This document shows positions 1 through 64,000 of a stretch of DNA of 64,000 nucleotides, in pieces; position 1 is the first letter of the stretch; each line of letters starts with the position of its first letter. Below the pieces are notes generated by a model, which saw only the letters and a program-made list of their open reading frames with translations, searched no databases and was not told the origin of the DNA. The translations under genes were made by a program, and so were the position numbers. This DNA is from Phenylobacterium sp. LH3H17. Its GTDB lineage: Bacteria; Pseudomonadota; Alphaproteobacteria; Caulobacterales; Caulobacteraceae. The stretch spans positions 806,001 through 870,000 of the forward strand of contig NZ_CP101283.1 of assembly GCF_024298925.1 (NCBI RefSeq). Direction: 5' to 3'.

Positions 1-425
1 ATTTCGCCAACCTGGTCCGCTACAGCGACGCCTACCGCCCCGGCGCGCGGCGCTTCGACGTGGGCGAGACCTGCGCCACCACCGTCCTGCCCGGCGCCCT
101 GGCGGCCCTGGAGCAACTCCAGGCCTGGGGCGTGCCGGCCATCGCCGAGGCCCTGGGCGCGGTTAACGCCCAGATCGCCGAGCGCCTCGAGGCCCTAGGC
201 TTCACCCTGCCGCCGGCGGAGCTGCGCTGCCCGCACATGTTCGGGGCGCGGATGCCGGAGGGGTTCTCCGGCGACCTCGTGGGCGCGCTGCGGGCGAAGA
301 ACGTGTTCGTCAGCCAGCGGGGGACGTCGGTGAGGTTTGCGCCGCACCTGCACGTGACGGAGGAGGATGTGGTGTCGCTTCTCGATGGACTCGAAGCGTG
401 CGCAAAGGCCGCCCAGGCTGGGTGA
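1..425 (+). CDS. Class V aminotransferase-like PLP enzyme, C-terminal part (5' truncated by window)
   Basis: The reading frame is already open at base 3 and runs to the TGA at 423-425, so only about the last 140 residues are present. They match the C-terminal small domain of fold-type I PLP enzymes of aminotransferase class V (isopenicillin N epimerase, selenocysteine lyase or cysteine desulfurase-like). Seen: an RRFDVGET stretch, then alternating small-residue helices and an FVSQRGTSVRF segment followed by HLHVTEEDV, the usual phosphate-side and closing elements. The PLP lysine lies upstream of the window, so substrate cannot be judged. The GTG at 60 is internal and should not be taken as the start. 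Family assignment is fairly sure; the specific reaction is unknown. Confidence 0.75.
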   Translation, partial: FANLVRYSDAYRPGARRFDVGETCATTVLPGALAALEQLQAWGVPAIAEALGAVNAQIAERLEALGFTLPPAELRCPHMFGARMPEGFSGDLVGALRAKNVFVSQRGTSVRFAPHLHVTEEDVVSLLDGLEACAKAAQAG

Positions 426-434
426 GATGCGCCC

Positions 435-1175
435 TTAAAGGGGGGCGCATTCGGCCCTATCGACAAGGAAGTCCAAAGGCTGCGGATTGCCGGAGAATAC
501 GTACCGGTATCGGTAGCTGAAGCCGCTTGCGAGGGTGTGCTTCTGAGCCTTGCAGACCTCTGGCGCCAAGACCGCGCGAAAATCGTCAGCGAAGGCTTCG
601 GCCGTCGGCCGGGGTTGGTTGACCTTGTAGTCGTAGATCAAGGTCGTTCCTGATCGTGACACTCCAACCAGGGTCGTGACGTCGTCTAACTTCTTAGGCA
701 AGTCGGCATTGAGCGTGGCGGTGATCTCGTCGAGCACAGCGCCCTCTTCCGATTTCAGCTGCAGCGTCGGCGGCGCTTCTCTCGGCGAAAGATAGATCAT
801 CGCCAAGAGCAGAAGCGTCAAGCCTACCAGTTCCAGGCCCTTGCGGCCGTTGGACGCGTTTCCTGTCTCGCCGTCGTCCAATCGAGGCGCGCTCGCCGCG
901 CGGCGCATGGCGTTCACGAGGATCACGACGCCGACATAGAACGCGACCAGGAAGACAACTCCGACCGCCGCGACTTCCGGCCCGTTATTCGTGGCGCGGA
1001 TGATCGCGCGGATGATCAGGCCGTCGCCTTCCGGATGATCCGGCGTTCCGTGCGAGGCGAACAGGAACGCGGCGGCGGCCTGCCAGGCGAACATCGCGAC
1101 CACCCAGCGCCAGAATTCCCAGCGCCTGTAGCACAACACGCCCAAGATCGCCGGACCGTACGCCAATAGCCACAT
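435..1175 (-). CDS. Hypothetical membrane protein with soluble C-terminal domain
   Basis: Not recognised as a named family. The 246-residue product has hydrophobic segments near residues 1-20, 25-42, 70-88 and 113-128, so three or four membrane helices, then a soluble domain of about 110 residues. That domain contains LNADLPKKLDDVTTLVG, a YDYKV strand, a VCKAQK motif and a final AEC, giving two cysteines that could form a disulfide. I associate this pattern with small exported domains in uncharacterised proteobacterial proteins, but cannot name it. The start is the ATG at 1175, preceded by GGAGGG. It is transcribed divergently from the large gene at 1334, with about 158 bases between them. 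Local base composition looks less GC-rich than the metabolic genes downstream, so it may be accessory DNA. Confidence 0.7.
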   Translation of the reverse strand: MWLLAYGPAILGVLCYRRWEFWRWVVAMFAWQAAAAFLFASHGTPDHPEGDGLIIRAIIRATNNGPEVAAVGVVFLVAFYVGVVILVNAMRRAASAPRLDDGETGNASNGRKGLELVGLTLLLLAMIYLSPREAPPTLQLKSEEGAVLDEITATLNADLPKKLDDVTTLVGVSRSGTTLIYDYKVNQPRPTAEAFADDFRAVLAPEVCKAQKHTLASGFSYRYRYVFSGNPQPLDFLVDRAECAPL

Positions 1176-1333
1176 CGATCGCCCTCCAAATGTTCCTGTT
1201 CTGTTCTAGACAATCATAGAGGGAGTGTCTATGGTCAAATCGCGCATGAGAGGTGGAGTACCCGGGCCGTGCTCCGCCTCCACGAGGCTCGTCGCGCCCA
1301 GCAGACATTTCCATCACATTGGAGAATTCCAAC

Positions 1334-2755
1334 ATGCCGACTGGCAGAGGCACGACGCCGCGCGCGTCCGCGAATCCCTTCGACGTCTACTATCGGGCCG
1401 CCGTTGAGGGGCTCGAAGTTGGGCGGCACAAGATAGCCGAGGTCCGACAGGAAGCCGTTAGACGCGGCTCGGATCTCGGAAGGGAGCTCGCCGCGCTTTC
1501 ACCGCGAGCCTTGAAGGTTCTTGACGACGTTCGCACGCAGCGGAAGACTGCGGCCGTTCCCCCGAAGGCCAGGGCGGGCGCGGCGTCGGTTCGGCCCCGT
1601 CCCCGGCCAGTGATTGCTGGTGCTGAACCGGCGCCGAGAGGGACGCCAGCGCCGCCGGCCCGTACTGACTGGAACGCGAAGCTTGGCGCGGGCTTAAATG
1701 GCGCGGTGGACGCCGCGACCTTAGGTATAGCCAACCATACGACAGCAGCCGTCAACGCGCTGTCGGGCGACGGCGGAGACCGGTGGGTCGACCGCTACCA
1801 CGCCAACCTCGCTCGCGAGGACGCGCGCGATCGATATGACGCTGAACACCATCGCGGCGCGCGGGTCGCCGGCGAGATAATCGGAACCGTTGGATCGATC
1901 GCTGCGACGGGGGGCCTTGGCGGTCTGGCTCAAGGCGGTGTTCGCGGCGTCCAGCTTGGCGCCCGTCTGCTACCGAGCGCGCTTCGCATTGCGCCCCCAG
2001 CGAAACGGTTGGCCCCCCTGACCTCGAAGGCGACCGGCTGGACAAGAGACGCGATGCTTCAACGATTTGGTCCGCAGGCGGCGATCGGCGGCGCTGGCTC
2101 TGGCGTCAGCATGGCGGGCCAGATCGTGACGGACGGCTCGGCCGGGCGGTTGAGCCGGCCGGAGGACTTGGCGAGTTCAGCGGCCGGGGGTTTGACTGGA
2201 GCGCTTACGACCCTCTACGGCGGCCCTGTTAGAGGCGCAGCGGCAGAAGCCGCGATGACCCACAGGGTTCGAAGCATGCTCACCGGCGAGCCCATCAGTT
2301 CGGGGGCGGTGGCCGCCGACGCCGGCTTGGGAAGCGTGATCGGCCGATACGGGCACGTCCTGGGCGCCCGCTGGGCGAACGAACTTCCATTCGCCAAGTC
2401 CGCAAATGCGCCAGGCGACTGGATTTCGAAGGGCGAGCTGGGGGAACTCCTGTCCCGATCTCTGTCGCGAACGCGTGGTCTTGCCGTGACGGACGTTGAT
2501 AAGGGGCTGAGACTGAAGGACGGATCGCTCACCCGCACCGACCACCGGACAGGGCCCAATAAGATAGTCGAGGCCAAGATGGGCGACTCGCACAGGAAGC
2601 TCAGGCCGAACCAGGAAAAGGCTCGTGCCGAGCTCGGCGACGACTATCGCGTGGATCATTTCCTATCGGACGACATAGGCAAGGCGTACGGCGGTCTTTT
2701 GGCCCTACTGTTCCCGCCCAGCCCATCCGACGGAAGGCGCACGACAGCCTACTAG
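1334..2755 (+). CDS. Large glycine/alanine-rich protein, possible polymorphic toxin with nuclease-like C-terminus
   Basis: Start chosen at ATG 1334 because GGAG lies nine bases upstream; the frame is open further upstream without a good site. Product 473 aa. Residues about 10-70 are charged and helical. A middle part holds AATLGIANH and a YHANLAREDARDRYDAEH stretch, followed by glycine/alanine-rich segments that could insert in or cross a membrane, an arrangement seen in polymorphic and contact-dependent toxins. The last 110 residues change character: KGELGELLSR, RTDHRTGPNKIVEAKMGDS and a PNQEKARAEL helix resemble the acid-ExK-Q pattern of PD-(D/E)XK nucleases. Toxin activity is inferred. No immunity gene lies directly downstream, where a convergent acylase begins 12 bases later. 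A phage or secretion-system structural protein is the alternative. Confidence 0.6.
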   Translation: MPTGRGTTPRASANPFDVYYRAAVEGLEVGRHKIAEVRQEAVRRGSDLGRELAALSPRALKVLDDVRTQRKTAAVPPKARAGAASVRPRPRPVIAGAEPAPRGTPAPPARTDWNAKLGAGLNGAVDAATLGIANHTTAAVNALSGDGGDRWVDRYHANLAREDARDRYDAEHHRGARVAGEIIGTVGSIAATGGLGGLAQGGVRGVQLGARLLPSALRIAPPAKRLAPLTSKATGWTRDAMLQRFGPQAAIGGAGSGVSMAGQIVTDGSAGRLSRPEDLASSAAGGLTGALTTLYGGPVRGAAAEAAMTHRVRSMLTGEPISSGAVAADAGLGSVIGRYGHVLGARWANELPFAKSANAPGDWISKGELGELLSRSLSRTRGLAVTDVDKGLRLKDGSLTRTDHRTGPNKIVEAKMGDSHRKLRPNQEKARAELGDDYRVDHFLSDDIGKAYGGLLALLFPPSPSDGRRTTAY

Positions 2756-2767
2756 GCCGAAAGCCCC

Positions 2768-4978
2768 TCACTCCCCCGGCCGATACGTCCGCTCCGTCTT
2801 TCCCCTGAGCTGCTCTGGATAGAAGTACACCTCCCGCAGCGCGCCCTGGCTGTAGCGCAGGGCCTGGTCGTTAAAGTGCCTGGACCTGGGGTCGCCGCTC
2901 TCGCCGCCGGCGGTGATGGCGAAGGCCTTGACCTTGGGGCCGAACTCGACAGCGGCGACGAAGCTGTTCCCGCTGGTCCCGTAATAGCGCTTGGTGGTCG
3001 GGTAACGCTTGGCGCCGAAGGAGGCCAGCGAGCCCCACTGGGCCGAGGTGAAGGGCACGGGGATGCTGGGGGCCGCGTCGTCGAAGGGCTGGGCGATGTC
3101 GCCGGTCAGGCGCTGGAAGCGGTTGATCTCGCCCCAGGTGGTCCTCCAGGACCCGAAGTCCTGGGTGAGCCGATCGGCGGCCTTGGCCAGGGCCGTGAGC
3201 TTCTGCTCCGGGGTCGTGCGGGTGGCCATGTAGTCGTAGACGCTGATCCCCGCGGCCTTGGCGGCGGGACCGGCCTCGGCCCACAGCGCCTCGCCCCAGA
3301 ACACCGCCAGGGACGTCTCCGTCGACTCCGCCGACCAGCGATAGTCCCAGGCGCGCAGGGCGGCGACCTGGTCGGCGAGCCTGACCTTCAAGGGGTCGGC
3401 GCCCGTCGTGGCGTCATAGGCCTCGACCAGGGCGGGGATCAGACGCGCGAAGGCCGGCAGGTACGGGTCGTAGGCCGCCTCGATCAGGGTCGGCAGGGTG
3501 AAGTCCTTGCGGGCGGTCAGCACCAGGGCCGCGTGGGCCCCGCGCGGATTGGGGCCGGCGGTGTCCATGTAGCGCGGATAGTCGCGGCGCCGCGGGCTAT
3601 CGGGACCCGCAGCCGACCAGGGCCAGTCATTGGTGTTGAACAGCCAGCCGGTTTTGGGGTTGAGCAGGGCCGGCGCCTCGGAGAGCGCATGCAGGCCCTT
3701 CCAGTCGGTGGCGGGGTCGGAGCCGTCCACCGGCCTGGTGTAGTCGAACCGGTCGTCGCGCCTCGGGATGAACTGCGGGTGCAGATAGGCGATCTGGCCC
3801 TTGGCGTCGGCGAAGATGGTGTTGTTGGACGAGTTGCCCCTGAGCTCGGCCACCTTGAGGAAGCTGGCATAATCGGTGGTCTTGGTGCGCAGGAAGGACT
3901 GCTGCAGGGCCGCCACCGGGGTGTTCATCAGGGCCGTGGCGATCCACTTGCCGTCCGCCTCGCGCACGATCGGCCCGTGATGGGTGGCGTAGGTGGCGAA
4001 GGTGCGGGTCGCCATGGTCCCGTCGGCGGCCTTGTAGGGGACGGCGATGGTCTTGACGGTGACCGGCCGGGTCTCGGCCCCGTAGCGGTAGGTCAGCTTG
4101 TCGCCCGACCTGGCGATGGTCTCGGCGAACTCGTCGACCACGTCGACGCCGCTGGAGGTGTGCATCCAGCCGGCGTGCTCGTTGAAGCCCTGATAGACGA
4201 AGAACTGGCCCCAGGTGACCGCGCCATAGGCGTTCAGCCCCTGGCCGCTGGTCACCTGCACCTCGGAGCGGAAGAAGAAAGACGTGTGCGGATTGATCAG
4301 CAGCAGGGCCTTGCCGTCCCGGGTGTTGGAGGGCGCGATGGCGAAGCCGTTGGAGCCGGTGGGCTCCTTGAACACGGCGCCGGTCTCGTCGGCGGCCATG
4401 GCCACCGTCTTCTTACCGTAGAAGGCCTCGAGCTGGCTGAGCGAGACCCGCTCGATGTCGCCGCCGATGCTGCCTTCGGAGAAGCTCAGCGCCATCCAGG
4501 GCTCGAAGCGCTTGATCACCCGCGGCGTCACCTCGGGGTGGGTGGCGAGGTAGTAGTTCAGCCCGCCGGCCCAGGCGTCCATCAGCTTGCGGAGCCAGGC
4601 CGGGCTGCGGGCATACTGCGCCTTCAGCTCGACCGGATCGATGAACAGCTTCATCCGCAGGTCCTGCCAGATGGCCGACTCGCCCTCGGCCTCGGCCAGG
4701 CGGCCCATGGCGTTGATGTAATTGGTCTCGACCCGGTTGAAGTCGTCCTCGGCCTGGGCGTAGACGAGGCCGAACACCGCGTCGGAGTCGGTCTTGCCGG
4801 TGATGTGGGCGATGCCCCAGTCGTCGCGGACGATGGTCACATTGCCCGCCTGGCGCTTCCAGGCGGCGAGGTCATCGGCGGCTTGGGCGGAACCCGCCGT
4901 CGCGAGGACCAGGAACAGGATCAGGCCGAAGGTCCGCAAGGCGCGCGCTCCCAAACTCAGACCTCGTCGTGACACCAT
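2768..4978 (-). CDS. Penicillin acylase family protein (Ntn hydrolase, aculeacin/AHL acylase-like)
   Basis: This 736-aa precursor has a typical signal peptide (RR near the N-terminus, hydrophobic core, AQA cleavage site near residue 33), so the enzyme should be periplasmic. The family matures autocatalytically into alpha and beta chains. The conserved GSNGFAI motif places the nucleophile at Ser209, the new N-terminus of the beta chain. VTIVRDDWGIAHI near residue 48 is the usual alpha-chain opening, and NPHTSFFF and HTSSGVDVVDEF follow in the beta chain. Members hydrolyse amides of N-acyl-homoserine lactones, penicillins, aculeacin or other acylated amines; the actual substrate cannot be read from sequence. 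It is monocistronic in appearance, 25 bases downstream of a crotonase gene on the same strand, so co-transcription is possible. Confidence 0.9.
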   Translation of the reverse strand: MVSRRGLSLGARALRTFGLILFLVLATAGSAQAADDLAAWKRQAGNVTIVRDDWGIAHITGKTDSDAVFGLVYAQAEDDFNRVETNYINAMGRLAEAEGESAIWQDLRMKLFIDPVELKAQYARSPAWLRKLMDAWAGGLNYYLATHPEVTPRVIKRFEPWMALSFSEGSIGGDIERVSLSQLEAFYGKKTVAMAADETGAVFKEPTGSNGFAIAPSNTRDGKALLLINPHTSFFFRSEVQVTSGQGLNAYGAVTWGQFFVYQGFNEHAGWMHTSSGVDVVDEFAETIARSGDKLTYRYGAETRPVTVKTIAVPYKAADGTMATRTFATYATHHGPIVREADGKWIATALMNTPVAALQQSFLRTKTTDYASFLKVAELRGNSSNNTIFADAKGQIAYLHPQFIPRRDDRFDYTRPVDGSDPATDWKGLHALSEAPALLNPKTGWLFNTNDWPWSAAGPDSPRRRDYPRYMDTAGPNPRGAHAALVLTARKDFTLPTLIEAAYDPYLPAFARLIPALVEAYDATTGADPLKVRLADQVAALRAWDYRWSAESTETSLAVFWGEALWAEAGPAAKAAGISVYDYMATRTTPEQKLTALAKAADRLTQDFGSWRTTWGEINRFQRLTGDIAQPFDDAAPSIPVPFTSAQWGSLASFGAKRYPTTKRYYGTSGNSFVAAVEFGPKVKAFAITAGGESGDPRSRHFNDQALRYSQGALREVYFYPEQLRGKTERTYRPGE

Positions 4979-5003
4979 CCCAGAGGCGTCGAGTCCAGAG
5001 GCC

Positions 5004-5813
5004 CTAGCGGCCGGTGAAGACCGGCGGGCGTTTTTCCAGGAAGCTCTTCACCCCCTCGCGGTGATCCTCGGTGGCGAACAGGCGATAGATGATCTCGATG
5101 GCCCAGCCGCCGATCTCGCGCGGGTCGCCGTGGGTGGTGCGGCGCAGGCCCTGCTTCATGTAGCGCAGGGCGAGCGGCGGGTTGGCGGCGATGCGGGCGG
5201 CCATGGCCTCGGCCCTTGGCAGCAACGCGTCATGCGGCACGGTGTCGGTGACCAGACCGATGCGCTCGGCCTCCCGGGCGTCGATGGGATCGCCGGTGAA
5301 CAGCAGCTCGGCGGCCTTGGCCGGACCGACGATGGCCGGCAGCATCCACAATCCGCCGACGTCGCAGATCAGGCCGCGCTTGATGAACAGCTCGGCGAAC
5401 ACCGCCTTCTCCGAGGCGATGCGGATGTCCGCGTAGAGGGCGAGTTCCATGCCCCAGCCGACCGCCGCGCCGTTGACCGCCGCGATCACAGGCTTCTCGC
5501 AGTCGATGACGGCCATGGCGGCCGGGGTCGGTTCGAACTTCACCCGCGGCGGACGGGGCGGGCCCGCGGGCGCCTCGCCGGTCATCATTTCCTTGACGTC
5601 TTCGCCCGAGCAGAAGGCCGGATCGGCGCCGGTGACCAGGACGCAGCGGACTTCCGGGTCGGCGCTGGCGTGGCGGAAGGCGGCCTCGATCTCGGCATAG
5701 GCGCGCGGATTGAGCGCGTTCCGGCGTTCGGGCCGGTTGAGGGTGATGCGCGCGATGTGGTCGTGCACGCCGTAGAGCACGTGGACGAAGTCGGCGGTCT
5801 CGATCAGGGCCAT
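5004..5813 (-). CDS. Enoyl-CoA hydratase/isomerase (crotonase) family protein
   Basis: Start set at ATG 5813 because a GGAGG-like site lies just upstream; the frame remains open further upstream over the divergent promoter region. Product 269 aa, the normal crotonase length. The N-terminus carries ITLNRPERRNALN and the oxyanion-hole segment FCSGEDVKEM; GWGMELALYAD retains the glutamate equivalent to rat hydratase Glu144. At the second catalytic position the PEI glutamate is replaced (FIKRGLICDVGG) and an aspartate appears in CDVGG, as in dienoyl-CoA isomerase and PaaG-type enzymes. An isomerase or another CoA-thioester activity is therefore as likely as classical hydration. The gene is divergent from the phosphotransferase at 5929, an acyl-CoA-linked family, which supports a fatty-acid or acyl-degradation context. 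Confidence 0.88.
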   Translation of the reverse strand: MALIETADFVHVLYGVHDHIARITLNRPERRNALNPRAYAEIEAAFRHASADPEVRCVLVTGADPAFCSGEDVKEMMTGEAPAGPPRPPRVKFEPTPAAMAVIDCEKPVIAAVNGAAVGWGMELALYADIRIASEKAVFAELFIKRGLICDVGGLWMLPAIVGPAKAAELLFTGDPIDAREAERIGLVTDTVPHDALLPRAEAMAARIAANPPLALRYMKQGLRRTTHGDPREIGGWAIEIIYRLFATEDHREGVKSFLEKRPPVFTGR

Positions 5814-5928
5814 GAGGGTCCTCCCATCGCACCCCAGGATGACCCCTTTTCGCCGCGTCAGCGAAGCCCCCTTGGCCCGCCGCCGGGGAAGGGGGGTAGG
5901 GTCGTCCGAAACCAGGGCGGAGAATGAC

Positions 5929-6978
5929 ATGAGCGCGGATCCGGGGACGCCGAACCTAGGGGAGGTGAGAGCCGCCCACCGGCTGGACGAAGCCGCCCTG
6001 GACCGCTGGCTCGCGGCCAATGTCGAGGGCTATCGGGGCCCCCTGAGCGTCAGCCAGTTCAAGGGCGGGGCGTCGAACCCGACCTATCTGCTGAGCGCCG
6101 GCGGGGCACGCTACGTCCTGCGCAAGAAGCCGCCGGGCCTGCTGCTGGCCAGCGCCCACCAGGTGGACCGCGAGTACCGGGTGATGAAGGCGCTGGGCGA
6201 GGTGGGCTTCCCGGTCCCGCGCATGCGGGCGCTCTGCGAGGACGACGCCGTCATCGGGACCAGCTTCTACGTCATGGATTTCCTAGAGGGCCGGATCTTC
6301 CGCGATGCGCGGCTGCCGGGGCTGGAGCCCGCCGAGCGGCGCGCGATCTATGACGAGCTCAACGCCGTCCTCGCCAGGCTGCACGCCATCGACCCCGTGG
6401 CGGTGGGGCTTGGCGACTTCGGCCGGCCAGGCAACTATTTCGAGCGCCAGATCGGGCGCTTCATCAAGCAGTACCGGGGCGCCGAGACCGAGACCATGCC
6501 GGCCATGGAGGCGCTGATCGAACAGCTGCCGGGGCGCATCCCCGCCGAGGGTCCCGTGACCATCGCCCACGGCGACTATCGGCTGGAGAACGTCATGTTC
6601 CACCCGACCGAGCCCAGGATCATCGCCGTACTGGACTGGGAGCTCTCGACGCTGGGCCATCCCCTGGCGGACCTGGCCTATACTTGCATCCTTTGGCACT
6701 CGCGCTCGGAGAGCTGGGGGACCCTGGACGGAATCGATCTGGCCGCCGCGGGCATCCCGACCGAAGAGCAGCACGTGGCGGCCTATTGCCGGCGCACGGG
6801 CCGCGACGGGATCGAAGACTTCCCCTTCTACCTGGCCTTTTCGCTGTTCCGCCTGGCCTCGATCTCGCAGGGCGTGTTCAAGCGGAACCTGGACGGCATC
6901 GGGACCAGCGATCCGAGTACGGACAATAGCGGCGCCCGCACCCTGGCCGAAACGGCCCTGGCGGTGCTGAACCGCTAG
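5929..6978 (+). CDS. APH-family phosphotransferase, ACAD10/11 N-domain type
   Basis: Product 349 aa from ATG 5929. It has the aminoglycoside phosphotransferase/choline kinase fold: FKGGASNPTYLL is the nucleotide-binding loop, YVLRKKPPG carries the ATP-binding lysine, HGDYRLENVMF is the catalytic loop (Asp as base), and VLDWELSTLGHPLADLA supplies the metal-binding Asp. The wording of these motifs is that of the bacterial proteins related to the kinase domain of ACAD10/ACAD11, which phosphorylate 4-hydroxyacyl-CoAs during 4-hydroxy acid breakdown, rather than true antibiotic kinases. The crotonase, deacylase and acyl-CoA ligase neighbours agree. It ends tail to tail with the deacylase gene, overlapping by four bases (6975-6978). 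Substrate is inferred. Confidence 0.85.
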   Translation: MSADPGTPNLGEVRAAHRLDEAALDRWLAANVEGYRGPLSVSQFKGGASNPTYLLSAGGARYVLRKKPPGLLLASAHQVDREYRVMKALGEVGFPVPRMRALCEDDAVIGTSFYVMDFLEGRIFRDARLPGLEPAERRAIYDELNAVLARLHAIDPVAVGLGDFGRPGNYFERQIGRFIKQYRGAETETMPAMEALIEQLPGRIPAEGPVTIAHGDYRLENVMFHPTEPRIIAVLDWELSTLGHPLADLAYTCILWHSRSESWGTLDGIDLAAAGIPTEEQHVAAYCRRTGRDGIEDFPFYLAFSLFRLASISQGVFKRNLDGIGTSDPSTDNSGARTLAETALAVLNR

Positions 6979-8633
6979 GTGCAGATCACGCCGGAGCGTG
7001 CGTTCGTATAGGCGCCGTCCGCATAGGCGACCTGGCCGTTCACCAGGACGGCCTCGACCCCGAGGGCGTCGCGGACATAGCGCAGGCCGTCGCCCGGCAT
7101 GTCGAAGACCGGACGCTCGTCGCCGCGCCCCAAGGTGGCGGCGTCGAACACCACCACGTCGGCCGCCCAACCGGGCGCCAGGCGGCCCCGGTTCTTGAGG
7201 CCCCAGATCTCGGCCGTGTCGGAGGTGATCTTCTTGACCGCCGCCTCAAGGGTCAGGTGCCGGCCCTTGCGGACGAACTCGCTGAACAGGTAGCCCGTGT
7301 CGCCATAGGTCGAGAACGACGAGATGTGGGCCCCGCCGTCGCTGGCGCCGATGTGAACCAGCGGGTGGGCCAGCATGGGGCCGATGCGGTCGGTTGCGTC
7401 ATGGCCCATGTTCGCCGACAGGAAGGCCAGGTCGAGATCGTGCTCCAGCGACAGATCGATCAGGGCGCGCGCGCAGCCCTGGCCGCGCTGGTCGGCGATC
7501 TCGGCCAGGGTCTTGCCCGTCAGCTCGGGCGGCGCGGCGTCGCCGCCGCGCACCGTCAGATGGCCCATCCGCGCAAGGCCGCCGTCGGCCCCGGCGTCGG
7601 AGATCAGGCGTGCCACGGTGGCCTCATCCTTCAGGGCGGCGATCCGTTCGGCCATGGGCAGGCGCAGGGTGCGGATCCAGCCGGGCAGGCTGGCGAAGAA
7701 CAGGCTGGGCCGGCGCAGCGAGAAGCTGATGTCGATCGGCCGGGTCTGCATCTGCGGCCAGACCCGTGCGCCGCGGGCGAACTGCTCCTCCACCCGCGCC
7801 AGGGTGCGCGGCACGTTGTTGGGGCTGCCCCGGTTGTCGAACACCGGCGAAAAGGTGGTGGGGATGTTATGGCGCAGGGACAGTTCGGAGAGCTGGTCGA
7901 TGCGGGCGATGGTGATGTCGGTGGCGTAGAATTCCGGGACCACCTGGAGCATCCGGCCATACTCGCCCAGCACCGCGCACAGGGCGTCGAGCTCGGCGGA
8001 GTCGGCGAAACGGCTCGGCACCGGGCGGGCGCGTTCGTCGACGTCGACGAAGCTGGTGGAGAGCCCCACAGCGCCCGCGGCCAGGCATTCGCGCAGCAGG
8101 TCCTGCATGGCGGAGATCTCGGCGGCGTTGGCAGTGCGTTGCTGGGCGGCCTCGCCCATGACCCAGACCCGGATCACGCTGTGACCCACCAGGGGCGCCA
8201 CATTGATCGACAGATTCTTGGCGATAGCGTCGCGGTAGCCGGCGAAGTCCTCCCAGGTCCAGTCGAAGGCCTCGGTGAACGCCTCGGGCGGCATTTCCTC
8301 GATCTGCTGGAACATGCCGACCACGGCCCGCCGGTCGGCGGCCTTCAGGGGCGCCAGGGATAGCGAGCAGTTGCCGGGCACGATGGAGGTGACGCCATGC
8401 TCAAGCGCGGGCTTGGCGGCGCCGTCCCACAGCAGCTGGACGTCGAAATGGGTGTGGGGATCGATGAAGCCCGGGGCTACCACGCGGCCCGCTGCGTCGA
8501 TCTCGCGGCGGCCCTCGCCCTCGACCGACCCGACCTCGACGATCTTGCCGTCCCGGATGGCGACGTCGGCGCGGAAGCCCGGCTCGCCCGTGCCGTCCAC
8601 CACCAAGCCGTTGCGGATGACGATGTCGTACAT
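6975..8633 (-). CDS. N-acyl-D-amino-acid deacylase family amidohydrolase
   Basis: The 552-aa protein is a full-length metal-dependent amidohydrolase. VIRNGLVVDGTG and APGFIDPHTHFDVQLLWD are the D-aminoacylase-type N-terminal beta-sandwich and the first metal motif (HxH). HGVTSIVPGNCSLSLAP contains the family cysteine, and LVGHSVIR, HIGASDGGAHISSFS and a C-terminal GRLAPGWAADVVVFD complete the barrel. Members hydrolyse N-acyl-D-amino acids or similar amides in the cytoplasm. Start ATG 8633 follows the small gene at 8636-8881 by two bases, so these genes probably form one transcript with the 68-aa ORF at 8878-9084. The exact acyl-amino acid substrate is not evident; annotation as D-glutamate or general D-aminoacylase would both be guesses. 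Confidence 0.88.
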   Translation of the reverse strand: MYDIVIRNGLVVDGTGEPGFRADVAIRDGKIVEVGSVEGEGRREIDAAGRVVAPGFIDPHTHFDVQLLWDGAAKPALEHGVTSIVPGNCSLSLAPLKAADRRAVVGMFQQIEEMPPEAFTEAFDWTWEDFAGYRDAIAKNLSINVAPLVGHSVIRVWVMGEAAQQRTANAAEISAMQDLLRECLAAGAVGLSTSFVDVDERARPVPSRFADSAELDALCAVLGEYGRMLQVVPEFYATDITIARIDQLSELSLRHNIPTTFSPVFDNRGSPNNVPRTLARVEEQFARGARVWPQMQTRPIDISFSLRRPSLFFASLPGWIRTLRLPMAERIAALKDEATVARLISDAGADGGLARMGHLTVRGGDAAPPELTGKTLAEIADQRGQGCARALIDLSLEHDLDLAFLSANMGHDATDRIGPMLAHPLVHIGASDGGAHISSFSTYGDTGYLFSEFVRKGRHLTLEAAVKKITSDTAEIWGLKNRGRLAPGWAADVVVFDAATLGRGDERPVFDMPGDGLRYVRDALGVEAVLVNGQVAYADGAYTNARSGVICT

Positions 8634-8635
8634 GC

Positions 8636-8881
8636 TCAGAGTCCTTCCAGGATTCGTCGCCAGGGATGGCCGGCCAGGGCCGCCGCCTCGCCAACGCCGC
8701 AGATGTTCATCAGGTGAAAGGCGATGTCGGGCTCAAGCGCCACGGTCTCCAGCGCGCCGTTGGCATGGCGCAGCGTGACGACCAGTTCGGCCTCACCATC
8801 GTGAGCCGCGCTGACCACGGCGCTCTCGATGATCGCCTCGGCGTCGGCGACGGCCGCCCGCTGAAGCGCCGCGCCGCTCAT
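8636..8881 (-). CDS. Small hypothetical protein (81 aa)
   Basis: I do not recognise this protein. The start is the ATG at 8881, which overlaps the stop of the upstream small gene in an ATGA junction and argues for translational coupling; the longer open frame further upstream is a shadow. The product is acidic, with an alanine-rich helix ([20 protein letters not shown]), a probable beta strand [10 protein letters not shown], then [20 protein letters not shown] and a PWRRILEGL end. There is no signal peptide or membrane segment. It lies two bases upstream of the deacylase gene, so it is likely co-expressed with it. It could be an accessory subunit or a phage-like remnant; neither can be shown here. 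Confidence 0.6.
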
Positions 8882-9084
8882 GCCAGCGGCGGCTCGACAA
8901 ACACCACGTCGCTGCCCAACAGCAGGCCCCGCGGTTTGCGCATGGCGAATATGTGGAGATTCCAGCCCTGGATCTGCTCCATCGCTTGGGCGAGCGGGTG
9001 ATCGGGCATGGCGCGCGTGGCGAGCTGCTCCAGGGTTTCGTCGGCCTGGGGCGTCACGAAACGCCGTTGCAGGGTCAGAGCCAT
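8878..9084 (-). CDS. Small hypothetical protein (68 aa), LysM-like pattern
   Basis: Sixty-eight residues from ATG 9084. The order [18 protein letters not shown], then [14 protein letters not shown], then [12 protein letters not shown] resembles the LysM/tail-protein-X pattern (a short strand, an ETLxxIA helix, a GWN turn, a helix and a final strand before a proline), though cysteines and other hallmarks are missing and the resemblance is only by eye. It has no signal peptide, so peptidoglycan contact would need another export route. It overlaps the 81-aa gene by four bases and is first in the probable three-gene unit leading to the deacylase. The 167 bases to the divergent acyl-CoA ligase start should hold promoters for both directions. 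Confidence 0.6.
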
Positions 9085-9251
9085 CTTTCGCCCCTCTCGT
9101 CCTCGGCCTTCGCCGGGCTAAGGGGGCCCGGGCTCGCACCGTTGAGATAAGCATATTCGCCCTTCCGCCGGGGCCGCCAAGGGGTTCCTGGCGAGGGCGT
9201 CGCCACGTCGACCAACCTCGGATTCGCTGGAGCCGGCGCCGGTTGGCTGAC

Positions 9252-10976
9252 ATGCTCACAAAGACGGCGAACCCATATCGCCGCAACGGGAGAGAGATCT
9301 TGGAAAGCCTGGTGCGCGGCGCCGCAGAGCCGCCGCTGCTGGAACTCACGATCGGTCAGGCGCTGGATGAGGCGGCTCGCCAGTGGGGCGACCGCGACGC
9401 CCTGGTCTGTCCTGCCCAGGATGGGCGACTGACCTGGACGCAGCTCCACGCCCGTTGCGAGGCCTTCGCCGCCGGCCTGCTGGCCAGCGGCCTCTCGCCC
9501 GGTGACCGGCTGGGAATCTGGTCGCTGAACCGCGCGGAGTGGGCGATCACGCAGTTCGCCGCGGCCAAGGCCGGCCTGATCCTGGTGACCATCAATCCCG
9601 CCTACCGGCTCTCGGAGCTGGAGTTCGTGCTGAACAAGGTGGGCTGCGCGGGGCTGGTGATCTCGCCGCCGTTCAAGACCAGCGACTATCCGGCGATGAT
9701 ACGCGCCCTGGCGCCGGAGGTGGACACGAGCGAGCCGGGCGCGCTGAAGGCCGGGCGCCTGCCCCACCTGCGCCTGCTGATCCAGATGGGCGGCAAGACC
9801 CTTCCCGGGGCCGTGTCCTTCGCCGACATCGAGGTGGCCGGCGCGGACCTCGATGCGCTGCGGGCGGCGGAAGCCGGACTCTCGCCCTTCGACGCCATCA
9901 ACATCCAGTTCACCAGCGGCACCACCGGCGCGCCCAAGGGCGTCACGCTCAGCCACCACAACATCCTCAACAACGGCTATCTGGTCGGCCAGGCCCTGAA
10001 GCTCACTCCGGACGACCGCATCTGCATTCCGGTCCCCCTCTACCACTGCTTCGGCATGGTGATGGGCGACCTGGCGGCGGTGACCCACGGGTCCGCCATG
10101 GTCTATCCCGGCGAGGGCTTCGATCCCCTGGCCACCCTGGAGACGGTGGCGGCCGAGCACTGCACTGCGCTCTACGGGGTGCCGACCATGTTCATCGCCG
10201 AACTCGACCACCCGCGTTTCGCCGAGTTCGACCTCAGCTCCCTGCGGACCGGGATCATGGCCGGCTCGCCCTGCCCGGTAGAGGTGATGCGCAAGGTGAT
10301 CGCCCGCATGAACATGGCCGAGGTGACGATCTGCTACGGCATGACCGAGACAAGTCCGGTCAGCTTCCAGAGCAGCACCGACGATCCCCTCGAGCGCCGC
10401 GTCTCGACCGTCGGCCGGGTTCATCCGCACCTGGAGGTGAAGATCGTCGACGAGGCCGAGAACATCGTCCCGCGAGGCGTCTCGGGCGAACTCTGCACCC
10501 GCGGCTATTCGGTGATGCTGGGCTATTGGGACGAGCCGGCCCAGACCGCTGCGGTGAAGGACGCCGAGGGTTGGATGCACAGCGGCGACCTCGCCACCCT
10601 GGACGACCAGGGCTACGGCAACATCGTCGGGCGCATCAAGGACATGGTGATCCGCGGCGGCGAGAACCTCTATCCCCGTGAGATCGAGGAGTACCTCTAT
10701 AGGCATCCGGCGATCCAGGACGTCCAGGTGTTCGGCGTGCCCGACAGCCGCTATGGCGAGGAGCTCTGCGCCTGGGTGATCCTGGCGGCGGAACAGACCC
10801 TGACCGATGATGAGTTGCGCGTCTTCTGCCAGGGCCAGATCGCCCACCAGAAGATCCCGCGCCATGTGCGCTTCGTGACCGAGTTCCCAATGACGGTGAC
10901 CGGCAAGGTGCAGAAGTTCGTCATGCGCGAGGCGATGATGCGCGAGCTGGGCGTCAGCGCCGAACAGACCGCCTAG
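9252..10976 (+). CDS. AMP-binding fatty acyl-CoA synthetase
   Basis: Start ATG 9252 gives 574 aa, normal for medium/long-chain acyl-CoA ligases; the frame extends far upstream across the divergent promoter but that part has no family match. Adenylation motifs are all present: [18 protein letters not shown] (P-loop, A3), YGMTETSPV (A5), [13 protein letters not shown] (A7), [19 protein letters not shown] (A8), and TGKVQKF with the catalytic lysine (A10). The enzyme activates a carboxylic acid to the acyl-AMP and then the CoA thioester. Together with the crotonase genes on either side it points to degradation or salvage of an acyl group, perhaps one released by the amide hydrolases nearby; that link is inference. 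It ends two bases before the convergent crotonase gene. Confidence 0.93.
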
Positions 10977-10977
10977 A

Positions 10978-11841
10978 TCAGCGGTCCCACCAGGGATAAC
11001 TGGAGGGCATGTCCGTCGAGACCCGGCCCGCGAACCGAGGCGGACGCTTCTCCAGGAACGCGGCCACGCCCTCGCGGACGTCCGGCGTCGCGCCCAGCGC
11101 CATGGCCATCGCGCCGTCGACTTTCAGGGCGCCATAGGGGGTGGGTTCCTCGGACAGCCGCCACAGCATCTGGCGGGTCAAGGCGACTGAGATCGGCGCG
11201 GTGTTGTCGGCGATGGAGCGGGCGATGGCCCGGGCGCGAGGCAGCAGGTCGGCGGCGGGAACGACCTCGCTTACCAGGCCGCCCTTCAGGGCGTCGTCGG
11301 CGGAGAACAGGGCGCCGTCCAGGCACCAACGCAGGGCCTGGGAGATGCCTACGATCCGGGGCAGGAACCAGGCGCTGCCGGCCTCCGGCACCAGGCCGCG
11401 GCGGGCGAAGACGAAGCCGAACTTCGCCGTGTCGGCCGCGATCCGGATGTCCATCGGCAGGGTGAGCGTCAGGCCGACTCCCACGGCGGCGCCGTTGAAG
11501 GCGGCGATCGACGGCTTGCGGCACTCATAGACCGCACCCACCATGCCCGAGCCGCCGCTTCGCCCCTTGGATACATCGCCGAACGAGACCGAACCCTCCG
11601 CGGAGGTGGTGTCGAAGGCGCCCGCGCCCGCCGACATGTCCGCGCCCGCGCAGAAGCCGCGCCCGGCCCCGGTGACCAGCACGACCCGAACGGCGTCGTC
11701 GCGGTCAGCATCGTCGAAGGCCGCGGCCAGTTCGGCGCCCATGGTGGCGGTATAGGCGTTGAGCTTGTCGGGCCGGTTGAGCGTGACCTGCATGATTCCA
11801 TCGGCCACCTCGCAGAGGATGTGCTCGTAGGCGTGGGACAT
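10978..11841 (-). CDS. Enoyl-CoA hydratase/isomerase (crotonase) family protein
   Basis: Start ATG 11841, preceded by AGGAGG at good spacing; product 287 aa. Crotonase signatures: VTLNRPDKLNAY, GRGFCAGADMS (oxyanion hole) and ARRGLVPEAGSAWFLPRIVG. The residue matching rat hydratase Glu144 is lost: the segment reads GVGLTLTLPMD, with threonine where glutamate is expected. The GLVPEAG segment carries a glutamate at the position used by isomerase-type members. Classical hydration is therefore doubtful, and isomerase, hydrolase or another CoA chemistry is possible. It converges with the acyl-CoA ligase gene (one intervening base) and is divergent from the EVE-domain gene. Family certain, reaction not. 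Confidence 0.88.
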   Translation of the reverse strand: MSHAYEHILCEVADGIMQVTLNRPDKLNAYTATMGAELAAAFDDADRDDAVRVVLVTGAGRGFCAGADMSAGAGAFDTTSAEGSVSFGDVSKGRSGGSGMVGAVYECRKPSIAAFNGAAVGVGLTLTLPMDIRIAADTAKFGFVFARRGLVPEAGSAWFLPRIVGISQALRWCLDGALFSADDALKGGLVSEVVPAADLLPRARAIARSIADNTAPISVALTRQMLWRLSEEPTPYGALKVDGAMAMALGATPDVREGVAAFLEKRPPRFAGRVSTDMPSSYPWWDR

Positions 11842-11971
11842 GCGCGCGTCCTCCTGGCGGGATGTTCCGGAGACCGTAGGCGATTTACGTGGGGTCGGGA
11901 CAAGCCCGTCTCGACAAGGCGCGGGCGAGCAGTGATCTTCCGCTCCGGCAAGGCTGCGGATGAGGGACGTC

Positions 11972-12388
11972 ATGGCATCGGAAGCTCGGTACTGGCTGGT
12001 GAAGTCGGAGCCGGACACCTACTCGTTCGACGACCTGGTGCGCGATGGCGGGACGGTCTGGGACGGCGTGCGCAACAACACCGCGGCGCTCAACCTGAAG
12101 GCCATGAAGGTCGGCGACCAGGTGCTGTTCTATCATTCGGGCGCGGGCCCGGCGGCGGTGGGACTGGCCAAGGTGACGAAGGAGGCCTTCCCTGATCCCG
12201 GCGACGCCTCCGGCCGTTTCGTGGCCGTGGAGATCGGCCCGGTCGGGCCCCTCAAGCGACCGGTGAGCCTGGCGGAGGTCAAGGCCCGTCCGGAACTCGC
12301 CGACATGAAGATTGTTCGTCAGTCGCGTCTCTCGGTTTCGCCCGTTACGGCCCAGGAGTGGGCGACTATTCTGGACATGGCCGGATAG
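11972..12388 (+). CDS. EVE-domain protein (THYN1-like)
   Basis: Start chosen at ATG 11972, which has GAGGGA at proper distance, over the in-frame ATG at 11960; product 138 aa. The protein is essentially one EVE domain: YWLVKSEPDTYSFDDL at the N-terminus, WDGVRNNTAALNLKAMKVGD, then LFYHSGAGPAAVGLAKV and RQSRLSVSPVTAQEW. EVE domains are PUA-like folds that read modified bases, such as 5-methylcytosine in DNA in human THYN1, and in bacteria often occur as stand-alone proteins or beside restriction systems. No restriction gene is nearby; PEP carboxylase follows 100 bases downstream. The role is inferred from the fold. Confidence 0.9.
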   Translation: MASEARYWLVKSEPDTYSFDDLVRDGGTVWDGVRNNTAALNLKAMKVGDQVLFYHSGAGPAAVGLAKVTKEAFPDPGDASGRFVAVEIGPVGPLKRPVSLAEVKARPELADMKIVRQSRLSVSPVTAQEWATILDMAG

Positions 12389-12489
12389 CCGCGCCAATCG
12401 CGGCGAAGGGACTTCACATGGCGGGCACGCGGTGGTCCTTGGGGCGCGGAGGCCTCGTTGCTTCCCCCAAGTCAACATCGCCGGCGAGA

Positions 12490-15186
12490 ATGACCCAGTC
12501 CCTACCCGACCTGTTACGCGCCAATGTCCGCTTCCTGGGACGCATCCTGGGCGACGTGATCCGCGCCGAGGACGGCGAGGCCGTGTTCAGCCAGATCGAG
12601 GAAATCCGCCAGGCCTCGGTCGGTTTCCACCGCGAGGGCACCGAGGCGGCCGCAAAGCTGATGGCCGGCCGGCTGGGAGGGCTGAGCCCGCCCGACACCG
12701 TCCGCTTCGCCCATTCGTTCGCCTGCTTCCTGCAGATCACCAATATCGCCGAGGACCAGATCCAGCGCCGCCGAGGGCGCGGGGGCGACACGCGCGCCGA
12801 CACCCTGGCCGGGGCGCTGCGGGCCCTGCAGGCGCAGGGAGTCGGGGTCGACGAGGTGATGACCTTGCTGGAGGGCGCGCTGGTGGCGCCGGTGATCACC
12901 GCCCACCCCAGCGAGGTGCGGCGCAAGAGCATCCTCGACCGCCAGGGCGCCATCGCCGACGACCTGGACGCCTACGACCAAGCCCTTACCGACACCGACC
13001 GCGCGCGGCTCGAGCGAGAACTGATGCGCCAGGTGGCGATCTTCTGGCGCACCCGGCTGCTGCGGAACGTCAAGCTGGGGGTCGGCGACGAGATCGAGAA
13101 CGCCGTCTCCTATTTCGAGCGCAGCTTCCTGCCGGAGCTGCCGCGGCTCTACGCCCACTGGCTGGAGGTGCTGGGCGATCCCGCGCGTCTGCCGTCCTTC
13201 CTGCGGGTCGGGTCCTGGGTGGGCGGCGACCGCGACGGCAATCCCAATGTGACCGAGGCGGTGATGCGCCAGGCCATGGCGCGTCAGTCGCGAGCGGCCC
13301 TGCGGATGTACCTGGACAAGATCCACGACCTGGGCGCGGAGCTGTCGATCTCCGCCAGCCTGGCCAGCGTCACGCCGGAGCTGCAGGCCTTGGCCGACGC
13401 CTCCCCGGATCCCTCGCCGCACCGGGCCGACGAACCCTATCGCCGGGCGCTCACCTACATCTATGCGCGGCTGGCGGCCACCTATCCCCTGCTGACCGGC
13501 GAGCCGCCCGCGCGGCGCGCCGCCGGCCCTGCTCAGCCCTATGACAGTCCGGACGCCTTGCGCGGCGATCTCCAGACGGTGCTGGACAGCCTGCTGGCCC
13601 GCCATGGTCCGTCCTTCGCCCGCGGCCCGCTGCCCGACCTCATCCGCGCCGTGGAGATCTTCGGTTTCCATCTGGCCCGGCTGGACCTGCGCCAGAACTC
13701 GGCGGTGCACGCGCGGGTGGTCGGCGAGCTGCTGAAGGGCGCGGCGGTCTGTGCGGACTATGAGTCCCTGGACGAGGACGCGCGCTGCGAGCTGCTGTTG
13801 GCGGAGCTGTCCCATGGCCGCCTGCTGCACACGCCGTTCGCCGACTACAGCGAGGAGACCCGGCGGGAGTACGACATCCTGACCGCCGCCGCCGACCTGA
13901 AGCACTTCTACGGTCGCGACGCGATCCGCGCCCACATCGTCTCCAACACCACTTCGATCTCGGACCTGCTGGAAGTCTACCTGCTGCTCAAGGAGGTCGG
14001 ACTGTTCACGCCGGGCGACCCGGCGCGGACCCAGGTGTTCGCCGAGCCGCTATTCGAGACCATCGCCGACCTGCGCGCCGCGCCCGACATCATGCGCCGC
14101 TATCTGGCCCTGCCGTTGATCCGCCAACTGGTCGGACCGGTGGGCATCCAGGAGGTGATGATCGGCTATTCGGACTCCAACAAGGACGGCAGCTACCTGA
14201 CGTCCACCTGGGAGCTGCACCAGGCCTCACTGGCCCTGGCCGAGGTCATGCGCGACGCCGGCCTGCGCCTGCAGTTGTTCCACGGCCGCGGCGGGGCTGT
14301 GGGGCGAGGCGGCGGCTCCAGCTTCGACGCCCTGCTGGCCCAGCCCCAGGGCACCATCGCCGGCCGCATCCGCATCACCGAGCAGGGCGAGGTGGTGGCC
14401 AACAAGTACGCCGATCCCGAACTGGCGCGGCAAAGCCTGGAGACCCTGGCCGCCGGGGTGGTGCTTGCCTCGCTGCGCAAGCCGGCCAAGTCGGAACTGG
14501 CCGCGCCGCACGCCGGGATCATGGACGGCCTGGCGCGGGAGGCGATGAGCGCCTACCGCGCCCTGGTCTACGAGACGCCCGGCTTCGTGGACTATTTCTT
14601 CGCCGCCACCCCGATCAGCGAGATCGCCGACCTGAACATCGGCAGCCGGCCGACCTCGCGCCAGGCCAAGCGCAGCATCGAGGGTCTTCGCGCCATTCCG
14701 TGGGTGTTCTCCTGGTCGCAGTCGCGCGCCCTGCTGCCCGGCTGGTACGGCTTCGGTTCGGCGGTGGCCCGCTCGGGCGCGCCGATCGGGAAACTGGCCG
14801 AGCTGCACGAGACCTGGCCGTTCTTTTCCTCGGCGCTCGCCAATATGGAGATGGTGCTGGCCAAGGGCGACATGGCCATCGCCGGCCGCTATGCGGGCCT
14901 GGTGGAGGATCGCGCCCTGGCCGACCATGTGTTCGGCGAGATCCGCGCCGAGTGGGACCGCACGGTCGAGGCGCTGCTGGCGATCACCGGACAATCGGCC
15001 CTGCTGGAGAAGAACCCGGACCTGGCCGCGGTCATCCGCTCGCGCCTGCCCTATATCGATCCGCTGAACCATCTGCAGATCGAGCTGATCCGGCGCCGGC
15101 GAGGCGGCGAGGACACCGAGGCGGTGCGCGACGGCATCCATCTGACCATCAACGGCATCGCCGCGGGCCTGCGCAACACCGGCTAG
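12490..15186 (+). CDS. ppc: Phosphoenolpyruvate carboxylase
   Basis: This carboxylates PEP with bicarbonate to oxaloacetate, an anaplerotic step feeding the TCA cycle in the cytoplasm. Start ATG 12490 gives 898 aa, the usual bacterial size; the frame continues upstream into the intergenic region without homology. Key motifs: VITAHPSEVRRKSI (the catalytic His region, with S instead of the more common T), GSWVGGDRDGNPNVT, GYSDSNKDGSYLTSTW (bicarbonate/PEP-binding Lys) and FHGRGGAVGRGGG (the mobile glycine-rich loop). The end ITINGIAAGLRNTG-type tail, read here as LTINGIAAGLRNTG, is the conserved C-terminus that takes part in allosteric aspartate binding in the family. It is not tightly linked to neighbours and is probably transcribed alone. 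Confidence 0.97.
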   Translation: MTQSLPDLLRANVRFLGRILGDVIRAEDGEAVFSQIEEIRQASVGFHREGTEAAAKLMAGRLGGLSPPDTVRFAHSFACFLQITNIAEDQIQRRRGRGGDTRADTLAGALRALQAQGVGVDEVMTLLEGALVAPVITAHPSEVRRKSILDRQGAIADDLDAYDQALTDTDRARLERELMRQVAIFWRTRLLRNVKLGVGDEIENAVSYFERSFLPELPRLYAHWLEVLGDPARLPSFLRVGSWVGGDRDGNPNVTEAVMRQAMARQSRAALRMYLDKIHDLGAELSISASLASVTPELQALADASPDPSPHRADEPYRRALTYIYARLAATYPLLTGEPPARRAAGPAQPYDSPDALRGDLQTVLDSLLARHGPSFARGPLPDLIRAVEIFGFHLARLDLRQNSAVHARVVGELLKGAAVCADYESLDEDARCELLLAELSHGRLLHTPFADYSEETRREYDILTAAADLKHFYGRDAIRAHIVSNTTSISDLLEVYLLLKEVGLFTPGDPARTQVFAEPLFETIADLRAAPDIMRRYLALPLIRQLVGPVGIQEVMIGYSDSNKDGSYLTSTWELHQASLALAEVMRDAGLRLQLFHGRGGAVGRGGGSSFDALLAQPQGTIAGRIRITEQGEVVANKYADPELARQSLETLAAGVVLASLRKPAKSELAAPHAGIMDGLAREAMSAYRALVYETPGFVDYFFAATPISEIADLNIGSRPTSRQAKRSIEGLRAIPWVFSWSQSRALLPGWYGFGSAVARSGAPIGKLAELHETWPFFSSALANMEMVLAKGDMAIAGRYAGLVEDRALADHVFGEIRAEWDRTVEALLAITGQSALLEKNPDLAAVIRSRLPYIDPLNHLQIELIRRRRGGEDTEAVRDGIHLTINGIAAGLRNTG

Positions 15187-15276
15187 AGGCCGCCTGATTG
15201 CGCGCAGAGGCTGGCGCGGCGGGGAGAGCCAAGTAGTCTGTCCTCAAGGCCCGACCAGAGGCCCGGGAGGACGCGC

Positions 15277-15978
15277 TTGATCGATCTCTACTACGCCGCC
15301 ACGCCGAACGGCTGGAAGATCTCCATCATGCTGGAGGAGTGCGGCCTGCCGTACGAGGTCCATCCGGTGAACCTGGGGCGCGGGGAGCAGTTCGCGCCGG
15401 ACTTCCTGGCCATCAGCCCCAACAACCGCATCCCGGCGATCATCGACCGGGACCCGCCGGGCGGCGGTCCGCCGGTCAGCGTCTTCGAGACCGGCGCGAT
15501 CCTGATCTATCTTGCCGAAAAGACCGGCCGGTTCCTGCCCGCCGACCTGCGCGGCCGCACCACGGCGATCGAGTGGCTGATGTGGCAGATGGGCGGCCTG
15601 GGGCCGATGCTGGGGCAGAACGGACACTTCAAGCTCTATGCGCCCGAGAAGATACCCTACGCCATCGACCGCTATGGGCGCGAGGCGGCCCGGCTCTACG
15701 GCGTGCTGGACGGCCAGCTCGGCCGGACCGGCGCCTATGTGGCGGGGGATGAGTACACCATCGCAGACATGGCCTGCTTCCCCTGGATCATCACCCACAA
15801 GGCGCAGGGCTTCACCCTGGATGACTATCCCAACGTGAAGCGCTGGTTCGCCACCGTGCGGGCGCGGCCCGGGGTGGCGGCCGGCACGGCGGTGGGCAAG
15901 ATGGCGCGGCCCGGCGAGATGGACGCCGAGACAAGGAAGAACCTGTTCGGGATCGTCAGCGAAAAGGCCGCCACATGA
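15277..15978 (+). CDS. Glutathione S-transferase, YfcG/YghU (Nu-class) type
   Basis: Start is a TTG at 15277 with GGGAGGAC eight bases upstream; product 233 aa. The N-terminal thioredoxin-like domain has DLYYAATPNGWKISIMLEE, the TPNG-K signature of the YfcG/YghU group, where a threonine and asparagine replace the usual Tyr/Ser and disulfide-bond reductase activity is known. ISPNNRIPAI supplies the cis-proline and SVFETGAIL the glutathione gamma-glutamyl contact (E-T/S). The C-terminal helical domain includes DEYTIADMACFPWI, the GST N-capping box. It is first in a cluster of four overlapping genes (to 18854), beginning with a thiol-linked enzyme pair. Substrate unknown. Confidence 0.92.
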   Translation: MIDLYYAATPNGWKISIMLEECGLPYEVHPVNLGRGEQFAPDFLAISPNNRIPAIIDRDPPGGGPPVSVFETGAILIYLAEKTGRFLPADLRGRTTAIEWLMWQMGGLGPMLGQNGHFKLYAPEKIPYAIDRYGREAARLYGVLDGQLGRTGAYVAGDEYTIADMACFPWIITHKAQGFTLDDYPNVKRWFATVRARPGVAAGTAVGKMARPGEMDAETRKNLFGIVSEKAAT

Positions 15979-16595
15979 TCGAGTGCTTCTTCGACTGCTC
16001 CAGCCCGTGGACCTATCTGGCCTTCCACAACCTGCAGCCTCTGGCCAAGGAGCTGGGGGTGGAGGTGACCTGGCGGCCGATCCTGGTGGGCGGCATCTTC
16101 AACACGGTCAATCCGTCAGTCTATGAGCAGCGCGCGACGCCGGTCCCGGCCAAGGCCCGCTACATGGGCAAGGACCTGCAGGACTGGGCGCGCCACTCCG
16201 GGATCGCCATTACGTTCCCGCCCAAGGTGTTCCCGGTGAACAGCGTCAAGGCCATGCGCGGCTGCATCTGGCTGGCGCCGCAGGGCAAGCTGGTCCCTTT
16301 CGCCACCAAGGTGTTCGAGGCCTATTGGGGCGACAATCTCGACATCTCGCAGGACGCGGTGCTGTCTGCGATCTGCGAAGCGGTTGGCGTCGATGGCCAG
16401 GCCTTCCTGGCGGGGATCGCCACCCCGGAGATCAAGGAGCAGCTTCGGTTGAACACCGAGGAGGTGATGGCCCGCGGCGGCTTCGGGTCGCCGACCATCT
16501 TCGTCGGCAAGGACGACATGTATTTCGGCAATGACCGCCTGCCGCTCATCCGGGCCGCGGTGCTGGCCCGCCAGGCGCAGACCCATGACGCGTGA
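15975..16595 (+). CDS. DsbA-family 2-hydroxychromene-2-carboxylate isomerase-like protein (GST kappa type)
   Basis: ATG 15975 overlaps the stop of the GST gene (ATGA), indicating translational coupling. The 206-aa product is a DsbA-fold/GST-kappa protein: FFDCSSPWTYLAF at the N-terminus has the SxxTYL glutathione site, followed by VTWRPILVGGIFN, a helical insert (MGKDLQDWARHSGI), VFPVNSVKAMRG and the cis-Pro segment GSPTIFVG near the end with FGNDRLPLI. Family members isomerise 2-hydroxychromene-2-carboxylate in naphthalene breakdown using glutathione, but many genomes carry them without aromatic pathways. Adjacent GST and beta-lactamase-fold genes suggest detoxification or xenobiotic turnover; this is inference. 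Confidence 0.88.
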   Translation: MIECFFDCSSPWTYLAFHNLQPLAKELGVEVTWRPILVGGIFNTVNPSVYEQRATPVPAKARYMGKDLQDWARHSGIAITFPPKVFPVNSVKAMRGCIWLAPQGKLVPFATKVFEAYWGDNLDISQDAVLSAICEAVGVDGQAFLAGIATPEIKEQLRLNTEEVMARGGFGSPTIFVGKDDMYFGNDRLPLIRAAVLARQAQTHDA

Positions 16596-17820
16596 TCTTT
16601 CACCCACGGCCCCCGCTGAGGTCGGTCTCGCCCCCGCCGGCCTCGCCGCCATCGACGCCTATCTGCAGGGACTGGTCGACAAGGGGGTGCTGGCCGGCCT
16701 CGTCACCCTGACCGCCCGACACGGCAAGGTCGCCCACGTCAGCACGCTCGGGAAGAAGGAGCTGTCCGGCGGCGAACCCATGGCGGCGGACACCATGTTC
16801 CGCATCTTCTCCATGACCAAGCCGGTGACGGCCGTGGCCATGATGATCCTGCACGACCAGGGCCTCTGGTCGCCGGACGACCCCATCGCCAGGCACCTGC
16901 CGGAGTTCGCCGATGTGAAGGTGTTCGGCGGCCTGGACGCGGCGGGCGCCGTCACCCTGCACGACCCCGACCACGCCCCCACCCTGGGCGAACTGCTGAC
17001 CCACACGGCGGGCCTGATCTACGGTTTCACCCCGGCTGGCGGCCTGGAGACGCTCTATCAGGCGGCCGATGTCTGGGGCGCGGCGGATCTGGCCGAGATG
17101 TCGCGGCGGATGGCCGGCCTTCCGCTCGCCTTCCAGCCGGGAACCCGCTGGGTCTATGGCCTCTCCATGGACCTTCAGGGCGCGATCATCGAGAAGCTCA
17201 GCGGCCGGAGCCTGCCGGATTTCATGCGGGAGAGGATCTTCGAACCTCTGGGCATGGTCGACACGGCCTTCCACACCCCGCCGGAGAAGAAGGCTCGGTT
17301 GGCGACGCTCTATCGCTTCAGCGCCAGCCGAGGCCTGGTTCCGCTGGCCAACAATCCGCTGCTGCCCGACCATGCGGCGCCGCCGGCCCTGGCCTCCGGC
17401 GGCGGCGGTCTGATCTCCACAGCGGGCGACTATGCCCGGTTCGCCCAGATGCTGCTGGACGGCGGCGAGTTCGCCGGACGGAGAATCGTCAGCGTCGAGG
17501 GCGTCAGGCTGATGATGACCAACCAGCTCTCGGACGAGATGCTGCGCCAGGGCTGGGGTGTCGGAAAGCAGCAGATCCGGCCCGGCTTCGGTTACGGCTT
17601 CAATGGGGTGGTGTTCACCGATCCCGAGGCGGCCGGCATACCGGTGGGTCGGGGGACCTATCACTGGGACGGCGCGGCCGGGACCTGGTTCTGGGTCGAT
17701 CCGCAAAACGACCTGATCTTCGTCGGCATGGTCCAGCTGCTGAGCGAGACCGCCCCGGCGTTGCAGGCGACCACACAGACCCTGATGGCCGACGCCATCC
17801 TGCAGGAGGCAGCCGCGTGA
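16585..17820 (+). CDS. Serine hydrolase, beta-lactamase/class C (EstB-type esterase) fold
   Basis: ATG 16585 lies 11 bases inside the end of the isomerase gene; product 411 aa without a signal peptide, so cytoplasmic. RIFSMTKPVTAVAMM gives the SxxK motif (Ser76, Lys79), the acyl-enzyme nucleophile and base. LLTHTAGLIYGF and RWVYGLSMDLQG contain the family's conserved segment with Tyr of the YxN-like motif (here YGLS), and WDGAAGTWFWVDP resembles the third (HxG/WxG) motif. These features match the EstB/LovD-like esterases and PBP4-like hydrolases more than true beta-lactamases, which are exported. Gene order with GST, isomerase and amidohydrolase suggests a small catabolic unit. Substrate unknown. 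Confidence 0.9.
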   Translation: MTRDLSPTAPAEVGLAPAGLAAIDAYLQGLVDKGVLAGLVTLTARHGKVAHVSTLGKKELSGGEPMAADTMFRIFSMTKPVTAVAMMILHDQGLWSPDDPIARHLPEFADVKVFGGLDAAGAVTLHDPDHAPTLGELLTHTAGLIYGFTPAGGLETLYQAADVWGAADLAEMSRRMAGLPLAFQPGTRWVYGLSMDLQGAIIEKLSGRSLPDFMRERIFEPLGMVDTAFHTPPEKKARLATLYRFSASRGLVPLANNPLLPDHAAPPALASGGGGLISTAGDYARFAQMLLDGGEFAGRRIVSVEGVRLMMTNQLSDEMLRQGWGVGKQQIRPGFGYGFNGVVFTDPEAAGIPVGRGTYHWDGAAGTWFWVDPQNDLIFVGMVQLLSETAPALQATTQTLMADAILQEAAA

Positions 17821-18854
17821 AAGAGCCCATCCTCGAGCCCGACCTGCCGATCGTCGATCCGCATCATCACCTGTGGGATCGGCCCGCGGCCCTGGTCGCG
17901 GCCCTGCCGCCGCCCAAGCACGGCTTCGAGCATGTGATCCGCCGCGTCCCGCGCTACCTGCTGGAGGAACTGCTGGCCGACATGAAGTCCGGCCACAACG
18001 TCATCGCGACCGTCTACATGGAGTGCGGTTCCATGTACCGGAGCCGGGGTCCGGCGGCGATGCGGCCGGTGGGCGAGACCGAGTTCGTGAACGGGGTGGC
18101 GGCCATGTCGGCCAGCGGCCTCTATGGCGACGTCCTGGCCTGCGCCGGCATCGTCGGCCACGCCGACTGCAACCTCGGCGGCGCGGTCGCCGAGGTGCTG
18201 GAGGCTCATATGGCGGCCGGCGGCGGCCGGTTCCGCGGCATCCGCCAATCGGCGTCGTCCGATCCTGACAAGGATGTGCTGGGACCGCTCGCCCGGCAGG
18301 GAGGCGGGCTCTACCTGTCGCCGAAGTTCCGTGAGGGGTTCGCGCAGCTTGCCCCGCTCGGGCTCTCTTTCGACGCCTGGATGCTGGAGCCGCAGCTTCC
18401 CGACCTGATCGACCTCGCCAGGGCCTTCCCCGGGACCCAGATCGTGCTGGATCATGTGGGCACCCCGCTCGGCATCGCCAGCTATACCGGCCGGCGGGAG
18501 GAACGCTTTCCGATCTGGCGAGAGAACATCCTGAAGCTTGGCGCCCTGCCCAATGTGGCGATGAAGCTGGGCGGGCTGGCCATGGTGTTCCCGGGCTTCG
18601 CCTCGTTCATGTCCGATCCGCCGGCCTCGTCGGAGGCCCTGGCGGCGGAGTGGAAGCCCTATATCGAGACCTGCATCGAGGCCTTCGGCGTCGAGCGCTG
18701 CATGTTCGAGAGCAACTTTCCCGTCGACATAGGCAGCTGCGACTACGACGTCCTTTGGAACGCCTTCAAGCTGCTGGCCAAGGGCTGCTCGACCGACGAG
18801 AAGACGGCCCTGTTTTCCGGGACCGCCGCCCGGATCTATCGCCTGGACCTGTGA
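17817..18854 (+). CDS. Amidohydrolase-2 family metal-dependent hydrolase
   Basis: The start is GTG 17817 in a GTGA overlap with the preceding stop; product 345 aa. IVDPHHHLWD near residue 12 is the first metal-binding HxH motif of the amidohydrolase-2/TIM-barrel group (fuconolactonase, decarboxylase and lactonase enzymes). IVLDHVGTPLG gives the middle histidine and CMFESNFPVD the distal aspartate/asparagine segment near residue 298. Members hydrolyse lactones or decarboxylate aromatic acids with a divalent metal. As the fourth of four overlapping genes it probably acts in the same pathway as the GST, isomerase and esterase. The reaction cannot be fixed from sequence. Confidence 0.88.
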   Translation: MKEPILEPDLPIVDPHHHLWDRPAALVAALPPPKHGFEHVIRRVPRYLLEELLADMKSGHNVIATVYMECGSMYRSRGPAAMRPVGETEFVNGVAAMSASGLYGDVLACAGIVGHADCNLGGAVAEVLEAHMAAGGGRFRGIRQSASSDPDKDVLGPLARQGGGLYLSPKFREGFAQLAPLGLSFDAWMLEPQLPDLIDLARAFPGTQIVLDHVGTPLGIASYTGRREERFPIWRENILKLGALPNVAMKLGGLAMVFPGFASFMSDPPASSEALAAEWKPYIETCIEAFGVERCMFESNFPVDIGSCDYDVLWNAFKLLAKGCSTDEKTALFSGTAARIYRLDL

Positions 18855-18957
18855 GGCCGAGCGGCCCCGCGCCGCAATCTCGCTAAAGATCCTGACAGCG
18901 CGCCCTCGCGCCTCCGGGCTAGCTGCCGGCTTCGAGAGGTTCACGGAGGCGCGCGCG

Positions 18958-20163
18958 GTGCGAGGTTCGATTGTGGTGAGGGCGGCCGTTGCGGCGCTGC
19001 TGGCTTTGGGGGCGGCGTCCAGCGCCCATGCCGCGGACCATCGCGACACCCCCAGCGTGATCGCCGATGCTCGCCTGGACATCGGCGACGTGTTCGCCTG
19101 GACCTCGCCTGATGGCCGACGGCTGAACCTGGCCATGACGATCGTCGGTCACAGCTTCTCGGACAAGCACCGGTACGTGTTCCACGTCGACAGCGGGCCG
19201 CGGTTCGGCAAGACCACCACCACGACGTCGATCGACTGCCGCTTTGTGGGCGGTGAAACGCAATGCCGGGCGGGCGGGGCGGGCCACGTGCGCGGAGACG
19301 CCTCACAGCCCGCCGGGATCGAGGGACGCAGTCGCCGCTTCCGGGTCTTCGCCGGTCTGCGCGATGACCCTTTCTTCAACAACGTGCGGGGCACGCGCGA
19401 GGCCTACAACGTCGCGGCCGACGCGGTGCGGAACGGCGCGACGAAGGACGCGGCCGGCTGTCCCAGGTTCGACGCGGCGACCTCGCGGACGATCCTGGAG
19501 CGGTGGCGACAAACCGAGGGCGGCCCGGCCAGGAACCTCCTGGCAGGCTGGACGCCGGCCTCGCTTGTCATCTCCGTCGACCTGGATGTCGTGAATGGCG
19601 GCGGAGACATGCTCGCGGTCTGGGCCGAAACGGCCACCGCCGGCGGCCAGCGGATCGACCGCATGGGCCGGCCGCTGACGGGCAACGCCCTCCTGGCGAC
19701 CCTGGGTCCCGCCGAGGTCGGCGACGTCTTGAAGGAGCAATACAACCGGGCGACGCCGGCGACGTCCGACCCGTTCATTCCGGAAATCGAGACATCGCTG
19801 GGGCTCTATGACGGACTCGACGGGCGCTGTGGCGATCAGTTCCTGGCCGGGCCATCGCCCTCGGCGTCACGCTACCTGCTGATGGCGGTCCTGCTCGCCG
19901 ACGACCGGCTCTGGGTCAACGGCATCTCGCGCGTCTGCACCCAGCTGTTCGCGGTCGAACTCGCCGCGCTGGGCGGGCGAGGCGAGCTTCGCGGCGACTG
20001 CGGCGGCCGTTCGCCGGACTATGATGCGGTCGACGTCTATCGGTCCTTGCTGGTGAACGGCTCCACCGCAGGCGTCGACGACGGCGTCGACCGCGACGAC
20101 CAGGTCCACTCCACCGCGGTGTTTCCCTTCCTGGCCGCGCCCGCCAAGGCCTCCGCCCCATGA
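18958..20163 (+). CDS. DUF4331 family exported protein
   Basis: Start GTG 18958 with GGAGG upstream; 401 aa. The N-terminus is a signal peptide ending SSAHA near residue 25. Immediately after comes DHRDTPSVIADARLDIGD with FAWTSPD and LNLAMTIVG, the diagnostic opening of DUF4331, whose members occur in exported or periplasmic proteins of unknown function. Three or more cysteine pairs (CRFVGGETQC, later RVC and RGDC) suggest disulfides. TSDPFIPEIETSLGLYDGLDG lies in the C-terminal half with a conserved Asp-rich end. ATGA overlap with the DUF4198 gene ties the two together. Nearby genes do not reveal a substrate. The assignment to the family is firm, the function unknown. Confidence 0.88.
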   Translation: MRGSIVVRAAVAALLALGAASSAHAADHRDTPSVIADARLDIGDVFAWTSPDGRRLNLAMTIVGHSFSDKHRYVFHVDSGPRFGKTTTTTSIDCRFVGGETQCRAGGAGHVRGDASQPAGIEGRSRRFRVFAGLRDDPFFNNVRGTREAYNVAADAVRNGATKDAAGCPRFDAATSRTILERWRQTEGGPARNLLAGWTPASLVISVDLDVVNGGGDMLAVWAETATAGGQRIDRMGRPLTGNALLATLGPAEVGDVLKEQYNRATPATSDPFIPEIETSLGLYDGLDGRCGDQFLAGPSPSASRYLLMAVLLADDRLWVNGISRVCTQLFAVELAALGGRGELRGDCGGRSPDYDAVDVYRSLLVNGSTAGVDDGVDRDDQVHSTAVFPFLAAPAKASAP

Positions 20164-20984
20164 GCCGCGCGCCGTTCGCCTTCGCCTTGTCCCTGATGTT
20201 CGGCGGTCCCGCGGCGGCCCATGACTTCTGGATCCAGCCGGAAGCCTTCCGCCTTGAGCCGGGCCATGCGACGCCCATGACCCTGCAGGTGGGCCACGGC
20301 GACGATCGGCAGCGCTCGCTCATCCCGCTCGGCCGGATCATCCGGTTCTCGGCCAGCGGACCGGACGCGGCGGCGATCGACCTCAGGCCGTCGCTGCGCC
20401 TTGGCGGCGACAAGGCGGACGGGGTCATCCGCCTTCCGGCGCCCGGCGCCTATGTGCTGGCGCTCGAGACCGACAATCGGGCGCGCAGCCATCTCCCCGC
20501 GGCCCGGTTCAACGCCTACCTCAAGGCCGAGGGGCTGACCCCCGCCCTGGAGGCGCGGATTGGCTCCGGCCGCACCGGGGCCGAAGGCTCGGAGCGCTAC
20601 GGCCGGGTGGCGAAGGCGATCGTGCAGGTGGGATCGGCGGGCGCGCAGGAGCCGGCGACGCAGGCGATAGGCCTCCCCCTGGAAATCGTGCCCGAGGTGA
20701 CCCCCTATGCCGAGCCCAGGCCCACGGCCTTGCCCGTTCGCGTGCTCTTCGAGGGCCGGCCGATCGCGGGCGCGCTGATCAAGCTCACCGACCTTGATCG
20801 TGACGAGGCGCCTGTGGCGACTAGGCTTACGGACGAGGCGGGACGCGCGAGCTTCCCCATGCCGGAGACGGGGAGCTGGCTTCTGAACGTGGTCTGGACC
20901 AAGCCGGCCCCGGCGGCGAGCGAGGTCGACTTCGACACCGTCTTCTCCAGCCTGAGCTTCGGCTTTCCGTCAGCGGTTCGCTAG
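20160..20984 (+). CDS. DUF4198 family periplasmic protein
   Basis: ATG 20160 overlaps the DUF4331 stop (ATGA); 274 aa. A short signal peptide ends PAAAHDFW, so the mature protein would begin with the HDFWIQPEAFRLEPG motif typical of DUF4198. In that family the N-terminal His can lie at a metal site, and members often sit near nickel or cobalt uptake genes or TonB systems; no such gene is present here. A second domain starting near PTALPVRVLFEGRPIAGA looks like an Ig-like/carboxypeptidase-regulatory beta sandwich, with DEAGRASFPMPETGSW as its middle. Metal handling is therefore a possible role, not shown. The convergent kinase gene ends four bases beyond. Confidence 0.85.
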   Translation: MSRAPFAFALSLMFGGPAAAHDFWIQPEAFRLEPGHATPMTLQVGHGDDRQRSLIPLGRIIRFSASGPDAAAIDLRPSLRLGGDKADGVIRLPAPGAYVLALETDNRARSHLPAARFNAYLKAEGLTPALEARIGSGRTGAEGSERYGRVAKAIVQVGSAGAQEPATQAIGLPLEIVPEVTPYAEPRPTALPVRVLFEGRPIAGALIKLTDLDRDEAPVATRLTDEAGRASFPMPETGSWLLNVVWTKPAPAASEVDFDTVFSSLSFGFPSAVR

Positions 20985-20988
20985 GCGA

Positions 20989-23007
20989 TCAGGAATTGGC
21001 CAGGGCGGGCGCGTCGCTATCGAGGATGGCGCGGAGGCGCGCGGCCAGGGCCGGAGCCTCATAGGGCTTGTCTAGCAACGGAAAGGAATCGCCCCAGGCC
21101 TTCGCGGCGTCGCCGACGTAGCCGGAGGTGAGCAGGACCTTCAGCTGGGGTCGAAGTTGGCGAGCCCGTTGGGCCAGCTGGAATCCCGTCATGCCGCCCG
21201 GCATGACGACGTCGGAGAACAGCAGGTCGAGCTTCACCTTCTGCTGCAGGATGCCCAGGGCCGCGTTGGCGGAGTCGGCGGTGATCACGGCGTAGCCGAG
21301 CGTCCGCAGGCTTTCCTCGGTGAGGGCCAGGACGTGGGGATCGTCCTCGACCACCAGGATCCGCTCAGTCCCGCCGACCACGACGGGGGTAGCCGCCTTG
21401 ACCACTGGCGGGCAGGCGGCGACGGACGATCGGGGCAGGCGGATCTCGAAACGGGCGCCGTGGCCTGGAGCGCTCTCGACCGACACCTGGCCGCCGGACT
21501 GGCGCACGAAGCCATAGACCTGGCTCAGGCCCAGCCCCGAACCCAGTCCGACCTCCTTTGTCGTGAAAAAGGGTTCGAAGATGCGGGCGGCGATATCGGG
21601 TTCCATCCCGCTGCCGGTGTCGGCGACACGGATGACGACCTCTTCGCCCTGGACGAGCGTCTCGATCGAGACGGTTCCGGCCGAGGCCATGGCGTCGCGG
21701 GCGTTGACGGCGAGGTTCAGCAGCGCCGTTTCGAACTGGGCCGCGTCGAGCAGCACGTGCAGGTCAGTCTTGGCTAGGTCGGCCACCACCGTGACCCCGT
21801 CTCCCACCGCCTGGCGGAGCAGGGGCATGAATTCCGTCACCAGGGCGTTCAACTCGATGGTCCGAGGATTGAGATGCTGGCGCCGCGAGAAGGCCAGAAG
21901 CTGCCGGGTCAGAGCACTGCCTCGATCCGTCGCGAAACGGATCGCCTCGGCATAGCGACCGAGCTTCTCGTCGCCATCGACCCGTCTTTGCAGCCGGTCG
22001 ACATTGCCCAGGATGACGGTCAGCAGGTTGTTGAAGTCGTGGGCGACGCCGCCCGTCAGCTGACCGACGGCCTCCATCTTCCGGGCCTGGGCGAGGTCCT
22101 CTTCAAGTCGGCGGCGATCGGTGTTGTCGAGCAGGGTGCCGAACACGGTCGGGGGCTGGCCCTCCTCGGCCGGGGCAAGCACGCCCTGGTCCAGCAGGGA
22201 GCGATAGACGCCGTCGGCGCAGAGCCATCTGTACTCGCAGGAATAGACGCCCTTGGTGCGCGCCTCGGCCTGGGCTGCTTCGACGGCGGCCCGGTCGTCC
22301 GGATGGATCCGCCCGGTCGCGAAGTCGGGCTCGTCGACGAAGCGCGACGGGGGGAAGCCCGTCAAGCCCAGCACGCTGTCACTGACGAATGTGGCCGCAT
22401 AGGGCGCTTCGGCGGTCCGCGAGTGGAAGACCACGGGCAGGGCGCGCAGGATCTGCTCCTGGCGTTCCTGGCTGAGCCGCAGCGCCCGCTCGGCCGCCAG
22501 CTTTTCGGCGTGGACCTTGGCGTTTTCCTCCAGGAGCAGCCTTCGTTGCTCGGACTGCCTGGCCAGCTCCAGGGTCTTCAGATGGAGGTCCACGAGCACC
22601 TGGACCTTCGAGCGCAGGATGAAGGGGTCGACCGGCTTGAAGACCACGTCCACGGCGCCGGCGGAGTAGGCCTTAAAGATGTGGGCCTCGTCGCGGAACA
22701 CCGCCGTGAGGAAGACAATCGGCACCTCGCGATTGCGCCGTCGGAGGCGGATCATGCGGGCGGTTTCGTAGCCGTCCATTCCCGGCATGTGCAGGTCGAG
22801 CAGGATGACGGCGAAGTCCTCGGTCAGCAGGAAGCGCAGGGCCTCCTCGCCCGACCGGGCGACGATCAGCTCCTGACCCAGCGACTCCAGGGCCTGGCTG
22901 GCGGCGAACGCATTGCGCTCGTCGTCGTCGACGATCAGAATCCGCGTCGTCGGCCGCCGCTCTCCGGGCAGCGGCTCGATGCTCAGGTTGGCGACGGCCT
23001 CAATCAT
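20989..23007 (-). CDS. Hybrid sensor histidine kinase, REC-PAS-HisKA-HATPase-REC
   Basis: A soluble 672-aa kinase with no membrane segment. Order: receiver domain at about residues 22-140 (phosphoacceptor Asp71 in LLDLHMPG, Lys in FKPVD), a coiled linker, a PAS-like domain near 185-295, HisKA with His323 in GGVAHDFNNLL, HATPase with NLAVNARD, DTGSGM and GSGLGLS, and a C-terminal receiver at about 548-665 with Asp599. The HDFNN box is of the HWE-unlike, NtrB/ZraS-type group often found in hybrid kinases. Its ATG (23007) lies one base past the stop of the giant HAMP kinase, so the two are surely co-transcribed, and receiver-first architecture suggests it takes phosphate from that kinase. The cue is unknown. 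Confidence 0.92.
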   Translation of the reverse strand: MIEAVANLSIEPLPGERRPTTRILIVDDDERNAFAASQALESLGQELIVARSGEEALRFLLTEDFAVILLDLHMPGMDGYETARMIRLRRRNREVPIVFLTAVFRDEAHIFKAYSAGAVDVVFKPVDPFILRSKVQVLVDLHLKTLELARQSEQRRLLLEENAKVHAEKLAAERALRLSQERQEQILRALPVVFHSRTAEAPYAATFVSDSVLGLTGFPPSRFVDEPDFATGRIHPDDRAAVEAAQAEARTKGVYSCEYRWLCADGVYRSLLDQGVLAPAEEGQPPTVFGTLLDNTDRRRLEEDLAQARKMEAVGQLTGGVAHDFNNLLTVILGNVDRLQRRVDGDEKLGRYAEAIRFATDRGSALTRQLLAFSRRQHLNPRTIELNALVTEFMPLLRQAVGDGVTVVADLAKTDLHVLLDAAQFETALLNLAVNARDAMASAGTVSIETLVQGEEVVIRVADTGSGMEPDIAARIFEPFFTTKEVGLGSGLGLSQVYGFVRQSGGQVSVESAPGHGARFEIRLPRSSVAACPPVVKAATPVVVGGTERILVVEDDPHVLALTEESLRTLGYAVITADSANAALGILQQKVKLDLLFSDVVMPGGMTGFQLAQRARQLRPQLKVLLTSGYVGDAAKAWGDSFPLLDKPYEAPALAARLRAILDSDAPALANS

Positions 23008-23008
23008 C

Positions 23009-28840
<5,832 letters not shown>

Positions 28841-29419
28841 GTGCAGATTTCCCCGACAGTTCGTTTCGCAGAGCGCTCTCCGGCCGAGGTTCCATCAAGC
28901 CCCGCAGGCTCGAAACTCAGCGAGGAACCTTGACCGTGACACCCCTACTCAAGGCGTCAACGCAGCTCGCCGGAGGCGGTTCCGAAGTTGCGTCGACCTG
29001 ACTCAGGCGCCGGTCTGGCAGCGCTTTGGGTGGGGTGGGTGCGGGGCTCAGGCCAAGCCGTCGCCGACCTCTTGGTGCTCGTCGTCGCCGTGAGGCATGT
29101 AGAACTCCTCGGCGTGGTCTCTGGCGACGCTGGCGTTCGCAATACAAATGTTCAGTGTTTGTTCTTAAATCAAGATCAAGCTTGTGAGAACCTTCCGAGT
29201 GTTGGGACATCGCGGTTGGCCGCTCGCGGAGCTGTCGAAAAAGCGGGACGAGTTGGTCGATCGAGCCATCTGGCGCGGTCACGGCGCGTCGGTCAGCAGG
29301 CCCTAAACTTTTGCGCTGACAGTGCCTCCCCGGGTAATAATTGAGAGCTAGAACTGGTCCTCCGAAAGCGTTCAGAGTTGAGGTGTCTTCTCTGGGAGCC
29401 GATTGGTAGTGAGGTCTTG
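28841..29419. other. 579-bp intergenic region upstream of kinase and sugar cluster
   Basis: Separates the divergent giant kinase (start 28840) and the sugar cluster (start 29420). Base composition falls toward A+T from about 29140 on. No convincing gene was found: the open frames at 28957-29142 and 28917-29282 on the minus strand lack a Shine-Dalgarno and biased third positions. It should contain the kinase promoter and the cluster promoter. Confidence 0.6.
29311..29340 (+). promoter_or_regulatory. Candidate promoter of the sugar cluster
   Basis: TTGCGC (29311-29316) and TAATAA (29335-29340) are separated by 18 bases, a plausible sigma70-type pair. Transcription would begin near 29347, giving a leader of about 70 bases before the ATG at 29420. 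Based on motif match only. Confidence 0.35.
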
Positions 29420-30313
29420 ATGGTGACTAAGCGTCTCGATTACGTTGTATGTGCGCCCAGTTACGATGAGAACAACGGTGGGAGTCTCTTTCTGCACAGG
29501 CTCGCGGGGCGGCTTCAAGAACTCGGCCACTCGGTACAACTGAGTCCTATGCCGCCCATAAACAATCCTGGACGTCGTGCCCGGCTGTCGAGGTGGCTGT
29601 TTCCGCCGAAGTTCGCGAAACCGCCCAGGCCCCATCCTGACTGGCTGCGTCGGGGCCGTTCTGTGGGCGAGGCCATCGTCGTCTATCCGGAAGTAGTCCA
29701 GGGCAATCCTCTTGACGCGAAATACGTGGTCCGGTGGCTGCTGAACAAGCCCGGACTTATCCATCCTTTCCGTCCCACATCCGGGGAGATGTACTTCAAA
29801 GCCGGAAACTTCTCGGATGATCCCACGCTGACCGGAGGCGCGCCTCTCCTCACAGCCTGGCAGATCAATCCAGTCTACTCAAACCGAGGCAGCGTAAACC
29901 GATCGGGGACCTGTTACATGATCCGGAAAGGCAGGGACCGCGACATCGTGCATGATCTTCGTGGCTCGGTCTGCCTCGACGACAAGAGTCATGAGGAAAT
30001 TGCCGACGCGTTCAATAGAATGGATACCTTCTACTGCTATGACGAGATGACCATGTATGCCCAATACGCGGCACTCTGTGGCTGCCTCAGCATCGTCATG
30101 CCAAAATACTTCTCTAGTCACGACGACTACATAGCGACGCGGCGGATCGCACGCTTCGGGGTTTCCTACGGGTTCGACCACTTCGATCACGCACGGGCGA
30201 CCCAGCACCTCGTGGCCGGTCTTCTCGAAGAGATGGCCTGCGAGAGCGAAGCGACGATCGACCGGTTCGTGGATCTGACACAGCGGCGGTTCACAGCTGC
30301 TCAGTCCGGGTGA
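29420..30313 (+). CDS. Putative glycosyltransferase-like protein of surface polysaccharide synthesis
   Basis: Start ATG 29420 with GAGG upstream; 297 aa. RLDYVVCAPSYDENNGGSLF then LHRLAGRLQELGH is the N-terminal Rossmann opening (nucleotide-sugar acceptor side) of GT-B glycosyltransferases or WavQ-like proteins. The C-terminal half has HEEIADAFNRMDTFYCYDEMT and ALCGCLSIVMPK, resembling the part where GT-B enzymes bind donor, but the classical EX7E motif is not apparent, and the protein is shorter than most family 4 enzymes. Codon use is less GC-biased than in the metabolic genes. It begins the low-GC cluster to 33819, with the dioxygenase gene 232 bases downstream. Sugar transfer is an inference from context and fold. 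Confidence 0.6.
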   Translation: MVTKRLDYVVCAPSYDENNGGSLFLHRLAGRLQELGHSVQLSPMPPINNPGRRARLSRWLFPPKFAKPPRPHPDWLRRGRSVGEAIVVYPEVVQGNPLDAKYVVRWLLNKPGLIHPFRPTSGEMYFKAGNFSDDPTLTGGAPLLTAWQINPVYSNRGSVNRSGTCYMIRKGRDRDIVHDLRGSVCLDDKSHEEIADAFNRMDTFYCYDEMTMYAQYAALCGCLSIVMPKYFSSHDDYIATRRIARFGVSYGFDHFDHARATQHLVAGLLEEMACESEATIDRFVDLTQRRFTAAQSG

Positions 30314-30545
30314 TCGCAGGCTGCCTTCGAGTCTCGACGCCTTGGCTCGGCAGCAGGACCTCGCGAAGCAATCAGTCGCGCTCCCCGCGGGCTCCCGCCC
30401 TTCCGAGCAACTGTGTGAGGCCGGTTAACAATGCGGGGCCCCGGTATAGACTGCGCTCACCGAAGCAGTTGCGGCACGTTCGGGGTTTGTCCACACAGTC
30501 ACAAGTATTATACGGCCTCCATCGGGTGTGGTTGGGGGCAGCCAA

Positions 30546-31304
30546 GTGAACGTAGATTTCGACGCGTTACTTAGGGACGGGTTCGTCGTGCTGGGCGGCG
30601 TCGTTCCGGAGACGATGTGCGCCCGGTTCGAGGCTGATCTTGAAATTATAGGCCGGGCTGGGCTGAACCAGCGGGGACGGTCGCAGGGGGAGCCCGACGC
30701 CATCGCGGATCTACTGCGCTTGGGCGGCGCATATCGCCAGGCGCTCTTCTCGAACCTCAAGCACCTCCGTGTCGTCCAAGAAATGGGTCATCACGTGGTA
30801 TCCACCCTGGAGACGGCCGGCGTTCTCGACTGGCTTGGCTACGAGGCTCTCGTCGCCTATCCCACCATACGTGCGGACGTGCCGGACGAGGACACTTATC
30901 TCCTTCCGATGCACCAGGACTACGCCACTCCGTGCCGGCGGGCGTTCCGGGTCTGGGCCACTCTCCGGCCTGCAAGCGCCACCAGCGGGTCGCTCCTCGT
31001 GGTTCCAGGGAGTCACCTCGGCGGCCTTATTGCTCACGATACGTCAGATCCAGCACGGCCCTTCGTGCCAGACAGCGCCTACGATTCATCCGGGACGCGG
31101 CTTCTCGAACTGGAAGCAGGAGACGGCATCCTTTTTGATCCCCTGCTTGTCCACGGCTCGGTTCCTGCGAAGAACGCACGCATGAAATACAATCTCCTGG
31201 TCAATCTCTGGGACCTTACGACGCTCGCCGATCCCGATGACCCGGAGGATCCGATCGCAGGGCGGGTCCGGATGCGTCACGTTCGAGACACGGTCAGGGG
31301 ATGA
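30546..31304 (+). CDS. Phytanoyl-CoA dioxygenase (PhyH) family Fe(II)/2-oxoglutarate oxygenase
   Basis: Start GTG 30546 (GGGGG eight bases upstream) gives 252 aa; an in-frame GTG at 30528 is an alternative. The N-terminus DALLRDGFVVLGGVVP is the usual PhyH start. The 2-His-1-carboxylate iron triad is visible: HxD in PMHQDYATP and the distal His in LLVHGSVPAKN; the 2-oxoglutarate-binding Arg is probably in ARMKYNL. Family members hydroxylate aliphatic substrates, including CoA esters, ectoine and sugar or antibiotic intermediates. Beside a WecE-like aminotransferase, an acyltransferase and WbqC, it may hydroxylate an acyl group or sugar destined for the polysaccharide. ATGA overlap with the next gene (31301) ties them. 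Confidence 0.85.
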   Translation: MNVDFDALLRDGFVVLGGVVPETMCARFEADLEIIGRAGLNQRGRSQGEPDAIADLLRLGGAYRQALFSNLKHLRVVQEMGHHVVSTLETAGVLDWLGYEALVAYPTIRADVPDEDTYLLPMHQDYATPCRRAFRVWATLRPASATSGSLLVVPGSHLGGLIAHDTSDPARPFVPDSAYDSSGTRLLELEAGDGILFDPLLVHGSVPAKNARMKYNLLVNLWDLTTLADPDDPEDPIAGRVRMRHVRDTVRG

Positions 31305-32479
31305 GGGGCCCAGTGGAGCTGGTGTCGCCCGCCCCCTCGGCCACTCCAAAGATCCCGTTCAACAGGCTCGAGCCGCTGGGCCGGGAACTTGAGTACGTCG
31401 TGCAGGCCATCTCGGAACGAGAAGTCGGACCAGCCAGCCGGTTCGTCAGGGCCTGCGAAGACTGGCTCACCTGTCACTACAAGGCCGCGGGTGTACTGCT
31501 CGTACCGTCCGCGACCGCCGCCCTCGAAATGATCGCGATGCTGCTCGACCTCGGTCCCGGCGACGAGGTCATCATGCCCTCCTTCACCTTCGTTTCGACC
31601 GCGAATGCGATGGTCCTGCGGGGCGCGCGGCCATGCTTCGTGGACGTGCTACCCGGGACGATGAACATTGACCCGGAGGCGGTCGCGGCGGCGATCACGC
31701 CGCGCACGAAGGCAATCCTTCCCGTTCACTACGCCGGCGTCGGCTGCGAACTCGAGCGCCTCGGGGAGCTTGCACGAGCCAACGATCTCGTTCTTGTCGA
31801 GGATGCCGCCCAGGCCATCGGTGCGTCTCGCGGTGGCCGGCGGGTCGGCTCCGCCGGAGCACTGGCAGCCTTGAGTTTCCACGAAACCAAGAATGTCGGA
31901 TGCGGCGAAGGCGGCGCGCTCATTGTCAACGATCCGGCCTATCTCGAGCGCGCGCACATGCTCCGGGACAAGGGGACCAATCGTAAAGCTTTCCTCGGTG
32001 GCAGTGCCGACAAGTACACCTGGGTCGATATCGGATCGTCCTTCTCGGTGTCGGGTCTGACCGCGGCCTTCCTTCTGGGACAGCTTGAGAAGCTCGACGA
32101 ACTAACCGCCCGGCGGCGCGCGATCCATGCCCGCTACATGGCGGCGTTCCAGGATCTGGAGGATCGCGGCGCCGTCCGGCTGCCGCGTGTCGAACCCCTG
32201 TGCGATCATAATGCCCACATCTTTTTCATGTTCCTGCGATCAACAGAGGAACGTGAACGGCTGATCGCGTACCTTGCGAGTCTCCGGATCCAGGCGGTTT
32301 TCCACTACGTGCCGCTGCATACAGCGCCCTTCGCGCGCGCCCATCTGGAGGCCCCTCCGAGCCTTCCGGTGACCGAGGATCTCGCGCACCGCCTTCTCCG
32401 TCTGCCACTCTACAATGCGATGACGAATGATGAGGTCGACCGCGTGATACACGCGGTGCATGGCTTCTTCGAAGGCTGA
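31301..32479 (+). CDS. dTDP-4-amino-4,6-dideoxygalactose transaminase-like DegT/DnrJ/EryC1 aminotransferase (WecE/RffA type)
   Basis: ATG 31301 overlaps the PhyH stop; 392 aa, typical for the DegT family. PSFTFVSTANAMVLRGARP and VDVLPGTMNIDPE are the WecE-group signatures, EDAAQAIGA the conserved Asp of the PLP pyridine nitrogen, and SFHETKNVGCGEGGA the Schiff-base lysine (Lys197). YVPLHTAPF near the end is another RffA/WecE hallmark. These enzymes convert dTDP-4-keto-6-deoxyglucose to dTDP-Fuc4N using glutamate. No rmlA/B gene is in the window, so the nucleotide-sugar precursor must come from elsewhere. WbqC (6 bases downstream) and NeuD-like acyltransferase genes nearby fit with N-acylation of an amino sugar. 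Confidence 0.92.
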   Translation: MRGPVELVSPAPSATPKIPFNRLEPLGRELEYVVQAISEREVGPASRFVRACEDWLTCHYKAAGVLLVPSATAALEMIAMLLDLGPGDEVIMPSFTFVSTANAMVLRGARPCFVDVLPGTMNIDPEAVAAAITPRTKAILPVHYAGVGCELERLGELARANDLVLVEDAAQAIGASRGGRRVGSAGALAALSFHETKNVGCGEGGALIVNDPAYLERAHMLRDKGTNRKAFLGGSADKYTWVDIGSSFSVSGLTAAFLLGQLEKLDELTARRRAIHARYMAAFQDLEDRGAVRLPRVEPLCDHNAHIFFMFLRSTEERERLIAYLASLRIQAVFHYVPLHTAPFARAHLEAPPSLPVTEDLAHRLLRLPLYNAMTNDEVDRVIHAVHGFFEG

Positions 32480-32485
32480 GATGAC

Positions 32486-33223
32486 GTGACCACCGTCGGC
32501 ATCATTCAACCGAACTTCATCCCCTGGCGGGGATATTTTGACTTCATCCGCGACGTGGACGTCTTCGTTTTCCTCGACGATGTCCAGTACACGACGCGGG
32601 ATTGGCGCAACCGCAACCGCATCCGCACGCGGGACGGCGCCTCACGGTGGTTGACCGTCCCCGTCCGGGCGTCCCGAAGCGACCTAATCCGGGATGTCGA
32701 GATCGATTCCTCCACCTCCGACTGGTGTGCCACACATGCTCGAATTCTGAAGGAGAACTACCGCGCCTCCCCCTTCCTCGACGAGGCTCTTGCGATGCTT
32801 GAGGAGACCTACGCCCGGCATCACCGGCTCGCCGACCTCGATGTCGATCTCTGCCAACGGGTCATGGCGCGGCTCAAGATCTCCACGCCTACTGTCCGAT
32901 CTTCGGAACTGGGCGCGAGCGGCGCGAAGGACGAGAGGTTGATCGACCTTACGCGCCGGCTCGGAGGCACCCGATACCTCTCCGGCCCCTCGGCGAAAGG
33001 CTACATCCAGCCAGAGCTCTGGGATGCGGCCGGCATCGACTTGGCCTACAAGACCTATCCCGATTATCCGATCTATGCCCAGATCGCCGAGCCCTTCGAT
33101 CCACACGTGAGCATCATCGATCTCTTGATAATGGTCGGGGACAAGGCCGCCGATCTTCTCGGGGATCAGCCGGGAGAAGGTTCCCGGCGCCCGGGGACGC
33201 GCCGCGCCGGGCAGCCCATATAG
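32486..33223 (+). CDS. WbqC family protein
   Basis: Start GTG 32486, six bases after the aminotransferase stop; 245 aa. GIIQPNFIPWRGYFDFI and FVFLDDVQYTTRDWRNRN are the WbqC signatures near the N-terminus; the rest includes LTVPVRAS, HARILKENY and TRYLSGPSAKGYI and PYPIYAQIAEPFDPHVSIIDLL-type closing, here DYPIYAQIAEPF. WbqC proteins are recurrent in O-antigen and capsule clusters next to amino-sugar genes and are thought to help attach amino acids or acyl groups to sugars, though biochemistry is scarce. The last 19 codons overlap the convergent acyltransferase gene by 58 bases, and the tail after LLGD looks unlike the family, suggesting a C-terminal extension produced by read-through into that gene. 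Confidence 0.9.
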   Translation: MTTVGIIQPNFIPWRGYFDFIRDVDVFVFLDDVQYTTRDWRNRNRIRTRDGASRWLTVPVRASRSDLIRDVEIDSSTSDWCATHARILKENYRASPFLDEALAMLEETYARHHRLADLDVDLCQRVMARLKISTPTVRSSELGASGAKDERLIDLTRRLGGTRYLSGPSAKGYIQPELWDAAGIDLAYKTYPDYPIYAQIAEPFDPHVSIIDLLIMVGDKAADLLGDQPGEGSRRPGTRRAGQPI

Positions 33224-33819
33224 AGGCCAGGCCGGTCCGCAGTCTTCGTTACCACGCCGCCCATGCCGACTTCGACATCATCGGCCACAAGAATCCTGTC
33301 GCGCACGAGCACGCCTAAACCCAGGAACACGCGGCGCCCGATGCGACATCCCCCTCCCATGGTCACGCCGGGGGCGACGTAGCAGTAGTTCCCCACAGTA
33401 GCATGATGCCCGATGATGCTCCCCGCGCGCACGATGACCCCGTCGCCCAACTGGGAGTACGGTTGGACGACGGCGTGTTCTGACACGAGGCAGTTGTCAC
33501 CCATCGAAAGCCCGTCCGCGACAGCCGTGGGATGGATGAAACTCGCGAGGCGGTAGCCGCGCGCCCGCATCTCCTGGCACTTTGCCTCCCGGTTCAGGTT
33601 TCCGCCGCCATAGCCAATCGCGACGAACATCTCATGCGTGCCCGGCGGCCAGGTGGTGATGGCGTCGCGTGCGGGCAGCACAGGTAGGTCGAGGAGATGC
33701 GACCGGGTGTGGTAGTCATCATCGACGAGAAACCCTTCGACCCGGTGCTCCGTATAGTTCGTAAAGTAGTGATGGCAGATCTCGGCAAGGTCGCCGGCGC
33801 CAAAGATCACGAGGCGCAT
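33166..33819 (-). CDS. NeuD/PglD-type left-handed beta-helix acyltransferase
   Basis: Start ATG 33819 (the MRLVIFGAG Rossmann-like start) gives 217 aa. MRLVIFGAGDLAEICHHYF is the NeuD/PglD N-terminal domain. The second half shows hexapeptide repeats: NCLVSEHAVVQPYSQLGDG, VIVRAGSIIGHHATVGNY, CYVAPGVTMGGGCRIGR and RVFLGLGVLVRD, followed by DDVEVGMGGVV. HATVGNYCYVAPG carries the likely catalytic histidine. Such enzymes transfer acetyl or other acyl groups from CoA to a UDP- or dTDP-4-amino sugar, which suits the WecE-like aminotransferase. It is convergent with WbqC, overlapping 58 bases. Transcription runs opposite to the rest of the cluster, so it has its own promoter within 33820-34117. Confidence 0.9.
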   Translation of the reverse strand: MRLVIFGAGDLAEICHHYFTNYTEHRVEGFLVDDDYHTRSHLLDLPVLPARDAITTWPPGTHEMFVAIGYGGGNLNREAKCQEMRARGYRLASFIHPTAVADGLSMGDNCLVSEHAVVQPYSQLGDGVIVRAGSIIGHHATVGNYCYVAPGVTMGGGCRIGRRVFLGLGVLVRDRILVADDVEVGMGGVVTKTADRPGLYMGCPARRVPGRREPSPG

Positions 33820-34117
33820 AGTGGATTCTGATCTCCGGCCCAAAGTAGCGACATCATATCCTCGATAAACTTTCAATTCCACTGCAGAATCTCACTGCAC
33901 GCTGCAAGGAGCCAGCCTGATCCTGCGCGCCTACCTGCAACTTTGTGCTCGGCCACGAGCGCCCGGTGTGCGTTCACAACAGAGGGTCGGTAGGAATACG
34001 CCTAGTAGGAAAACCGCAGCGTCAGGGCACGTTCTGGCGTACGCCAAGGGGTACGCGCCGCACAGCGTCATCTCCCAAGATATTGATTTCATTTATAATT
34101 TATCGCCACTTGACCGG
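33820..34117. other. 298-bp A+T-richer spacer between acyltransferase gene and tRNA-Ser
   Basis: Holds the acyltransferase promoter on the minus strand and the flank at the tRNA 3' end. No convincing ORF, terminator or copy of the tRNA 3' end was seen. The plus-strand open frame at 33945-34487 passes through the tRNA and is not considered a gene. Confidence 0.6.
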
Positions 34118-34207
34118 TGGCGGTGAGAGAGGGATTCGAACCCTCGTTACGGTTTCCCGTAAACACGCTTTCCAAGCGTGCGCGATCGACCACTCCGCCA
34201 CCTCACC
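34118..34207 (-). tRNA. tRNA-Ser (anticodon GGA), CCA encoded
   Basis: Read on the minus strand the sequence gives acceptor GGTGAGG pairing with TCTCACC (one G-T), a D-stem region GCGGAGTGG, anticodon stem CACGC/GCGTG with loop TTGGAAA (anticodon GGA, complement at 34171-34173), a long variable arm TACGGGAAACCGTA characteristic of serine tRNA, and the T arm GAGGG TTCGAAT CCCTC. The discriminator is G at 34121, followed by genomic CCA (34118-34120). Ninety bases including CCA. The 3' end points toward the low-GC sugar cluster. Confidence 0.95.
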
Positions 34208-34245
34208 TCACCGAGGGTGGCCTTGGCCCCCAGCGGAAGGCGCGC

Positions 34246-34273
34246 AATATACTCATGACGGCCACGCGGGCAA
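34246..34273 (-). promoter_or_regulatory. Candidate promoter of tRNA-Ser
   Basis: On the minus strand TTGCCC (complement of 34268-34273) and TATATT (complement of 34246-34251) are separated by 16 bases. This would start transcription near 34239, giving a 32-base leader before the tRNA. It fits the usual housekeeping promoter spacing closely; motif match only. Confidence 0.5.
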
Positions 34274-34279
34274 GCGGCG

Positions 34280-35206
34280 TTACAGCGCGGCGGCCAGGGT
34301 TTCGGGATCCAGTAGGGAACGGCGCTCAGCGCGGCGCAGGCGGCCCTCCAGGGCTGGGGTTCGCGCCTGCCAGCGGGCCAGTCGGATCCGGGCGTCGGGA
34401 CTGCCTTCGCGCAGGGACTGGGCGATGTCCGCCAGCTCTCGGTCGGCGCGGCGCAGTGCGTTGCGTTCGGGGCCCAGGCGCGCGTAGCGCTCGTCCAGGA
34501 GGAACAGCCGGGCGCGGGCGGCGGTGACCAGGAAGACGGCGGTCGTCGCGTCCTCGGCGGACTGGGCGGCGGCGATCGCCCGGCGGACGTCGGCCATCAG
34601 GTCCTGGGCGGAGAGCGGCCGGGTCGCGGCGGCGGGGCAGGCTTGCGGGGCGAGTGCGCGGACATAGTCGGCTAGGCCCCGCAGCACGGCGGGCGACGGT
34701 TCGGGACCGTCGAACTCCTCGACGATCAGGCCGCGGACGAAGGGGCCGACCTCGCCGGGCGCCACCTTCAGCGCCCCGCGCGGACCGGAGAGGTCGGGGA
34801 TCGGGTTGGGATCGTCCACCCCGTTTCCACGGTGCGAGGAAAACAGGGACGAGGTGACGTCGGCCGTGCCCGGGGCGCCGGAGACCCCGGGGAAGCGGAA
34901 GTCAGGATTGCTCCGCCCGGCTCGATGGCAGCTCTCGCAGCTGATTCCGGCCCGCGCCGCCTGGCCGCCCAGCAGCAGCGGTGTGCGGAAGGCCGCGCGG
35001 CCGACCTCCACCGATCGCGCCAGGGCGGGATCGGCGGGCGGGGCCAGGCACTCGGTCGGCTCCTGGGTGAGCAGCGCTACGGGATCAGCGCCCAGGGCCA
35101 GCCAGCGCATCGCCGCCAGCGGCACGTCCGCCGCCGGGGCGGCGCCAGCCGCCACCAGGGCCGCCGCCAGGCCTAGTGCTTGGGTTCGCCGCCGGCGTCG
35201 ATCCAA
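34280..35206 (-). CDS. Exported cytochrome c-like protein (single CxxCH)
   Basis: Start TTG 35206 with GAGGAG upstream; the start lies 34 bases inside the upstream TPR gene, so the two are coupled. Product 308 aa with an N-terminal signal (arginine-rich then a hydrophobic alanine/valine run ending APAAD). One heme-binding motif, CESCH, lies near residue 92, followed by RAGRSNPDFRFPGVSGAPGTADVT and NPIPDLSGP, wording seen in cytochrome c peroxidase/MauG-like or related di-heme proteins, but the second CxxCH is missing. The C-terminal half is charged and helical (residues about 205-305). Periplasmic electron transfer is likely; partner unknown. It is last in the TPR-cytochrome pair. Confidence 0.75.
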   Translation of the reverse strand: MDRRRRRTQALGLAAALVAAGAAPAADVPLAAMRWLALGADPVALLTQEPTECLAPPADPALARSVEVGRAAFRTPLLLGGQAARAGISCESCHRAGRSNPDFRFPGVSGAPGTADVTSSLFSSHRGNGVDDPNPIPDLSGPRGALKVAPGEVGPFVRGLIVEEFDGPEPSPAVLRGLADYVRALAPQACPAAATRPLSAQDLMADVRRAIAAAQSAEDATTAVFLVTAARARLFLLDERYARLGPERNALRRADRELADIAQSLREGSPDARIRLARWQARTPALEGRLRRAERRSLLDPETLAAAL

Positions 35207-36093
35207 CGGCGCAGCTCCTCGGCCTCGGCGCAGCCATAGGCGCAGGACCGGTCGAGCCGGGCCAGCATGACCTTGGCGCCGTCCATGTCGCCGCGCTCGA
35301 CCTTCAACTCGCCATAGTACTCGGTCGCGCCGCGATGGTCGGGGGCGATGGCCAGGGCCTGGCGGTAATAGGTCTCGGCCCGGTCGAAGGCCCCCTTCTT
35401 GCGCCAGGCGTAGCCCTGGTAGGTGAGCACGTCCGGGTGCGGGCCGAAGGCCTCGCGGGCCCGGTCGAGGGAGGCCAGGGCCTCGTCGTAGCGCTTCTCG
35501 TTGATCAGCCCCACCGCCTGCAGGTAGGCGTGGTCGCCGGCCTGGGCGAACAGCAGGGGCTTCTGCAACGCGGCGCTGGGCGCGGCGGCCTTGGCGCTCT
35601 CGACGGCGGTGAGCGCCGCCTTCAGCGCCGCGGCGTCGCCGCAGGTCCCGGCGCAGGCGTCGGACTTGGCCTTCAGCCAGTCGAGCTGTTCCTGGACCTT
35701 GGCGTCCTTCAAGCCCGCGAGCGACACCCCCAGGCCCTGGCGGGCGGCGATATCGTCGGGTCCGTGCTTCACGGCCTTCTCATAGGCGCGCTTGGCGCCC
35801 TTGAAGTCGTTCTGCGCCAGGTTGGCGACGCCCAGCAGGCGCCACGCCTCGGCGCTGGTGGGCGCGGACTCGACCACGCGCTTGAATGACTTCTCGGCGT
35901 CCTTGTAGTTCTGGCCATTCAGGGCCGAGACGCCCTTGGCGTATTCCACCGCCGGATCATAGGTCGGGCCCGAGGCCGAAGGCATGTCCATGCCGCCGCC
36001 TCCGCCACCCCCGCCGCCGGCGGCGAACGCCGCGCCGCCGAGCGTCAGACTGAACGCCACCCCTGCTGACAGGATCTTACGAAACCGCGCCAT
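35173..36093 (-). CDS. Exported TPR-repeat protein
   Basis: 306 aa with a signal peptide ([16 protein letters not shown], cleavage near AFA) and a glycine tract after it. Tetratricopeptide repeats are clear: [59 protein letters not shown] and [20 protein letters not shown], each followed by a consensus turn. TPRs mediate protein-protein contacts, so this is probably a periplasmic scaffold. Four cysteines (DACAGTC and CAYGC) could bind metal or form disulfides. Overlap with the cytochrome gene suggests joint function, for example a multi-protein oxidase or copper/heme assembly, unproven. It is divergent from msrA, with about 130 bases between. Confidence 0.85.
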
Positions 36094-36224
36094 GTCGCGT
36101 CCTCCCTGGGGACTTTCGCCGAGCTTGCCACGAAACCCGGCCCTCGTCAGCCGACGCCGACGAGTGCAATCGGCCCCGACAGCTCCTATGTTGGAATACC
36201 CGATCGCGAACAGGCGCCATTATC

Positions 36225-36878
36225 ATGTTCTTCGGCAAGAAGCCCCTCGACCTGCCCACCGCGGCGACCGCCCTGCCGGGCCGCCAGGGCCCGCTGCCCA
36301 CCGCGGAGACCCACTTCATCAACGGCCGCCCGCTGAAGGGCCCCTATCCCGACGGCCTGGAATTGGCGCAGTTCGCCATGGGCTGTTTCTGGGGGGTTGA
36401 GCGCAAGTTCTGGCAGGTCCCTGGCGTCTATGTGACCGCCGTCGGCTATGTGAACGGCGTCACGCCCAACCCGACCTATGAAGAGGTCTGCTCGGGCCGC
36501 ACCGGCCATACCGAGGCGGTGCTGGTGGTCTATGACCCGCGCGTGGTGACCTATGAAGACCTGCTGAAGGTGTTCTGGGAGGGTCACGATCCGACCCAGG
36601 GCATGCGCCAGGGAAACGACATCGGCACCCAGTACCGGTCGGGCGTCTATCCCTATGACGACGCCCAGGCCGCGGCCGCGGCGGCCTCGCTCGCCGCCTA
36701 TCAGCAGGCCCTGGCCGACAAGGGCTATGGCCCCATCACCACCGAGATCGCCGAGGCGCCGGAATTCTACTTCGCCGAGGACTATCACCAGCAGTACCTG
36801 GCCAAGAACCCGGCGGGCTATTGCGGCGTGGGCGGCACCGGCGTGACCTGCCCGATCGGCGTCGGCGTCCAGGCGTGA
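36225..36878 (+). CDS. msrA: Peptide methionine-S-sulfoxide reductase MsrA
   Basis: Reduces the S-epimer of methionine sulfoxide in proteins, using thioredoxin. 217 aa from ATG 36225. [15 protein letters not shown] places the nucleophile at Cys54; TVYGN-type segments appear as [14 protein letters not shown] and [13 protein letters not shown], and [16 protein letters not shown] includes a recycling cysteine, with another near VTC. This is the full-length family fold with an N-terminal extension of about 45 residues. No signal peptide, so cytoplasmic. Its TGA overlaps a GTG that opens the MmcQ relic (36875) in a GTGA junction, so it is the first gene of the MmcQ array transcript. Confidence 0.96.
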
Positions 36879-36946
36879 CGCCGAAGGCCTTCGCCGCAGA
36901 GAAGCTGACCCGCAAGGCTCGCGCCGAGCTGGGCCTGCCGGCGTGA
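36875..36946 (+). pseudogene. Internally deleted relic of an MmcQ/YjbR gene
   Basis: A 23-codon open frame starts with GTG at 36875 inside the msrA stop, reads VTPKAFAA, and ends [15 protein letters not shown] before TGA at 36946. Its first codons match the start of the MmcQ gene at 37275 (VTPSQFEAA) and its end matches the C-terminus of the MmcQ gene at 36943 ([14 protein letters not shown]). The middle (about 90 codons) is missing without a frame change. The junctions at both ends have the GTGA form shared by all units. This is best read as a tandem copy with an internal deletion. Not likely to make a functional protein. Confidence 0.75.
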
Positions 36947-37278
36947 CCCGCGCGCAGCTCGAGGCCTTCGCCATGGGTCTGCCCGCGGTGACCAAGGTGA
37001 TCCAGTGGGGCGAGTCCGATGTCTTCAAGGTCGGCGGCAAGGTCTTCGCCATCAGCGGCGACGTGTCGGTATCGTTCAAGGTCACCGAGATCGGCTTCAT
37101 GGCCCTGACCGAGAGCGGCGTCGGTCGCCAGGCGCCCCATTGCGCCAAGGGGCAGTGGGTCGCCGTCGATACGGCCGCGGCGCCCCACGCCGATCTCACC
37201 TCCTGGCTGACCACCGCCCATGGCATGATCGCCGCGAAGCTGACCAAGAAGGCCCACGCCGAGCTGGGCCTGGCGTGA
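36943..37278 (+). CDS. MmcQ/YjbR family protein (DUF419), copy 1
   Basis: 111 aa from GTG 36943 (GTGA overlap with the relic). [41 protein letters not shown] and [12 protein letters not shown] are the family pattern, and the end [14 protein letters not shown] matches the YjbR DNA-binding-like fold (double-wing, CyaY-like). Family members bind DNA or unknown ligands, and E. coli YjbR is uncharacterised in function. It is a tandem paralogue of the gene at 37275, with clear similarity across its length. Small, cytoplasmic, no catalytic motif known. Confidence 0.88.
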
Positions 37279-37613
37279 CGCCCTCGCAGTTCGAGGCCGC
37301 GGCGCTGGCCTTGCCGGCGGCGACCAGGGTCGTCCAGTGGGGGGGGGCGCGGGTCTTCAAGATCGGCGGTCGTATATTCGCCATCGCGGGTCTAGGCGGG
37401 GCGATCTCGCTGAAGGTCACGGACCTGGCCTACGAGGTCCTGGTCGAGACCGGTCAGGCCCGGCCGGCTCCCTATCTGGCGCGCGCCAAATGGGTGGCGT
37501 TCGACGATCTAGAAGGCCTCGACGACGGCGAGGTTCTGGGCTGGCTGGTGACGGCCCATGCTCTGGTCGCGGCGCGGCTGACCCGGCTCCAGCGGTCCGA
37601 GCTCGGCCTCTAG
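37275..37613 (+). CDS. MmcQ/YjbR family protein (DUF419), copy 2
   Basis: Start GTG 37275 in a GTGA overlap with copy 1; the frame runs upstream as a shadow of copy 1, so the start was fixed by the match [22 protein letters not shown]. Product 112 aa with [39 protein letters not shown] and [21 protein letters not shown]. About half of residues are shared with copy 1. Divergence between copies suggests an older duplication than the deletion relic. It ends tail to tail with the DUF599 gene (four bases overlap, 37610-37613). Confidence 0.87.
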
Positions 37614-38314
37614 GGCTCCAGCAGCCGCCGCACCTCGGCGATGGCGCGGGCGGCGGGGGATCGGCGCTGGCGGGTCACCAGCAGGGCCACGGCCAGGAAG
37701 GTCAGCAGCAGGAAGATCTGCGGTCCGAACAGCCATCCCACGGCGGCCAGGGCGAAGTAGTAGCCGCGCACCCCGCGATTGAAGGATGACAGGGCTGGGT
37801 TCATCAGCCTGGCGGCGGCCTCGCCGTAGGGCCGCGTCGAGGCTATGTCCTCCGTCTCGGGCGCCGCGCCGATCACCGCCAAGCAGTAGTTCATCTGGCG
37901 GATCGACCAGATGAAGTCGAGCAGCCCGCGGGCCAGGGTCAGGACCACCAGGGCCACCTGGGCCTCGAACAGCAGGCGCGAGGAGGTCTTCAGCACCATC
38001 AGACTGGACGCGCTCTCGAAGGTCCGTTCGCCGCCGAACAGGGCGCCGGCCGCCGCGGCGATCAGGATCAGGTTCGAAGAGGCGAAGAAGGAGGCCGAGT
38101 TCAGGGTGTGGCCGAGAATCTGGCCGTCCATGAACTTGTTCTCACGCCCGGCCATGTTGCGCATCCAGGCCAGGCGGATGACGGTCATGTCGGTGTTGAT
38201 CAGTCCCTTGCCGCGGGCGACAGCTTTCAGCAGCGGCTCATAGGCCAGCCAGGCGACCGCGAAGACGGCCAGGGCGACGAGGTCCAGCGGGGTGAGAGCG
38301 TCCAGGAACGTCAT
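37610..38314 (-). CDS. DUF599 family membrane protein
   Basis: 234 aa. Four or five hydrophobic segments: LDLVALAVFAVAWLAYEPLL, ASSNLILIAAAAGALFGG, QVALVVLTLARGLLDFI, and YYFALAAVGWLFGPQIFLLLTFLAVALLV at the end. A conserved charged motif MTVIRLAWMRNMAGRENKFMDGQILGHTLNSASFFAS-type sequence, with RxxWMxxMxxRExRxxD in the family, lies near residues 42-76. FIWSIRQMNY and RGYYFALAAVGW are further family signs. Function unknown; cytoplasmic membrane. Its start is four bases downstream of the MHS transporter gene stop at 38319, so it is probably co-transcribed with that transporter. Confidence 0.88.
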   Translation of the reverse strand: MTFLDALTPLDLVALAVFAVAWLAYEPLLKAVARGKGLINTDMTVIRLAWMRNMAGRENKFMDGQILGHTLNSASFFASSNLILIAAAAGALFGGERTFESASSLMVLKTSSRLLFEAQVALVVLTLARGLLDFIWSIRQMNYCLAVIGAAPETEDIASTRPYGEAAARLMNPALSSFNRGVRGYYFALAAVGWLFGPQIFLLLTFLAVALLVTRQRRSPAARAIAEVRRLLEP

Positions 38315-38318
38315 CGGC

Positions 38319-39647
38319 TCAGTCCTCGGTGATCAGGCTCTCGCGGTTGGTGTTGCGCAGCCGCAGCGCCACCAGGAAGGCCAGCGTCATGATCACCGAG
38401 ACATAGATGTAGTAGCCGCTCTCCATGCCCTCCTTCTTGAACCAGAGGGCCGCGTACTCCGCGGTGCCGCCGAAGATGGCGTTGCCCATGGCGTACGGCA
38501 GGGCCACGCCCAAGGCGCGGACATGGGCCGGGAAGAGTTCCGCCTTCACCACGGCGCTGACCGAGGTGTAGCCGGACAGGATCACCAGCAGGAAGGTCAT
38601 CAGGCCGAAGGCGGCCATGGGGGCCTCGGACCGGGCGATGGCCGACATCACCGGATAGGTGGCCAGGGCCCCGCCGGCGAAGGCGAAGGCGATGGTTCGG
38701 TGGCGGCCCACCTTGTCGGACATCCACCCGAACAGCGGCTGGGCGCACATGTAGAGGAAGAGGGCCGCGGCGGTGATCGCGGTGGCCGTGTCCTTGGCGA
38801 AGCCCGCCGTATTGACCAGGAATTTCTGCATATAGGTCGTGTAGGCATAGAAGGCCAAGGACCCGCCGGCCGTCAGCACGAAGATCATCGCGCTCTCGCG
38901 CGGGTAGTTCACGAACAGCAGCATGGTGGTCGAGCGCGGCGCGCCCTCGGCTTGTCCGGCCAGGAACGAGGGGCTCTCCTCCAGACCCGAGCGGATCCAG
39001 AACACAACCACGGCCAGGCCCGCGCCGATCACGAAGGGGATGCGCCAGCCCCAGGCCTCCAGGTCGGCCTTGTCCATGAACTGCTGCAGCAGGATCAGCA
39101 CGGCGAGCGCCACCAGCTGGCCCATGATCAGGGTCACGTACTGGAAGGACGACCAGAAGCCGCGCCGGGCGCGGCCGGCCATCTCCGACATGTAGGTGGC
39201 GCTTGCGCCGTATTCCCCGCCCACCGACAGGCCCTGCAGCAGCCTGGCGAGCAACAGGATCAACGGGGCGGCGGCCCCGATCGCCGCGTGGTCGGGGGCG
39301 ACGGCGATCAGCAGCGAGCCGGCGCACATCATGGCCACCGCCAGGGTCAGGGCCGCCTTGCGCCCCGCACGGTCCGCATAGAGCCCCATCAGCCAGGCGC
39401 CCACGGGCCTGGCCAGGAAGCCGACCGCGAAGATGGCCGCGGCCTGCAGCAGCTGGGCGGTCTGGTCGCCCTTGGGGAAGAAGTGGGGTGCGAAATAGAG
39501 GGCGAAGGACGAATAGGCGAACCAGTCGTACCACTCGACCAGGTTGCCCGCCGATCCGCCCAGGATCGCCTTGGCGCGAGCGAGCGGGGTGAGGCCGGGC
39601 GTCAGGATGTCCCTGGGCGCCTGGGTGTCGACCCCTGTTTCGCTCAT
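38319..39647 (-). CDS. MFS transporter of the metabolite:H+ symporter (KgtP/ProP-like) group
   Basis: 442 aa with about twelve membrane helices. NLVEWYDWFAYSSFALYFAP and GAWLMGLYADRAGRKAALTL carry the MHS signature (the DRxGRK loop between helices 2 and 3), and LLQGLSVGGEYGASATYMSE is another group-specific motif; DKVGRHRTIAFAF is the repeat of the loop in the second half. These permeases import dicarboxylates, alpha-ketoglutarate, shikimate, proline or betaine with protons. Substrate is not assigned. It is followed closely by DUF599 (four bases). Start ATG 39647. Confidence 0.92.
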   Translation of the reverse strand: MSETGVDTQAPRDILTPGLTPLARAKAILGGSAGNLVEWYDWFAYSSFALYFAPHFFPKGDQTAQLLQAAAIFAVGFLARPVGAWLMGLYADRAGRKAALTLAVAMMCAGSLLIAVAPDHAAIGAAAPLILLLARLLQGLSVGGEYGASATYMSEMAGRARRGFWSSFQYVTLIMGQLVALAVLILLQQFMDKADLEAWGWRIPFVIGAGLAVVVFWIRSGLEESPSFLAGQAEGAPRSTTMLLFVNYPRESAMIFVLTAGGSLAFYAYTTYMQKFLVNTAGFAKDTATAITAAALFLYMCAQPLFGWMSDKVGRHRTIAFAFAGGALATYPVMSAIARSEAPMAAFGLMTFLLVILSGYTSVSAVVKAELFPAHVRALGVALPYAMGNAIFGGTAEYAALWFKKEGMESGYYIYVSVIMTLAFLVALRLRNTNRESLITED

Positions 39648-39709
39648 GCCGTCTCCCCCGAACCATGTCCGGGGGAGACGTTAGGGCGCCTCGCGGCGTG
39701 TGCGAAAGG

Positions 39710-39868
39710 CTAGATGCGTCCCATCAGGACCAGGATCAGCACGATCACCAGGACCAGGCCGAGCCCACCGGAGGGGATATAGCCCCACGAGCGCGAGTGG
39801 CCCCAGGTCGGCAAGGCGCCGATCAGCAGGAGGACCAAGACAATGAGCAGGATTGTGCCGAGCGACAT
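39710..39868 (-). CDS. DUF3309 family small membrane protein
   Basis: 52 aa, start ATG 39868 with GGGAG eleven bases upstream. LGTILLIVLVLLLIGALPTW and GLGLVLVIVLILVLMGRI are two hydrophobic stretches flanking HSRSWGYIPSGG, the conserved DUF3309 wording. It is thought to be a small inner-membrane protein common in alphaproteobacteria; no function is known. The gene stands alone between the MHS transporter start and the DUF983 gene. Confidence 0.88.
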   Translation of the reverse strand: MSLGTILLIVLVLLLIGALPTWGHSRSWGYIPSGGLGLVLVIVLILVLMGRI

Positions 39869-39964
39869 GGTTGTTCGTCTCCCAAAAGCCCCGACGAGAT
39901 GTCAGGCGGAACGAACGATCCTCTATGGCGAAGGTTCCAAACCTTAACCTTGTGGTCCCAAATC

Positions 39965-40396
39965 TTAACGGCGCGGGTCAGGGACGTCGCGGATGTGGAG
40001 GGCGGCCTCGCCCTCCTTGTGAGCGATGGCGAAGAGCAGGCCGATGAAGGCGCCCTTCACCCGAGGCAGCAGGGCCAGGGTCACGATGGCCAGGGGGATC
40101 AGAATGGCCGGCAATACGTACATGGTCGGCGCATGCCAGATGATCGAGAAGAACAGCAGCGGCGCCACGATCAGGTGCCCGACGATCAGGATGGTGAAAT
40201 AGGCGGGGCCATCGTCGGCCGGATAGCGAGCCAGGTCGTGGCCGCAGGAATTGCAGCGTGGTTCGACCTTCAGGTAGCCCCAGTAGAGCTTGCCGTCCCC
40301 GCAGTTGGGACAGCGGCCCTTCAGACCCCGGAACATCGACTGGACGAACATGTTACGCCATTTGCGAAAAATGATGCTTGGCCGTATGCGCTCCAT
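39965..40396 (-). CDS. DUF983 family membrane protein with zinc ribbon
   Basis: Start ATG 40396 gives 143 aa; a later in-frame ATG at 40351 is possible as no strong ribosome site is seen before either. GRCPNCGDGKLYWGYLKVE and RCNSCGHDLARYPADDGPAY are the two CxxC knuckles of a zinc ribbon, as is standard for DUF983. Two membrane helices follow (YFTILIVGHLIVAPLLFFSII and YVLPAILIPLAIVTLALLP) and a polar C-terminus. Some members lie beside cytochrome oxidase genes, but none are present here. Probably a membrane protein with a metal-stabilised cytoplasmic N-domain; function unknown. Confidence 0.88.
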   Translation of the reverse strand: MERIRPSIIFRKWRNMFVQSMFRGLKGRCPNCGDGKLYWGYLKVEPRCNSCGHDLARYPADDGPAYFTILIVGHLIVAPLLFFSIIWHAPTMYVLPAILIPLAIVTLALLPRVKGAFIGLLFAIAHKEGEAALHIRDVPDPRR

Positions 40397-40607
40397 AGTT
40401 CGCGGTGGGAAGCGTCGCGGCTGTCGCAGGGGGGAACGGGTCCGCAGCAACGCCAGTTCCGGTCAGGGATTGCGCCGATGCGCGGCGAAACGTCCTACCT
40501 AATCAGTCGTTTATTTCAGGTTGTGGGAATTTCCCCCGCAGCTCGCGGTCCGATTGCGGAACCCACCGGCGGGCCTATCTCTTCCTAGGATGCAGAGGAG
40601 CTTCGCC

Positions 40608-40766
40608 ATGAACCCGGAAGAGTCCGACCGCCCGGCCACGAAGCCCGTGCACGGCCACGTCGGCCCGACCACCCAGGCGGAGGACGGCGCACGTGAGGCT
40701 CCGGGCGTCCCGCCGGAGGACGCCGCCAGAATCGCCGAGCAGGCGTCCCGCGAGGAGGACGCCTGA
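40608..40766 (+). CDS. Small hydrophilic hypothetical protein (52 aa)
   Basis: ATG 40608 follows GAGGAG at good spacing. The 52-residue product is acidic, proline- and alanine-rich and probably disordered (GHVGPTTQAEDGAREAPG, PEDAARIAEQASREEDA), with no cysteines or membrane segment. Not recognised. Codon positions are strongly G/C-biased, consistent with a real gene but also with background. The entericidin gene follows on the opposite strand five bases beyond. Confidence 0.6.
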   Translation: MNPEESDRPATKPVHGHVGPTTQAEDGAREAPGVPPEDAARIAEQASREEDA

Positions 40767-40771
40767 GCCGG

Positions 40772-40909
40772 CTACTTCTTCATGTCGTTGGCGGTGTCGG
40801 TCACAGCGCGGCCCGCGGCCTGGGCGTCCTTGCCGACGCCGGCGACGGTGTTGCAGCCAGCGGTCAGCAGGGCGGCGGCCGCCAGGGCCAGGACGATGGT
40901 CTTGCGCAT
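40772..40909 (-). CDS. Entericidin A/B family small lipoprotein
   Basis: 45 aa from ATG 40909, preceded by AGGGGAG. RKTIVLALAAAALLTAGCNTVAGVGKDAQAAG is a lipoprotein signal with the lipobox LTAGC (Cys19), after which comes the entericidin pattern NTVAGVGKDxxxAGxAVTDTA. Entericidins are small envelope lipoproteins linked to stationary-phase or stress responses. It lies convergent to the 52-aa ORF and 93 bases before the lepA stop, on the same strand as lepA. Confidence 0.9.
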   Translation of the reverse strand: MRKTIVLALAAAALLTAGCNTVAGVGKDAQAAGRAVTDTANDMKK

Positions 40910-41002
40910 GTGTTTGCTCCCCTCGAAAGTCACGGCTTGATGCTCAAGCTTCCAGGCGGTTTTTAGGCGGCTTCGGGGCCGGGGGGCAACTGGGCTTCAA
41001 CC

Positions 41003-42808
41003 CTAGTCGGCATCCATCTTCAGCGCGGCGATGAAGGCTTCCTGCGGGATCTCGACCTTGCCGAACTGGCGCATGCGCTTCTTGCCGGCCTTCTGCTTGT
41101 CCAGCAGCTTGCGCTTGCGGCTGGCGTCGCCGCCGTAGCACTTGGCGGTCACGTCCTTGCGCAGGGCGCGGACGGTCTCGCGGGCGATGATGCGGCCGCC
41201 GATCGCCGCCTGGATCGGGATCTGGAACATGTGCGGACTGATCAGGTCCTTCATCTTCTCGACCATGCCGCGGCCTCTCGCCTCGGCGCGGTCGCGGTGG
41301 ACCAGCATGGAGAGGGCGTCCACCGGCTCGGCGTTGACCAGGATCGACATCTTCACCAGGTCGCCGGTCCGATAGCCCTCGATGGCGTAGTCGAAGGAGG
41401 CGTAGCCCTTGGAGACGCTCTTCAGCCGGTCGTAGAAGTCGAACACCACCTCGTTTAGCGGCAGGTCGTAGACCACCAGGGCGCGGGTCCCGACATAGGA
41501 GAGCTCGCGCTGCTCGCCGCGGCGGTCCTGGCAGAGCTTGATCACCGAGCCGAGATACTCGTCCGGCGTCAGGATCGTCGCCTTGATCCAGGGTTCTGCG
41601 ATGGTGGCGATCTTCACCGGGTCAGGCAGGTCGGCCGGGTTGTGCAGTTCCATCTCCGAGCCGTCGGTCAGGCCGATCTTGTAGACCACGCTGGGGGCGG
41701 TCGCGATCAGGTCGAGGTCGAACTCGCGGGAGAGCCGCTCCTGGATGATCTCCAGGTGCAGTAGCCCGAGGAACCCGCAGCGGAAGCCGAAGCCCAAGGC
41801 CGCGCTGGTCTCCATCTCGTAGGTGAAAGAGGCGTCGTTCAGGCGCAGTCGGCCGATGGCGGCGCGCAGGTCCTCGAAGTCGGCGGCGTCCACCGGGAAG
41901 AGGCCGCAGAACACTACCGACTGGGCCACGCGGAAACCGGGCAGGGCGGTCGCGGTCTGGCGCTTCTCGTCGGTGATGGTGTCGCCCACGGCGGCGTCGG
42001 CCACCTGCTTGATCTGGGCGGTGATGTAGCCGATCTCGCCGGGGCCGAGCTCGGCCACCTCGGTCTGCTTGGGCTTGAACACGCCGATCCGGTCCACCTG
42101 GTGGGTGACCCCGGCGTTCATCATCCGCACCTTCATGCCCGCCTTCAGCACGCCGTCCAGGACGCGCACCAGGACAACCACGCCGAGATACGGGTCGTAC
42201 CAGGCGTCGACCAGCAGGGCCTTCAGTGGCGCCTCGCGGTCGCCCTTGGGCGGCGGCAGGCGGGTGACCACGGCTTCCAGCACGTCGGCGATACCCTCGC
42301 CGGTCTTGGCCGAGCAGAGGATGGCCTCCGACGCATCGATGCCGATCACGTCCTCGATCTGCTGGCGGATGCGCTCGGGCTCGGCGGCCGGCAGGTCGAT
42401 CTTGTTGAGCACCGGGACGATCTCGTGATCGTTGTCGATAGCCTGGTAGACATTGGCCAGGGTCTGGGCCTCGACCCCCTGGCTGGCGTCCACCACCAGG
42501 ATCGAGCCCTCGCAGGCGGCGAGCGAACGGCTGACCTCATAGGCGAAGTCCACGTGGCCGGGGGTGTCCATCAGGTTCAGGACATAGGTCTCGCCGTCGC
42601 GGGCCTTGTAGTCGAGGCGGACCGTCTGGGCCTTGATGGTGATCCCGCGCTCGCGCTCGATCTCCATGTTGTCCAGGACCTGCTCGGTCATCTCACGCTT
42701 GGTGAGGCCGCCGGTCTCCTGGATCAGGCGATCGGACAGGGTCGATTTCCCGTGGTCAATGTGGGCCACGATGGAGAAGTTGCGGATGTGGGAGAGGGGC
42801 GTCGTCAT
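41003..42808 (-). CDS. lepA: Elongation factor 4 (LepA), ribosome back-translocation GTPase
   Basis: 601 aa, the normal LepA size. GTPase motifs: G1 AHIDHGKST near residue 16, G2/G3 with DTPGHVDF near 80, and G4 NKIDLP near 134. GNLQKPAKxxR-type C-terminal LepA domain is seen as [21 protein letters not shown], which sets it apart from EF-G. DxxVGDTIT and [12 protein letters not shown] fit the middle domains. The protein acts on stalled or mis-translocated ribosomes under stress. It starts at ATG 42808 and runs toward the entericidin gene; no lepB follows here. Divergent from the DUF1134 gene, with about 180 bases between. Confidence 0.97.
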
Positions 42809-42987
42809 TGTGGGCGGGCTTTAGCACATTCCGCGTCGGAGGCGAGACCGGCGCACTTTTTCGCCCCTCTGGGGGAGAGAGCAAGAAAGGGGCCGCGCGG
42901 CCATGGTTAATCCAACGTTAAGCCTGAGCGCCGCATTCATGCCGCTCGGGGATGGGAGGCTGCCCAAGCTCTAAAGGATACCGCGCC

Positions 42988-43599
42988 ATGGATCGCCGCA
43001 CGCTCATCGCTTCCAGCATCGCCACGCTCGCGAGCGCCGGCTGCGCCACCGCCCAACCGCGCGATCCCGCGGCCGGCCGCTCGCCTCCGCACGGCGGCGC
43101 CAACTATCCGCCGGCCGAGCCCTATACGCGCGAAGAGCTCGTCACCACCGCTTCGGACTTCCTGGGCGTGGCCGCGGAAGCTGCCGGCGGCGCCATCGAG
43201 CGGGTCTTCCAGGATAACGGTACGCCCACAGCCTATATCGCCGGCGAGGAAGCGGCTGGGGCGATCACGGTCGGGGCCCGTTATGGACGCGGCCTGCTCT
43301 ACATGAAGGGCAAGGAGCCGATGGAGGTCTTCTGGCAGGGCCCGTCGATTGGCTGGGACCTGGGCGGCAACGCCAGCCGGGTCTTCACCCTCTGCTACAA
43401 TCTCCAGTACCCGGAAGTGATCTTCCAGCGGTTCCCGGGCGTGGAGGGCGCGGCCTATCTGATCGCCGGCCTGGGCGTGAACTACCTGCGCTCCGACGAC
43501 ATCACCCTGGCGCCGATCCGCGCGGGCGTCGGTCTGCGGCTGGGCGCCAATGTCGGCTATCTCGGCTTTTCCCGCACCCGGCGGCTACTGCCCTTCTAG
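42988..43599 (+). CDS. eipA: DUF1134 (EipA-type) envelope protein
   Basis: Start ATG 42988 (AAGGA upstream) gives 203 aa; the open frame begins earlier without a site. The N-terminus has a signal with a possible lipobox-like LASAGC (Cys near residue 19). ELVTTASDFLGVAAEAAGGAIERVF and AYIAGEEAAGAITVGARYGRG then GKEPMEVFWQGPSIGWDLGGN are the conserved DUF1134 core, ending FSRTRRLLPF. The Brucella protein EipA of this family is periplasmic and important for envelope integrity, and homologues exist in Caulobacter. The symbol is given by family; orthology was not tested. Stop overlaps the hairpin at 43597. Confidence 0.8.
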   Translation: MDRRTLIASSIATLASAGCATAQPRDPAAGRSPPHGGANYPPAEPYTREELVTTASDFLGVAAEAAGGAIERVFQDNGTPTAYIAGEEAAGAITVGARYGRGLLYMKGKEPMEVFWQGPSIGWDLGGNASRVFTLCYNLQYPEVIFQRFPGVEGAAYLIAGLGVNYLRSDDITLAPIRAGVGLRLGANVGYLGFSRTRRLLPF

Positions 43600-43648
43600 A
43601 GCGTGACAGCCTGAAGTGGACGCCGGTTCAGGCGGCCGTCACGCTCTA
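43597..43648. terminator. Hairpin beginning at the DUF1134 stop codon
   Basis: TAGAGCGTGAC (43597-43607) pairs with GTCACGCTCTA (43638-43648), and inner CCTGAA/TTCAGG pairs inside. It includes the TAG stop of the DUF1134 gene. With the second hairpin at 43662-43709 it lies between convergent genes and may end transcription from both sides. A T-run is absent, so termination is an inference. Confidence 0.6.
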
Positions 43649-43661
43649 AGCATTTTAAGAC

Positions 43662-43709
43662 AGACCCTTTTCATCCGGTCAGATGATTCCTTCTGACCGG
43701 AAAGGGTCT
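43662..43709. terminator. Second hairpin, overlapping the end of the VOC gene
   Basis: AGACCCTTT (43662-43670) pairs with AAAGGGTCT (43701-43709), and CCGGTCAGA (43675-43683) with TCTGACCGG (43692-43700), with a small unpaired TCAT. The outer right arm reaches into the TAG stop of the glyoxalase-fold gene (43708). Likely a bidirectional terminator or dispersed palindromic element. Confidence 0.6.
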
Positions 43710-44160
43710 AGCGTTCATCGAGGCTTGCCCCGACCCGCTGCGTGGCCGTGTCGAACAGGCCGCGCCCCGGGACGTGGTTGAGCTCGAGGCGGACCCCGTC
43801 GGGATCCTCGAACAGCACCGCGTAGTAGCCCGGCGCCCAGGGTTCATCCTGCGGCGGGTGGACGATCTTCGCCCCTATGGTGACGAGGAAGGCGTGCAGC
43901 TCATCGACGTCGGCGCGCTCGCGGGCGCGCCAGCAGTGGTGATGCAGGCCCACTCTGTACTGCTCGAACCGCGCGCCGGCATGCTCGGGATCGGGACGGC
44001 GGACGCCGAACCCCGTGCGGCCGCCGACGCAGTAATAGGTGTCGATGCTGTCGGCCACCTCGCGCAGGCCGAGGAAGGGCAAGAGCCGGCGATAGAAGGC
44101 CACGGACGCCTCGAAATCGCCCGCGGTGATGAAGGTGTGCGCGACGCCGTTGATCTCCAT
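43708..44160 (-). CDS. VOC (glyoxalase/bleomycin resistance) family protein
   Basis: 150 aa from ATG 44160. A single VOC module pair: GVAHTFITAGDFEASVAFYRR at the start with the first metal His, HHHCWRARERADVDELHAFLV in the middle, then YYAVLFEDPDGVRLELNHV with the metal-binding Glu near the end. This arrangement is typical of metal-dependent dioxygenases, glyoxalase I-like proteins or fosfomycin-type enzymes; which one is not evident. It stands alone between the hairpins and the repeat-containing spacer before pheT. No other informative neighbour. Confidence 0.88.
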   Translation of the reverse strand: MEINGVAHTFITAGDFEASVAFYRRLLPFLGLREVADSIDTYYCVGGRTGFGVRRPDPEHAGARFEQYRVGLHHHCWRARERADVDELHAFLVTIGAKIVHPPQDEPWAPGYYAVLFEDPDGVRLELNHVPGRGLFDTATQRVGASLDER

Positions 44161-44217
44161 GGGCGGCAGGAGGCCATGGTGACGTCGGCGGAAGTCAAAT
44201 GGCGGGGTTGGCGGGCC

Positions 44218-44267
44218 TCAGCCCCCTCCGTCACGTCGCCGAAGAGGGCGACGCGCCACCTCCCCCA
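44218..44267. repeat. Dispersed 50-bp repeat, copy A
   Basis: This 50-base tract is identical, base for base, to 58632-58681 (copy B). It lies between the VOC gene start and the pheT stop. A gggggaggatct sequence follows it in both copies at slightly different distances. It is likely one half of a larger palindromic element seen whole around copy B. Confidence 0.85.
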
Positions 44268-44328
44268 AACCGCGCTGCGCGCTGGGGGAGGATCTAGCCT
44301 CGTTCCCGACGTCACCCCTTGCGGAGAA

Positions 44329-46761
44329 CTACCCCCGCAGCCTGGCCCCGACCGCCTTTTCCGCCGCGGCGACGACCTTGGCCGAGAGGGTCTCGATCTC
44401 GGCGTCGGTGAGGGTCTTTTCCCGGGGCTGGAGGGTGACCTCCACGGCCACCGACTTCGAGCCCTCCGGCACGCCTGGGCCTTGATAGACGTCGAACACC
44501 CGCGCGCCTGAGATCAGCGCCTTGTCGACCCCTGCCACGGCGCGCACCAGGTCTCCCGCCGCCCTGTCGGCGTCCACCACGAAGGCGAAGTCGCGCGACA
44601 GCGGCATCAGGGGCGAGAGCTCCAGGGCCGGCTTGGACTTGGCGGCCTTCTTCTTCGGCTCAGGGATGGAATCGACGACCAGCTCGAAGCCGTACATCGG
44701 GCCCTCGGCGTCCAGCGCCTTGATGATGCGCGGGTGCAGCTCGCCGAACTCGACCAGGGTCGACTTGCCCAGCCGCAGGGCGGCCGAGCGGCCGGGGTGC
44801 CACCAGTCCGACAGGCCGCCTTGGACCACCTGCAGCGAAGCCACGGGCGCGCCAAGGTCGTCCAGCAGGCTGAGGAGATCGGCCTTGAGTTCGAACAACG
44901 GATCGGCGGCCACGCCGTCCCAGCGCCGCGGCGGATGTGGCGCGACGACGGCGGCGATGCTGGTCACCTGGTCGGCCGGCTGGTCGCCCATGTAGAACGG
45001 GCCGATCTCGAACAAGGCCACGTCGGCGAAACCGCGCCGGGCGTTGCGTCCCGCCGCCTCGATCAGGTTGGGCAGGATCGAGGGCCGCATGCAGTCCAGG
45101 TCGGCGGCGATGGGGTTGGTCAACACCAGCGCATCGGCCCCGCCACCGAACAGGCGGGCGGTCTCGCGCTTGCAGAAACTCCAGGTGACGGCCTCGGCAT
45201 AGCCCTTGGCGGCCATGGCCCGGCGGCCGGCGCGCAGGCGGGCCTGGCGCACGGTCAGCACGCCGCCGGCCGGCTTGGCCATCTCGGGCAGGGGCAGGGC
45301 GGGCAGGGCGTCATAGCCCTCGATCCGCGCCACCTCCTCGACCAGGTCGGCCTTGCCCTCCACGTCGCGCCGCCAGGACGGCGGGAAGACCAGGTCGGCC
45401 TCCTGGTGGAAGCCGAGATCGCGCAGGATGTCGTCGATACGCTGGGGTTGAAGCTCAAGGCCCGAAAGTTGCTTTACGTAGGCGCGGTCGAAGGCGATCG
45501 GCGCCGGCGGAGGCAGGGCTTCGCCGGCCACGACGATCTCCGAGGCCTCGCCGCCGCAGAGCTCAAGAATCAGCCGGGTGGCCAGCTCGATGCCGGGAAC
45601 CAGGCTCTCGGGGTCCACGCCGCGGGCGAAGCGGTACTGGGCGTCGGAATTGATCCCGGTCGTACGCCCGGTCTGGGCGGTGCGGATCGGGTCGAACCAG
45701 GCGGCCTCGAGGAAGACCTCGGTGGTGGCCTCCGAGCAGCCGGTGGAGGTCCCGCCCATGATCCCGCCCAGGCCGATCGGACGCTTGCCGTCGGCGTCGG
45801 CGATGACGCTCATCTCAGGCGTGATGTCGTAGGTCTTGCCGTCGAGCGCGATCAGTTGCTCGTCGCTATGGGCGGTCGGTGTCGGATGGTCGGCGGAGAC
45901 TTCGCCACCGGTCCCCCGCCGGCCGAGCCGCGCCTCGATCACGTCGCCGACCATCAGGGCGCGGTCATAGACGTGCAGCGGCCGGGCGCGGTCGTAGGTG
46001 ATCAGGTTGGTGACGTCGACCAGGGCGTTGATCGGCCGCAGGCCGATGGAAATCAGCCGCTGCTGCAGCCAGGCCGGCGACGGCCCGTTCCTGACGCCGC
46101 GGATCAGCCGGCCGGCGAACTGCGGGCAGGCGTCCGAGCCGTCCAGGCGGATGGCGACGGGGCAGGGGAACTTGCCGGGGACCGGCTCGACGCCGACGTC
46201 CTTCAGCACGCCCAGGCCCGCGGCGGCCAGGTCGCGGGCGATGCCCACCACGCCCAGCCAGTCCGGCCGATTGGGGGTGACCTCGAAATCGATGACCGCT
46301 TCCAGCCCCAGCGCCTGCGCGGCCGGGGTGCCGACGGCCAGGTCGTCCGAAAGCTCCATGATCCCGTCGGACTCGCTGGCGGTCTCCAGCTCCGCGGCCG
46401 AGCAGAGCATGCCATTGGAAACCACGCCGCGCACGGGACGCGCCTCCAGCGTGATTCCCGAGCCGGGCACATAGGCGCCCAGCGGCGCATAGATGGTGGT
46501 CAGGCCGGGCCGGGCGTTCGGGGCCCCGCAGACGATCTCCTTGCGGCCGTCGACGGTGTCGACCTGGCAGACGCGCAGGCGGTCGGCGTTGGGGTGCTGG
46601 ACCGCCTCGACGACCTTGGCCACCGAGAAGGCGGCGAGCTTGGCCGCGGGATCGTTCACGTGCTCGACCTCGAGGCCGGCCATGGTCATGGCCTCGACCA
46701 CCTCGGCGGCCGTCGCGTTGGTCTCGAGGTGCTGCTTGAGCCAGGAGAGGGTGAATTTCAT
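44329..46761 (-). CDS. pheT: Phenylalanyl-tRNA synthetase beta subunit
   Basis: Start ATG 46761 ([11 protein letters not shown]) gives 810 aa; the longer frame passes through the cupin gene. Domain order: EMAP/OB-fold tRNA-binding domain near 40-150 ([20 protein letters not shown]), B3/B4 editing domain from about 210-400, B5 with the DNA-binding-like fold near 400-480, and the FDX-ACB anticodon-binding domain at the C-terminus ([19 protein letters not shown], with [19 protein letters not shown]). It pairs with PheS to form the alpha2beta2 enzyme. It is two bases from the cupin gene, with pheS just before that. The essential catalytic residues lie in PheS. Confidence 0.97.
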
Positions 46762-46763
46762 GG

Positions 46764-47096
46764 TCAGTCCACGATGAACAGCTGGGCGCCGGCGGCGGAA
46801 GAGGAGCGGTGCGCCGGGTCGCCGAAATCCGAGACCCGATAGCTCATGCCGGCGGTGAGTTTGAAACGGCGGCCGTCCTTGAGTTCGGTGTCGAGTTCGC
46901 CGTCGATGACGAAGAGGATGTGCCCACGGTCGCACCAGTGGTCGGCCAGATAGCCGGGGCTGTAGTCCACGCGGCGAATCCGGACATCGCCCATGGTCAG
47001 GGTCCGCCAGGTGGCGTGACCGGTCTCGCCGGGGTGCTGGACGGGTTCGATCGCCGACCAGTCGGTGGTGGCGAAGGCGCTGGTCGGCAGCTGCAT
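46764..47096 (-). CDS. DHCW-motif cupin-fold protein between pheS and pheT
   Basis: 110 aa from ATG 47096, which overlaps the pheS stop by one base (TGATG); the stop is two bases before phe[29 protein letters not shown] is the DHCW cupin hallmark, [20 protein letters not shown] is the second cupin motif, and [14 protein letters not shown] closes it. Such small cupins bind metal or sugar-like ligands, with no known function. Its position inside the pheST unit makes all three genes co-expressed. Its placement between synthetase subunits is uncommon. Confidence 0.88.
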
Positions 47097-48205
47097 CAGC
47101 TCAGCCCCGTGGCCGGGTTCGGCGCCGCATAGGGACTGAAGCCGTAGTGCTCCAGCCAGCGGACGTCGCTGGCGAACATGTCGCGCAGGTCGGGCATGCC
47201 GTATTTCAGCACCCCCAGCCGGTCGACGCCGCAGCCGAAGGCGAAACCCTGCCAGACGTCGGGATCGAGACCGACATTGCGCAGCACGTTGGGATGAACC
47301 ATTCCGCAGCCGAGGATCTCCAGCCAGTCGGAGCCCTGGCCGATCTTCACCTCACCGCCGGAGCGGTCGCACTGGACGTCCATCTCGGCGCTGGGCTCGG
47401 TGAACGGGAAGTGGTGCGGACGGAAGCGGGTGACCACGTCCGGGGTCTCGAAGAACCGGCCGAGGAAGGTCTCGAGCGTCCACTTCAGGTGGCCCATGTG
47501 GATGGCGCGGTCGATGACCAGACCCTCGATCTGGTGGAACATCGGGGTGTGGGTCTGGTCCGAGTCCTTGCGGAAGGTCCGGCCAGGCACGATGACGCGG
47601 ATCGGCGGCTCCTGGCCGTTGGCCACCCAGGAGGGGAGCTGCTCGTTGACCCGGTGCATGACGCGCACCTGGACGGGGCTGGTATGGGTGCGCAGCACCT
47701 TGCGCTCGCCGTTCGCGTCCTCGGGCAGGAAGAACGTGTCGTGCATCTCCCGCGCCGGGTGCTTGGGCGGGAAGTTGAGCGCCGTGAAGTTGTTGAAGTC
47801 GGTCTCGATGTCCGGCCCCTCGGCCACCGAGAAGCCCATCTCGGCGAAGACGGCGATCATCTCGTCCATCACCTGCATGGTGGGGTGGACGCTGCCCTTG
47901 CGCCGCGGCGGGGCGGGCAGGGTGAGGTCGACCCGCTCAGCGGCGAGCTTGGCGTCCAGCTCGGCGGCCTCCAGGCCGGCCTTGCGCGCGGCGATGGCGG
48001 ACTGCACGCGGTCGCGCAGGCCGTTGATCAACGGCCCGCGTTCGCGGCGCTCGTCGGGGCTCATCGAGCCCAGGGACTTGAGCAGCTCGGAGATCGAGCC
48101 GGACTTTCCGAGGGCGGCGACGCGGATGGTTTCGAGGGCCTGGAGGTCGGACGCGCCGGCGACGGCGGCCGAGAGCTCGGCTTCCAATTGGGTGAGATCG
48201 GTCAT
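47096..48205 (-). CDS. pheS: Phenylalanyl-tRNA synthetase alpha subunit
   Basis: 369 aa from ATG 48205. N-terminal coiled coil (residues 1-90, typical tRNA-binding arm) then the class II core: motif 1 around [33 protein letters not shown] near 155, motif 2 [12 protein letters not shown] and [38 protein letters not shown], and motif 3 [17 protein letters not shown]-type, here [15 protein letters not shown], with [15 protein letters not shown]. It charges tRNA-Phe with PheT. Upstream, rplT-rpmI lie 116 bases away with a terminator between, so pheST probably has its own promoter or partial read-through. The stop overlaps the cupin start. Confidence 0.97.
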
Positions 48206-48251
48206 GACACGGCTGCTTTAGAGGGAGCGTCGAGTTGCGGGAAGAGGGCAG

Positions 48252-48288
48252 CAAAAAGCCCTCCGGCGGATCACGCCGAAGGGCTCTT
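48252..48288 (-). terminator. Rho-independent terminator downstream of rplT
   Basis: On the minus strand AGCCCTTCGGCG, loop TGATC, CGCCGGAGGGCT followed by TTTTT form a classic GC stem with one or two mismatches and a U-tract. It lies 34 bases after the rplT stop (48322) and before pheS, so it should end or attenuate rpmI-rplT transcription ahead of pheST. Confidence 0.8.
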
Positions 48289-48321
48289 GAATGCTTGCGG
48301 AGCCGAAGCTCCCAAACGACC

Positions 48322-48678
48322 TCAAGCCAGCGCGGCGTGAACCTTGTCGGCGATGGCCTTGAAGCCGATCGGGTCGTTGCCCGCGATATCCGCGAGGACC
48401 TTGCGGTCGATTTCGATCCCGGCCAGATCCAGGCCGTGGATAAATCGGGCGTAGGTCAGGCCCTCGATGCGGGCCGCGGCGTTGATCCGCTGGATCCACA
48501 GGGAGCGGAAGTTGCGCTTGCGGACCTTGCGGTCGCGGTAGGCGTACTGGCCGGCCTTGTCCACCGCGGCCTTGGCCGTGCGGATGGTGTTCTTGCGGCG
48601 GCCGTAGAAGCCCTTGGCCTGCTCAAGGACCTTCTTGTGTTTGGCGTGGGCGGTGACGCCCCTTTTAACGCGAGCCAT
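48322..48678 (-). CDS. rplT: 50S ribosomal protein L20
   Basis: 118 aa from ATG 48678, the standard L20 length. [24 protein letters not shown] is the conserved start (the RKxRRKxFRxLWIxRIN core appears as [19 protein letters not shown]), followed by [31 protein letters not shown]. It binds 23S rRNA early in 50S assembly and in many bacteria represses the rpmI-rplT transcript. It follows rpmI by 15 bases. Confidence 0.98.
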
Positions 48679-48693
48679 CTGTCAGCGCTCCTC

Positions 48694-48894
48694 TTACAAT
48701 CCGTAGGGCAGGTAGGATTTGATCGTCTTCGAGTCCGAAGCGCTCATCACCTTGGTGCCGCGATTTTGACGGATGTACTTGGCGCTGTGGCTGATCAGCC
48801 GGTGGCGCTTGCCCGCGACGCCGGCCTTGATCTTGCCGGTCGCGGTCAGTTTGAAGCGCTTCTTCGCGCCTGACTTGGTCTTCAGTTTGGGCAT
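48694..48894 (-). CDS. rpmI: 50S ribosomal protein L35
   Basis: 66 aa from ATG 48894. [23 protein letters not shown] and [18 protein letters not shown] are the L35 signature, with a basic start and the short LPYGL end. It is the first gene of the rpmI-rplT pair, with a candidate promoter about 90-120 bases upstream. In many bacteria it directly follows infC; here infC lies about 4.7 kb away, beyond divergent and same-strand genes. Confidence 0.98.
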
Positions 48895-48984
48895 TTCACT
48901 TGCGGTACCCTAAGGGCCCGTCCTCTGGCGTATTGATGAGCCGCCCTGGCATGCCTTTTGGCCAGACGACTCCGAAGAGCGGGG

Positions 48985-49013
48985 CAAATACGCGAAAGGG
49001 TGAGGGAAGGCAA
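48985..49013 (-). promoter_or_regulatory. Candidate promoter of rpmI-rplT
   Basis: Minus-strand TTGCCT (complement of 49008-49013) and TATTTG (complement of 48985-48990) are 17 bases apart, an ideal sigma70-type spacing. Transcription would start near 48978 and give an 80-85 base leader before rpmI, which could hold an L20-type control site. It supports rpmI-rplT being independent of infC here. Motif match only. Confidence 0.5.
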
Positions 49014-49086
49014 GGGTTTGGTGTCCTTGCGTTCGCCGCCGGACGGCATGGGTTATAGAGGCCTGGCACGCGGGAGCGACCTTTCG

Positions 49087-49776
49087 ATGAGTTCCGATCG
49101 TTCGAAAAGCCTGCTGGGCGCCTTCAGGGCGCGACCACGCCTGATGGGGGCCTTCCTCTTCGGCCTCGTGGTGGGTCTCGCTTGCGGCGCGGCGCCCGCC
49201 GGCCCGGACCCGGTCACCGCCGGGGTCATCGGCTGGACGGCCACCTGCCTCAGCTTCATCGCGGCCAGCCTGCACATGATGTGGGGCGCGCCCCCAGCCC
49301 GGATTCGCGCTGTGGCGGCCACCCAGGATCAGGGCCAGGCGGTGATCCTGGGGTTAGTGATCCTCGCCACCGCCGCCAGCATCGGGGTGATCGCCGCCGA
49401 ACTCTCGGCCGCCAGCGCCGAGTCGGGGCTGATGAAGGGGCTGCGGGTGGCCCTGGTGTTCGCCACCGTGGCGGCGTCCTGGTTCCTGGTGCAGATCGTC
49501 TTCGCCCTGCACTACGCCCACGAGTTCTACGCCCCGGACGACAGGGCCGGGGCGGACGCCGGCGGCTTGCTGTTCCCGGGCGGCGAGGCCCCCGACTACT
49601 GGGATTTCCTGCATTTCTCGCTGGTGATCGGCGTGGCGTGCCAGACGGCGGACATCGCTTTCACCTCGAAGGCCCTGCGACGGGTCGGCGGCCTGCATGG
49701 CCTTGTGGCCTTCGTCTTCAACACGGTGGTGGTGGCCCTGACCATCAACCTGCTGGCCGGGCTCTTCGCCCGCTAG
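49087..49776 (+). CDS. DUF1345 family membrane protein
   Basis: Start ATG 49087 gives 229 aa; the frame continues upstream over the rpmI promoter. Membrane helices: LMGAFLFGLVVGLACGAAP, AGVIGWTATCLSFIAASLHMMW, AVILGLVILATAASIGVIAAEL, VALVFATVAASWFLVQIVFALHYAHEFY and VAFVFNTVVVALTINLLAGLF. The HYAHEFY followed by PDYWDFLHFSLVIGVACQTADI is the DUF1345 motif. Function unknown; cytoplasmic membrane. It ends tail to tail with the MFS gene at 49773 (four bases). Confidence 0.88.
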   Translation: MSSDRSKSLLGAFRARPRLMGAFLFGLVVGLACGAAPAGPDPVTAGVIGWTATCLSFIAASLHMMWGAPPARIRAVAATQDQGQAVILGLVILATAASIGVIAAELSAASAESGLMKGLRVALVFATVAASWFLVQIVFALHYAHEFYAPDDRAGADAGGLLFPGGEAPDYWDFLHFSLVIGVACQTADIAFTSKALRRVGGLHGLVAFVFNTVVVALTINLLAGLFAR

Positions 49777-50975
49777 GGACGTGGGACCCGCCTCAGCACC
49801 TGGAAGGCCAGGACCAGGGCCGGCAGGATCAGGATGCAGCCGAGCGCGAAGGGCGCGCCGGGCGAGACCAGCGAGAACAGCTGCCCCGCATAGATCGGCC
49901 CGCCGATCCGGGCGAGCGCGTTGTTGGACATGTTGAGGCCCAGCATCTCGCCCTGCCGGTCGGGCGGGGTGGCGATGGAAATCAGGCCCACAAGGTTCGG
50001 AAAGCAGATCGACTGGCCGAAACCGACGATAGCCAGGCCCAGCACCGCCATCGGCCAGGCGAAGGACGCGAACTGCACGAACATGCCGATGAACATCAGG
50101 GTCAGGCCCGCGATCAGCACCCGGGCCTCGCCGAACCGCCGGACCAGGATCGAGGTGCCCATCCCCTGGGCGAAGGCGCCGATCACCCCGATCACCATGA
50201 AGGCCAGGCCGATCTCGCGCGGCCCCCAGCCGAAGCGAGCCTCGGTCCACAGGCCGTAGGTCGCCTCGATGCCCGCGAAGCCCGAGACGATGACGAACGA
50301 GATGATCATCACCCGCGAGATGATCGGATGGCCGAAGGCCTCGCGCAGGGCCGGCGGGCGGCCGTGGGGGCGGGCCTCGCCCGTGGGCGGCCGGGTCTCC
50401 TTCACGAACAGGAAGACGCCCAGCGCCGAGGCCAGGCCGAAACCCGCCGCGGCGAACAGTGGGATATGGAAGCCGATGGGCCCGAGTTCCGGCTGGGCCA
50501 GCAGGCCGCCCAGGGCCGGGCCGGTCATGAAGCCCAGCGAAAATGCCGAGCCCATCACCCCCATGCGGCCGGCGCGTTGGGCGGGCGGGGTGATGTCGGC
50601 CATGCAGCCCTGCAGGGTCGAGATGTTGCCCGAGAACACCCCGCTGGCGAACCGGGCGAGGAAGGCCAGCCAGATGGTCGGGGCGAAGGCCAGGGCCACG
50701 TAGCAGAGCGCCGCGGTGGCGATGGTGACGATCAGCACCGGCCGACGCCCGATGCGGTCCGACAGCCGTCCCCAGAAGGGCTCGCCCAGGAACTGGCCAA
50801 AGGAGAAGGCCGAGAACAGCAGAGCGACCTGCCACGGCGGCGCGTCCAGGGCCTTGCCGAAGAAGGGCAGCAGCGGGATCACCAGGCCGAAGCCCGCGAT
50901 GTTGAGGAAGGTCACCGACAGCAGGATGAACAGGGCGCGGCGATCCTGCGGCGGCGCCGCCGGGCCCTGGCTCAT
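49773..50975 (-). CDS. MFS transporter, TetA/TCR-like, copy 1
   Basis: Start ATG 50975 (ATGA overlap with the upstream MFS gene); 400 aa with about twelve helices. FGLVIPLLPFFGKALDAPPWQ and FGEPFWGRLSDRIGRRPVLI-type wording, here FLGEPFWGRLSDRIGRRPVL, is the TetA-like motif 1 and helix 2-3 loop; LPFF and GxLxGPALGG-like GFMTGPALGGLLA is motif C of 12-helix drug:H+ antiporters. These traits suggest a drug or small-molecule exporter. It is about 45 % similar by eye to the gene at 50972-52198, a tandem duplicate. Substrate unknown. Confidence 0.9.
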   Translation of the reverse strand: MSQGPAAPPQDRRALFILLSVTFLNIAGFGLVIPLLPFFGKALDAPPWQVALLFSAFSFGQFLGEPFWGRLSDRIGRRPVLIVTIATAALCYVALAFAPTIWLAFLARFASGVFSGNISTLQGCMADITPPAQRAGRMGVMGSAFSLGFMTGPALGGLLAQPELGPIGFHIPLFAAAGFGLASALGVFLFVKETRPPTGEARPHGRPPALREAFGHPIISRVMIISFVIVSGFAGIEATYGLWTEARFGWGPREIGLAFMVIGVIGAFAQGMGTSILVRRFGEARVLIAGLTLMFIGMFVQFASFAWPMAVLGLAIVGFGQSICFPNLVGLISIATPPDRQGEMLGLNMSNNALARIGGPIYAGQLFSLVSPGAPFALGCILILPALVLAFQVLRRVPRP

Positions 50976-52198
50976 TCCTGCCGCTCCGTGCGGGCCGCGG
51001 CGACCCGCCGGCTGGCCGCCAGGGCCAGGAAGATGGCCGGCGCGACCACCAGGGCGCCCATGATGAACGGGCCGTCGATCGCCATCGGGAAGATAAGTCC
51101 CGCGCAGAAGGGGCCGACCACCCGGGCCAGGGCGCCGGTGGCGTTGTTGAGTCCCAGGATCTGTCCCTGGCGGTGCGGGTCGGCGGTTTGAGAGATCATC
51201 GAGCCGACATTGGGCCAGGCGACGGACTGTCCGACGGCGGTGAGGCACATGAGGGCGATCGTGACGCCGCCGCCGGGCGACATGGTCTGGCCGGCGGCCG
51301 AGAGCACGGTGATCCCCATGCCAAGAGCCAGCATCCGGCCCTCCCCGAACCGCTCGGAAAGCCGCCCGGTGACGAACATCTGGGTCACGGCGGCGGAGAC
51401 GCCGACGAAGGCGAAGCAGACCCCGATCTCGCGCGGCCCCCACTCGAACTTCGCCTGGGCCCAGAGGCCGAAGGTGCTCTCGATGCCGGTGAAGGCGAAG
51501 CCCACCAGGAAGGTCAACAGCATCAGCCGACCGATGATCGGGTGGCGGATCACATCGCCGATGGCCGACCAGCGGCTTGGCCGGTGGGTGATGGTCTGCT
51601 CGCGGGTCTTGCTCTCGCGGATGAACACCATGATGCCGATGACGCAGAGCGCCGCCAGGCCCGAGGCCATGAACAGCGGCAGTCGGAAGCCGACGGGACC
51701 CGCGTCCGGGTGGGCGAATATCCCGCCCACCATCGGACCGAAGATCAGCCCCACGTTCCAGGCCGCGCCCTGGTAGGACAGCAGCCGCGTCCGTTTCTCC
51801 GGCGGGGTGACGTCGGCGATATAGCCCTGGATCACCGCCCCGTTGCCGGCCGCCAGCCCGCCCAGCAGCCGGATGGCGAAGGCCGCCCAGATATTGGGTG
51901 CGAAGGCGAGCGCCAGGTAGCAGAGGCAGTTGCCGGTGATGGTCGAGATCAGGAGCGGCTTGCGGCCGTACTTGTCCGACAGCCGGCCCCAGAACGGCTC
52001 GCCGAAGAACGCCCCCACCGAATAGGCCGAGAAGATCAGCGCGATCTGCCAGGGCGGGGCTTCGAACGACTTGGCGTAGAAGGGCAGCAACGGGACGATG
52101 ATCCCGAAGCCCAGCATATTGATGAAGATGACGGCGATGAGAGACGGCGCCGCCATCGAGGACGGCGGCGACGCCCCCTGCGGCGCGGTGTCGGACAT
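50972..52198 (-). CDS. MFS transporter, TetA/TCR-like, copy 2
   Basis: Start ATG 52198 gives 408 aa; an upstream ATG at 52234 is less likely. It has the same motifs as copy 1: GFGIIVPLLPFYAKSFEAPPWQ, FFGEPFWGRLSDKYGRKPLL, GLIFGPMVGGIF (antiporter motif C) and GIESTFGLWAQAKFEWGPREIG. N- and C-terminal halves carry the six-plus-six helix layout. The pair may form a heteromeric or sequentially acting exporter, or just be duplicates. It is downstream of the ArsR/AHSA1 genes, with 70 bases between, so regulation by one of the ArsR proteins is conceivable. Confidence 0.9.
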   Translation of the reverse strand: MSDTAPQGASPPSSMAAPSLIAVIFINMLGFGIIVPLLPFYAKSFEAPPWQIALIFSAYSVGAFFGEPFWGRLSDKYGRKPLLISTITGNCLCYLALAFAPNIWAAFAIRLLGGLAAGNGAVIQGYIADVTPPEKRTRLLSYQGAAWNVGLIFGPMVGGIFAHPDAGPVGFRLPLFMASGLAALCVIGIMVFIRESKTREQTITHRPSRWSAIGDVIRHPIIGRLMLLTFLVGFAFTGIESTFGLWAQAKFEWGPREIGVCFAFVGVSAAVTQMFVTGRLSERFGEGRMLALGMGITVLSAAGQTMSPGGGVTIALMCLTAVGQSVAWPNVGSMISQTADPHRQGQILGLNNATGALARVVGPFCAGLIFPMAIDGPFIMGALVVAPAIFLALAASRRVAAARTERQE

Positions 52199-52268
52199 GT
52201 GATCGGTGTTAAGGGGAGCCGCGCCCTGCGGCAAGCCCGACCGCCCAGGTCGGACTTCCGCGAAACGA

Positions 52269-52736
52269 TCAGGCGGTGGCGGGAACCTCGTTCAGCGACT
52301 CGCCGAGCCGGTCGATCAGCCAGTTGGTGCCGTGTTCGCGCTGGCCGACATTGTCGTGACCGTCGAGGAAGGCGCCCATCTCGGTGACCACCATGCGGGT
52401 TCCGGCCCCGTGCTTGTGGAACTCGATGGTGGCGACGGAGACCGAGATCCGCACCTCGTCCATGTCCATGTAGTAGGCGTAGACGATGCGCTCGTTGGGC
52501 ACGATCTCGCGATAGTCGACGGCGAAGGTGTAGAGCGCCCCGCCTTCCGAGTCCCTGCCCTTGCTGTACTCCCGCCCGCCCTCGCGGAAGTCGAACTCGT
52601 AGCCGGCCTCTTCCGCGGCGGGGAACCACAGCGCTTTGAGCTTGGGATCGGCCCAGGCCGCGAAGGTCCGGGCGGGCGTGGCCGTATAGGTGCGTTCCAC
52701 GACGAAGGTGGCGTGGACGACGGAACGTTGGGTCAT
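52269..52736 (-). CDS. AHSA1/SRPBCC-domain protein
   Basis: Start ATG 52736 overlaps the ArsR stop (ATGA), giving 155 aa. VVERTYTATPARTFAAWADPKLKALWF is the AHSA1 START-like opening, then YEFDFREGGREYSKGRDSEGGALYTF, VYAYYMDMDEVRISVSVATIEFHKHGAGTRMVVTEMGAFLDG is the long curved sheet, and LIDRLGESL the final helix. Such proteins bind hydrophobic ligands and are nearly always in a pair with an ArsR-type regulator, as here. The ligand is unknown; the ArsR partner probably controls both. Confidence 0.9.
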   Translation of the reverse strand: MTQRSVVHATFVVERTYTATPARTFAAWADPKLKALWFPAAEEAGYEFDFREGGREYSKGRDSEGGALYTFAVDYREIVPNERIVYAYYMDMDEVRISVSVATIEFHKHGAGTRMVVTEMGAFLDGHDNVGQREHGTNWLIDRLGESLNEVPATA

Positions 52737-53077
52737 GGGTCTCTCCAGGGGTCTGTCGGGGCGGCGAGATGCTCGCCGAGCCGTTCGAGGGTGCGCGCCA
52801 CGCTCGCCTGACGCGCGATGATCCATCGGCCGGTCACGAGCAGTCCAGCCGGATCGATCCAGCAATCCCGCAGGCGGCCGACCTTCGCGGAGCGGACGAG
52901 TCCGCTGGTCTCCAGGACCCGTAGGTGTTGGCCGATCGCCGAAAGCGACATGGCCAGCGGTCGGGCGAGTTCGCTGACCGTGGCCGGTCCGCGGCTCAAC
53001 TGCTCCACCATGGCGCGCCGGACGGGATCGGCCAGGGCCTGGAATGCGAGATCAAGCGAGGTCGCGTGCTGTAGCAT
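52733..53077 (-). CDS. ArsR-family transcription regulator, linked to AHSA1
   Basis: 114 aa from ATG 53077. FQALADPVRRAMVEQLSRGPATVSELARPLAMSLSAIGQHLRVLETSGLVRSAKVGRLRDCWIDP is the winged helix-turn-helix; the recognition helix is MSLSAIGQHLRVLE. The ELCVC-type metal-binding motif of ArsR metal sensors is absent, so the inducer is likely not a metal. A perfect palindrome TACTTAAGTA begins one base upstream of the start codon (53079-53088) and a second ACTTAAGT is at 53118-53125: candidate operators giving autoregulation. ATGA overlap with the SRPBCC gene. Confidence 0.92.
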   Translation of the reverse strand: MLQHATSLDLAFQALADPVRRAMVEQLSRGPATVSELARPLAMSLSAIGQHLRVLETSGLVRSAKVGRLRDCWIDPAGLLVTGRWIIARQASVARTLERLGEHLAAPTDPWRDP

Positions 53078-53128
53078 GTACTTAAGTATCGACCGATCGC
53101 GCGATGGTCAAGTCATGACTTAAGTATT
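53078..53128. promoter_or_regulatory. Two palindromic operator candidates before the ArsR gene
   Basis: TACTTAAGTA at 53079-53088 and ACTTAAGT at 53118-53125, both self-complementary, 39 bases apart centre to centre. The first abuts the start codon at 53077. Binding there would block transcription or translation start. Location and symmetry fit ArsR-type operators; not proven. Confidence 0.55.
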
Positions 53129-53174
53129 TTCTCTGAATGGCTAGGTCGTAGACGGGACGGCCAAGGCGGCGCCT

Positions 53175-53516
53175 TCAGGTCTTGGGTTCTTCGCTCTCGG
53201 CCAGGAAGTCGCCCAGCCGGTCCAGGCGCTTCTCCCAGGATGTGCGGCGCGCATTGATCCACTGCTCGGCCAGTTGCAGCCGGTCCGGCTGGATCGTGCA
53301 GGTGCGCACCCGGCCGACCTTCTCCGACTTCACCAGTCCGCTGGCTTCCAGCACCGCCAGGTGCTGGACCACAGCCGACAGGGTCATGTCCAACGGCTGG
53401 GCCAGTTCGCTGACCGAGGCGGGGCCGCGGCTCAAGCGCTCGATCATGTTGCGCCGGCCCGGATCGGACAGGGCCTGGAACATCAGGTCGAGGGATTGGT
53501 TTCCTTGGTTTAGCAT
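53175..53516 (-). CDS. ArsR-family transcription regulator, second copy
   Basis: 113 aa from ATG 53516, clearly paralogous to the product of 52733-53077: FQALSDPGRRNMIERLSRGPASVSELAQPLDMTLSAVVQHLAVLEASGLVKSEKVGRVRTCTIQPDRL. The recognition helix MTLSAVVQHLAVLE differs slightly from the other copy. Again no metal-binding cysteines. Its stop lies 97 bases before the downstream ArsR start, which contains the palindromes. Just upstream of this start the sequence CTAAAGTATTG resembles half of that palindrome (the tract CCTAAAGTATTG at 53519-53530 lies two bases past the start codon), so both may recognise the same operator. It may be lone or in one unit with the AHSA1-linked copy. Confidence 0.9.
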   Translation of the reverse strand: MLNQGNQSLDLMFQALSDPGRRNMIERLSRGPASVSELAQPLDMTLSAVVQHLAVLEASGLVKSEKVGRVRTCTIQPDRLQLAEQWINARRTSWEKRLDRLGDFLAESEEPKT

Positions 53517-53558
53517 GCCCTAAAGTATTGATTCGCATCGCGGCTGGCAAGCGGCCAA

Positions 53559-53590
53559 GAAAAAGCGGCCGCCCTGGAAGGACGGCCGCT
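53559..53590 (-). terminator. Rho-independent terminator of infC
   Basis: On the minus strand AGCGGCCG (complement of 53583-53590), loop TCCTTCCAGGG, CGGCCGCT (complement of 53564-53571) then TTTTTC form a perfect 8-bp GC stem with U-tract. It lies 24 bases after the infC stop at 53615, so infC is its own transcription unit. Confidence 0.85.
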
Positions 53591-53614
53591 GGTTCTGTCT
53601 CGTGGAGGGCGCGG

Positions 53615-54148
53615 TTAGCGCGGAGCCAGGATCATGATCATCTGGCGGCCTTCCATACGGGGCTCGTACTCGACCTTGGCCACCGGCTCGAAGTCGGCCT
53701 TCACCTTTTGCAGCAGCTTCATGCCCAGTTCGGGGTGGGCGAGCTCGCGACCACGGAAGCGCAGGGTCACCTTCACCTTATCGCCTTCTTCGAAGAAGCG
53801 GTGCATCGAGCGCTGCTTCACCTCGTAGTCGTGGATGTCGATGTTCGGTCGCAGCTTGATCTCTTTGATCTCTACGACCTTCTGCCGCTTGCGCGCCTCG
53901 TTCTTCTTCTTCTGCTCCTGGAACTTGAACTTGCCGTAGTCCAGGATCTTGCAGACGGGCGGATCGGCGTTCGGAACGATCTCGACGAGGTCGAGACCTG
54001 CTTCCTGCGCGGCCTCCATGGCCGACGAGGTGGGCATCACGCCCTGCTTCTCGCCGTGCTGATCGATCAGCAGGACCTTGGGGACGCGGATGTCTTCATT
54101 GATACGCGGCCCGTCTTTGACGGGCGGCGACTGCATGGGGCGGCGAAT
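53615..54148 (-). CDS. infC: Translation initiation factor IF-3
   Basis: IF-3 binds the 30S subunit and checks the start codon. [22 protein letters not shown] is the typical alphaproteobacterial start of the N-domain, [26 protein letters not shown] the linker, and [21 protein letters not shown] with [13 protein letters not shown] the C-domain. The start is most likely ATT at 54148 (177 aa), not ATG at 54136: AGGAG lies nine bases upstream of the ATT but 21 bases upstream of the ATG, the intervening codons are in frame, and an in-frame stop lies just before. Rare AUU starts in infC are known to mediate autorepression by IF-3. It has its own terminator. Confidence 0.96.
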
Positions 54149-54255
54149 AGGCTTTCGCTCCTAGGGCTGTTTCAACGCGAAACGCGCCCGGCGCGAGAGG
54201 GCGCCGGTCGTTCCAGCCAGTATATGACGAAGGGAGTCCCCCCAATCAAGCGCGG

Positions 54256-55230
54256 CTAGGCAGATGGCGTCAGTGCGTTGACGGCCTGTAGGACCTGGGA
54301 CACAGCCAGATCGGCCAGGTTCTGGGACTGCAGCACGGTCACGTGGCCCCGCGGGGCCGAAAGCGCCGGGTTCGAGGCGCTGGAGAAAAGCACGATGGTG
54401 GCCGCTCCGGTGGCCGCCGCCAGGTGCAGCGGGCCGGTGTCGTTGCCCACCACCAGGGCCGCGCGGGCGCCCAGGGCGGCGATCCGTGCGAAGTCGGTGC
54501 GCCCGGTCAGGTCGCGGGCCTGGCCGACCGACTTCTGGATCTGGCGGGCGAGCGCGCTCTCCTGCGGGCCGCCGATGATGACGATGTCGAAGCCGCGGTC
54601 GTAGAGGCTCTTGCCGAGCTGGGCGAAACGCTCGGCCGGCCAGCGCTTGTCCAGCCGGTGCTCCGAACCGCCGGGCACGAAGATCACGTAGGGCCGCGGC
54701 CTCACTCCGCCGGGGACCGGACGCTCCTGGCGGGCGTTGCGCACCACCCAGGAAAGGTCCGGCGGCGGGGCGCTGCCGGGCTCGGTCGGGGCGTCGGGCC
54801 AGATGCCGGCCGACTTGAGCTGGTCGGCCTGGCGCTCCAGTGTGTGCATCGAATTGCGCCGCCGGTTCTTGTGCGGCAGCGAGCAGCCCAGCGCGATCCC
54901 CGACCACTCGGGCGGAAAGGGGCGCAGCAGGTGGAAGATGCGGGCCGACTGGGCCGAGGTCTGCAGGTCGTAGACGCGGTCGTAGCGCGCCGCCTTCAGT
55001 CGGCGGCGCAGCTGCAGCCAGGCGCTGGGCCCCTCCGGCCGGCCGTCGGTCTCCACCCGATTGAAATAAGGGCAGGACTTGGCCAGCGCCTCGAAGGGCG
55101 GGGTGGTCAGCAGGGTGATGCGCGCCTTGGGGTGGGCCTCGCGGATCTTCTTCATCGCGGCCAGCGCCAGGATGAAGTCGCCCAGGGCCGAGAGCTTGAT
55201 CACCAGGACGTTGCGGATGTCGCGGCTCAC
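54256..55230 (-). CDS. Glycosyltransferase family 9 (ADP-heptose:LPS heptosyltransferase-like)
   Basis: Start GTG 55230 in a GTGA overlap with the family-4 glycosyltransferase gene upstream; 324 aa. NVLVIKLSALGDFILALAAM is the GT9 opening (nearly invariant in WaaC/WaaF), LLTTPPFEALAKSCPYF and YDLQTSAQSARIF follow, and IFVPGGSEHRLDKRWPAERF, IIGGPQE and VGNDTGPLHLAAATGA form the donor-binding GT-B half. These enzymes add heptose to LPS inner core; this could also be another hexose transferase. Probably located at the inner face of the cytoplasmic membrane. It is second in the pair with 55227. Confidence 0.93.
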   Translation of the reverse strand: MSRDIRNVLVIKLSALGDFILALAAMKKIREAHPKARITLLTTPPFEALAKSCPYFNRVETDGRPEGPSAWLQLRRRLKAARYDRVYDLQTSAQSARIFHLLRPFPPEWSGIALGCSLPHKNRRRNSMHTLERQADQLKSAGIWPDAPTEPGSAPPPDLSWVVRNARQERPVPGGVRPRPYVIFVPGGSEHRLDKRWPAERFAQLGKSLYDRGFDIVIIGGPQESALARQIQKSVGQARDLTGRTDFARIAALGARAALVVGNDTGPLHLAAATGAATIVLFSSASNPALSAPRGHVTVLQSQNLADLAVSQVLQAVNALTPSA

Positions 55231-56405
55231 GGGGCGCGCGCCGCCAGCACGCGTTCGTAGGCCTCGAGGGTGGCCTGGCACATGGCGTCGACCGAATAGA
55301 GCCGGCGGGCGCGGTTGGCCGCGGCCTGGCCCATGGCGGCAAGGCGGCCGGGTCCGAGATCGGCGGCCTTGGCCATGGCGGTCGCCCAGGCGTCGGGATC
55401 GTCCACCTTGACCAGCCAGCCGGTCTCGCCCGAGAGCACGGTCTCGGTGGTGCCGCCATGGTCGGAGGCCAGGACCGGCTTGCCCATCACCTGCGGCTCG
55501 ACCGCCGTGCGCCCGAAGGACTCCGGCTTGGTGGTGGGCAGCATGGCGATGTCGCAGACCTGGTACGCGGCCGGCATGTCGTCGCAGTGGCCGACGACCA
55601 GGACTTCACGCTCCAGGCCGTGGGCGGCGATCGCGGACATGATCTCCAGCCGGTAGTCGGTGCGGCCCTGGTCGTCGCCGGCGAAGATGATGACGAAATC
55701 CTTGCGGCCCTGCGCCTTCAGCCGGGCGGCGGCCTCGACGATCATCAGGTGGCCCTTGATCCGGGTCAGGCGGCCGGCCAGCAGCAGCTTCACCCGCCGG
55801 TCCCCCGGGACGATCCCCCAGGCCCGGCGCAGGGCCTCGACCCGTTCGGGGGTCACCCAGCTGGGATTGAACCGCTCCAGGTCGATGCCGCGCGGGATCG
55901 AGACGATCCGGGCCGGGTCGAGCTGATGCTCGGACAGCACGTGGTCGCGGGTGTAGTCGGAATTGGCGATCACCAGGTCGCCGCGGGTCATCACCGCGTT
56001 GTACCAGCGCTTGAGCCCGCTCTTGGCGTTGTAGACCCCGTGATAGGTGGCCACGAACGGCGTCTTGGTGGCCTGGGCCGCCCACAGGGCCGAGAAGGCC
56101 GGCGCGCGCGAACGGGCGTGGACGATGGAGACCTTCTCCTTGCGGATCAGGTCCACCAGCCGCGCGGCGTTGCCCAGCATCACCAGCGGATTCTTGGTCT
56201 GGACCGGCATCTGGGCCAGGCGTCCGCCGTCGGCTTCCAGTCGCGAAGCCATGCGCCCGCCGCGCGTCGCGACCAGGGCCTTGCCGCCGGCGCGCACGAC
56301 CGCGTGGGCCACATCGATGGTGGTCTGTTCGGCCCCGCCGGTTTCGAGCTCGGGGACAACCTGCAATAGGGTGAAGTCTGGGGGCAGCGTCACGCCGCCT
56401 TGCAT
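55227..56405 (-). CDS. Glycosyltransferase family 4 protein
   Basis: 392 aa from ATG 56405. LLQVVPELETGGAEQTTIDVAH is the GT4 N-terminal glycine-rich loop; IVHARSRAPAFSALWAAQ and TYHGVYNAKSGLKRWYN follow; LLLAGRLTRIKGHLMIVEAAARL is the donor domain start, and PESFGRTAVEPQVMGKPVLASDHGG holds the EX7E donor-binding motif. This is a retaining GT-B sugar transferase, likely for LPS or other surface glycan. Overlaps GTGA with the family-9 gene. Divergent from the alpha/beta hydrolase gene, with about 70 bases between. Confidence 0.94.
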   Translation of the reverse strand: MQGGVTLPPDFTLLQVVPELETGGAEQTTIDVAHAVVRAGGKALVATRGGRMASRLEADGGRLAQMPVQTKNPLVMLGNAARLVDLIRKEKVSIVHARSRAPAFSALWAAQATKTPFVATYHGVYNAKSGLKRWYNAVMTRGDLVIANSDYTRDHVLSEHQLDPARIVSIPRGIDLERFNPSWVTPERVEALRRAWGIVPGDRRVKLLLAGRLTRIKGHLMIVEAAARLKAQGRKDFVIIFAGDDQGRTDYRLEIMSAIAAHGLEREVLVVGHCDDMPAAYQVCDIAMLPTTKPESFGRTAVEPQVMGKPVLASDHGGTTETVLSGETGWLVKVDDPDAWATAMAKAADLGPGRLAAMGQAAANRARRLYSVDAMCQATLEAYERVLAARAP

Positions 56406-56476
56406 AGCGTAAGCCCACGTTTGGTAAAGGCCCGCGCGGCGTTCGCGCCGTCACATCCTTGCGTTATGAGAACACC

Positions 56477-57220
56477 ATGACCGAGACAGCCGGATTCCTG
56501 GAGCGGCCCGACGGGGCGAGGATCGCCTGGCGCCGCGTCGCCGGGGCCGGACCGACCGTGGTCTGGCTGGGCGGCTTCAAGTCCGACATGGCCGGGACCA
56601 AGGCGCAGGCCCTGGCCGACTGGGCCCTGGCCCTCGGCCGCGCCTATGTGCGGTTCGACTATTTCGGCCATGGCGAGTCCGACGGCGACTTCGCCCAGGG
56701 GACCATCACCCGCTGGCGAGAGGACGCGCTGGCGGTGCTGGACGAGCTTGCGCCCGGCCCGGCGGTTCTGGTCGGCTCCTCCATGGGCGGCTGGATCGCC
56801 TGCCTGGTGGCCGCCGCCGCGCCGGAGCACGTGAAGGCGATGGTGCTGATCGCCCCGGCGCCCGACTTCACCGAGAAGCTGATGGGCCCGGAGATCACCG
56901 CCGCCGGCCGCGCTGAGCTCAAGGCCACCGGCGTCTGGATGCGGCCGTCGGACTACGGCGACCCCTATCCGATCACCGCGACCCTCCTGGAGGACGGCGC
57001 GCGCTGGTCGATCCTGCCGGGCCCCGTGAACGTCGACGCCCCGGTTCGCATCCTGCAGGGCGGCGAGGATCCCGACGTGCCCTGGCGCCACGCCCTGGAA
57101 CTGGCCCAGGCGATCCGCGGCCACGACGTGGTGTTCAGCCTGATCAAGGACGGGGACCACCGGCTGTCGCGACCCCGGGACATCGCCCGGCTGATCGCCG
57201 CCGTGGAGGACGTCGCGTGA
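56477..57220 (+). CDS. Alpha/beta hydrolase (ABHD10-like)
   Basis: Start ATG 56477 gives 247 aa. [19 protein letters not shown] is an oxyanion/N-terminal strand, [19 protein letters not shown] and [12 protein letters not shown] give the nucleophile elbow (Ser102), [14 protein letters not shown] a likely acid turn, and [14 protein letters not shown] the catalytic His near residue 230. This layout matches mammalian ABHD10-type acyl-protein thioesterases and bacterial prolyl-oligopeptidase-like hydrolases. Cytoplasmic by lack of a signal. Its stop overlaps the chrA start (GTGA). Substrate unknown. Confidence 0.9.
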
Positions 57221-58563
57221 CCGAACCCCCCGTCCTGCCGAGCTTCTGGGCCGCGGCGCGGGTCTGGGCGCGGATCGGCCTGCTGAGCTTCGGCGGCCCG
57301 GCCGGCCAGATCGCCCTGATGCACAAGGTGCTGGTCGAGGAACGCGGCTGGATCGGCGAGCGGCGGTTCCTGCACGCGCTCAACTACTGCATGCTGCTGC
57401 CCGGCCCCGAGGCCCAGCAGCTCGCCACCTATGTCGGCTGGCTGATGCACCGCACGGCGGGCGGCCTGCTGGCGGGGATATTCTTCGTCCTGCCTGGGGC
57501 GGTTGTGATGCTGGCCTTGAGCATCCTCTACGTCGTCTATGGCGCGACCCCGGTGGCCGAGGGCCTGTTCCTGGGCGTGAAGTGCGCGGTGCTGGCCATC
57601 GTGACCGAGGCGGTGCTGCGTGTGGGCCGTCGGGCCCTGAAGTCGCGCGCGGCCCTGGCCGTGGCCGTGGCGGCCTTCCTGGGCCTGTTCGTCCTGAACG
57701 TGCCGTTTCCGCTGGTGGTGGCGCTCGCCGCGGCCCTGGGATGGGCGGCGCCGGGCCTGTTCGGCGGCGGTGCGAACGGCCACGACATCGACCACGAAAC
57801 GCCGGGGCTGGTGGACCGGATCATCGCCCGGGGCGAGGCGCCCCACCTGGTCCCGTCCCGCGGCCGGGCCCTGCGGGTGGCGGCGATCTGGCTGCCGATC
57901 TGGCTGGCGCCCGTCGCCGTGCTGTTCGCGCTGTTCGGCGAGGCCAGCGTCTGGACCAAGATCGCCGGCTTCTTCTCGACCATGGGCGTGGTGACCTTCG
58001 GGGGCGCCTATGCGGTCCTGACCTATGTGGCCCAGGCCGCCGTCGACGGCTTCGGCTGGCTGAGCCCCGGCGAGATGGCCGACGGCCTGGGGCTGGCGGA
58101 GACCACGCCCGGGCCGCTGATCATGGTCCTGCAATTCGTGGGTTTCCTGGCCGCCTATCGCAATGCGGGCGGGCTGGACCCTCTGCTGGCCGGCTGTCTG
58201 GGAGCGCTGCTCACCACCTGGGTCACCTTCGCGCCGAGCTTCCTGTGGATCTTCGTGGGCGCGCCCTACGCCGAGGCGCTTCGCGGCCATCAGGCGGCCG
58301 GCGCGGCGCTTGCGGCGATCAGCGCCGCTGTCGTGGGGGTGATCGCCAACCTCGCCGTCTGGTTCGCCCTGCACGTCCTCTTCCGGCGGGTCGTGGAGCT
58401 TGGGGGCGTCGACCTCCCGGACCTCGCCAGCCTCGACTGGCGCGCGGCGGTGCTCACCGTGGCGGCGATGCTGGCCATGCTGCGGTTCGAGCTGGGCCTG
58501 GTCCCGACGCTCATGGCCTGCGCCCTGGGCGGCCTCGCGCTGAGCGCGGTGGCGGGGGTCTAG
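57217..58563 (+). CDS. chrA: Chromate transporter ChrA
   Basis: Start GTG 57217, GTGA overlap with the hydrolase; 448 aa, long (two-domain) CHR type. First half: [71 protein letters not shown]; second half repeat: [53 protein letters not shown]. The paired GGP/GGA and PGPEAQQ/TPGPLIM motifs are the CHR signature. It exports chromate, or sulfate-like oxyanions, across the cytoplasmic membrane. About ten helices. The dispersed repeat follows the stop. Confidence 0.94.
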
Positions 58564-58566
58564 ATG

Positions 58567-58698
58567 CTCCCCCTCTGGGGGAGCTGTCAGCGAAGCTGAC
58601 TGAGGGGGACTTTGACCCTGGCTTGTGGGCTTCAGCCCCCTCCGTCACGTCGCCGAAGAGGGCGACGCGCCACCTCCCCCAGAAGGGGAGGATCTGGG
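58567..58698. repeat. Composite inverted repeat between chrA and the epimerase gene
   Basis: Left half: CTCCCCCTCTGGGGGAG (58567-58583) then TCAGCGAAGCTGACTGAGGGGGACT; right half: 58632-58681 (copy B, identical to 44218-44267) followed by AGAAGGGGAGGATCT. The left half is a diverged inverted copy of the right. It sits between convergent genes (chrA stop 58563; epimerase stop 58705), where it may act as a terminator. A widespread class of palindromic intergenic repeat in Caulobacterales and relatives is likely, by my recognition only. Confidence 0.8.
58632..58681. repeat. Dispersed 50-bp repeat, copy B
   Basis: Identical over 50 of 50 bases to 44218-44267 (copy A), 14.4 kb away in the same orientation. 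It is the right half of the composite element at 58567-58698. Confidence 0.85.
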
Positions 58699-58704
58699 GC
58701 TCGG

Positions 58705-59565
58705 TCAGCCGCCGGCCGCAAGGATCGCCGCCAGGCCCTCGCGGTAGGTCGGATAGAGCGGTCGCCAGCCGAGCTCGGCCTTGGCCCGCGCATTGGCCAC
58801 GCGCTTGCTCTCGGCGTAGAAGCGCCGCGCCTGGGGTGTCATGGCCTCCAGGTCGAGGGGCTCCTCCGGCGGCGGCTCCATCCCGAGCAGCCGCGCGGCA
58901 TAGGCCACGACCTCGCTGTTGGGCGCGGGCTCGTCGTCGCAGAGGTTGTAGACGCCGCCCGCCCGCGGCCGGGCCATCGACGCGTCCAGGCCCGCGGCCA
59001 GGTCGTCCACATGGATGCGGCTGAACACCTGGCCCGGGGCGGCGACGCGCCGGGCCCTGCCCTCGCGCAGGCGGTCGAAGGCCGACCGGCCGGGGCCGTA
59101 GATGCCGGGCAGCCGATGAACGGTCACCGTCAGACCCATGCCGCGGCCCACTTCCAGCCAGTCGCGCTCGGCGCCGACCCGGCGGGCGCCCTCGGTGGAC
59201 TGGGCGGCCAGGCGGCTGTCCTCGAACACCCAGCCCCCCTTGCGGTCGCCATAGACCCCCGTGGTGGACAGATAGCCGATCCAGTCGGGGAAGGCCTCGG
59301 CGCGGGCCAGGGCCGGAACCAGGACCTGCAGGGCCGGGCAGCCCTCCGGACCAGGCGGGGCGGCGATCAGTATGGCCTGGGTCCTGGCAAGGTGCTCGGC
59401 CACGCCGCCGATGTCGTCGGCGGCGACCGGGTCGACGCCCTGGGCGGTCATCGCCTGGGCGGCCTCGGGCCTGCGAAAGGTCGCCGAGATGTTCCAGCCC
59501 TGCGGCTGGAGCCTGCGGGTGAGCGCCTGGGCCGCGAAACCGTAGCCGTAGATGAACAGCCGCAA
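58705..59565 (-). CDS. SDR/NAD(P)-dependent epimerase-like protein (YeeZ-type)
   Basis: Start TTG 59565 gives 286 aa; no other start is near. [17 protein letters not shown] is a variant of the Rossmann GxGxxG (here GYGFAAQ), [24 protein letters not shown] the active-site strand with STTGVYGD, where Tyr/Lys of the SDR YxxxK pattern is not canonical, and [15 protein letters not shown] and [12 protein letters not shown] follow. This is the YeeZ/SoxE-like atypical SDR group, with unknown substrate. It is followed on the same strand by the galU gene upstream with nine bases between, so they may be co-transcribed. Confidence 0.88.
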
Positions 59566-59574
59566 CGGGCCGGC

Positions 59575-60444
59575 CTAGAGCAGGGCCGTGATCGCGGCGC
59601 GGGCGGCCTCGCCCAGGTCGGGACGGGCGAGCGCGAAGGCGACATTGGCCCGCAACAGGCCGATCTTGTCGCCGCAGTCATAGGTGACGCCGTCATATTC
59701 CAGGGCGTGGAACGGCTGGGACTTCATCAGCTCGGCCATGGAATCGGTGAGCTGGATCTCCCCGCCCGCGCCCTTGCCCTGGCGTTCCAGCAGCTCGAAA
59801 ATCTCCGGCTGCAGGATATAGCGGCCCGAGATGATCAGGTTCGAGGGCGCGGTCCCGACGGGCGGCTTCTCCACCATGCCGGTCATGCGGTTGAGACGCC
59901 CCTCGCGGCCGTCCAGGGCGACGATGCCGTACTTGTGGGTCTCGCTGTCGGGCACGGCCTCGACCACCACGATATTGCCGCCGACCTTGTCGTGGGCGGC
60001 CACGGCCTGGGCCAGGGCCGGGGTCTGGGCGGCCATCAGCATGTCGGGCAGGATGACGGCGAAGGGCTCGTCGCCGATGACGTCGCGGGCGCACCAGACC
60101 GCGTGGCCCAGCCCCAGCGGCGCCATCTGGCGCACGAAGCTCATGGAGCCGGGTTGCAGGATGTCGCGGCGGACCTCGGCCAGGACGTCGTGCTTGCCCT
60201 TGGCCTCCAGCGCGCCCTCGATCTCGGGATTGCCGTCGAAATAGTCCTCGATGGCGCCCTGGCCGCGGCTGGTGATGAACACGAAGTGCTCGATGCCGGC
60301 GGCGCGGGCCTCCTCGACCACATAGGAGAGGATCGGGCGGTCGAAGACGTTCAGCAGGTTCTTCGGCGTGGCCCGGGCCACGGGGAGCACCCGCGTGCCC
60401 AATCCGGCCACCGGCAACACCGCCTTGCGCACACGTCTGGTCAT
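59575..60444 (-). CDS. galU: UTP-glucose-1-phosphate uridylyltransferase
   Basis: Makes UDP-glucose from UTP and glucose-1-P for surface glycans. 289 aa from ATG 60444. AVLPVAGLGTRVLPVARATPKNLLNVFDRPILSYVVEEA is the nucleotidyltransferase signature; EPFAVILPDML, VEAVPDSETHKYGIVAL, GMVEKPPVGTAPSNLIISGRYIL and GGEIQLTDSM are GalU-specific, and FHALEYDGVTYDCGDKIGLL closes it. Full length. Start has no strong ribosome site but ATG is well conserved. With glmS and glmM it supplies nucleotide sugars for the envelope. Confidence 0.96.
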   Translation of the reverse strand: MTRRVRKAVLPVAGLGTRVLPVARATPKNLLNVFDRPILSYVVEEARAAGIEHFVFITSRGQGAIEDYFDGNPEIEGALEAKGKHDVLAEVRRDILQPGSMSFVRQMAPLGLGHAVWCARDVIGDEPFAVILPDMLMAAQTPALAQAVAAHDKVGGNIVVVEAVPDSETHKYGIVALDGREGRLNRMTGMVEKPPVGTAPSNLIISGRYILQPEIFELLERQGKGAGGEIQLTDSMAELMKSQPFHALEYDGVTYDCGDKIGLLRANVAFALARPDLGEAARAAITALL

Positions 60445-60508
60445 GCAGGCCCTCCAGTCACAGCCCCTCGGACTAGCCGAGCGCGGGCGTTAAATCCACC
60501 GGGGGGAG

Positions 60509-62329
<1,821 letters not shown>

Positions 62330-62470
62330 GGTGGCTTCACATCCTTTGTCGAAACGCGCGCAGGTCGATAGTCTTCAACGCAGAGCCGCCTTTAGCATTC
62401 GCAAACGCGGCGTCGATTAAATCTGGGTTTCGGATCGTTTCGCGGCCCAATCGAGCACCATGAGAACCCC

Positions 62471-63823
<1,353 letters not shown>

Positions 63824-63831
63824 ACAAACCA

Positions 63832-63940
63832 CCGCTCATCCCGGCGAAGGCCGGGACCCAGATCGTAAGGCTGGGACTCGACGGGAAATCCACAAGCGCA
63901 GCGGCTGAAACTGGGTCCCGGCCTCCGCCGGGATGAGCGG
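63832..63940. repeat. Inverted repeat of 30-bp arms downstream of glmM
   Basis: Left arm 63832-63861 and right arm 63911-63940 are complementary over 29 of 30 bases, with a 49-base spacer. The arm contains CTGGGTCCCGGC and GGATGAG, the wording of a common palindromic repeat in alphaproteobacteria. It may act as a terminator for glmM. Confidence 0.85.
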
Positions 63941-64000
63941 ATGCGAGGATGGCCGGGGCTGGTCTTTCGGACATGGGGAGAAGACACTTTCGCCATGTGG
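63941..64000. other. Window end downstream of the inverted repeat
   Basis: Sixty bases to the window end with GGGGAG before an ATG at 63995-63997, possibly the start of a further plus-strand gene; too little sequence to judge. Confidence 0.3.

Follow-up and report, generated by a model that had tools for sequence, protein, structure and literature searches.

Metalloregulators of the SmtB/CzrA type within the ArsR family bind operators with a 12-2-12 arrangement. Rv2034 of Mycobacterium tuberculosis is an autorepressed regulator whose footprint covers CCGTAAGT-N4-ACTTACGG, from -30 to +3, and the gene that follows it is of the Polyketide_cyc2 type (PMC3338718). In Frankia, ArsR-AHSA1 gene pairs are common and possibly form operons, and the direct link between the two proteins is described as not elucidated (PMC4531530). 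Searches of the open-licence PMC literature listed no earlier description of the operator presented below.

The locus studied here lies in a window (the whole 64-kb stretch analysed, positions 806001-870000 on contig 1, from a genome of 4.27 Mb) in which the genes of two ArsR paralogues, an AHSA1 protein and two Tet-like MFS transporters follow one another on the minus strand (Table 1). The gene upstream of ArsR2 (54136-53615, minus strand) is presumably infC. The AHSA1 gene and both MFS genes, which the initial annotation had noted downstream of the ArsR pair in proposing that they could be under ArsR control, do lie there and are on the same strand. Both ArsR1 and ArsR2 exceed the Pfam cut-offs for HTH_5 and HTH_20, which places them in the ArsR family; they share 59% identity over 108 residues, and their start codons occupy 53077-53075 and 53516-53514 (-), respectively. 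Both also pass the broad NCBIfam subfamily model HTH_metalloreg (64.5 and 73.5, cut-off 55). Reading of the translations revealed a single Cys in each protein and no metal-sensor Cys pair in the helix of ArsR-type sites, at what we take to be its position. MFS2, like MFS1, falls below the curated Tet cut-offs. The gap between AHSA1 and MFS1 is 70 nt, and no terminator was predicted in it; a terminator-like hairpin separates ArsR2 from the gene upstream, such hairpins numbering two in 4 kb against 1.6 from shuffles.

Table 1. Genes and putative regulatory elements of the ArsR1/ArsR2 locus (window coordinates).
Feature	Position	Strand	Basis and remarks
MFS transporter 2 (MFS2), Tet-like	49773..50975	-	Pfam and NCBIfam; start overlaps MFS1 stop (ATGA)
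MFS transporter 1 (MFS1), Tet-like	50972..52198	-	Pfam and NCBIfam; below curated Tet cut-offs
AHSA1 (SRPBCC-type) gene	52269..52736	-	Pfam AHSA1; start overlaps ArsR1 stop (ATGA)
ArsR1, ArsR-family repressor, 114 aa	52733..53077	-	ORF; Pfam HTH_20/HTH_5
Putative operator O2 of ArsR1, ATACTTAAG-TACATG-CTACAGCAC	53066..53089	-	Second-best window site, matrix 12.1; model R1 E 5.8e-6
Putative operator O1 of ArsR1, ATACTTAAG-TCATGA-CTTGACCAT	53104..53127	-	Best window site, matrix 22.7; right half over -35
-35-like TTGACC of ArsR1	53106..53111	-	TTG begins 34 nt before ATG; position common to relatives
ArsR2, ArsR-family repressor, 113 aa	53175..53516	-	ORF; Pfam HTH_5/HTH_20
Putative operator of ArsR2, ATACTTTAG-GGCATG-CTAAACCAA, across start codon	53505..53528	-	Third window site, matrix 6.9; model R1 E 2.2e-4
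-35-like TTGCCA of ArsR2	53545..53550	-	TTG begins 34 nt before ATG; position common to relatives
Terminator-like hairpin and T run	53564..53590	-	Between upstream gene and ArsR2; 12 pairs, 9 G-C

The initial annotation had interpreted short palindromes in front of both ArsR genes as operators shared by the two regulators. The strings are real and stand at both starts: TACTTAAGTA occupies 53079-53088, 1 base from the ATG of ArsR1, a second copy of ACTTAAGT is found at 53118-53125, and CCTAAAGTATTG occupies 53519-53530, 2 bases from the ATG of ArsR2. In the 64-kb window ACTTAAGT has two matches against 0.11 expected, and at least two were obtained in 1 of 100 shuffles. As an operator, the bare palindrome was rejected, since the genome is not enriched in it (WACTTAAGTW occurs at two places, against four on each strand for the reversed control) and the base following the first nine varies among the 59 start-spanning regions described below (T 32, C 22, G 3, A 2). 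The other genomic place of WACTTAAGTW is between the S11 and RpoA genes.

Comparison of the 5' regions of relatives revealed that the conserved unit is a 24-bp dyad, ATACTTAAG-N6-CTTAAGTAT (9-6-9 bases, with C/G and A/T variants), of which TACTTAAGTA is one half-site; the small palindrome arises because the ATACTTAAG half-site is nearly self-complementary. The earlier reading of an ArsR pair with shared operators is thus partly supported: related, ArsR-operator-like sites do lie at both starts, but the unit is the 9-6-9 dyad and not the small palindrome, and the second ACTTAAGT, formerly assigned as a palindromic operator of ArsR1, belongs as left half to another dyad, the one over the -35 region. 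ArsR1 has a dyad at the start codon and a second one over its -35, and ArsR2 a weaker variant. When the 64 kb were scored with a symmetric matrix built from 32 non-coding dyads of other species (L059 and L097 left out), these three sites ranked at the top with 22.7, 12.1 and 6.9, the fourth score being -7.9. None of 300 second-order Markov windows reached 6.91; among 40 first-order Markov windows of an earlier run the highest score was 10.08, found in one window and above that of the ArsR2 site. In O2 the left half lies over the -10 region, the ATG ends the spacer and the right half, a poor one, constitutes codons 2-4, and the ArsR2 site has the lowest matrix score among the 59 start-spanning sites described below. 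A putative operator appears to span the start codon of each ArsR gene, partly dictating its first codons.

In defining the dyad, 80 loci of named genomes and 29 genus loci were compared side by side over their 5' regions (L093 being a duplicate of L032). Counting identical 5' regions once (114 rows reduced to 107), a dyad score of at least 14/18 was found in 78 of 107 distinct regions, where shuffles expect 0.35; the rows are related, so that the counts are not independent events, and the pattern was written after reading these same regions and knowing the window sites. The dyad begins exactly 12 nt before the start codon in 59 of the 109 regions, both window genes included, a position that makes the start codon the last part of the spacer and codons 2-4 the right half. 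The others comprise 18 regions with an upstream dyad, 3 with a weaker or more distant one and 29 without a dyad. L059 is among the 18 because its start was wrongly assigned; an ATG does lie within its dyad, and this locus was excluded from the TTG-spacing, Shine-Dalgarno (SD) and codon counts. Of the 59 start-spanning loci, 20 have a further dyad 40-65 nt upstream of the start. In loci not used before (ten were taken, of which L165 repeats L062, leaving nine), the dyad was placed exactly over the start codon in 9/9, scoring 14-18/18.

Where another gene leads the unit, the dyad is found just before that gene: in 16/16 loci, picked by eye from the 29 regions lacking a dyad at ArsR and searched over 550-850 nt upstream, it scored 15-18/18. 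These units are L018, L023, L025, L027-L036, L039, L054 and L089, and the leading gene encodes a GST in both loci checked by Pfam. Downstream, AHSA1 is present within 1.3 kb in 85 of 109 loci, within 100 bp in 60 of them, and no AHSA1 match was found downstream in 24/109. MFS genes follow in only three loci, from two other genomes, many loci having only 1.5 kb of flank. Genes of the start-spanning type come mostly from Alphaproteobacteria, and a few scattered loci carry the labels Actinomycetota, Chloroflexota and Myxococcota. Two Mycolicibacterium loci (L125 and L122) carry ACTTAGC-N6-GCTAAGT-like repeats around the ArsR start codon, with the same geometry and another half-site, and three Achromobacter loci (L111, L113 and L115) carry ATAGTTTCC-N6-GGAAACTAT upstream of the ArsR gene, with the same spacing and changed inner bases.

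The part of the dyad that lies in the reading frame left a clear imprint on codon choice. In the 59 start-spanning genes the third position is A/T in 59/59 at codon 2, 0/59 at codon 3 and 58/59 at codon 4, and in 16.6% of codons from codon 13 to the end of the same genes; in the other 49 regions codon 2 ends in A/T in 14/49. The right half might instead reflect conservation of a protein N-terminus (MLN/MLQ), and Leu does occupy position 2 in 58 of the 59 proteins. That Leu, however, is encoded by CTT or CTA in 58/58 cases, whereas farther along these ORFs, where CTG and CTC prevail, those two triplets account for 72 of 849 Leu codons. Both ArsR1 and ArsR2 have CTA as codon 2, a triplet that makes up 2 of 390 Leu codons in 11 other window ORFs. 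Moreover, 16 of the 18 upstream-dyad proteins begin with M/V-F or M/V-Y, not with MLN/MLQ, and the 29 proteins without a dyad have varied beginnings. Given this codon bias and the differing N-termini, a DNA site rather than a protein feature best explains codons 2-4, and we regard the N-terminal explanation as scarcely tenable.

In 56 of the 59 start-spanning regions a TTG has its first base 34-36 nt upstream of the ATG. In Caulobacter a spacing of 34-37 nt between the beginning of the motif and the transcription start holds for 93% of RpoD motifs (PMC4287350), and 375 leaderless mRNAs have been reported (PMC4117421). The agreement between the TTG position and the Caulobacter RpoD spacing argues for transcription starting at the ATG. 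SD-like 4-mers were present in 3/59 start-spanning regions, 1/17 upstream-dyad regions and 14/32 others, the last group comprising regions whose start is neither spanned nor closely preceded by the dyad; a generic consensus promoter scan returned no sigma-70 site. It is therefore likely from the spacing that the transcripts are leaderless, with their 5' ends at the start codon. With transcription probably beginning at the ATG or beside it, the left half of the dyad would cover the -10 region and the right half would form codons 2-4.

An operator-free alternative is that the two genes merely have similar leaderless promoters, of which the ATACTT strings form the -10 boxes. The distance between TTG and ATACTT is indeed the same in the two genes and across most of the start-spanning relatives, but a -10 box leaves the right half unexplained, with its A/T ends at codons 2 and 4 in 59 and 58 of 59 genes, and accounts neither for the full right halves in the 16/16 loci led by another gene nor for the second dyad over the -35 in 20/59; we consider this reading very unlikely. 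An RNA hairpin around the start codon that controls translation seems a still poorer fit and is highly improbable. An inverted DNA repeat can fold as RNA, and the start codon is inside it, yet if transcription starts at the ATG, for which the TTG spacing speaks, the left arm would be outside the mRNA, and it is the half-site letters themselves that are conserved, the two arms often being imperfectly complementary (ATACTAAAG with CTTAACCAA, for instance).

The extent of the putative regulon was examined with a sequence model (R1) made from 54 start regions, leaving out the window, L017 and L020. Of 167 candidates in the 4.27-Mb genome 150 were scored, and at E up to 10 model R1 matched two places, namely the two ArsR start codons, which are sites of one type; within that scope it found no other genomic site and no regulon elsewhere in the genome. 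A degenerate dyad pattern, chosen with the window sites already known, gave nine genomic matches with at most two mismatches versus 13 for the reversed control; at 0-1 mismatch it retrieved only the three window sites, and of the remaining matches two are reverse-strand readings of window sites and four lie elsewhere. In 101 genus genomes, model R1 gave 23 matches at E up to 0.1, comprising 19 ArsR starts already among the genus loci (13 of them training sequences), one other ArsR gene, two GST heads and one site elsewhere. The genome has 12 further ArsR paralogues, among which the best matrix score was 17.8 for L008, which has a related dyad, followed by L010 (3.6) and L006 (0.4), with nine negative; some of the 12 have their own inverted repeats near the start. 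At L008 (about G000:C1:1297037-1297060) the dyad reads TTTAAG-N6-CTTAAT and lies ~57 nt before the matched stretch; this paralogue has AHSA1 as a distant neighbour and is a possible further member of the circuit. At L010 the ArsR ATG again falls inside an inverted repeat, here of another sequence (ACTTC...GAAGT), so that start-spanning sites may be commoner among ArsR genes.

The relationship of the two regulators was approached through two other genomes. G056, of the same genus, possesses both ArsR genes, its ArsR1 being 94% identical, and G080 has a single ArsR gene followed by AHSA1, MFS1 and MFS2, without ArsR1. The G080 ArsR shows 86% identity to ArsR2 and 62% to ArsR1, and in a tree with few columns and many unresolved forks it joins ArsR2 (100/83), and ArsR1 and its G056 copy sit on a long branch. 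Since G080 has ArsR2, AHSA1 and both MFS genes but no ArsR1, it is probable that ArsR2 regulated this operon first and that ArsR1 joined later as a paralogue; a loss of ArsR1 from G080 would be the alternative. The distance from infC to the first ArsR gene is ~1.8 kb in both G056 and G080; in G056 an amidohydrolase gene (L157:289-2118) lies between infC and ArsR2, and it is missing from the window at 53517-53614.

The half-sites of the pair are related but not identical, ArsR2 having TTTAG in both halves and ArsR1 TTAAG on the left. The upstream site of ArsR1 in G056 is TTTAG, and the site of the ArsR2-type gene in G080 is TTAAG. The recognition helix, at the position where we presume it to lie, is of the family type in ArsR2 and changed in ArsR1 (SLSAIGQHLRVLE vs TLSAVVQHLAVLE). 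A helix change as the explanation of TTTAG versus TTAAG was rejected, the same helix being found at both. Both operators could be real and yet insulated, ArsR1 binding only TTAAG and ArsR2 only TTTAG as two separate switches, a reading to which we give somewhat less than an even chance: the differing half-sites and the changed ArsR1 helix speak for it, whereas among relatives the ArsR2 family-type helix occurs at both TTAAG and TTTAG sites, and the G056 and G080 sites cross the supposed boundary. Cross-binding of ArsR1 and ArsR2, as the initial annotation had proposed, is plausible from these comparisons; full cross-binding is disfavoured because the ArsR1 recognition helix differs, and the chances for partial sharing of sites are about balanced.

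From these data we consider it very probable that the dyads are operators for ArsR-family autorepression of leaderless arsR-AHSA1-MFS transcripts, on which view the locus is a well-supported variant of the familiar autorepressed operon of detoxification type. An ArsR-family dimer would bind ATACTTAAG-N6-CTTAAGTAT, block RNA polymerase and so repress its own promoter, until a ligand, probably organic, releases it. Upon release, arsR1, AHSA1 and the two MFS exporter genes would be expressed together as a detoxification or efflux operon, and arsR2 from its own unit; gene order is what points to control of the MFS genes by these ArsR sites. ArsR1 would be a paralogue that diverged and ended up between ArsR2 and AHSA1. 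The likeliest use of such a circuit is release by an organic compound and export of that compound, because Cys pairs are absent and the partners are AHSA1 and Tet-like MFS proteins, with GST among relatives. A bolder extension, which we offer tentatively and think rather doubtful, is a widespread class of coding operators, in which leaderless repressor genes have their first codons dictated by their own operator and MLN/MLQ is a by-product of DNA recognition; here the old copy (TTTAG) and the young copy (TTAAG) would form a two-step relay, either repressor holding both start codons.

What emerges by comparison is a real and conserved candidate operator system, better defined than in the earlier reading and partly different from it. 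A defined operator that heads ArsR-AHSA1 operons and is conserved across families makes the ArsR-AHSA1 link directly testable. It also offers a clean case of a regulatory site that would dictate codons 2-4 of the gene it controls, and the older ArsR2 and younger ArsR1, with related sites, constitute a small natural test of repressor divergence after duplication.

Compared with SmtB/CzrA, the locus shares the winged-helix ArsR fold and a dyad operator over the regulator's own promoter, but it has no metal-binding Cys pairs, another half-site, and MFS instead of metal transporters. The Frankia pairs resemble it in having ArsR in a possible operon with AHSA1 and differ in that the passage describing them gives no operator (PMC4531530). 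The likeness to Rv2034-Rv2035-Rv2036 extends to an ArsR dimer, autorepression and an overlapping operon, all putative and drawn from sequence in the window, and to a dyad near the start codon, the TAAG-N6-CTTA core being exact in the consensus of relatives (PMC3338718). The window sites depart from this Rv2034-type core by one base in O1 and by two bases in O2 and in the ArsR2 site. An SRPBCC-type gene likewise lies directly downstream, AHSA1 overlapping the ArsR1 stop by ATGA. The outer half-site, however, is CCGTAAGT in Rv2034 versus ATACTTAAG in the window, and where the Rv2034 system has one regulator, the locus combines two paralogues and MFS genes with a site of which one half is codons 2-4.
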